This document shows, in pieces, positions 1-34,855 of a DNA stretch of 34,855 nucleotides. Each line of letters starts with the position of its first letter. Position 1 is the first letter of the stretch. The DNA is from an uncultured Planctomyces sp. (GTDB taxonomy: Bacteria > Planctomycetota > Planctomycetia > Planctomycetales > Planctomycetaceae), in NCBI GenBank assembly GCA_937899075.1, contig CALDJX010000123.1, forward strand, positions 1 to 34,855. Reading direction: 5' to 3'. The notes below the pieces were generated by a model. The model was given only the letters and a program-made list of their open reading frames with translations, did not search any database and was not told where the DNA came from. Both the position numbers and the translations under genes were made by a program.

Positions 1-2708
1 GAGTTGGGGTCGACCAGGGCTCCGCAGGAGAACTCTTCGATGCCCGACGGATGCAGCGCGTGGTATTGCCAGTGGCGGTCTCCGCAGACCAGGTAGAAGT
101 TCTGTTTCGCGATGCCGGTTTCGTTGAGCCATGCGAAGAACTCGTCACGTTCGTGGCGGAAGCCGTTGACGTTGGTGTGGTTGTCGAACTTTCGTTTGTC
201 GTCCGGGCCGACCATCGGCGTCGGTGAGATCATCAGTTTGAACGTGGCATCGCTCTCGGCGAGCGTTTTCTTCAGCCACGCTTTCTGCTCGGCTCCCCAG
301 ATCGTTTTGTCCGGTCCGTCTTTCATCGCGTTGTCGCTGCGGTAGAGGCGGTTTTCGGTGAACCAGACTTGAAGGTCTTTGTTGACTCGGTGCGTGCGGT
401 AAGTTTTTGTGTCGGCGTCGTTGTCGGCCGGTCCGTACGGAAGTTGCTCAAGCATGATGCGCAGGCCGTTTTCGGCGGACGGCAGATAGTCACCCGAGTT
501 GTCGCAGTCGTCGATGCGGTAATCGTGGTCGTCGATCATCCAGTACGTCGGCACTTTGGCGAAGAACTGGCGGTAGCGCGGCTGCACGAACTGCTCGTGC
601 CACTTCTGTCGCATCTGAGGCACGGTCTCCGCGCGAGGCTTCTTTGGAGTGTCGTAGTAAATGTTGTCGCCCGTTCCGACGAAGAAGTGCGGCCTCAGCT
701 TCAGCATCGACGCCAGAGCCGGGTATCCCAGATGCTTGTCCGGGCCGGAATACGGAGCCGGCAGTTTCGTATTATTATTCTGAAGGTGAATTGCCGGATC
801 GATCCGGCCATCACCGTGGAACTTGCCATAGTTCATTCCCGTCACGACGACGAATCGCGTGGAGGTATCGCTGTCTTTGCCGGGCAAGGTTCGAAACGTT
901 GCGGTCGGGCCGTCCCAAAGGTTAATTGTTCCGGTGCCAATTCTGGTTCTCACTTTGTATTCCGCCCCGGCGAGCAATCCGCCGAAGACTGTTCGAACGA
1001 TGTAATCGTTTTCCTGCTTCGCTTGCCTTGCCTCGAGTTTGCCATTCCGCACCGGTCTTGTGCCGCCTACCGATTTCGGATCTACAAGGTCTATCCTGAA
1101 TTCCGCGAAACCGGAAAGCCCTGGGGCATCGCCGTCGACCAGTTTGTCCGTCGCGGTCAGCCGAAGCTGTACTACGGCTGACGAATCAGTGACTTCGCCG
1201 ACCATGATTCCCTGGGCGGCGTGAACGGAAACCTGTGCAAAACCATTGCGGATCTTGCCATCGTGGTTAATCAACGGCTTCGGGAACTGAACCTTGCCGA
1301 GCGGTCGACAACCCGGGCCGACGTCATTCACACCGAGATCGTCTTTCTGAGAGTCGGCGAACGCTTGCAGCTTCGCGACAACTTCCGGGTGATCCTTCGC
1401 GACGTTGCTGGCTTCGGAGATGTCGTCTTTGAGGTTGTAGAGTTCGCCGTTGGCCAGGTGCAGTTTCCAGTCGCCGCTGCGGACGCATTGCAGATTGAAG
1501 CCTCGGAAATAGTAGAACGCCTCGTATTGCGACGTCGCGTCTTCGGTTCCGGAAAGTATCGGCCAGATATCGTTTCCGTCGAGCTTTCGATCGGTCGGCG
1601 TTTTTCCGCCGGCGAGGTTTGTCAGCGTCGGCAGAATGTCCATCGTGCTGAGGATTTCGTCGGTCGCGGTACCGGCTGGAATTTTTGTCGGCCACCAGGC
1701 GATCGTGGGGACTCGCATGCCGCCTTCGAAGGTCGAACCTTTTCCGCCTCGCAGCGGCAGGTTGATTGCGCCGTGCGCATTCTGGCCGCCGTTGTCTGAG
1801 GTGAAGATGACCATTGTGTTTTCGGCAAGGCCGAGTTGTCTCACCGTGTCGAGCACCTGGCCGACGCTCCAGTCGACTTCTTCCACCCAGTCGCCGAACA
1901 ATCCGTGCTTTGATTTTCCGTGAAACCTCTTTCCGGGATACAGCGGAAAGTGAACGGCCGAGTGCGGCAGGTAGAGAAAGAACGGTTCGTCGCGATGATC
2001 CCAGATAAAGCTGACGGCTTCGTTGGTGTAGTTTTCGACGATCGCCTGCTGGTCGTCAGGGAGCACTCGTTGCAGCACGGTTTCGTTTCGAAGCAGCGGG
2101 AGCGGCGGCTGGTTACGTCGAACGTTGCGAGGCTTCGGCAGCGGCGCACCCAGATTGCTTTTCACGCCGTCCTCGGCCGGACCCATGTCGTTGGAGTAGG
2201 GCAGCCCGTAGTGGTAATCGAAGCCGTGTTTGCGCGGAAGAAATTCCGGCTGATCGCCGAGGTGCCATTTTCCGATGATGCCGGTCGCGTAGCCTTGTTT
2301 TTTGAGCAGCTCGGCGACGGTCACTTCGTCCTGCGAAAGTCCCTCAGCGTTTCCTGGAAACAACACGTGCGGAATGCTGAGTGCCCGCTTGGGATAGCTG
2401 CCGGTCATCAGCGACGCTCGCGACGGCGAGCAAACCGGAGCCGCGTAGAAGCATGTCAGCTTGCGACCTTCCTCGGCCATGCGGTTGAGATGCGGAGTCC
2501 GGTTGACCTTCGAACCAAACGGCTCGATGTCGGCATAACCAAGATCGTCAATGTTGATGTAGATGAAGTTTGGCTTCTTCGCCGCTTCAGCGAACGAGCC
2601 GCTGCTCAACAGAACGGTCAAAGCGAGCAGGCACGATCGTGTAATGACCGAAATCGAATGCCGCGGCATTACGCACAGTTGTTTCGCGGGAGTGTTTCCT
2701 GGCTGCAT
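1..2708 (-). CDS. Sulfatase-PhoD phosphatase fusion, secreted (3' end outside window)
   Basis: About 902 residues are visible, with no stop before the left edge. Residues 1-42 form a signal peptide (a hydrophobic LLALTVLL stretch), and residues 45 to about 470 are a type I sulfatase. The sulfatase shows the metal site IDDLG near 53, the formylglycine motif CSPSR with Cys93, GKWHLG, and FTSDNGG with a downstream LRGGKG. After a short linker near 475-500 the same frame continues into a PhoD-like phosphatase: an Fn3-like N-domain, then GDNIYYD near 680, IDDHDYRIDD, and CGDRHW near 874. The family roles are sulfate-ester and phosphate-ester hydrolysis outside the cytoplasm; the joint substrate is unknown. 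The ATG at 2708 follows a GAGG-like ribosome site; M14 is an alternative start. Separate genes were ruled out because the frame is continuously open. Confidence 0.88.
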   Translation of the reverse strand, partial: MQPGNTPAKQLCVMPRHSISVITRSCLLALTVLLSSGSFAEAAKKPNFIYINIDDLGYADIEPFGSKVNRTPHLNRMAEEGRKLTCFYAAPVCSPSRASLMTGSYPKRALSIPHVLFPGNAEGLSQDEVTVAELLKKQGYATGIIGKWHLGDQPEFLPRKHGFDYHYGLPYSNDMGPAEDGVKSNLGAPLPKPRNVRRNQPPLPLLRNETVLQRVLPDDQQAIVENYTNEAVSFIWDHRDEPFFLYLPHSAVHFPLYPGKRFHGKSKHGLFGDWVEEVDWSVGQVLDTVRQLGLAENTMVIFTSDNGGQNAHGAINLPLRGGKGSTFEGGMRVPTIAWWPTKIPAGTATDEILSTMDILPTLTNLAGGKTPTDRKLDGNDIWPILSGTEDATSQYEAFYYFRGFNLQCVRSGDWKLHLANGELYNLKDDISEASNVAKDHPEVVAKLQAFADSQKDDLGVNDVGPGCRPLGKVQFPKPLINHDGKIRNGFAQVSVHAAQGIMVGEVTDSSAVVQLRLTATDKLVDGDAPGLSGFAEFRIDLVDPKSVGGTRPVRNGKLEARQAKQENDYIVRTVFGGLLAGAEYKVRTRIGTGTINLWDGPTATFRTLPGKDSDTSTRFVVVTGMNYGKFHGDGRIDPAIHLQNNNTKLPAPYSGPDKHLGYPALASMLKLRPHFFVGTGDNIYYDTPKKPRAETVPQMRQKWHEQFVQPRYRQFFAKVPTYWMIDDHDYRIDDCDNSGDYLPSAENGLRIMLEQLPYGPADNDADTKTYRTHRVNKDLQVWFTENRLYRSDNAMKDGPDKTIWGAEQKAWLKKTLAESDATFKLMISPTPMVGPDDKRKFDNHTNVNGFRHERDEFFAWLNETGIAKQNFYLVCGDRHWQYHALHPSGIEEFSCGALVDPN

Positions 2709-3423
2709 CACGGAAGGTACCTCGCTGTGGGATTTTGGAGTTCTGTCGAAGTGGGAGTATTTGAATGTTAGCGTAGGGGCCAATCAAAAATTATTCATAC
2801 ATTCTTCGAGCAGCGCTACGCTGATCGCGCTGTTTACGCCGGAGGCGTTTGATCCAATAGCCTGGGGTAAGCGAAGCGCCACCCCAGGAACGCGATGAGC
2901 TGATTCACGTACGCTGAAAGCGTTCCACAATCAGCGAGAAGTTGTGCAACGCTTTCAGCGTAGAATGAAACGTCCATCCAACCTGGGGTGCGCCGCTGAG
3001 CGGCGACCCCAGGCTATTGGATCAAACGCCTGCGGCGTACTTCTTGCGTCCGTATTCTCGTCAGTTGTCAAATGCACGATTAATTCATCCACTATCTCTT
3101 TGCTGATCCAGTTGGACCGAGCCGAGCAGTCTGGAGACTTTCTCACCGTTTGTCGCCACAACGCCGCCATTGCCACTTGCACTACCGGTTTGCACTGAAT
3201 CGAAAAGTCCTGCCCGTGGATTCTGGTTCAGAATTGGAGATCCGTTGAAACTCCGGGTATCATCGGAGTCGGCTTTCAGCGAACGAAGCGACTTTTCAGT
3301 CCGACAATTTCGCGGACGGCTGTCTTCCCCGCTGGCAACATGCCACACACCGACCCTCCACGAATCGCCGTCGTTCATCCCTGCGGAACGACGCGTCTTA
3401 CCTCTGCTCTCTGGTGAACTCGA
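2709..3423. other. Divergent intergenic region, 715 bp
   Basis: This gap separates the minus-strand sulfatase fusion from the plus-strand cytochrome gene, so it must hold both promoters. It contains one copy of the nested ~200 bp inverted repeat (2836-3038). I see no convincing gene. The open frames that cross it lack a ribosome site and are extensions of antisense shadows. No promoter box could be assigned with confidence. Confidence 0.6.
2836..3038. repeat. Nested inverted repeat, copy A
   Basis: The outer arms are about 33 bp and nearly perfect. Each begins with a small hairpin (ACGCC-3-GGCGT) and contains GATCCAATAGCCTGGGGT or its complement. Each arm is followed by a second hairpin built from CCTGGGGT and ACCCCAGG. 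The inner arms are TACGCTGAAAGCGTT and its complement AACGCTTTCAGCGTA. The same architecture recurs at 5890-6109, 10843-11065 and 18481-18696. Confidence 0.85.
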
Positions 3424-5859
3424 ATGTTCGATTGCTCTGCACACAAGGTCCGTGTTCTGGTGCTCGCCGTTCTGGTCGGCGGTGTTCTGCTCGGACGCGG
3501 CACTGTCGATCGAGCGTCGGCTGACTCGACGACTGCCACACCGCCACACTTTCCCGATGCCGTCAAAGCGTTCCTGACCGACCACTGCGTCGCTTGCCAT
3601 GATGGTGCGGACGGCGAAGGCGGCCTGGATCTGACGGCGTTGCAGGGGCAGCTCGACGCGCCGGGCGAGATGGCTCGCTGGATCCGAATCTTCGATCGCG
3701 TCCGTGCGGGCGAGATGCCTCCCAAAGACGCGGACCAGCCAAAGCAGAAAGACGTCGGCGAGTTCCTCGGCGCGACCAGAAACTGGCTGAGCACTCATCA
3801 GAAAAATCAGTGGGCAGAACTCGGCCGAGTCCGTGGCCGAAGGCTCACGAATCTGCAACTTGAGCGAACTCTGCACGACCTGCTGGGCATCGATATTCCG
3901 CTCGCCAGTTTGATGACGGAAGAACCTCGCACCAACGGCTTCACCACCGTCGCCGACGGGCAGCCGATGTCGCACTTTCAGATTCAGAAACATCTGGAAG
4001 TCGTCGACGTCGCACTGGACGAAGCCTTCCGGCGGGCGGTCATCCCGAACGAAGATTCGAAGAAAACATTTTCCGCGAGAGAGTTGGCGCGCAGAAGTGC
4101 TTCGAGGCGAACTCGCGAACCGGAGATGCTTGACGGCAAGGCCGTTACCTGGTCGGGTCCTCTTGTGTTTTACGGAAGGCTTCCGGCGACGACCGCTCGC
4201 GAGGATGGCTGGTACCGGTTCAAAGTGAATGCCGCAGCATTGAAATCGCCCGAGAGCGGCGGCGTCTGGTGCAGCGTTCGGTCGGGGCCGTGCGTATCGA
4301 GTGCTCCGCTGATGGGTTGGGTCGGCTCGTTTGAAGCCACTGCGAAACCTCAGGAATGGACCTTCGAGTGCTGGCTGCCGAGAGGCCACATGCTCGAGAT
4401 TCGCCCTGGCGATCGAACGCTCAAACAGGCAAGGTTTGCCGGGGGACAAGTTGGCACCGGAGAAGGCGGGCCGCAGAACGTGCCCGGCATCGCGATCGAG
4501 TCGCTCGAGATGGAACGAATTTATCATGGCGGTGGCAACTGGCTTCTGCGGAAGTCACTGGTCGGCGATTTGAAAGTGACTCCGGAGAAAAACAAGACTC
4601 CGGCAACACTCGTCTCTGAGAATCCCAGAGCCGACGCCGAGACGTTGATCCACGCTTTCGCGACGCGAGCATTTCGCCGGCCCGTTAGCAAAGAAGAAGC
4701 GAAGCCGTATGTCGAAATCGTGCTGGCGGACCTGGCCAACGACGTGCCCCTGCTCGACGCGCTGCGTGGCGGCTATCGAGCCGTGCTGTGCTCGCCACGT
4801 TTTCTCTACTTCAACGAAACGCCCGGACCACTCGATGACTACGCAGTCGCTTCGCGGTTGAGTTACTTCCTGTGGAACACGATGCCGGATGCGCAACTGT
4901 TCAAACAGGCCGAAGCTGGCAAGCTCACGAAGTCGTGGGTCGTTCAGCAGCAGATTGAACGGATGCTGGCCGACGATCGCGGCAAGAACTTTGTTCGAGA
5001 CTTCGCGGCAGAATGGCTCGACCTCAGCCTGATCGACTTTACGGAACCGGACCCCAGGCTGTATCGCGATTTCGATATCCTCGTTCAGCAGTCGATGCTC
5101 GACGAGACGCACACATTTCTGCAGACGATGATCGACGAAAACCTCAGCGTCGGATCTTTGATCGAGTCTGACTTCACGTTTTTGAACAGCCGGCTCGCTC
5201 GCTTCTACGAGATCGACGGAGTCGTCGGCGATGACCTGCAACGCGTCTCGCTGAAGCCGGAACATCACCGAGGCGGCGTGCTGGCTCAAGGAGCAATTCT
5301 GAAAGTCACGGCCAACGGAACAACGACGTCGCCAGTGATTCGCGGATTGTGGGTTTCAGAACGACTGCTGGGAGTTCACGTTCCGCCACCTCCTGAAAAC
5401 GTTCCGGCCATCGAGCCGGACATCCGCGGAGCAAAGTCGATTCGCGAGATGCTCGCCAAACATCGAGCTGACGATTCCTGCGCAAGCTGTCACGTGAAGA
5501 TCGATCCGCCGGGCTTCGCGCTGGAAAACTTCAACCCCGCCGGGCAGTGGCGCGACTCCTACTACGTCGGTAAGAAAAACAGAAACTTCAAGCCGCAGCC
5601 AATCGACGCCAGTTATGACATGCCGGACGGTCGCCACTTTGAGGATTTCGAAACGTTTCAAAAACTCGTACTGGCCAAGCCAGACGCTCTTGCCAGCAAC
5701 ATCGCCGAAAAGCTGATCACCTACGGAACCGGCACGCCGGTAACATTCGCCGATCGAACAGCCGTTGATCAGATTGTCGAAAAGTGTGCTCAGTCAAAGT
5801 ACGGATTCAAATCACTCATCACCGCCGTCGCGTGTCATCAGGTCTTCTTAAACAAGTGA
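3424..5859 (+). CDS. DUF1592-type planctomycete cytochrome (DUF1587/1595/1592/1588/1585)
   Basis: This is an 811-residue secreted protein. A signal sequence (residues about 9-34) precedes a c-type haem motif CVACH at 55-59. The order that follows is typical of this family: DUF1587-like (GRRLTNLQLERTLHDLLG, from about 138), DUF1595-like (AFRRPVSKEEAKPYV, near 416), DUF1592 (PRFLYFNETPGPLDDYAVAS and on, about 475-605), DUF1588 (HHRGGVLAQGAIL to DPPGFALENF, with a second CASCH at 686-690), and DUF1585 (KLITYGTG to the end). The biochemical function is not established; these proteins are usually paired with a DUF1552 protein, as here with the next gene. A ribosome site before the ATG is weak. The arrangement suggests an exported redox or polymer-processing module. 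Confidence 0.93.
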   Translation: MFDCSAHKVRVLVLAVLVGGVLLGRGTVDRASADSTTATPPHFPDAVKAFLTDHCVACHDGADGEGGLDLTALQGQLDAPGEMARWIRIFDRVRAGEMPPKDADQPKQKDVGEFLGATRNWLSTHQKNQWAELGRVRGRRLTNLQLERTLHDLLGIDIPLASLMTEEPRTNGFTTVADGQPMSHFQIQKHLEVVDVALDEAFRRAVIPNEDSKKTFSARELARRSASRRTREPEMLDGKAVTWSGPLVFYGRLPATTAREDGWYRFKVNAAALKSPESGGVWCSVRSGPCVSSAPLMGWVGSFEATAKPQEWTFECWLPRGHMLEIRPGDRTLKQARFAGGQVGTGEGGPQNVPGIAIESLEMERIYHGGGNWLLRKSLVGDLKVTPEKNKTPATLVSENPRADAETLIHAFATRAFRRPVSKEEAKPYVEIVLADLANDVPLLDALRGGYRAVLCSPRFLYFNETPGPLDDYAVASRLSYFLWNTMPDAQLFKQAEAGKLTKSWVVQQQIERMLADDRGKNFVRDFAAEWLDLSLIDFTEPDPRLYRDFDILVQQSMLDETHTFLQTMIDENLSVGSLIESDFTFLNSRLARFYEIDGVVGDDLQRVSLKPEHHRGGVLAQGAILKVTANGTTTSPVIRGLWVSERLLGVHVPPPPENVPAIEPDIRGAKSIREMLAKHRADDSCASCHVKIDPPGFALENFNPAGQWRDSYYVGKKNRNFKPQPIDASYDMPDGRHFEDFETFQKLVLAKPDALASNIAEKLITYGTGTPVTFADRTAVDQIVEKCAQSKYGFKSLITAVACHQVFLNK

Positions 5860-5889
5860 TTCATCAACCAGAGTTACGCTGACTTCTTT

Positions 5890-6109
5890 ACGCCGAAGGC
5901 GTTGCACCCAACAGCCTGGAGTCAGCGCAGCGCCACCCCAGGAAAGGGAAAGCAACTGTAGATGTACGCTGAAAGCGTTCCACACCATCCTGACCGGAAG
6001 ATCAGAAAAGTTATACAAACCCGCTGGGGTAAGATTGTCATTGGAATGAAATCCTGGGGTGCGCCGCAAAGCGGCGCCCCCAGGCTAATGGATCAAACAC
6101 CTTCGGCGT
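5890..6109. repeat. Nested inverted repeat, copy B
   Basis: This copy fills most of the gap between the DUF1592-type and DUF1552 genes. It starts with ACGCCGAAGGCGT, ends with a slightly degenerate ACACCTTCGGCGT, and carries CCTGGGGTGCGCC near 6053 and GCCCCCAGGCTAATGGATCA at the far end. The middle box ACGCTGAAAGCGTTCCACA is shared with copy A. Its left arm has decayed (CCTGGAGT instead of CCTGGGGT). Confidence 0.8.
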
Positions 6110-6144
6110 AATTTGCCGTGGAAGACGAAAAGGAATAGATCGCG

Positions 6145-7437
6145 ATGTCAAAACGAATCAACTTCAACCGCGGCCGAAAACTTGATCGACGCACAATCCT
6201 GCGAGGCGCCGGCGTCGCGATGGCACTTCCCTGGATGACGGCGATGCAGAAAGCGTGCGCCGGTGCGGACGCTCAGACGTTGCCTCGACGGTTTGTGTCG
6301 ATGTCGCTCGGGCTGGGACTGATTGCTGACAACCTCAACCCGACGCAGGCCGGTCGAGACTACGAGCCGAGTCTCTACCTGAAGCCGCTGCAGGATCTGC
6401 GGAATCAGATGACGATCGTTTCCGGAACGTCTCATCCAGGAGTTGGCGGCGGCCATCGCGCCGAAGCGAGCATTCTGACAGCCAATCCGGTCGGCAGTTC
6501 CGGGCGAGGTAAGAACACGATCTCGATCGACCAGTACATGGCGAAGCATCTTGGTTCGAAGACTCGGTTTTCTTCGCTCGTCCTGGGCAGCAGCGGAAGC
6601 AACAGCCCGTCATACACTGATAACGGCGCGATGATTCCGGCCGAGGACAAACCATCGCGGCTGTTCATGAAACTGTTCGTTGATGATTCACCGGCCGAGC
6701 GAGTCAAGCAGGCTCAGCGAGTCAAACAAGGTCGCAGCATCATGGACCTTGTCGCCGAAGATGCTGGAAGACTCAGTCGAGAACTAGGCCGTGGCGACAA
6801 AGACCGGCTCGACGCGTACTTCACCAGCGTCCGAGAACTTGAGCTTCGTATGGCCGAATCCGAAGAATGGGCCAACCGTCCGAAACCAAAAGTCGATGCT
6901 AAGAAGCCGGTCGATATCGGCAACTCGTCTGACTTTGTCGGTCGGCAGAAACTGATGAGCGACATGGTTCGGCTGGCTCTGCAGACGGATTCGACGCGAT
7001 TCGTTTCTTATCACCTGGGAACTGGCGGCGGCGTTGTTCCTTTGGAAGGCGTGGGCGAAAGCTACCACACGCTCAGTCATCACGGACTGGACGATGAAAA
7101 ACTTGATCAACTTGGCATCGTCGAAGGAGCCATCATCAGTGCGTACGGCGACTTCCTGCGAGACCTCGCTTCGGTGAAAGAAAACGGCGTGAGCCTGCTT
7201 GACCAGACATCCGTCTTCCTGACGAGCAACCTCGGCAACGCGTCGAGCCACAACAACCGCAATATGCCCGTCGTGCTGGCGGGTGGAGGTTTCAAGCACG
7301 GGCAGCACCTTGCCTTCGATCAGAAGAACAACTACCCGTTGCCGAACCTGTTCGTCAGCGTTCTGCAGCGGCTCGGGCTCGAGCAGGACAGCTTCGCTTC
7401 AAGCACCGGCACGTTGACGGGCCTGGAGATGAGTTAG
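6145..7437 (+). CDS. DUF1552 family protein, Tat-exported
   Basis: The protein has 430 residues. A twin-arginine signal is visible ([17 protein letters not shown], Arg15-Arg16), which implies folded export, probably with a cofactor. The body matches the DUF1552 family, seen in [60 protein letters not shown] and the terminal [12 protein letters not shown] good ribosome site (AAGGAA, 9 nt spacing) fixes the start. DUF1552 genes commonly follow DUF1592-type cytochrome genes, so the two products probably act together outside the cytoplasm. The reaction is unknown. The family is a distant relative of the DUF1501/sulfatase-like fold, which is established only by homology. Confidence 0.93.
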
Positions 7438-7486
7438 ACAATCAGCCCCAACCGACATCGATGTCAAATGGCGTCGGTGAATGAAC

Positions 7487-7579
7487 GGAACGCGGAGCCC
7501 GCTGAGGACTCGCAGAGGATGTGGAGAGTTAAAACAGACTCTCCGTTTCTCTGCGAGTCCTCAGCGCTCTCTGCGTTCC
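7487..7579. repeat. 93-nt hairpin, CTCTGCG family
   Basis: This is a near-perfect long hairpin. GGAACGCGGAG pairs with CTCTGCGTTCC, CGCTGAGGACTCGCAGAG pairs with CTCTGCGAGTCCTCAGCG, and GGAGAGT pairs with ACTCTCC at the tip. It lies between DUF1552 and the next cytochrome gene. Related copies are at 22482-22567 and, degraded, near 17353-17402. It could also act as a transcription terminator, but no T-run follows. Confidence 0.85.
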
Positions 7580-7633
7580 AAAACTCCTCAATCTGAATTG
7601 ACGTTGTGAAGAGTCGATTCTGGAGACAGACAG

Positions 7634-10600
7634 ATGATGCCCCGGATTCTTACGTTGGTGGTTTGCCTCGCAGTTCCGGGATTCGTTTTCGCGGTAGAGA
7701 AAAACGAACGACCGGAGACCGCTCGCGTCGACTTCGCTCAGGACGTCTACCCGATCTTTCGAAGATCGTGCATTGAGTGTCACGGCCCGGAGAAGCAGGA
7801 GGGCGACCTGCGACTCGATCAACGAAGTTCGGTGCTCGATTCCAAAACGATCGAAGCGGGCAAGCCGGCCGACAGCGAACTGCTGCGACGAATTCTTTTG
7901 CCGCGTGGTCACGACGAAGTCATGCCCGCAATCGGCGATCCGCTGGCGAAACGCCAGGTCGGCATTATCCGGCGCTGGATTCAGCAGGGGGCGGTCTGGC
8001 CCGACAAAGTCGAAGTAAGTCGACACTGGTCTTACGTTGCTCCACAGCGTCCCGCGACGCCGGCGGGTCAGGACTCGATGTGGGCGAAGTCGCCTCTTGA
8101 TCAGTTCGTACTTGAGCGTCTGCAGAACGAAGGACTCACGCCGTCGCCAAAAGCGGCCTCGGAGAAACTGGTGCGTCGAGTCTTCATCGATCTGATCGGC
8201 CTGCCGCCCACTCCGGAAGAAGTCAACGCCTTTGTCCGCGACCCTTCGGACGAACGATTTGAGAAACTCGTTGATGGACTGTTGCAGCGACCTCAGTTCG
8301 GTGAACGCTGGGCCCGGCCGTGGCTCGACGTCGCGCGTTATGCGGATTCGCACGGCTTTCAACGTGACAATCTTCGGGACGTCTGGGCTTATCGCGACTG
8401 GGTGATCCGAGCCCTCAACGACGACATGCCGTTCGACCAGTTCACGATCGAGCAGATCGCTGGTGACCTGTTGCCCAACGCGACCGAATCTCAAAAAATT
8501 GCAACGGGCTTTCATCGTTGCACGCCGACCAACGTCGAAGCCGGTTCGCTTCCGGAAGAGACTCGGATCGAGCAGGTGATCGATCGAGTCAACACGACGG
8601 GCGCGGTCTGGCTGGGCTCGACTCTGGAATGTTGCCAGTGTCACGACCACAAGTTTGACCCGTTTCCGCAGAAGGATTACTACCGGCTGCTGGCCTACTT
8701 CAACAACACGGAAATGGAAGCCGACCGAGCCAGCAAGTCTCCCAGTTCCATCGCGTTCAAAGGTCCGACGATGAACCTTTCGGACCCGAAGAAGGACGAG
8801 CAGCGACTGACTCTTCAAAAGAAGATCGACGTCGTCAAAGGTCGCCAGACCGCTCGTCGCCGTGAGCTTAACGCTGATCTCCCGGAGTGGGCCGCCGAGT
8901 TCGCAGAAAGCCTGAACGACGCTCCGCAATCGCATGTGCTCGACATCGCCGAGTTCGATTCGCTGGGGACAACCGACACTTTCGAACGTCTTGATGACGG
9001 GTCGATCGTTCTTGTCGGCGACGACCCGCCTTCAGAAGACACCTACACGCTGAAAGTTCACGCCGAGTTGTCCGGCATTCGTGCCTTCAAACTGGAAGCT
9101 CTGAGGCATGACATCCTTCCCGGCAAAGGGCCCGGCCGTGGCGACCCGGTTCGAAGAAATTTCGTTCTGAACGAGTTTTCCGCAACGTTGACGCCGAGCG
9201 AACAGTCGGATGCAAAGAGCAAATCCGCGACTCCATCAAAGCTGAAGTTTGCTTCGGCAAAGGCAAGCTTCTCACAGAACAGCTGGGATGTCGCGGGTGC
9301 GCTTTCGAGCAAACCAAAAACCGGCTGGGCGATTTCTCCAAAATTCGACGAGTCACACTGGGCGACGTTCGTGCTGAAGCAACCACTCGACATCACTGCC
9401 GACCACGAGCTGACTTTCCAACTCAAACATGACTACGGCAGCGCTCGCTCGATCGGCTGTCTGAGACTCTCGGCAATCACCGGCAACCTGGACAACGAGT
9501 CAATTCCAGAAACGGTCGCGACTGTGGTGAAAGTCCCGGGCGCGAAATGGTCGAAAGCTGACCGCAAGACGCTTCTCGATTACCGCGTGAGTCTGGATGA
9601 GGAAACCACCGGACTGACTGCCGAGATAACAAAACTCGGAAACGAGCTGACGAAAGTTGCTGCGGACACAACGCTCGTGATGATCGAGTTGGACGAGCCG
9701 CGTATGTCGACCGTTTTTGAGCGAGGCGACTATCGCAAGCCGGGCGAGAAAATCGAAGCAGGTACGCCCGGCATTCTACATGCAGGAATCGACGGTCCAC
9801 CAAACCGGCTGACGCTGGCTCGGTGGCTGGTTGATAAACGCAACCCGCTCGTCGCACGCGTCACCGTTAACCGCTGGTGGGCGGAACTTTTCGGACTTGG
9901 CATCGTGCCAACGGTGGAAGACTTTGGGATAAAAGGCGAAGAGCCGTCGCATCCGAAACTGCTCGACTGGCTGGCCGTTGAGTTCATGGAAAACGGTTGG
10001 TCGATGAAACACGTTTTGAAGACGATCGTGCTTTCGTCGACCTACCAGCAATCGTCTTTCGTCAGTCGGGAACAGCTTGAGCAGGATGACCTCAACTCGC
10101 TGCTTGCTCGCGGCCCACGATTCCGCATGGACGCGGAAACGATTCGAGACAACGCTCTCGCCATCGCAGGGCTGCTCGATCTGAAGCAGTTTGGACCGCC
10201 GATTTACCCTTATCAGCCGAATGGAATCTGGTCGAAAGTCGGCGGCACGGCATACAAGTACGAAGTCAGCCCAGGCACGGAACGTCACCGCCGAGGTCTG
10301 TACGTTGTCCTGAAACGAGGCTCGCCGTACCCGAGTTTCGTGAACTTCGACGCGACCGCCAGACTTGCGTGTACGGTCAAACGGTCCCGCACCAACACTC
10401 CGTTGCAGGCGCTGACGTTGCTCAACGATCCGGTTTATGTGGAAGCAGCCGAGTCGCTGGCAAAACGAGTCGCGGATGAAAAATCCGGCGAGCCTCTTGA
10501 AGCACAAATTGGATTCGCATTTCAGCTTTGCACGGCGAGAAAGCCGACCGACACCGAACGAAACGCACTTCACGCTCTTTATACTGAAACATTTACTGTC

Positions 10601-10708
10601 GCGAAGAATTCAGAACGGCTGGCGGATCTCGAAAACGCAAAATCAAGAGCCTGGTACAACGTGGCGACTGTCCTGCTGAACCTTCACGAAACAATCACCA
10701 AAGACTGA
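7634..10708 (+). CDS. PSCyt1/DUF1549/DUF1553 planctomycete cytochrome
   Basis: This is a 1024-residue secreted protein. A signal peptide (about 1-21) precedes a PSCyt1 domain with haem motif CIECH at 46-50, followed by DLRLDQR and GHDEVMP. DUF1549 spans about 150-360 (DQFVLERLQNEGLTPSP, RRVFIDLIGLPPTPEEV, RPWLDVARYADSHGF) and includes a second CXXCH, CCQCH at 333-337, followed by DHKFDPF. The middle region, about 440-650, looks like a beta-sandwich carbohydrate-binding insert. DUF1553 spans about 730-1000 (NRLTLARWLVDKRNPLVARV, RWWAELFGLGIV, SSTYQQSS, NTPLQALTLLNDP). A GGAGA ribosome site precedes the ATG. The next gene, DUF1501, is the usual partner. Function is unproven; polymer breakdown or redox roles have been suggested for the families. 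Confidence 0.95.
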   Translation: MMPRILTLVVCLAVPGFVFAVEKNERPETARVDFAQDVYPIFRRSCIECHGPEKQEGDLRLDQRSSVLDSKTIEAGKPADSELLRRILLPRGHDEVMPAIGDPLAKRQVGIIRRWIQQGAVWPDKVEVSRHWSYVAPQRPATPAGQDSMWAKSPLDQFVLERLQNEGLTPSPKAASEKLVRRVFIDLIGLPPTPEEVNAFVRDPSDERFEKLVDGLLQRPQFGERWARPWLDVARYADSHGFQRDNLRDVWAYRDWVIRALNDDMPFDQFTIEQIAGDLLPNATESQKIATGFHRCTPTNVEAGSLPEETRIEQVIDRVNTTGAVWLGSTLECCQCHDHKFDPFPQKDYYRLLAYFNNTEMEADRASKSPSSIAFKGPTMNLSDPKKDEQRLTLQKKIDVVKGRQTARRRELNADLPEWAAEFAESLNDAPQSHVLDIAEFDSLGTTDTFERLDDGSIVLVGDDPPSEDTYTLKVHAELSGIRAFKLEALRHDILPGKGPGRGDPVRRNFVLNEFSATLTPSEQSDAKSKSATPSKLKFASAKASFSQNSWDVAGALSSKPKTGWAISPKFDESHWATFVLKQPLDITADHELTFQLKHDYGSARSIGCLRLSAITGNLDNESIPETVATVVKVPGAKWSKADRKTLLDYRVSLDEETTGLTAEITKLGNELTKVAADTTLVMIELDEPRMSTVFERGDYRKPGEKIEAGTPGILHAGIDGPPNRLTLARWLVDKRNPLVARVTVNRWWAELFGLGIVPTVEDFGIKGEEPSHPKLLDWLAVEFMENGWSMKHVLKTIVLSSTYQQSSFVSREQLEQDDLNSLLARGPRFRMDAETIRDNALAIAGLLDLKQFGPPIYPYQPNGIWSKVGGTAYKYEVSPGTERHRRGLYVVLKRGSPYPSFVNFDATARLACTVKRSRTNTPLQALTLLNDPVYVEAAESLAKRVADEKSGEPLEAQIGFAFQLCTARKPTDTERNALHALYTETFTVAKNSERLADLENAKSRAWYNVATVLLNLHETITKD

Positions 10709-11163
10709 CGAATATCGAACATTCAACGAGAATGTAGCGGGCTGTGGAAGTATGAAGACAAAGCGTGGCGTTGCCTTGCGTGCAGAATCCAGTCCTTGGC
10801 TGAATCCTTTTGGACACAGAATTCCTGACATCTGATTGAACTACGCCGAAGGCGTAATACTCAAAAGCCTGGGGTCAGCCGCGAAGCGGCGCCACCCCAG
10901 GACGAAGAGACGAAACCAACTAACCCTGAAAGGGTTGTACAGACCGAAGGTCAAATCGCGACACTTTTGTAGAACCCCTTCAGGGTTCAATTTGTTTCGC
11001 TCGTAACCTGGGGTGGCGCCGCTTCGCGGCTGACCCCAGGCTGAGTTGTCAAACGCCTTCGGCGTAACTTCCCGGCTGAAATCGCGAGACTACTCTGGAT
11101 TTACCCATCAGCGGAACGAAACATCAAGAGAAAACGCAACGTCTGCCTCACAGGAATACGCTC
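10709..11163. other. Intergenic region, 455 bp, filled with repeats
   Basis: It contains ATCGAACATTCAAC at about 10716-10729, which is the complement of the repeat found inside the start of the next gene. It also contains nested inverted repeat copy C (10843-11065). The last ~100 bp hold the ribosome site (AGGA) of the DUF1501 gene. No gene is seen. Confidence 0.6.
10843..11065. repeat. Nested inverted repeat, copy C
   Basis: The outer ends are ACGCCGAAGGCGT and ACGCCTTCGGCGT. The second box is CCTGGGGTCAGCCGCGAAGC and continues to ACCCCAGG, itself a hairpin; its complement is present in the other arm. The middle box differs from copies A and B: AACCCTGAAAGGGTTGTACA faces TTGTAGAACCCCTTCAGGGT. 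A GTAG tetranucleotide directly before that hairpin recalls REP elements. Confidence 0.87.
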
Positions 11164-12588
11164 ATGACTAATTCAATGTTCGATGTTGAATGTTCGATGT
11201 TCGATGTTCATTCCCGACGCGCGTTTCTGAATTCGTGCGGAATCGGTTTCGGCGGAGTTGCCCTGGCTTCGATGCTGAATGACGACGTCGACGCCGCGTT
11301 GGGACAGCCGCATTTTGCGCCGAAGGCGAAGCACGTTATTTATCTTCACATGATCGGTGCTCCGTCGCATCTCGATCTGTACGACGAAAAGCCGGAACTG
11401 AAGAAGCGGCACAACGAACCTTGCCCTCCGGAAGTGACCAAAGATCGAGACTTCGCGTTCATCGGCAAGACGTCGACGCTGGCCGGTTCTCCGTGGCAGT
11501 TCTCGAAGCACGGCGAGAGCGGGCAGACGCTTTCAGAATTGCTGCCGCACATCGGCGAAGTGGTCGACGACATCGCCGTCATTCGGTCTCTGCACAACGA
11601 AGAGATCAACCACGCGCCGGCTCAGATGTTTCTGCACTCGGGTTTTGGTCGCGGCGGGCGGCCGAGTTTCGGGTCGTGGGTCACGTACGGGCTGGGTACT
11701 GAGAACAAAGACCTGCCTGGATATGTCGTGCTGCTCAGCGGGCCGGCGGGCGGAGCGGGGACCAGCATGTGGTCGTCCGGATTTCTGCCGAGCGTACATC
11801 AGGGAATCCAGTTTCGATCGCAGGGTGACGCGGTGCTGTTTCTCTCCAGCCCGGAAGGGCAGTCGCAGGCCGATCGCCGACGAGTTCTCGACACACTCGG
11901 ACAACTGAATCAGGAACAGTTTCAGGCAACCGGCGATCCGGAAATCGAAACTCGAATCAAGCAGTACGAACTGGCATTCCGCATGCAGGCGTCTGTGCCG
12001 GAGTTGATGGAAATCGGCGGCGAAACGAAGTCCACTCTGGAGTCGTACGGTGCCGAGCCTGGTAAGGCGTCGTTCGCCAACAACTGTCTGCTCGCCAGGC
12101 GGCTGGTTGAACGAGGAGTCCGGCTTGTCGAACTCTACGATTCTGACTGGGATCACCACGGCGGAATTGAAACGCGTTTGCCAGCCAAGTGCAAAGAAAC
12201 CGATCGGCCAATCGCGGCTTTGATTAAGGACCTCAAGCAGCGAGACCTGCTCAAAGACACGTTGATCGTGTGGGGCTCTGAGTTCGGCCGCACTCCTCTG
12301 CGGCAAGGTGGCAACGCCAAAGACAAGGGGCTTTCCGGTCGCGACCATCACAAAGATGCCTTCACCATGTGGTTGGCCGGTGGCGGCATTAAAGGCGGCG
12401 TCAGCTATGGTCAATCAGACGACTTCGGCATGGACGTCGCGGAAAACGGAGTCCACGTCCACGACCTCAACGCCACCATTCTGCATCTGCTCGGCATGGA
12501 CCACGAACGGCTGACTTACCGATATCAAGGTCGCGAGTTCCGCCTGACGGACGTCGAAGGCCACGTCGTTCACGACATCATCGCGTGA
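11164..12588 (+). CDS. DUF1501 family protein, Tat-like signal
   Basis: The protein has 474 residues. The DUF1501 (sulfatase/phosphatase-like fold) family is visible in [104 protein letters not shown] and [20 protein letters not shown] twin-arginine motif ([10 protein letters not shown]) begins only at about residue 17. It is preceded by MFDVEC and MFDVH, encoded by an intergenic-type repeat. AGGA spaced 7 nt from the ATG supports this start. The usual partner, a PSCyt1/DUF1549/DUF1553 cytochrome, lies just upstream. It probably acts outside the cytoplasm; substrate unknown. Confidence 0.93.
11176..11214 (+). repeat. ATGTTCGATGTTGAATGTTCG-type direct repeat inside a CDS
   Basis: Three to four tandem units of ATGTTCGATG or ATGTTGAATG lie in the first codons of the DUF1501 gene and encode MFDVEC-type residues. 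The reverse complement of the unit (ATCGAACATTCAAC) is in the upstream gap near 10716. I judge this an intergenic repeat that has been absorbed into a coding region. Confidence 0.7.
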
Positions 12589-12642
12589 GAGTAGAGTTCG
12601 GACACGCTCCTGCTCACGGAACTTTTTTTCTGAGGTACTCTG

Positions 12643-14601
12643 ATGCCAGCATACTCGTTCGTCATCCGCTCGCTGGCGATTTCATTTATTCTTGCGTCGT
12701 CAGTGGCCGCCGCGGCTGATTTGCCACGAGTCCCGCTGGACAAGTCGCAGTTTCGGCGGCCCGTGGCGATCACGCGGCTTGACGAGACGACCGCCGTTGT
12801 TGCCAATCGTTGCGGTACGCTTTCCGTGATTGATCTTGAAAACTGGACGGTTGCTGCGGAGTACCAGCTGGGTGGCCAGCCAACCGACGTGGCGATGGCA
12901 AATAAGCAATTGCTTGTGACTGATTCGGCACGCGATCGACTTATCGTGATCAGCATTTCCCGCGAGAAGGCGACAGTCGATTCCGAACTGCCAATGCCGA
13001 CCTACCCTCAGACAGTGCAGGTTGCTGCTGACGGAAAGTCGTGCACCGTTGCTTCCAGGTGGGCGAGAAAACTGACGTTTGTGACGCCCGGTGACGAGCC
13101 GGTTGTCGCGGCCACGATTGATCTGGGTTTCTGCGGTGGCGAGCAACTTTTCATTCCATCCATGTCAAAGTTGCTTGTGGCCGACGCTTTTAATGGTCGG
13201 CTGGCGGTCGTTAATACCGACACTCACGAGGTGGAGCATCTTCACGAATTCGGCGGCCACAATATTCGTGGCCTCGCACTCAGCACCGATGGCCAGACGC
13301 TGCTGATCTCGCATCAGATCCTTAACGATGCCGCACTCCCGCGACGCAGCGACATCATCTGGGGAGTCATGGTCGACAACATGCTTCGTACGGCAAAGCT
13401 CGACGACATCCTGAACGGTAAGTCGGGAGCGATCTACAGCGGGCAGACGATCAACGTCGGTTACGCGGGGCAGGGCGCGGGGGATCCGGATTCGTTGTTC
13501 ATCGATCAGGCTGGTCGAGCGGTGATTGCTCTGGCGGGTGTTGATGAAGTGTCCATCGGCAAGCCCTTTTCGCGAGCCTTCCAGCGCATCGGAGTTGGTC
13601 GCCGACCAATTGATCTACTGCCGCTTGCGGAAGGCCGATTTGTCGTGGTCAACGAATTGTCAGACTCGCTCACGCTGATTGACATGACGAAAAAAGTCGC
13701 GAGTGCATCGGGTGTTCATTCCGAGACGTCAGCGGAAAAATCCAGAGAAAAGAAATCGGAAGCAGAGACTCCGGCAGCGAAGCGTTCGGAGAATTCGCAT
13801 CCGTACAAAGACGAGTACGACGATGCGGACGCTGACGACAGCAAGTACGGAGACAAGTCGGCTTACAACTCGACGGCCAATACTTACGGCAGTTCGTATC
13901 AGGGTTCGGACATTTACACGTCACACCTTTCGCTTGGCCCGACGCCGGAACTCGGCTCGGCCGAACGAGGCGAGCAGCTTTTCTTTTCCGCTCGGCTTTC
14001 GCACGCGAGTTGGTTCAGTTGTCACAGTTGCCATGTCGATGGTCACACAAACGGTGGGCGGTCAGACACTTTTGGAGATGACACCGAAGGCGCTCCAAAG
14101 CGAGTCCTCTCGCTACTAGGAGTCGGAGAAACGGGACCGTGGGGCTGGAACGGGAAGAAGACCACGCTTCCGGCGCAGATTCATCAGTCGGCCGCGTCAA
14201 CGATGCGCGGCAAAGGCCTGTCCGATAAATCAGCGTCCGACCTCGCCGCGTTTCTGAAGACTCTGCAACCACCGCCGCCGTACGAACCGGCCACGACACC
14301 CGCAGACAGAGCGTTGGTTAAAGATGGCCGCCGCTTGTTTGAATCCCTGAGTTGCACCGACTGTCACACGGGAACGACGCTGACTTCGCGCGACGTGTAC
14401 GACGTCGGTCTGGTCGACGAACGAGGCCTGCGGAAGTTCAACCCGCCCACGCTCCGCGGAGTCGGCTACCGCGAAAACCTCTTCCACGACAAGCGTGCGG
14501 GCAGTCTCGAAGAAGTCTTCACAAAGTTCGACCACCAGCTCGAACAAAAGCTCTCCGACGAGGAGCTGAGTTCGCTGCTGCGGTATCTCCGAAGTTTGTA
14601 A
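12643..14601 (+). CDS. Beta-propeller di-haem cytochrome c, secreted
   Basis: The protein has 652 residues. A signal peptide ends near Ala24 (SSVAAAADLP). Residues about 30-350 form a repeat-rich YVTN-like beta-propeller (AITRLDETTAVVANRCGTLS, VIDLENWTVAAEYQLGG, LLVTDSARDRLIVI, LAVVNTDTHEV, GVGRRPIDLLPL). A charged, low-complexity spacer follows at about 350-430. The C-terminal region has two CXXCH motifs, CHSCH at 460-464 and CTDCH at 571-575, as in di-haem MauG/cytochrome c peroxidase-like proteins (PTLRGVGYRENLFHDKRAGS, LSDEELSSLLRYLRSL). GAGGT with 6 nt spacing supports the start. It is the last gene of the secreted-protein run and could pass electrons for the upstream cytochromes, which is an inference. 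Confidence 0.88.
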   Translation: MPAYSFVIRSLAISFILASSVAAAADLPRVPLDKSQFRRPVAITRLDETTAVVANRCGTLSVIDLENWTVAAEYQLGGQPTDVAMANKQLLVTDSARDRLIVISISREKATVDSELPMPTYPQTVQVAADGKSCTVASRWARKLTFVTPGDEPVVAATIDLGFCGGEQLFIPSMSKLLVADAFNGRLAVVNTDTHEVEHLHEFGGHNIRGLALSTDGQTLLISHQILNDAALPRRSDIIWGVMVDNMLRTAKLDDILNGKSGAIYSGQTINVGYAGQGAGDPDSLFIDQAGRAVIALAGVDEVSIGKPFSRAFQRIGVGRRPIDLLPLAEGRFVVVNELSDSLTLIDMTKKVASASGVHSETSAEKSREKKSEAETPAAKRSENSHPYKDEYDDADADDSKYGDKSAYNSTANTYGSSYQGSDIYTSHLSLGPTPELGSAERGEQLFFSARLSHASWFSCHSCHVDGHTNGGRSDTFGDDTEGAPKRVLSLLGVGETGPWGWNGKKTTLPAQIHQSAASTMRGKGLSDKSASDLAAFLKTLQPPPPYEPATTPADRALVKDGRRLFESLSCTDCHTGTTLTSRDVYDVGLVDERGLRKFNPPTLRGVGYRENLFHDKRAGSLEEVFTKFDHQLEQKLSDEELSSLLRYLRSL

Positions 14602-14633
14602 CCGAGGCGAAATTTCGATCCCTGTAAAAGTAG

Positions 14634-14665
14634 AAGGCGAGTCCGCCACCACTCGGACTCGCCTT
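14634..14665. terminator. Bidirectional terminator-like hairpin
   Basis: AAGGCGAGTCCG and CGGACTCGCCTT form a perfect 12-bp stem with an 8-nt loop. It sits between two convergent genes (cytochrome ending at 14601 and the minus-strand ORF ending at 14766). There is no strong T-run, so the termination role is inferred from position. Confidence 0.6.
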
Positions 14666-14765
14666 CCTGGCGATCGATCTCGACCCGCCCTCTTTGTTTC
14701 CGTTTCCATGATCCCAGGCCCGGGATGTTCAGCGGCTTGCGGCTTGTCGAAAGGCTGCTTCTTTC

Positions 14766-15044
14766 TCAGTTTCGTTGCGCGGCGGCGTGACGATGGTGCT
14801 GAAGTTCGGAGTTCATTACCTCCAGCGCGAACGCTGCGAGTTTGCTGCTGACTTCGTCGCGTCTCGGGATGCGTTCGCTTTTGACCATCGTTTCCGCGGC
14901 GAAGTCCAGCAACGCTGAGACGAACTGGTCAGCCTCGTCTTTGGTTGATGGAAGTTGAAGTTGCCACGCCAGTGACGCGGCGGTCTGATCGTAGAAGGCG
15001 TCTTCGGTTTCGATTTCAAACATCGTGTGATTTGTGGGTAGCAT
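14766..15044 (-). CDS. Hypothetical protein, 92 residues
   Basis: The family was not recognised. A strong ribosome site (AAGGAG, about 7 nt before the ATG) supports a real gene. The sequence is soluble and probably alpha-helical (MFEIETEDAFYDQTAASLAW, DQFVSALLDFAAETM, KLAAFALEVMNSELQ), with no signal peptide and no Cys. It lies downstream of ssb on the same strand, separated by a hairpin at 15097-15147, so it may be part of the same transcript. No function is proposed. Confidence 0.65.
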   Translation of the reverse strand: MLPTNHTMFEIETEDAFYDQTAASLAWQLQLPSTKDEADQFVSALLDFAAETMVKSERIPRRDEVSSKLAAFALEVMNSELQHHRHAAAQRN

Positions 15045-15096
15045 CCTGCTCTCCTTGTAGTGCGGGTTAAGTTTTCATTCGGGGTGCTCGGTTGTG

Positions 15097-15147
15097 CCGT
15101 TGCCGATGCTGCCAGCGTCGGTCCGAAGCTAGCAGCTTCGGCAACGG
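15097..15147. repeat. Inverted repeat between ssb and the 92-residue ORF
   Basis: CCGTTGCCGA pairs imperfectly with CTTCGGCAACGG, and GCTGCCAGC faces GCTAGCAGC. Single copy in this window. It looks like the other imperfect intergenic hairpins here and could reduce read-through between the two genes. Confidence 0.6.
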
Positions 15148-15180
15148 TGAATTGCGATCCTTTAGTCGTGGGACATGTAC

Positions 15181-15609
15181 TCAGAATGCGGCCGCGAGGG
15201 CCAGTTCTGGTTGGGTTTCGGAAGGTATCTTTGGGTTTCGAGGTTGCTGGTCTTTCACCTGGCGATCTTTGAACGGCTGACTCAGGACTGTCAGCTGTTG
15301 GCCGAGCACGCGGAGTCGTTCGCGTTTCGCGCCGGAGTCTCGTTCCAGCCATTGGTCGAGTTGCAATCGCCCTTCGACATGCACCGGGGTGCCTTTTCGA
15401 ACTCGGGCTTTTGCGAAGTCGGCCTGCTGGCCCATCACTCGGATTTCGACGAACGTCGTTTCTTCTCGCCATTCATCGGTTCGTCGTTCCTTCCAGCGGC
15501 GATTGATAGCGAGTCCGAATTCAGCGACAGGAGTGCCCTGCACGGTGTATCGAACTTCGGGGTCACGGGTAGCGTTTCCAGCGATCACAACAAGATTCAA
15601 ACTATGCAT
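15181..15609 (-). CDS. ssb: Single-stranded DNA-binding protein, no acidic tail
   Basis: This 142-residue protein has an SSB OB-fold at about 1-108: LNLVVIAGNATRDPEVRY, GTPVAEFGLAINRRW, TTFVEIRVMGQQADFA, RKGTPVHVEGRLQLDQW, LRVLGQQLTVL. The family binds single-stranded DNA in replication and repair. The C-terminal part is short and basic/proline-containing and ends in LALAAAF, without the acidic DDDIPF-like tip that recruits partner proteins. This suggests an accessory SSB rather than the main replicative one. The start overlaps the end of an upstream small ORF by 8 nt, suggesting translational coupling. The ribosome site is weak (GGA). Confidence 0.9.
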   Translation of the reverse strand: MHSLNLVVIAGNATRDPEVRYTVQGTPVAEFGLAINRRWKERRTDEWREETTFVEIRVMGQQADFAKARVRKGTPVHVEGRLQLDQWLERDSGAKRERLRVLGQQLTVLSQPFKDRQVKDQQPRNPKIPSETQPELALAAAF

Positions 15610-15885
15610 GATTGAGTTCCATTCGTTGAATTCGGATGAGGAATGTCGCGGAGCTGTCCGGGTTGTGAAGGCGCACCGCGATCGCAGAAGTCAGTGATTG
15701 AAAGTCGCGTTTGAGTGGCAGCGGCCACTTTGAGTGTGAGGCGTCGAACCAGACGTTCTCGAAATCAGCGTCCAGGAGAACGACGGTCGCCGCTACCGAA
15801 GTGGCGGCGGCATCTCGACAACGTCGGCGAGTCGAAGTTCTCTCTGGACGGCGATGAAGTGCCAGCGTGCGTCAGTAGCAGCCAT
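15602..15885 (-). pseudogene. Small ORF upstream of ssb, apparently frameshifted
   Basis: An ATG at 15885 with a good ribosome site (AAAGGA, 8 nt spacing) opens a 30-codon frame (begins MAATDARWHFIAVQRE) that stops at 15793. A -1 shift near 15797 would join it to a 64-codon frame (from about VAATVVLLDADFENVW to RIQRMELNHA) that ends at 15602, overlapping the ssb start. Both halves read like real protein and together would give about 94 residues. Either a frameshift has broken the gene, the sequence has an error, or there is programmed shifting. No classic slippery heptamer is visible. The family was not recognised. Confidence 0.45.
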
Positions 15886-16123
15886 CGTTGCAGTCCTTTG
15901 CGTGGGGAAGTTTGAAAGTCAGAGTCGTGTTTCCACTTGTTGTTTCGACTCGACTTCGTCATGGGTTCGCTTCAAGTGGCGTGAGTCTATGATTCTTATC
16001 GACGCTCACAAGATCGATGCAAACCGATAATTCCGGCTTTTCTGCCAGGTGGGACAACAGTGTGTCCCACCTGGCGGGTGCCCGGCCGAAACTCATCCCA
16101 AACTCAACGCCCTGGACGGAAAA
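15886..16123. promoter_or_regulatory. Divergent promoter region with operator-like hairpin
   Basis: This 238-bp gap separates the minus-strand ssb cluster from the plus-strand WYL regulator. It must contain both promoters. A perfect 13-bp inverted repeat, GCCAGGTGGGACA and TGTCCCACCTGGC with a 6-nt spacer, sits at 16044-16075, about 50 nt upstream of the regulator start. It could be an operator for WYL autoregulation or just another intergenic hairpin. Neither can be settled from sequence. Confidence 0.45.
16044..16075. repeat. Perfect 13-bp inverted repeat upstream of WYL regulator
   Basis: The arms GCCAGGTGGGACA and TGTCCCACCTGGC are separated by ACAGTG. It forms a 32-nt perfect hairpin. 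Because it is translated in a longer upstream frame, that upstream start (16049) is unlikely to be the real one. Confidence 0.8.
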
Positions 16124-17119
16124 ATGCCGCTGTCCGACTCGAAACTTCAGCCTTTGGCCCGTCAGTGGCGCATCGTCAAACTGCTTTCCGGACCGAACGG
16201 ACTCTCGCTCGACGAGCTGGCCGCCGAACTCGACGTCTCGATCAAGAGCATCCGCCGTGACCTGAAAGAATTGCGTGAGGCCGACATTCCGTTGGCCGAA
16301 TCGACAGGTCCGCACGGCAAGAAGAACTGGCGACTGGACATGAGCCGGAGCGTGCCGACGACTTTCAATTTCGACGAAATTGCCGCGCTCTATTTCGGGC
16401 GATTGTTTTTCGAGCGGATGGCGGGCACGTCGTTGTGGGCGTCGGCGAACTCGGCGTTTCAGAAGATCGAGCAGTCGCTGGGGAAGGCGGGGCTGATGTA
16501 CCTCGACCAGCTCACGCCGTTGTTCCATCAGACGGCGACCGGAATCACTGATTACTCGTCGCGAGCTGACAAGATCGATGTTCTTCGCACGGCGTGTGAA
16601 GACCTGCGAGTTGTCACGGCCGACTACGAATCGGTCGGTGCCGACAAGCCGCGTCGTTACACGCTTCGTCCGATCGGGATTACCGAGCACGAAGGGTCGC
16701 TCTACGCAGCGGTGTCGTCGCCTGACTGGGAAGGCGTTCGCAATTTCAAAGTCGACCGCTTTCACAACGTCGAACTCCAGCAGGAACACTTTGAACGCCC
16801 GGCCGACTTCGATCTTAAAAGCCACTTTGCTTACAGCTTCGGGATCTACCACCAGGACGGCGATCCGTTCCGTGTCCGAGTTCGGTTCGCTCCAGAAGCC
16901 GCGCGGTACGTTTCCGAAAAAGTCTGGCACGTCAGCCAGACGCTCGAACCGAAAGACGACGGCAGTGTCATTCTGACCGTCGAACTGTCAAGCACTCGCT
17001 CATTCATGAGCTGGGTGCTGGGCTTCCGCTCGGCCGCGACGGTGCTGGAGCCAGCATCCTTCGTCGACGAAATGCGGAACGAAATCGCAGCGATGAGCGA
17101 AAATTACTCCGCAAGTTAG
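16124..17119 (+). CDS. WYL-domain transcriptional regulator
   Basis: The protein has 331 residues from the chosen ATG. An N-terminal winged HTH covers about 8-60 ([40 protein letters not shown]). A WYL domain lies at about 150-225 ([32 protein letters not shown]) and a WCX-like C-terminal extension at about 245-325. WYL regulators sense ligands, often nucleic acids or nucleotides, and control DNA-repair or defence genes. The divergent ssb cluster is a plausible target. The start at 16124, with a GGACGGAAAA leader, avoids translating the upstream hairpin, which the longer frame from 16049 would do. Confidence 0.9.
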
Positions 17120-17460
17120 GCTTCAGGTTCGCGTCAGCTTTTGTCGTGGTCGATTTCGTCATTACCGCAGCGGGAACGTCGTTAGAGAACCTGCCAGCGA
17201 TCGTCGAAGTCTGGAGATGTGGTCACGGACTGATGCGAGATCGTGTCGAGTTGTTAAATTGCCGACCGGCAACAATCCCCACGGCGGAATTATTCGTCTC
17301 GGCCGAGCGAGAATCCCGATTCGTCATTAGTCGTCGCATTTTTGACCTAAAGGTTCGCAGAGAAATACCTTTGCGAAACTCTGCGTCTTCGCGACTTTGC
17401 GTCAGATGTCCAGCGACAACCGCAGGTCAGAACTCAACAGACTCTCAGGACAGATTCACG
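17120..17460. other. Intergenic region, 341 bp, before trpS
   Basis: The reading frame of trpS stays open upstream to 17146, but this stretch does not resemble TrpRS and is judged non-coding leader. Near 17353-17402 there is a degraded copy of the CTCTGCG hairpin family (TTCGCAGAGAAATACC and ACTCTGCGTCTTCGCG). No T-box was recognised. Confidence 0.5.
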
Positions 17461-18423
17461 ATGAAAGTTTTATCCGGCATTCAGCCCACCGGCCGATTTC
17501 ACTGGGGCAACTATTTCGGAGCCATCCGGCAGTACATCGATCTCCAGGACAATGAGCAGGCGTTTTATTTCATCGCCGACTACCACGCTCTCACCACGGT
17601 CCGTGAGCCGGAAGTTCTGAAAGGCTTCGTCCGCGATGCAGCTCTCGACCTGCTGGCTCTCGGCCTGAAACCCGAGCAGGCGACGCTGTTTCGGCAGTCG
17701 GACGTGCCGGAAGTCACCGAGTTGACCTGGCTCCTGATGACCGTCACGCAGATGCACCTGCTCGAAAAGTGCCACGCGTACAAGGACAAAAAGGCAAAGG
17801 GCATCGCCGCCGATGCCGGACTGTTTACGTATCCCGTACTGATGGCCGCGGACATTCTGCTTTACGACAGCGACACCGTGCCGGTCGGGCTGGACCAGGT
17901 TCAGCACATCGAGGTCACGCGAGACATCGCTTCGCGCTTCAACAATATCTACGGAGTCGAAGCTCTCAATCTTCCGAACGCCAAGGTCGTCGAATCCGCC
18001 GCGAAAGTGCCTGGCACGGACGGCGAGAAAATGTCGAAGAGCTACGACAACACGATCGAGCTGTTCGACACGCCGAAGCGGATCAAAAAGAAAATCAACT
18101 CCGTGAAGACAGACTCTTCCGGAGTTGACGATCCCAAGAATCCCGAAACCTGCGCGGTCTTTGATCTCTACAGACTGTTCGCGACTGAGGACCAGCAGGC
18201 GGAACTCGCCGAACGCTACCGAGCGGGCGGCATGGGTTACGGAGAAGCCAAGAAACTGGTCAACGAAGCCGCAGCCGAACATTTCGCCGAAGCCCGCGAG
18301 CGCCGAGAGCAACTCGAACAAAACCCGGAGACCCTAGAAGACATCCTCCAGGACGGTGCCGCGAGAGCCCGAGCTGTTGCTCGGGAAGTCCTTGACCGAG
18401 TCCGCTCAGCGTGCGGTTTATAA
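17461..18423 (+). CDS. trpS: Tryptophan--tRNA ligase
   Basis: The protein has 320 residues and charges tRNA-Trp with tryptophan in the cytoplasm. Class Ic features are clear. The N-terminus [19 protein letters not shown] contains the HIGH-equivalent, with [41 protein letters not shown] and [13 protein letters not shown] following. The signature [10 protein letters not shown] is the KMSKS loop. The length fits bacterial TrpRS. The ATG at 17461, preceded by AGGA, is chosen because homology starts exactly there; the open frame upstream is unrelated. It is a stand-alone gene followed by repeat copy D. Confidence 0.97.
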
Positions 18424-18480
18424 GTCAGCATGTCGCAACGCGAACTGCTTCGAACCGGTTATCGAAATCACGAAATCCAT

Positions 18481-18696
18481 ACGCTGAAGGCGTTATATCC
18501 ATTAGCCAGGGGTCAGCCGCGGAGCGGCGCCACCCCTGGGCCGATTTTGCCGGAGAGTCAACCCTGAAGGGGTTGTACATCGAATTTGTTCGGTGATTGT
18601 AGAACCCTATTCAGGGTACGTGCTGGATCCTCATCAACCAGGGGTGGCGCCGCTTCGCGGCTGACCCCTGGCTCTTGAGTCCAACGCCTTCGGCGT
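18481..18696. repeat. Nested inverted repeat, copy D
   Basis: The ends are ACGCTGAAGGCGT and ACGCCTTCGGCGT. The second box is CCAGGGGTCAGCCGCGGAGC and continues to CACCCCTGG, with its complement GGGGTGGCGCCGCTTCGCGG in the other arm. The middle box is AACCCTGAAGGGGTTGTACA facing TTGTAGAACCCTATTCAGGG, matching copy C. The left CCTGGGGT has become CCAGGGGT with a compensating change in its partner CCCCTGG, so pairing is kept. Confidence 0.85.
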
Positions 18697-18785
18697 AAGA
18701 TTTATCCTGAATTGAAATACTGATTTCACACTGTGCACCAATAGGAAATCGTCTGGGTTGCAGGTTGCATCGCGACATGCCAGCT

Positions 18786-18846
18786 GTAGGGTGCGTCTTG
18801 ACGCACCAGTTTACCCATCAATCCTCATTGGTGCGTCAAGACGCAC
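18786..18846. repeat. GTAGGGTGCGTC hairpin, copy 1
   Basis: The first arm is GTAGGGTGCGTCTTGACGCACC, here split as GTAGGGTGCGTC and GACGCACC, itself a hairpin. The second is GGTGCGTCAAGACGCAC. Both halves are palindromic and complementary to one another. The element begins with GTAG like a REP element. Copy 2 is at 33363-33424. Confidence 0.8.
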
Positions 18847-18876
18847 GAGAGACGCCTCCTTACCGCGGAACATGCC

Positions 18877-19725
18877 ATGACTCGGATTGTTCTAATCATC
18901 TGCTTGCTGGTTGTTGCCGTGCAACGTGGGCCGACCTTCGCTGCCGACAAACCGCAGCGCATTCTGCTGATCGGGCAGGCGCCGGATGGGCATCCGCCGG
19001 GGACTCACGAGTATCGTGCGGCGGCGAGTTTGTTTTCGAAGATGCTCGCGCCGATGGATCGGTTGCAGACGATTATTGTCTCGGCGGATGGCGACTGGGC
19101 AGAAGGCCCAGAGTTGCTCGACGGGGCGGATGCGGCGGTCGTCTTTGTTTCCGAAGGAGCGAAGTGGCTGCAGGCTGATGCCAAACGTCTCGCGGCGTTT
19201 CAGGCTCTGGCCAAACGCGGTGGAGGACTGATTTGTCTGCACTGGGGAATGGGCACTCGTGATGCGAAGTTCATTCCGGCCTGGGTCGAGCTGTTCGGGG
19301 GCTGCCATGGGGGCCCCGACCGGCGTTACAAAGTCGTCGATGTGAAAACTCAGCTCGCGACGCCGAGTCATCCGATTCTGCGAGGCGTCAGTCCGGTCGA
19401 AGTTCACGAAGAATTCTACTTCAAACTGAAATGGGCTCAGCCAGCCGAGCAGATCACGCCGCTGATTCAGGTTCGGATCGAGGAGGAAGATCACACTGTT
19501 GGATGGGCCTGGGAGCGCCCCGACGGCGGACGATCGTTCGGCTTCAGCGGCCTGCACTTTCACGAGAACTGGAAGCTCGATTCGTATCGGCGAATGCTGG
19601 CTCAGTCAGTCAGCTGGATACTGAAACGCGAGATTCCCGAAGCCGGCGTTCGCGTGAACCTCGAAGCCGCCGACTTCGTCCCTCCACCGCAACCAGACTC
19701 ACAGAGTGAGCCTGGCCAGAAATAG
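18877..19725 (+). CDS. ThuA-domain protein, secreted
   Basis: The protein has 282 residues. A signal peptide (VLIICLLVVAV... cleavage near FAADK, residue 22) precedes a ThuA fold (class I glutamine amidotransferase-like). Visible elements are RILLIGQAPDGHPPGTHEY, GADAAVVFVSEGAKWL, KRGGGLICLHWGMG, GPDRRYKVVDV, SHPILRGVSPVEVHEEFYFK, VGWAWERPDGGRSFGFSGLH and FHENWKLDSYRRML. ThuA proteins are linked to sugar use, for example trehalose utilisation, but the reaction is not known for this branch. Such genes are frequent in planctomycetes beside carbohydrate genes. The following secreted protein may be functionally related. Confidence 0.9.
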   Translation: MTRIVLIICLLVVAVQRGPTFAADKPQRILLIGQAPDGHPPGTHEYRAAASLFSKMLAPMDRLQTIIVSADGDWAEGPELLDGADAAVVFVSEGAKWLQADAKRLAAFQALAKRGGGLICLHWGMGTRDAKFIPAWVELFGGCHGGPDRRYKVVDVKTQLATPSHPILRGVSPVEVHEEFYFKLKWAQPAEQITPLIQVRIEEEDHTVGWAWERPDGGRSFGFSGLHFHENWKLDSYRRMLAQSVSWILKREIPEAGVRVNLEAADFVPPPQPDSQSEPGQK

Positions 19726-19819
19726 CACGCCGCCGAGCCAATGTGCTGGGCAGGTTGATCCTTGACGATTCCGGAGTTCTGCACGGGGCGTCAACAATTG
19801 TTTTGAAAGGTTGGTCGAC

Positions 19820-20779
19820 GTGTTTCGTTTCGCCATTTCGGCTTTTGTCTGTCTGTTTGTGACGAGCGGTTTTTCAGAGAGCCCTGCGGTTTCGCTAGTC
19901 GATGGTGATTCAGTGGTCCGTGCTCCGTTGGGTGATTCGGATATTGTCATCAGGACGACGTCGCGTCTGGCCGGAGCGATAGATTCACTGACCTGGAGCG
20001 GGCAGGAATTCATCAACAGCGCCGATCATGGTCGGCAGTTGCAGTCGGCATCGAATCTGGACTTTGGGTCGAAGATGACTCCCGAGTCGTTTAATCCGAC
20101 CGAAGCTGGTTCGCGACTGGACGGTGCCGGGAAGTCTGCCACAAGCCGGTTGCTGCATCTCGTAGCGGATGGAAACCGTCTTCAGACAACGAACCAGATG
20201 GCGTTCTGGCTGGCTCCGGGGGAAAAGTCGGGCGGGATTCATCTCGCAAAGAATACGACAAAGCTGTCGAATCATCTGCTGACCAAACGCGTGCAGATTG
20301 GATGGAAGGACCTGCCGAACGTCATCTCGTACGACGTGACGTTCGGGTTGCCGCTCAACGAGCATCATCGGTACGCGCAGTTCGAAGTTCTGACCGGTTA
20401 CATGCCGCCCGAGTTTGAAACGTTCTTGAAGTTCAATCCGGACTCGAGCGAGTTTGAGCCACTAACAGACGGCCCTGGCGAGCAGAAGTGGCCGGTCGCT
20501 CTTTCAACAGCGGATGGTCGATTCGCGATGGGAATTTACACGCCGAATCGGTCGGGAGAAAACTGGACGGGTCCCGGCTACGGACGCTTTCGTTTTCCTC
20601 CGCAGAAAGTCGTCAAATGGAATTGCGTCTTCCGGTACCGAGTCGCTGAGGGAGTTCCCGCGGGCGACTATTCGTTCCGGACGTTTGTGATCGTCGGGAC
20701 TCGCGAGATGGTTCGATCAGCGATGCAACGTCTGCATGCAGAGCCGGTTTCCATCCTCAAATCGACTGCTGGAAACTAA
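19820..20779 (+). CDS. Secreted hypothetical protein, beta-rich
   Basis: The protein has 319 residues from a GTG start supported by AAAGG spaced 9 nt. A TTG three codons earlier is less likely. A signal peptide (FAISAFVCLFVTSGFSESPA) precedes a beta-rich body with RLAGAIDSLTWSGQEFINSA, FNPTEAGSRLDGAG, HHRYAQFEVLTGYMP, FAMGIYTPNRSGENWTGPGY and VKWNCVFRYRVAEGVPAGDY. The overall look recalls a galactose-mutarotase-like or sugar-binding beta-sandwich, but I cannot assign a family. It follows the ThuA gene by 94 bp on the same strand, which fits a shared sugar-related role. Function unknown. Confidence 0.8.
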   Translation: MFRFAISAFVCLFVTSGFSESPAVSLVDGDSVVRAPLGDSDIVIRTTSRLAGAIDSLTWSGQEFINSADHGRQLQSASNLDFGSKMTPESFNPTEAGSRLDGAGKSATSRLLHLVADGNRLQTTNQMAFWLAPGEKSGGIHLAKNTTKLSNHLLTKRVQIGWKDLPNVISYDVTFGLPLNEHHRYAQFEVLTGYMPPEFETFLKFNPDSSEFEPLTDGPGEQKWPVALSTADGRFAMGIYTPNRSGENWTGPGYGRFRFPPQKVVKWNCVFRYRVAEGVPAGDYSFRTFVIVGTREMVRSAMQRLHAEPVSILKSTAGN

Positions 20780-20793
20780 CTGACGGCTGAAAC

Positions 20794-20873
20794 AGTGTGC
20801 CACTGGCTTTGCCAGTGTGAGATTCCCTGAGGCTGCCGATTCACGAAAACACTGGCAGAGCCAGTGGCACACT
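20794..20873. repeat. GTGCCACTGGC inverted repeat
   Basis: AGTGTGCCACTGGC and TGCCAGTGT form one half; ACACTGGCA and GCCAGTGGCACACT the other. Each half is a small hairpin and the halves are complementary over about 25 bp. It lies between convergent genes (plus ORF ending 20779 and DUF1559 ending 20907), so it may act as a terminator in both directions. Confidence 0.8.
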
Positions 20874-20906
20874 CGACGAATCAAGTCACCGTTCGTTTCC
20901 AATCGG

Positions 20907-22439
20907 TTAGTCACCAGCGTTGCGAGTTGCCAATCGCTGCAACACTTCGGGCGACGTCTTGTTCGAAAAGAATCGAACGCTGCCGTCTCCTTGAAGAAAG
21001 TGGGCTCCGGTTCCGGCGGCGTTTCCGAAGCTCGACAGTCGTTTGTTGAGCGGACCTTCGATCGTTCGCCAGTTTTCGGGATCGCCCCAGGCAGGGAGCG
21101 CTCGGGCGATTTCTCCGGCGATCAACGTCTGCGACATTCCGTCTGTGACGTCTTCGAATCTGATCGCGGAGTTCTTGTTGAAGATGCCCGTTGGCAGCAG
21201 TCCTTGATCGGTTTGAATGAGGCCTCCGACTCCTGCGAAGTGAGTGGTCGCCAGGCCTCGTGCAGTTGGCTCGTGCTCCATCGTTGGAAGCAGAAAAGTC
21301 GCGACTGGTTGCCGCATCGCGGATGCGTTGGCGTCGTCGTTCCAGGGTTTTGAATGTTCGATCGAATTGTAAAGTTCCGTTTGCCCGAGGTACGGAAGCA
21401 GCGAAGTCATCCAGCTGTGCATGCCGACTTCCAGGCCTTCTTCGTCAACGGCGAACGTTCCGCCTGAAGGGAAGTGGCCTTTTTCGATCGCATAATCATT
21501 CAGAGCTTTGTGGATGCTGCCGAGGTTTGATTCGGTGACTTCTTTGGCCGACCGGTTTCGCCACGAGTCGCCGAGTTCGTTCAGGTAAACCGGTCCGGCA
21601 AAAATGCCGACCAGGCCGAGCAACATTCCGACCGGCGCAAGAACCTGCGGCATCGATTCTTTAAGTCGACGATTCGAACCGAGTGTTTGATAGCCGAGCA
21701 AAAGTGCGTAGCCGCCCACGATCGTTGCGGGGAATTTGGCGACCATCGACGGCAACAGGCACAACCCGCACAGCAGAACAGCGAAGCCGCCCGCGACGAC
21801 CGAACCCGTGCCGCGTGGGAGTGCTGGCGGACTCAAAGATTTGGGCGATGAATCATCGGCTGAAAGTGAAGAGTCGGCCGTGTCGAGATCATGGAGCGGC
21901 GATTCAACTTCCCAACCGTCTTCTTCGTCGTCATCCGCGAGCGAGTCGTCATCGTCCAATTCATCGTCGTCGAAATCCGAATCGGACGTTTCAGAAAACT
22001 CCGAATCCAGTTCCGAGAAGTCGTCGTCTATCGAAGTTTCGTCTACTTCTTCTGCGGACTCCGAGGCCGGGTCTTCTGTCTGGGCCGCATCTGCTGCTGG
22101 TGTTGCCCCCATCATCGCCCACAGGCCGCGAGGTCGTTCAGTCGTCTCGGGCTGATCGTGCTCGGCGGATGCGGCTTCAGCCGGAGCGATTTCCTTCGGA
22201 CTGTCTGCTGATACTGCGTCGCCTGAAGATGCGTCGGCAGTGGCTGCATCGTCGCTCGACGGTCGCCCCATCACTTCCCAGAGGCTTCGGCCGGAGCCAG
22301 AGGAAGGTGTGCCGTTTTCGATACTCACGTCGGATCCGCATTCTGGACACGCAACGCATTGATCCGAAGATGCCTGTGACTGGGCTTCGAAGCGGTGGCC
22401 GTTCGGGCAGGTGAGGGTTCGGTCGTTCGAGTCTGGCAT
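20907..22439 (-). CDS. DUF1559 protein with zinc-ribbon and acidic linker
   Basis: The protein has 510 residues. A zinc-ribbon-like start (TCPNGHRF, then CVACPECG) is followed by a long acidic, Ser/Asp/Glu-rich linker (about 50-205), two hydrophobic segments (GGFAVLLCGLCLLPSMVAKF and LLGLVGIFAGPVYL), and a DUF1559 domain from about 300. The domain shows ESNLGSIHKALNDYAIEKGH, SWMTSLLPYLGQTELYN, RFEDVTDGMSQTLIAGEIA and the terminal FLQGDGSVRFFSNKT. DUF1559 proteins are abundant in planctomycetes and are usually pilin-like with an N-terminal prepilin helix. Here the domain is fused to a cytoplasmic ribbon and membrane anchors instead. No clear ribosome site is seen. Function unknown. Confidence 0.88.
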   Translation of the reverse strand: MPDSNDRTLTCPNGHRFEAQSQASSDQCVACPECGSDVSIENGTPSSGSGRSLWEVMGRPSSDDAATADASSGDAVSADSPKEIAPAEAASAEHDQPETTERPRGLWAMMGATPAADAAQTEDPASESAEEVDETSIDDDFSELDSEFSETSDSDFDDDELDDDDSLADDDEEDGWEVESPLHDLDTADSSLSADDSSPKSLSPPALPRGTGSVVAGGFAVLLCGLCLLPSMVAKFPATIVGGYALLLGYQTLGSNRRLKESMPQVLAPVGMLLGLVGIFAGPVYLNELGDSWRNRSAKEVTESNLGSIHKALNDYAIEKGHFPSGGTFAVDEEGLEVGMHSWMTSLLPYLGQTELYNSIEHSKPWNDDANASAMRQPVATFLLPTMEHEPTARGLATTHFAGVGGLIQTDQGLLPTGIFNKNSAIRFEDVTDGMSQTLIAGEIARALPAWGDPENWRTIEGPLNKRLSSFGNAAGTGAHFLQGDGSVRFFSNKTSPEVLQRLATRNAGD

Positions 22440-22481
22440 CCGGGAGGATCAATTCCGTGCTTTGTCAGTAACGTTTTTTTT

Positions 22482-22567
22482 GAACGCAGAGGTCGCAGAG
22501 GTGAAAAACGCAGAGTACAGGGAGAGGTCTCCTTTTTCTCCGCGAGTCCTCGGCGAACTCTGCGTTC
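22482..22567. repeat. CTCTGCG-family hairpin, copy 2
   Basis: GAACGCAGAG at the left pairs with CTCTGCGTTC at the right. The inner part GGAGAGGTCTCC is palindromic, followed by TTTTTCTCC. It is less perfect than the copy at 7487-7579. It directly precedes the DUF1559 gene and overlaps its probable promoter zone. Confidence 0.7.
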
Positions 22568-22600
22568 CGACTTCCGTGTAACCGAGTTAACGTCGGAACG
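22563..22600. repeat. Short hairpin beside CTCTGCG element
   Basis: CGTTCCGAC and GTCGGAACG form a 9-bp perfect stem. It lies downstream of the minus-strand membrane protein gene (end 22679) and could be its terminator, though no T-run follows on that strand. Confidence 0.5.
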
Positions 22601-22678
22601 ACCGTTACGTAACCTGCCGGTCCCGTGAAATGCAAGCATCCATTTAATGAAAGCCTGCTTGCTCAGACGCAGCAATCC

Positions 22679-23626
22679 TTAGACCGGTTTATGCAGGCGC
22701 GAGCTGACGTCGCGGAGTCGGCTGACCTGTTGGATCAATCGTGGCAGATTGTCGAGCCCCATCAGCAGCAGCATGAGGTACCGGAAGACGGCAAAAATGT
22801 CTCCCGCCTGGACGGCTGGAAGCTGACACGCTCGGAACAGCACAGCGACGATCGCACCCAGGATGAAGCATTCCATCAGGCCGAAGTTGATGGCTTCGGC
22901 ATTTGAAAGTTTGATCCGCCAGCGGGCGACTTCGTCGAAGTGGTTTCGTACGCCGATCTCGTTTTGAGAATTGATGACGTCGACTTCGCGTTCCAGTTCG
23001 TCGTGCAGACCTCGGCTCAGGCGACGTGTCCAATTTGAATAATGGTGACTGAGCAGCGCCGCCGGAATCAGCAATGCCAGACAACACGCGACGATGAACC
23101 AGTCGTACCAGGCCAGCATGATGACCGAGCCGACGACGGAGAATCCGACCTTCATCAACATTGGAATCGAATTTTCGAAGAACTCGACAAACTCGCGAGA
23201 GAGCGATGCCCGGGCCGTGACGCGCGAGACGTCAACGCCGGATGCTCGCTGCGAAACGATCATCTTTGTCGCGAGGTCCGAGTAGATCGCCGCGAAGGTT
23301 CGCGTGTCGTAAACCTGTCGGACAAGCCCGACGATCAAGTGCAGAACATGCTGCCCGACCAGCACGCCGACTCCGAGCATCTGCCCGGCCAGCAGGTCGT
23401 TGATCGCCCAGCCCAGCGCGAACGGCTGAGCGAGCCGGAGTAGATTCTCGATCGTAAATAGCGTGTACGTTGCGAGAATTCGGACGCGGTTTTGAGAAAA
23501 AAGTGTTTGCAGCCGAAACTGCGAAGTGTCTGGCATCGAGTGGCGTCTTATTGAGGGTTGCGACTTAAGTGAGGTTGGGATCGAACCGACGTCCATTCGA
23601 GAAATAACGGGGATGTCGATAGGCAC
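22679..23626 (-). CDS. ABC-type six-helix membrane protein without ATPase domain
   Basis: The protein has 315 residues. The sequence resembles an ABC exporter transmembrane domain: ATYTLFTIENLLRLAQPFAL, GWAINDLLAG, DTRTFAAIYSDLATKMIVSQ, SREFVEFFENSIPMLMKVGF, SVVGSVIMLAWYDWFIVACC, LALLIPAALLSHHYSNWTRR and GLMECFILGAIVAVLFRACQ. It ends right after the last membrane region (MLLLMGLDNLPRLIQQVSRL), with no Walker motifs, so the ATPase part is missing by design or loss. A strong AGGAGG, 7 nt before a GTG at 23626, fixes the start. M at 23536 is an alternative start. It lies downstream of the putative RiPP genes on the same strand, with a repeat in between. Confidence 0.82.
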   Translation of the reverse strand: MPIDIPVISRMDVGSIPTSLKSQPSIRRHSMPDTSQFRLQTLFSQNRVRILATYTLFTIENLLRLAQPFALGWAINDLLAGQMLGVGVLVGQHVLHLIVGLVRQVYDTRTFAAIYSDLATKMIVSQRASGVDVSRVTARASLSREFVEFFENSIPMLMKVGFSVVGSVIMLAWYDWFIVACCLALLIPAALLSHHYSNWTRRLSRGLHDELEREVDVINSQNEIGVRNHFDEVARWRIKLSNAEAINFGLMECFILGAIVAVLFRACQLPAVQAGDIFAVFRYLMLLLMGLDNLPRLIQQVSRLRDVSSRLHKPV

Positions 23627-23691
23627 GGCTCGTCCTCCTGAATTCATGTCGCGTCAGCATTCGCCACGTCGGTTTTGCAGGGTCAGCATTC

Positions 23692-23781
23692 GTAGGGTAT
23701 GACAAGGTCCGCGCCGGCATACCTGAATGTGTGTCGTACAGTTTGAGATGGTATGCCGGCGCTACGCTTGTCATCCCCTGC
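23692..23781. repeat. GTAGGGTATGACAAG hairpin, copy 1
   Basis: GGGTATGACAAG pairs with CTTGTCATCCCC, and GCGCCGGCATACC pairs with GGTATGCCGGCGC. The ~90-nt element separates the MNIO partner gene from the membrane protein gene. A second copy is at 31738-31805. It starts with GTAG. Confidence 0.85.
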
Positions 23782-23801
23782 GTGCTCTTGTTTTTCTTCC
23801 G

Positions 23802-24572
23802 TTAGCTGAACGCGATGAGGCCGACTTCGCTGCAGTCGGTCAGCATTTCCATCAGCGATTCGTCGTCGAGCGAAGTTGTCAGTTCGAGTTGCTTCTTCAG
23901 TCTTGCGAGGCTGCACTGGCCGATGTCGGAAAGTGTTTGAACGAGGGATCGACCTTCCGGTTCGAGAATCACCGTTCGCACTTCGTTTTGAAACGCGAAG
24001 AACAGAACTTCGACGCCGTCTGGTGGATAGTCGTCCTCGCCGATCAGCAAACCTGTTTCGAAAACGGCTCGCGTTCGCAGCGGGTTAAGATGAATGCCCA
24101 ACGAAGGATTCGTTGTCAGTTCTTTAACCAGTTGGTCGTTGAGGCTGACCAGTTCCTGAAACCGCACATGGCCCAGCCGATTACGTCGCCCGGCTTCTTC
24201 CACTGCAAAGCGGCTGCGAATGACAAGCGTCAGGTCGCGCTGCTCGGGTGTGAGTTCCGTGACGGTCGGCAGCCATCTTACGAATCGATCGGCATCGCTC
24301 GCGCCGGTGTCGTAAGCGGCCAGCGGAATCTCGTGAATGTACCGGCTGATGAATGTCGGCAGCGCGTCGAAATCTTCCTCGAAGTCTTCAAACTGATCGG
24401 TCAGCTTGTCGGCACGCTTGCTGAGGTTCCCTTCGGTGAACATGCCAACTCGGTCATGCGGTTGCCCGGCGGCGACGTCACCGTGCACGACATCGTTGTC
24501 CGCGATGGCGAGCGACGTGGCGATGCGGGCAAGTTGTGCCGCGTAATCTTTCAGGATGGTTTCGCTGCTCAT
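23802..24572 (-). CDS. Putative MNIO partner protein (HvfC/BufC/MbnC-like role)
   Basis: The protein has 256 residues and overlaps the DUF692 gene by 4 nt (ATGA), so the two are translationally coupled. I do not recognise the family with certainty. The N-terminal half is helical (LKDYAAQLARIATSLAIADN, DQFEDFEEDFDALPTFISRY). The C-terminal part (ILEPEGRSLVQTLSDIGQCS, LARLKKQLELTTSLDDESLM, EMLTDCSEVGLIAFS) looks like a winged-helix unit, as in the DUF2063/HvfC partners of MNIO enzymes that bind the precursor peptide. Position next to DUF692 is the main argument. It is probably cytoplasmic: no signal peptide or membrane segment. It may be a divergent or new partner family. Confidence 0.7.
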   Translation of the reverse strand: MSSETILKDYAAQLARIATSLAIADNDVVHGDVAAGQPHDRVGMFTEGNLSKRADKLTDQFEDFEEDFDALPTFISRYIHEIPLAAYDTGASDADRFVRWLPTVTELTPEQRDLTLVIRSRFAVEEAGRRNRLGHVRFQELVSLNDQLVKELTTNPSLGIHLNPLRTRAVFETGLLIGEDDYPPDGVEVLFFAFQNEVRTVILEPEGRSLVQTLSDIGQCSLARLKKQLELTTSLDDESLMEMLTDCSEVGLIAFS

Positions 24573-25411
24573 GCCGGCACCTCGACCTGTTCCGCGATCT
24601 CGCGAACGCGGCGGATTTCTGATCGCCAGCCGGCTTCGTCCGGGAAATCCTGGTCACGCTCGACGAAGACGGCGTCGACCTTGCCACGTCCTTGCTCCAG
24701 CGAAAATCGATACAGGCCCCACACCGCGTCGGGAATCGGTTCGGAGTGGCTGTCGATGTACATGTTCGATCGTTCGTCGAAGTAGCCGCCGGCCAGGTGC
24801 ATCTGCACGGTTTCGGCGTGAGGCATCACCGACGCGATGAATTCGTACGGGTCGAAATTGAAGTTGGTCGCGTTGGCGTAAACGTTGGTGACGTCGAGCA
24901 GCCAGCCGCAGCCCGTGCACTTGAGCATCTTTGAAACGAAGTCGGCTTCGGACATCGTGCCTTGGAATTCGAACAGGTACGCGATTGTTTCGACGTAGAA
25001 GCGAGTGTCGCGGAGCCGCTTCTGAATGTGGTCGATGTTTCGACACGTTGCGGTCAGCGCGGCGTCGGTCCACGGCGGCGGAGCGAAGTGGCCCATCTCG
25101 ACGCCGTTGTCGCCGTCGCGGGTAAAGCCCAGGTGGTCGCTGACGGATGACGCTCCGTTTTCGATCGCGATCGCTCGCAAGGCTTCGAGGTATGTTTGAT
25201 TTGGTGGTTCCGGACTGGCGACCGACAGTTTCAACGCGTGAACGCTGACGTGTTCGACGTCGAGGTCCTGGATGTACGTGTCGACTCGGAGCGGATCGTC
25301 GGCTCGTTCAAAGGTGATCTCGGCAGCGTTGATGGCCGGGTCGTCCATGATCGGTCGGTTCTGCTCGCGAATCGCGTAGCCGATGGCGGGTGTTCCGGGG
25401 GGATGATTCAC
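24569..25411 (-). CDS. DUF692 / MNIO iron-dependent peptide oxidase
   Basis: The protein has 280 residues. The DUF692 (multinuclear non-haem iron oxidase, TIM-barrel) signature residues are all present: VSDHLGF (Asp92-His93), FYVETIAYLF (Glu141), GWLLDVTNVYANATNF (Asp173, Asn176), VQMHLAGGYFD (His205), IDSHSEPIPDAVWGLY, and VFVERDQDFPD (Glu251). Characterised family members modify cysteine or nearby residues of ribosomal peptides using iron and oxygen, for example MbnB in methanobactin and TglH. The GTG at 25411 follows GGAG by 6 nt and is preferred to an upstream TTG. It is encoded 124 nt downstream of a Cys-rich 42-residue peptide and overlaps its partner gene by 4 nt. Confidence 0.93.
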   Translation of the reverse strand: MNHPPGTPAIGYAIREQNRPIMDDPAINAAEITFERADDPLRVDTYIQDLDVEHVSVHALKLSVASPEPPNQTYLEALRAIAIENGASSVSDHLGFTRDGDNGVEMGHFAPPPWTDAALTATCRNIDHIQKRLRDTRFYVETIAYLFEFQGTMSEADFVSKMLKCTGCGWLLDVTNVYANATNFNFDPYEFIASVMPHAETVQMHLAGGYFDERSNMYIDSHSEPIPDAVWGLYRFSLEQGRGKVDAVFVERDQDFPDEAGWRSEIRRVREIAEQVEVPA

Positions 25412-25479
25412 CGTGATCTCCAATCGGGTGTTTATGTGAGGGCGGCTGTTCAAGATACAGGCTCAAAGAAAACACGACC

Positions 25480-25504
25480 GCCAGACTGATAACCGGGGTC
25501 TGGC
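25480..25504 (-). terminator. Attenuator-like hairpin between peptide and MNIO genes
   Basis: On the minus strand GCCAGAC and GTCTGGC form a 7-bp stem around an 11-nt loop. A T-rich stretch (GTTTTCTTT) follows about 6 nt later. It sits in the 124-nt gap between the peptide stop and the oxidase start. Partial termination here would give more peptide than enzyme, which is common for RiPP precursors. Confidence 0.5.
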
Positions 25505-25535
25505 ATCAGCCCGGCAGTCGTTTCATTTTCTGGCG

Positions 25536-25664
25536 TTACCGACGGCAACGGCAGCAGCGGCAGCAGCAGTGACGCTCGGCTGCTTTTTTCGCTCGTTCTG
25601 AAGTCCGCAGCGATTTAATTTCGCGGACGGCTTTCTGTTTCGTCTGTGTGGCTGAGTTCGTCAT
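25536..25664 (-). CDS. Candidate RiPP precursor: 42-residue Cys/Arg-rich peptide
   Basis: This ORF is too short for the usual ORF limit. It has an ATG at 25664 preceded by AGAGGAA (6-7 nt spacing). Residues 1-31 are polar and basic, helix-like and Cys-free (MTNSATQTKQKAVREIKSLR, then TSERAKKAAER), fitting a leader. The C-terminus HCCCRCCRCRR holds six cysteines at 33, 34, 35, 37, 38 and 40, with Arg between them, fitting a core. No signal peptide. It lies directly upstream of, and co-directional with, a DUF692/MNIO gene, as most MNIO precursors do. I know of no named precursor with this Cys-Arg core. Alternative: a chance product of a GCA-rich triplet run, or a small metal-binding peptide. 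Confidence 0.72.
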   Translation of the reverse strand: MTNSATQTKQKAVREIKSLRTSERAKKAAERHCCCRCCRCRR

Positions 25665-26396
25665 GGGGATTTCCTCTTCTTCATCGTGCCGCGAGAACGG
25701 ACCGGCCAGGCTTCTAAAGAAGTTTCAGCACGGGCGTGCTCGAAGCATCACTTTGTTCGGCACCGGCCAGAGAACACCTCAGCCGACGCTCCGGCTACTT
25801 CCGGATTGACGAGGGTTCAAAGAAGGCACGACCGATGCCCGAAACGCTGCAGAGCCACTCGGTAGGGTGCACAACATGCTTCAGTGAAGAGGGTTAGCAC
25901 CTTTCAAAGAATTTTCGCGATGCAGTCGGCGGTGAGTGTGGCGGATGTCAGAGCGACCGCAGCGGCAGTCTGTCTGATGACATGGCAGGACGCATCTGGC
26001 GATTTTTGCGGGCTGCGTCAGAGAAAGTGGCGTGCTTCTTAGCCGGCTCAGAATCTGGCCTGTCGACGAAAAACCCACGCAACAGTTCAGCGAGACTGCG
26101 GAAATCAGGCGATTCGGGATGGATGCCCTGTGCCGAGCGGGTAATGCGACTCTGGATTTGAGTTTACACGCTTCCGGGTTCTCACTATATGTTCGCGGCG
26201 TTGCATTCGGGCAGAGACTGCGCCTGTTCCCTGGACGTGTCTGCCTGTTAGTCAGAGGTTTCTTTGAATGAACAAGGGCCGCTGATTGGCTGGGCGAGGT
26301 TGCCTTCGGTGCAACGCTCACTTGCCTGCTCAAAACTGAGTGGCAGCATGATGTGCCACCTGACGCGAATATGAACAATTCCTGGAGGAAACTCTC
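25665..26396. promoter_or_regulatory. Divergent region between peptide gene and acpP, 732 bp
   Basis: It must hold the promoters of the minus-strand peptide operon and of plus-strand acpP. Two perfect palindromes lie 47-76 nt upstream of the peptide start: CTTCTAAAGAAG (25711-25722) and AGCACGGGCGTGCT (25727-25740); they could be operators. A strong ribosome site (TGGAGGAA) precedes acpP. An antisense open frame (25881-26435) has no ribosome site and overlaps acpP, so it is rejected. No other gene is seen. Confidence 0.5.
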
Positions 26397-26624
26397 GTGA
26401 CTGAAGAAAAAGTAATCGGAATCGTCAGCGAACAATTGGGCGTTCCGAAAGAAGAAGTCACCCGTGAATCATCTTTCGTCGACGATCTGAAAGCGGATTC
26501 GCTGGACGTCGTCGAGCTGGTCATGGAATTCGAAGACGAATTCGGTATCACCATTCCGGATGACGACTACGACAAGATTAAGACTGTCGGAGACGCTATT
26601 ACCTACATTGACGATAAGAGCTAA
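26397..26624 (+). CDS. acpP: Acyl carrier protein
   Basis: The 75-residue protein carries acyl chains during fatty acid synthesis in the cytoplasm. The phosphopantetheine site is Ser35 in [17 protein letters not shown]. The length, the acidic helices and the ending [15 protein letters not shown] are typical of bacterial ACP. The GTG start is fixed by GGAGG about 8 nt upstream. fabF follows on the same strand, 127 bp later, as is common for these two genes, with a hairpin between them. Confidence 0.97.
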
Positions 26625-26637
26625 ACTGGCTGACACT

Positions 26638-26677
26638 GAGCCGGCTGGGTGCCTCAATGGGTGTTTTCAGCCGGCTC
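26638..26677 (+). terminator. Hairpin between acpP and fabF
   Basis: GAGCCGGCTG and CAGCCGGCTC form a perfect 10-bp stem around a 20-nt loop. It starts 14 nt after the acpP stop codon and is followed by AATTTG, with no strong T-run. It may be a partial terminator or RNA stabiliser that keeps acpP mRNA higher than fabF mRNA. Confidence 0.6.
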
Positions 26678-26751
26678 AATTTGCCGACACAGCTTTGTGA
26701 TTACGCATTGAATTGTCGAAACGTACGCTCAGTTTCTGAAAGAATTTCTGG

Positions 26752-27996
26752 ATGGCCAGGCGAGTTGTCATCACTGGAACAGGGATTGTCACTTCTCTCG
26801 GATTTGAAGTCCCCGAGTTGTGGGACAAGATCTGTGCCGGTAAGAGCGGAATCGGCCGCATCGAGCGGTTCGACTGCTCGGATTTCAAAGTCGGTTTCGG
26901 CGGCGAAGTTCGAAATTTCGACTGCACCGAGCACGGCGACATCACTTCTAAAGAAGTGAAACGCGTTGATCGGTTCGTGCAGTTTGCATTTGCCGCGGCC
27001 AGCAAAGCGGTCAAATCTTCATGCATCGACTTCTCGGTGGGCGATCCGTATCGGAACGGTGTTCTGATCGGCAGCGGAATCGGGGGCCTGAGCGAAATCG
27101 AAATGCAGCACGACGCGCTCTTCGATAAAGGGCCGTCCCGAGTGTCGCCGTTCATGATCCCCAAGCTGATGGTCAACGCCGCCAGCGGGAACGTATCCGT
27201 CCATTGGGGACTCAAAGGCCCGAATAGTGCCGTCGCAACGGCGTGTGCGTCAGCCACGAACGCCATCGGCGACGCCTTCCGACTGATTCAGCTCGACATG
27301 GCCGATGTCATGGTTACGGGCGGAAGCGAAGCGGCGATCACACCGTTGGGGCTTTCCGGCTTCGCCCGCATGAATGCCCTTTCGACCCGCAACGACAGTC
27401 CTGAAACCGCCAGCCGACCGTTCGACAGAGATCGCGACGGATTTGTCATGGCTGAAGGCGCTGGCATCCTCGTGCTGGAAGAGTACGAACACGCCGTCGC
27501 TCGTGGAGCGACTATCCTGGCCGAGGTCTTCGGCTACGGAATGTCTGCGGACGGAACTCACATGACCGCGCCGGATCCGGAAGGTCAGGGAGCTGCCCGA
27601 GCGATGTCTGGAGCACTTCGCGACGCGAAGATGAACCCGGACGACATCGATTACGTGAACGCTCACGGGACCAGTACACCGCTGGGCGACAAAGCAGAAA
27701 CCGTCGCCATTAAGACCGTCTTTGGCGAACACTCGAAGACAATGGCCGTCTCCAGCACAAAGAGTCAGATCGGCCACTTGCTGGGAGCATCCGGCGGCGT
27801 CGAATCCGTCATTTGTGTGCAGGCTCTGCTGGATCAGACCGCTCCGCCAACGATCAACCTCGACAATCCGGACGAAGGCTGCGACCTCGACTACGTCGCC
27901 AACCAGGCCCGCCAGATGCCCATCCGCCGCATCCTGAAAAACAGCTTCGGTTTCGGCGGCCACAACGCCTGCCTGGTCTTCGGTAAGGCTGACTGA
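26752..27996 (+). CDS. fabF: Beta-ketoacyl-ACP synthase II
   Basis: The protein has 414 residues and elongates acyl chains by condensing acyl-ACP with malonyl-ACP. The triad is Cys165 (TACASATNAIG), His305 (NAHGTSTPLGD) and His342 (SSTKSQIGHLLGASGG). The start MARRVVITGTGIVTSLG and the ending NSFGFGGHNACLVFGK are standard for FabF. Length is normal (about 410-415). It follows acpP. Only a weak ribosome site is visible; the ATG at 26752 is chosen because homology begins there. Confidence 0.97.
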   Translation: MARRVVITGTGIVTSLGFEVPELWDKICAGKSGIGRIERFDCSDFKVGFGGEVRNFDCTEHGDITSKEVKRVDRFVQFAFAAASKAVKSSCIDFSVGDPYRNGVLIGSGIGGLSEIEMQHDALFDKGPSRVSPFMIPKLMVNAASGNVSVHWGLKGPNSAVATACASATNAIGDAFRLIQLDMADVMVTGGSEAAITPLGLSGFARMNALSTRNDSPETASRPFDRDRDGFVMAEGAGILVLEEYEHAVARGATILAEVFGYGMSADGTHMTAPDPEGQGAARAMSGALRDAKMNPDDIDYVNAHGTSTPLGDKAETVAIKTVFGEHSKTMAVSSTKSQIGHLLGASGGVESVICVQALLDQTAPPTINLDNPDEGCDLDYVANQARQMPIRRILKNSFGFGGHNACLVFGKAD

Positions 27997-28030
27997 TCGA
28001 CTTACGCAGATACTGCGAAGGCCGCGCCGA

Positions 28031-28474
28031 ATGAACTCCGGTCGAAAACAGCCGATATTAGGTGCTTTCGCTGGTGTCGTTCTCATCTATTTTGCCTTCG
28101 TCTTGCTTCGCTCGGTTTTTGGCGTGACGAGGCTCTCAGTCGTGCAGACTCGTCTACTACTTTCAGTTGGCGCGGTGGTCGGTTGCGTATTCGGCTGTCA
28201 GTCCAACTGGAATCTCAGGGGCCGGGCCAAACATGTAACAATCGGTGTACTCGCAGGCGTGATCATTGGGCTGCTCGGTGGTGTTGCCGTGTCGGAAATT
28301 TGCGTCGAATACACAATCGCTTCTGTTAAACGGAATCGTGTTGATCCGTTTTTCGGGAGGATGATCACACCAAATCGAGGTACTTACCGGATCTCCGGAC
28401 TTGTCTTTGGCTCTGTAGCGGGAGCGGTCATTGGAGCCACACTTGGTTTACGATCTGGTTCGAGATCGAAATAG
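28031..28474 (+). CDS. Hypothetical inner-membrane protein, four segments
   Basis: The protein has 147 residues and the family was not recognised. Four hydrophobic segments are visible: about 10-27 (LGAFAGVVLIYFAFVLL), 41-57 (LLLSVGAVVGCVFGC), 68-88 (VTIGVLAGVIIGLLGGVAVS) and 120-140 (ISGLVFGSVAGAVIGATLGL). The last two are glycine-rich, as in small pore or scaffold proteins. It begins 35 bp after fabF on the same strand but has no clear ribosome site. Its base composition is less GC-rich than its neighbours. Confidence 0.6.
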   Translation: MNSGRKQPILGAFAGVVLIYFAFVLLRSVFGVTRLSVVQTRLLLSVGAVVGCVFGCQSNWNLRGRAKHVTIGVLAGVIIGLLGGVAVSEICVEYTIASVKRNRVDPFFGRMITPNRGTYRISGLVFGSVAGAVIGATLGLRSGSRSK

Positions 28475-28774
28475 CGCGCTCAGAAAGTGTTTCACGATCA
28501 CGAAGCGACAAGATGCTTCATCGTCCGGGTACGATTGCACTGAAAGTGTTGTTTTCATCGTGAGCTTACGATGAAGCTTCGTGTGCCTGCGGCACCCAAC
28601 CATGCTGGTTGGGCGACCCATTTTCAGGTGAGTTCTCGGCTGCCTTGAAACGGGTTTGGCACGGTCTACAATCCCCGCAAGTTTCGCGATGGATTCCGCC
28701 TGCTTCGCGCTTTGCGGGCGATGATGCTTTTCCATAGACCACCCCTTACCAGACTGCAAGAAAGAGATTTTGCG
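28475..28774. other. Intergenic region, 300 bp, before the peroxiredoxin
   Basis: It contains an inverted pair GCTTCATCGT (28515-28524) and ACGATGAAGC (28568-28577), then a hairpin-rich stretch (GTGCCTGCGGCAC and CCCAACCATGCTGGTTGGG, about 28580-28614) of the intergenic repeat type. The open frame of the peroxiredoxin extends upstream to 28712 but that part is not homologous. An OxyR-type site was not recognised. Confidence 0.5.
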
Positions 28775-29317
28775 ATGACAGTTCAGATTGGCCAGGCCGC
28801 TCCCGATTTCGAAGTTCAGGCTTACGACCGCACCAAAGATGGCACCGACGATCAATTCTCAACGATCAAACTGTCTGATCTGAAGGGCAAATGGACCTGC
28901 CTGTTCTTCTACCCGCTCGACTTCACCTTCGTCTGCCCGACGGAAATCGTCGCCTTCAACAAGGCTCTGGGCGAGTTTGAAGATCGTGACTGCGTCGTCC
29001 TGACAGCCAGCACCGACAGCGTTTACTCGCACAAAGGCTGGTGCGACGCTCACGAAGATCTGGCCAGCATGGCTTACCCAATGCTCGCTGACACGAGCCA
29101 CAGCCTGTCGCGAGACTACGGCGTCCTGATCGAAGAAAAGGGCATCGCACTGCGAGGCGTCTTCCTGATCGATCCGCAGGGCGTGACTCGTTGGATTTCG
29201 ATTCACGATCTGGGCGTTGGCCGAAACGTCAACGAAGTTCTGCGAGTCCTCGACGCTCTGCAGACCGACAAGCTCTGCCCATGCAACTGGAAGAAGGGCG
29301 ACGAGACCATTAACTAG
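28775..29317 (+). CDS. Peroxiredoxin, AhpC/2-Cys type
   Basis: The protein has 180 residues and reduces hydrogen peroxide and organic peroxides in the cytoplasm. The peroxidatic cysteine is Cys54 in FVCPTE, the resolving cysteine lies in LCPCNW (Cys168 and Cys170). LFFYPLDFTFVCPTEI, TDSVYSHKGW, YPMLADTSHSLSRDYGVL and RGVFLIDPQGVTRWI match the AhpC/TSA family. The ATG at 28775 starts the homology and follows an AGAAAGAGA ribosome site. The next gene encodes an AhpD-like protein, suggesting the two act as a peroxidase and its reductant. A hairpin and terminator separate them. Confidence 0.95.
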   Translation: MTVQIGQAAPDFEVQAYDRTKDGTDDQFSTIKLSDLKGKWTCLFFYPLDFTFVCPTEIVAFNKALGEFEDRDCVVLTASTDSVYSHKGWCDAHEDLASMAYPMLADTSHSLSRDYGVLIEEKGIALRGVFLIDPQGVTRWISIHDLGVGRNVNEVLRVLDALQTDKLCPCNWKKGDETIN

Positions 29318-29333
29318 AGTTTCCGTCGAATCT

Positions 29334-29399
29334 GTAGGGCCGGTTCCTACCGGCCGAAAGAAGAAATGCGATGAATCGGCCGGTGGGAACCGGCCCTAC
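29334..29399. repeat. GTAGGGCCGGTTCC hairpin
   Basis: GTAGGGCCGGTTCCTACCGGCC and GGCCGGTGGGAACCGGCCCT, completed by AC, form two palindromic halves that pair with each other over about 22 bp. It starts with GTAG. It lies between the peroxiredoxin gene and its terminator. Confidence 0.85.
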
Positions 29400-29420
29400 G
29401 TTGCTTATCAACTAATTGCC

Positions 29421-29454
29421 ACGGCAGGCTGAATCACTTCGGCCTGCCGTTTTT
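29421..29454 (+). terminator. Rho-independent terminator after the peroxiredoxin
   Basis: ACGGCAGGC and GCCTGCCGT form a perfect 9-bp GC-rich stem with a 12-nt loop, followed by TTTTC. It ends 21 nt before the AhpD-like start codon, so the latter probably has low read-through or its own promoter. Confidence 0.85.
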
Positions 29455-29475
29455 CATAGGTATCGGAGTTCTCTC

Positions 29476-30102
29476 ATGTCACGCATTCAGCCGTTGCCCG
29501 AGTCGGAAGCCGAAGGCAAACTCGAACGCACGTACGGCCGCATCAAAGAAATGCTCGAAGCCGACGCCGTGCCCGAGCCGTTTCTGACGTACGGTCGTGT
29601 CGAAGCCTTCCTGCAGGACTTTTACATGAACTTCAAAAAGTTCGTGTTCACCGACGGGGCTCTGGATGCAAAGACGAAAGCGATCCTTGGCTTGGCTGTC
29701 AGTGGTCACTACGGCTGCACGGTGTGGCTCGACTTTTTTACCGAGCGTCTGAAATCACTCGGCGCCGAAGACGGCATGGCGGCTGACGTGCTGGCCGTGG
29801 CGTCGACAAACTCGATGTACAACTCGTTCTTCAAGTTCCGAGACCTGAGCGGCTCGGAAGTCTTCGGCGGGATGTCGGTCGGCCTGCGAGCTCACACGTT
29901 CACGAACACGTCGCTCGATGAGAAAACTGTCGAACTGATCAACACAGCGATCAGCAACCTGAATGCGTGCAAGCCTTGCACTTCGGGTCACGTCACCAAG
30001 AGCCGCGACCTGGGAGCGTCCGACGATCAGCTTCTGGAAGCCATTCAGTGTGCCTCGACCATGGCCGCCGGATGCAGTTTCCTGAAAGCTGCGGAAGCCT
30101 GA
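29476..30102 (+). CDS. AhpD-like carboxymuconolactone decarboxylase-family protein
   Basis: The protein has 208 residues. The redox motif CKPC-xxx-H (Cys165, Cys168, His172 in NACKPCTSGH) is the AhpD active-site pattern, in which a thiol pair and His relay electrons to a peroxiredoxin. The fold is all-helical CMD type (KTKAILGLAVSGHYGCTVWL, KTVELINTAISNLNACKPC, QLLEAIQCASTMAAGC). The ATG at 29476 follows GGAG with 9 nt spacing; an upstream TTG at 29416 is inside the terminator zone and unlikely. It is placed right after an AhpC-type peroxiredoxin, as in the ahpCD arrangement, so a peroxide-reducing pair is likely. Confidence 0.88.
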   Translation: MSRIQPLPESEAEGKLERTYGRIKEMLEADAVPEPFLTYGRVEAFLQDFYMNFKKFVFTDGALDAKTKAILGLAVSGHYGCTVWLDFFTERLKSLGAEDGMAADVLAVASTNSMYNSFFKFRDLSGSEVFGGMSVGLRAHTFTNTSLDEKTVELINTAISNLNACKPCTSGHVTKSRDLGASDDQLLEAIQCASTMAAGCSFLKAAEA

Positions 30103-30200
30103 GAAACGCTGCCGATCGTGGGGGTCCGTCGGTTGCTTTCCCGCTTGAATGTTGGAAAGTGTTGCACAATGATGACCGCGTGCTGCTCGCGGATGAGCGG

Positions 30201-30283
30201 CTCAAATGCTGATCAGACTGCAAAGCAGGGTGGGTTGAGAGGAGCGATACCCGCCGCCACACCGCGTGGTTGGCTGTCGCTCC
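30201..30283 (+). promoter_or_regulatory. Structured 5' leader of metY, unassigned
   Basis: Two adjacent stems are visible. CTCAA (30201) pairs with TTGAG (30235) around an inner TGCT/AGCA stem-loop, and GGAGCGA (30241) pairs with TCGCTCC (30277) around an inner CCGC/GTGG-like loop. They precede the sulfhydrylase gene by about 66 nt. SAM-I, SAM-II and SAM/SAH consensus elements were compared by eye and not found. It may be a regulatory RNA or chance folding. Confidence 0.35.
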
Positions 30284-30324
30284 GTTCGGTCCGCCCTGAT
30301 TTCGTTTAACAACCCAATACTTAA

Positions 30325-31647
<1,323 letters not shown>

Positions 31648-31686
31648 GTCCTGCTGAGTTCGCTCAACTCTGCCTGCGACGATTCC

Positions 31687-31716
31687 GAAGCCCGCTCAAT
31701 TGAGCGGGCTTCTTTC
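31687..31716 (+). terminator. Rho-independent terminator after metY
   Basis: GAAGCCCGCTCAA and TTGAGCGGGCTTC form a perfect 13-bp stem with no or minimal loop, followed by TTTC. It lies 40 nt after the metY stop codon. Confidence 0.9.
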
Positions 31717-31737
31717 GTGTCACGTCTGCAAGCATTG

Positions 31738-31805
31738 GTAGGGGATGACAAGCGGAGCGCCGGCATACCATCGCGATCATTCGACGAAGCTATGCCGGCG
31801 CTGCG
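31738..31805. repeat. GTAGGGGATGACAAG hairpin, copy 2
   Basis: It begins GTAGGGGATGACAAGCGG and carries GCGCCGGCATA facing TATGCCGGCGC; the terminal CTTGTCATC arm of copy 1 (23692-23781) is absent, so it is a truncated version. It lies between metY and the convergent acetyltransferase gene. Confidence 0.8.
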
Positions 31806-31830
31806 ATTTCTACGGCTCGCGACGCGTTTG

Positions 31831-32298
31831 TCAGTTAAACAATCGCTCCATCACGCGATAACCCGGCTCTTTGAAACCGAGCGAACGATACGTCTCCTGC
31901 GCGCGAGCGTTCTCGTTCTCAACGTACAGCCGCAGTCCGACGACGCCGGGAGTTGATTCGGCAAGTTGCTCAAGATGTTGATTGAGTTTTCGAAAGACTC
32001 CCTGCCGGCGGAAGTCGGCATGAACATAGACGCTCTGCAACCACCAGATGTCTCCGTTCCGCCAGTCGCTCCATTCGAAAGTGTGCATCAACTGCCCGAC
32101 GATCTGCCCGTCGCTGGTGCACGCGACGAAGTATTTCCCTCGTCGGTCATCACTCAGCAAAGTTGACACACCCTGGCGAACGGTCTCCGGATCAAGCGGC
32201 TTATCCTCAGTTTCTGCTGCCAGTCGACAGTTGAATTCAGCGATCGTCTCCGCATCGTCATGCGTTGCTTCGCGAACTGTGATCTCAGTCTCGGACAC
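31831..32298 (-). CDS. GNAT-family N-acetyltransferase
   Basis: The protein has 155 residues and should transfer acetyl groups from acetyl-CoA to an unknown amine. The fold is visible in ITVREATHDDAETIAEFNCR, GQIVGQLMHTFEWSDWRNGD, WWLQSVYVHADFRRQGV (beta-4 and the acetyl-CoA binding QxxGx-type loop RRQGV), and VVGLRLYVENENARAQETYR followed by SLGF. The GTG at 32298 follows AGG by 8 nt and gives the expected N-terminus; a TTG at 32313 is an alternative. It is convergent with metY. The substrate cannot be inferred. Confidence 0.9.
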   Translation of the reverse strand: MSETEITVREATHDDAETIAEFNCRLAAETEDKPLDPETVRQGVSTLLSDDRRGKYFVACTSDGQIVGQLMHTFEWSDWRNGDIWWLQSVYVHADFRRQGVFRKLNQHLEQLAESTPGVVGLRLYVENENARAQETYRSLGFKEPGYRVMERLFN

Positions 32299-32515
32299 TC
32301 TGGCACCTGTCAATTGCGTCGTAAAATTGCAGTCATTGGCAATGCCTCCGAGTGAACCGGAATAAGACGTCGCCGAATATCAGCCGGCCATGCTATCGTA
32401 GCCGTATCTGCTGGCAAGGTATGAAGGGCACTGAGCTGCGCCTTCCTGCTTGATGCCGCGATGATGCTGTGATCCTGACTTCGCGATTTATTTCGAACAA
32501 GGTAGACACCGCTTG

Positions 32516-33274
32516 ATGACTCGTTCGTTTCACATCGTGATCGCAGTTTTGTTGATTGTTGCCTTCGCGTTGGCTGGCTGCCTTCCGGATGCAAATTCTG
32601 ATCGCGACAAGCCGGTCATCCGTTTACAACCGCCAACGAATCTTGATGAAGTAGAGAATCCAAAACCGACCGACGAAGTCAGCGAAGAGGCAGCTGGCAA
32701 CAACGATTCTGCAAAGCCTCAACTGACGGAATCCGACCTGGCCCGCACGAGCTGGGAAGATCCGTTTCGCGCCAGACTGTGGTCGTGCGAAGGCTGGCGG
32801 ATCGATGAGAAATCAATGACAAGCGGCGGCGACGCGGGGCAAGCGGCGACGTTTCTGCGACCGTACCGCAACGCGGTCATTGAATGCCGTGTCAGCACAT
32901 CCACTGTCGCAGTTTCGGAACCAAATCGAACTCCGGTGGGAATCGAAATACGATTGCTCAACCAAAGCACTCAGCAATGGACGAGTCTTTCACTCAGCCT
33001 GGAAAGTATCACCCTTGCGGAATCAAAGTCCGGTGTCGGAGCCCTGTCGAAATTGCGTCGACTTCGATCGGTCGCCCGAGAAGCAGGGAACGATCCATCG
33101 GAAGTTGAGATCCGACTCACGGTGACGCCGAACCGAGTTCTGGTGGCCGTCGACGGGCAAATGAAAATCAACGCGGCCAGGCCGGCATCAATCAGGAATA
33201 CTGAATGCCTGGCTCAATTCATCGTTCACGACGAAGGTGCCACGCTGAGCGATCTTCGATTCGAAGGCGACTGA
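32516..33274 (+). CDS. Predicted lipoprotein, unknown function
   Basis: The protein has 252 residues. A lipoprotein signal (VIAVLLIVAFALAGC, lipobox Cys22) is followed by a short charged linker (LPDANSDRDKPV, to about 75). The rest (about 80-252) is soluble with alternating beta-rich stretches: FRARLWSCEGWRIDEKSMTS, NAVIECRVSTSTVAV, PVGIEIRLLNQSTQQWTSLS and EVEIRLTVTPNRVLVAVDGQ, ending LSDLRFEGD. This resembles a jelly-roll/laminin-G-like sensor or carbohydrate-binding domain, but no family is claimed. Upstream AAGG is distant (13 nt). It probably sits on a membrane facing the periplasm. Confidence 0.8.
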   Translation: MTRSFHIVIAVLLIVAFALAGCLPDANSDRDKPVIRLQPPTNLDEVENPKPTDEVSEEAAGNNDSAKPQLTESDLARTSWEDPFRARLWSCEGWRIDEKSMTSGGDAGQAATFLRPYRNAVIECRVSTSTVAVSEPNRTPVGIEIRLLNQSTQQWTSLSLSLESITLAESKSGVGALSKLRRLRSVAREAGNDPSEVEIRLTVTPNRVLVAVDGQMKINAARPASIRNTECLAQFIVHDEGATLSDLRFEGD

Positions 33275-33362
33275 TTTGTTTTCTTCCCGTCTTCAACGGT
33301 AATTTCATCGTCGTGTCTCTGTAAGCGTCTCACAAATACCGTGTGGCCAGTCAGAAACTCCC

Positions 33363-33424
33363 TAAGGTGCGTCTTGACGCACCACAGCGTCAGGTAAACC
33401 GAGGGTGCGTCAAGTTACACCCTC
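33363..33424. repeat. GTGCGTC hairpin, copy 2 (degraded)
   Basis: The left half GGTGCGTCTTGACGCACC is intact, but the right half reads GGTGCGTCAAGTTACACC, with mismatches that break its own hairpin. The first copy is at 18786-18846. It lies upstream of the cytochrome gene at 33472. Confidence 0.7.
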
Positions 33425-33471
33425 CAGGATTTGCCGCGTTTCATTTTTGCTCTGAGAACGGCGAGCCGCCC

Positions 33472-34855
33472 ATGTCGTCAATCGATCGCCTTGTGCACGT
33501 CCTTCGGTCAGTCACGCTGCTCGCAGCAGGGTTGGCGACGTGCACGTTGCACGCGCAGGTAAACGATCAGGCACCTGACGAAAAAGCCGGGGTCCGATTC
33601 TTCGAGTCGAACATTCGCCCGGTCCTCGTGAAGCATTGTTACGAGTGCCACTCTCATCAATCGGGAGCGGCGGAGGGAGGCCTACGTCTCGATACTCGAG
33701 ATGGAATTCGAACTGGCGGGGATCGCGGGCCGGCGATCGTGCCAGGATCGCTCGAAAAGAGTTGGCTGCTCACGGCCGTGACGCATGTTGATCCTGACCT
33801 GAGGATGCCTCCGCAAAAACGGAAGCTGCCGGATTCTGTCATCGCTGATCTGCAAAAATGGATCAGCATGGGCGCCCCCGACCCTCGTGATGAAACATTG
33901 GATGGGTCGACTGCGAATCAGCAAGCCGGCCGGGACTTCTGGGCGTATCAGCCGCCGGTTCAATCACCGGTTCCAAAGATCGATGGCGATGTCTGGTCAC
34001 GCCGCGACGTTGATTACTTTGTTCTTGCCGAGTTGCGAAACAGCAGGCTTGTCCCGTCAGCCGATGCTGCTTTGCCAACTCTGTTTCGCCGACTTCACTT
34101 TGATCTGATCGGGCTGCCGCCAGAACCGGAAGCGATCGATGCGTTTGTCCGTCGAGCCGAAACGGCCGGAGTCGACAAGGCGATGACTGTCGAAGTCGAC
34201 CGGTTGCTGGCTTCGACGCAGTTTGGCGAACGGTGGGGACGGCACTGGCTGGACGTCGCTCGGTTTGCCGAATCAAGCGGGAAAGATGCCAACATCTCGT
34301 TCCCCTACGCGTGGCGATATCGTGATTACGTCATTGACTGTGTGAACGACGACGTGCCGTACGATCGCTTTTTGACCGAACAACTCGCGGGAGATCTGTT
34401 GCCGTTCGACTCGCCGCAGGAACGAGCACGGCTGCTGATCGCGACGGGGTTTCTGGCTGTCGGAACCAAGAATCTTGACGAGATGAATCCGCTGCAATTT
34501 CAGGCGGACATCGTGGACGAGCAGATCGATACTTCCACGCGAGCGATCCTGGGAAGTTCCATCGCCTGCGCCCGCTGCCACGATCACAAGTTCGATGCCT
34601 TCTCGATGCAGGATTACTACGCGCTGGCCGGCATCTTCGCGAGCACGAAAACGTACTTCGGCACGGCGGTCTCCCCCGCAAACCGAGTCGGTGGCGATCC
34701 GTTGCCGCTTCCGACCGAGGCGGGCCTGCCCGTTTACCACAAGTCGATCAAGCCGGAACGAGTCGCGCAGCTCAACGCCGACATGGCAGCGCTTCAGCAG
34801 GAGCAGAAGGACGGACGAGCGGCTGTTTTCAAAGCGATTCAGGAGGGCAAAGACG
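33472..34855 (+). CDS. PSCyt1/DUF1549 planctomycete cytochrome (3' end outside window)
   Basis: 461 residues are visible, and the frame is open to the edge. A signal peptide (RSVTLLAAGLATCTLHAQ) precedes a PSCyt1 domain with haem motif CYECH at 56-60 (EGGLRLDTRDGIRTGGDRGP, LRMPPQKRKLPDSVI). DUF1549 follows from about 175: DYFVLAELRNSRLVPS, LFRRLHFDLIGLPPEPEAID, GERWGRHWLDVARFAES and a second CXXCH, CARCH at 366-370, before DHKFDAF. The C-terminal DUF1553 half should lie beyond the edge. It is a paralogue of the gene at 7634-10708 but clearly diverged. The ribosome site is weak. Confidence 0.93.
   Translation, partial: MSSIDRLVHVLRSVTLLAAGLATCTLHAQVNDQAPDEKAGVRFFESNIRPVLVKHCYECHSHQSGAAEGGLRLDTRDGIRTGGDRGPAIVPGSLEKSWLLTAVTHVDPDLRMPPQKRKLPDSVIADLQKWISMGAPDPRDETLDGSTANQQAGRDFWAYQPPVQSPVPKIDGDVWSRRDVDYFVLAELRNSRLVPSADAALPTLFRRLHFDLIGLPPEPEAIDAFVRRAETAGVDKAMTVEVDRLLASTQFGERWGRHWLDVARFAESSGKDANISFPYAWRYRDYVIDCVNDDVPYDRFLTEQLAGDLLPFDSPQERARLLIATGFLAVGTKNLDEMNPLQFQADIVDEQIDTSTRAILGSSIACARCHDHKFDAFSMQDYYALAGIFASTKTYFGTAVSPANRVGGDPLPLPTEAGLPVYHKSIKPERVAQLNADMAALQQEQKDGRAAVFKAIQEGKD

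Follow-up and report, generated by a model that had tools for sequence, protein, structure and literature searches.

Organization of the locus

The window, by which we mean the whole 34,855-nucleotide stretch of a planctomycete contig that was analysed (G000:C123), carries on its minus strand four co-directional genes in the order peptide, MNIO, partner and PF13748 protein. The first gene (25536–25664) starts with ATG about 7 nt downstream of a ribosome-binding site, AGAGGA (25672–25677), and encodes a 42-residue peptide, MTNSATQTKQKAVREIKSLRTSERAKKAAERHCCCRCCRCRR, with a basic, Cys-free first part and an Arg-rich tail containing six cysteines, just as the initial annotation had described. Two segments can be distinguished within it, a leader motif VREIKSLRT (25602–25628), proposed to be a recognition sequence, and a proposed core CCCRCCRCRR (25539–25568). 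No hydrophobic stretch indicative of a signal peptide is present in the window peptide, and it gave no match to family models.

The second gene (24569–25411) encodes an MNIO (DUF692) oxidase of 280 aa that matches PF05114 with an E-value of 1.1e-53. The enzyme and its ligand motifs had been recognized earlier, with TTG 25453 as the start codon; the true start is probably GTG 25411, behind GGAG (25418–25421), and is favoured because homology in other genera starts only past that point, with the TTG lying upstream of the homologous region. Counting residues from the TTG reading, the ligands are H72, H107, E155, D187, N190, H219, D234, H236 and E265, of which all but N190 are also given by alignments to 3bww, TglH (a weaker match than 3bww) and MbnB. 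The catalytic base is D267, which aligns through its ERD context with Asp249 of FonB, the proposed base of that enzyme. All ten residues are conserved in each of the 39 full-length clade members checked.

The partner gene (23802–24572) overlaps the MNIO gene by the 4 nt that had been reported (ATGA, 24569–24572). Its product has no Pfam match, with DUF2063 absent from all 13 orthologues searched against Pfam, and because a sequence-only PDB search returned nothing meaningful, a fold comparison was needed. The AlphaFold2 model (pLDDT 87) has a helical N-terminal domain followed by a sheet-plus-helices, RRE-like C-terminal domain, and its only high-probability PDB matches, all at probability 1.00 with modest Foldseek E-values of 1.9e-3 to 1.8e-2, are TglI (8hi7_A, 8hci_A) and NGO1945 (3dee), both of them MNIO partners; MbnC scored an E-value of 3.2 in the fold search. 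A tblastn match to the partner is found near the MNIO at 39 of 40 loci. Judged from the model, the protein fits PME-type 2, the term of Antoine et al. for such partners, in lacking the DUF2063 signature, having a fold like that of DUF2063-RRE proteins, and being encoded after the MNIO; such partners are found with signal-less precursors, according to the text of that paper (PMC12452194).

The fourth gene (22679–23626) was missed in the initial annotation, which had correctly listed the other three. It has a probable GTG start after AGGAGG, within a longest ORF of 22679–23647, and the protein (322 aa) matches PF13748 (E-value 8.3e-52) with no ABC_tran match. Its fold is that of an exporter-type transmembrane region resembling BmrA, MsbA and PCAT1, such that the protein has the transmembrane part of an ABC exporter and lacks an ATPase domain in the same polypeptide. 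Strong PF13748 matches occur in 27 of 170 genomes, every one of which encodes an MNIO of this clade. The gene adjoins the cluster in most genomes, lies 17–19 kb away in G008, G095 and G096, and is on another contig in G036; among the 40 named loci it is within 4 kb downstream in 23, and several others are cut by contig ends. This ties a transmembrane-only family to RiPP biosynthesis, and no report of PF13748 together with DUF692, or in any RiPP cluster, was found in the literature searched, which comprised papers outside subscription and their main texts.

The cluster is flanked by acpP/fabF-like genes at one end and the gene of a DUF1559 protein at the other; these flanks vary among genera, and within about 8 kb only the MNIO, partner and PF13748 genes are conserved across them. 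Neither a dedicated leader protease nor a metal-responsive gene is encoded within the cluster, and no immunity gene was seen at it. The DUF1559 protein (20907–22439, minus strand) has a zinc-ribbon-like start and an acidic low-complexity segment, and is found downstream of the cluster in the window's genus alone. One genome contains two complete cluster copies (L097, on G136:C104, and G136:C237). Three loci labelled Candidatus Kuenenia stuttgartiensis (L144, L146 and L149) have clusters near-identical to ones filed under Planctomyces sp.; the labels look wrong.

A precursor family with a constant leader and changing cores

Ribosomally made, post-translationally modified peptides (RiPPs) typically derive from precursors in which a conserved leader precedes a variable core, and a family of this kind emerges upstream of the orthologous MNIO genes. 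Located 5′ of these genes are short ORFs that have ribosome sites and encode a common leader followed by (RCC)n; the leader consensus is KKAVRELKxLRTxDxxKKxAERH, or [VI]REL..LRT in short form. Among 29 family members, R14, E15, L19, R20 and T21 are invariant or at least 90% conserved, and C35, R36, C37, C38, R39 and C40 are invariant among the (RCC)n members, which differ in repeat number. Nucleotide changes in the precursor genes are mostly synonymous, with pN/pS ratios in three genera of 0.20, 0.12 and 0.15 for the leader and 0.09, 0.07 and 0, respectively, for the core. The precursor, its core included, is thus under purifying selection within genera.

An alternative is that the peptide stays unmodified, as a metallothionein-like or regulatory product encoded next to an MNIO gene, or that it comes from a chance ORF in a GCT/GCC-rich repeat. 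It draws on the observation that the CCRCCRC DNA pattern alone also arises by chance in other genomes, with a reversed control matching in many of them; being unspecific in this way, the pattern was not used alone as evidence. Leader conservation, the ribosome sites, the pN/pS ratios, the co-occurrence with the MNIO, the unlinked copies that carry the same leader, and the absence of the precursor where the MNIO is degenerate (see below) all speak against this alternative, which we regard as very improbable. A chance ORF or microsatellite in particular is ruled out by the leader conservation, pN/pS ratios and co-occurrence together with shuffling of the window, as 100 dinucleotide shuffles gave no frame of at least 30 codons with six cysteines in the last 12 residues, compared to one in the real window. 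The peptides therefore constitute a genuine precursor family. TIGR04117 matches one of 23 precursors (E-value 3e-5), probably on account of a repeat with Cys at every fourth residue, and this match was not used as evidence.

The cores change while the leader stays, which is the hallmark of RiPP precursors; the conserved motif and the core diversity had both escaped the initial annotation, although its account of a Cys/Arg tail stands. In addition to (RCC)n cores, L166/G100 has (LERCGR)n, Gemmata sp. IIL30 (L164) has (CxRG)n, L162 has (CRS)n, L165/G036 has CRRCRSCRRC, and L161/L163 have FCHGCHA. Cores carry up to eight cysteines, many internal cysteines are invariant, and the C-terminal residue differs among precursors (W, R, F, N, H or S). 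The natural set of RCC, LERCGR, CxRG, CRS and CHGC cores on near-identical enzymes provides a ready substrate panel. Moreover, DUF2063-associated systems have no recognisable recognition motif (PMC12710340), and the clear leader motif of the planctomycete family makes leader binding and substrate scope directly testable. One genome contains three tandem precursor copies (L142/G101), which are near-identical and spaced about 445 nt apart (L081:4007–5025).

Co-occurrence of precursor and enzyme

A profile of the precursor was searched in 170 genomes of the bacterial family, and strong matches were obtained in 30, of which 28 are among the 34 genomes that encode the MNIO. Both are thus present in 28 genomes, the precursor alone in two, the MNIO alone in six, and neither in 134, an association with a Fisher P of 6e-24 that is too optimistic because the genomes are related by kinship. 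It does not derive from a single clone, since the overlap covers 13 genera. The precursor family as a whole, with leader and Cys/Arg core, is found in at least 13 genera, and G517 represents another family of the class, with an MNIO 60% identical and the precursor ...HHRCCRCCRCCRGGRRKKK.

The initial annotation had proposed that its reading would fail if homologous DUF692 loci lacked a Cys-rich ORF at this position. Among 40 named homologous loci, with MNIO identities of 57–91%, a leader-bearing Cys-rich precursor lies directly 5′ of the MNIO in 33, and in four (L139, L143, L151 and L157, in G117, G095, G008 and G096) a precursor with the same leader is located elsewhere in the genome, with two unlinked copies in G117. 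L160, whose contig ends 151 bp upstream of the gene, and L170, a fragment, have no upstream precursor. At L152 an orphan clade MNIO with intact ligands (L152:4001–4819) has no partner, PF13748 gene or precursor nearby, and the genome gave no precursor match. Genes encoding MatE, Fic, FBPase, histidine kinases and Omp85 are among the neighbours of the unlinked precursors, with no clear shared theme; that of G008 adjoins the Fic-domain gene (L087:2132–3841).

Two further patterns bear on the pairing. First, three MNIO homologues nested in the clade (L093:9017–9847, L094:10185–11180 and L096:9099–10205; genomes G031, G033 and G108) are 42–49% identical, sit on long branches and have lost several Fe ligands; they are apparently degenerate or repurposed. 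None of these genomes has a significant precursor match, as expected if the intact enzyme acts on the peptide. Secondly, G134 and G135 (L127 and L126) contain a diverged precursor with the leader VVTQLSALRT and lack the enzyme; the sequence analysed around these orphan precursors contains neither an MNIO gene nor one for the partner or PF13748 protein.

Relationship to known MNIO systems and a proposed pathway

The MNIO scores far under every named NCBIfam cut-off, with bit scores of 150 against a cut-off of 310 for BufB, 136 against 360 for HvfB, 72 against 400 for ApyH, 37 against 600 for ChrH and 27 against 325 for MbnB, and its reaction is therefore not readable from homology. In the tree a split with 100/100 support sets its clade apart from the remaining planctomycete MNIOs. 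The position after the catalytic base is Gln in most clade members, Ala in L162 and L164 (with CRS and CxRG cores), Asp in L165, and Glu in L128 and L167; in captophorin enzymes it is Phe (Lys-Cys type) or Asp (Cys-Lys type; PMC13097082).

The system shares with the captophorins, bufferins and oxazolins (BufABC, HvfABC and FonABC) the A-B-C gene order, a Cys-rich precursor, an RRE-bearing partner, the same MNIO ligands and catalytic base, and a basic residue beside Cys, which is Lys in those systems and Arg here. It differs from captophorins and bufferins in having no signal peptide, no DUF2063 partner (the signature is absent, although the fold is related), no DUF2282/EGKCG or Lys-Cys core, an MNIO under the BufB and HvfB cut-offs, Gln instead of Phe or Asp after the base, and a PF13748 protein in the cluster. 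With methanobactin (MbnABC) it has in common a short signal-less precursor, an MNIO, a partner and cysteines as the likely targets; however, the enzyme is well under the MbnB cut-off, the partner is not methbact_MbnC-like, and the cores are Arg-spaced, with as many as eight cysteines, and follow a conserved leader motif. The Adjamnio families whose partners are of PME-type 2 (Antoine et al. 2025) also have, according to the text of PMC12452194, a signal-less Cys-bearing precursor and a non-DUF2063 partner of related fold, but are larger or have CxxC/CxxCC motifs; that text describes no Cys-Arg precursor among them, and an unnamed mention in its supplement is possible.

Resemblance to the pearlin/3-thiaglutamate system (TglHI) raises the alternative that the peptide is a scaffold to whose C-terminus Cys is added, altered by a TglH-like MNIO and released by a protease. 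TglI is the closest solved fold to the partner and neither peptide has a signal peptide, but nothing in the neighbourhood points to a peptide aminoacyl-tRNA ligase, given that only the MNIO, partner and PF13748 genes are conserved there across genera. The planctomycete core is moreover internal and multi-Cys, with internal cysteines often invariant while the C-terminal residue changes, and the MNIO matches 3bww better than TglH, such that this alternative is very improbable. By the features tested, the system is not captophorin/bufferin, methanobactin or pearlin.

The interpretation given in the initial annotation holds for the most part. Its reading of the locus as a RiPP system is in all likelihood correct, and is supported by the upstream precursors at homologous loci and the match of the partner model to MNIO partners. 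Its suggestion that the Cys-Arg core is unlike known precursor types also holds, as the core matches none of those in two MNIO surveys. A search for CCRCCR-like motifs returned only primers and unrelated matches, and no Cys-Arg precursor, or planctomycete member of such a kind, was found in the literature searched (papers outside subscription, main texts). What emerges is a real MNIO RiPP family for which, within the reach of these searches, no earlier report exists, and one that adds a coherent precursor family to a group of enzymes many of which have no assigned substrates.

We propose that the 42-residue precursor carries no signal peptide and that the partner would bind its leader, VREIKSLRT, through an RRE-like C-terminal domain. 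The MNIO, as a multi-iron oxidase paired with the partner, would then use iron and oxygen to oxidise several cysteines of the Arg-spaced core, and passage across the membrane, of the product or of a metal complex of it, would fall to the PF13748 protein. This overall reading, with leader binding by the partner, Cys oxidation by the MNIO and movement of the product by the PF13748 protein, is one that we consider very probable, and the four-gene cluster would represent a new gene-encoded natural-product family with probable modification and transport roles. Counted against it are the lack of a protease or metal-responsive gene in the cluster, the low MNIO scores for every named type, the modest Foldseek E-values of the partner, the Gln beside the catalytic base, unlike the Phe or Asp of captophorin enzymes, and the two genomes with a precursor and no MNIO.

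Known products of Cys-acting MNIOs include oxazolone-thioamides, thiooxazoles, 3-thia amino acids and macrocycles (PMC12452194), and the known Cys-modifying MNIO products bind copper (PMC12452194, PMC13097082). By analogy with these relatives, the oxidation may be a four-electron one (−4 Da per site) yielding a thiol/thione heterocycle, either 5-thiooxazole or oxazolone-thioamide; a new group is a further candidate. Four-electron oxidation and soft-metal binding are the most likely outcomes because the base and the iron site are intact and a basic residue lies beside Cys; we give the −4 Da modification about an even chance, and binding of a soft metal such as copper by the product slightly less than that. 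FonBC does not accept a substrate in which Cys is followed by a charged residue, and related enzymes need not therefore treat Cys-Arg alike.

A different, undescribed MNIO chemistry could act on the Arg-Cys-Cys unit, for example forming a ring that joins adjacent cysteines or uses the Arg side chain. Arg-spaced Cys-Cys repeats are not among the precursor types of the two MNIO surveys, the enzyme clade is strongly separated in the tree, and Gln occupies the specificity site, all of which are consistent with such chemistry; however, the ligands and base are as in ordinary Cys-oxidising MNIOs, and single-Cys cores (LERCGR, CxRG) occur with otherwise intact enzymes, so the family can do without a Cys-Cys pair. 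We regard this alternative as possible but doubtful. Similarly tentative is the wider proposal of a new, planctomycete-specific RiPP class, where an MNIO-partner pair guided by VREL..LRT would act on unlinked precursors too, place an undescribed modification on Arg-spaced cysteines, and rely on ATPase-less ABC-type transport. As to function, the highly basic core, its diversification between lineages and the membrane protein dedicated to the cluster would also suit a peptide that leaves the cell via the PF13748 protein to act as a cationic antimicrobial or as a signal, instead of binding metal, but the strong purifying selection on the core within a genus, the lack of a visible immunity gene, and the copper binding of the known products make this unlikely.

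The host genome encodes a second, distant MNIO (34% identical; G000:C320:24717–25451), and sequences like it form a separate long-branch group in the family, with lengths of about 300–330 aa.
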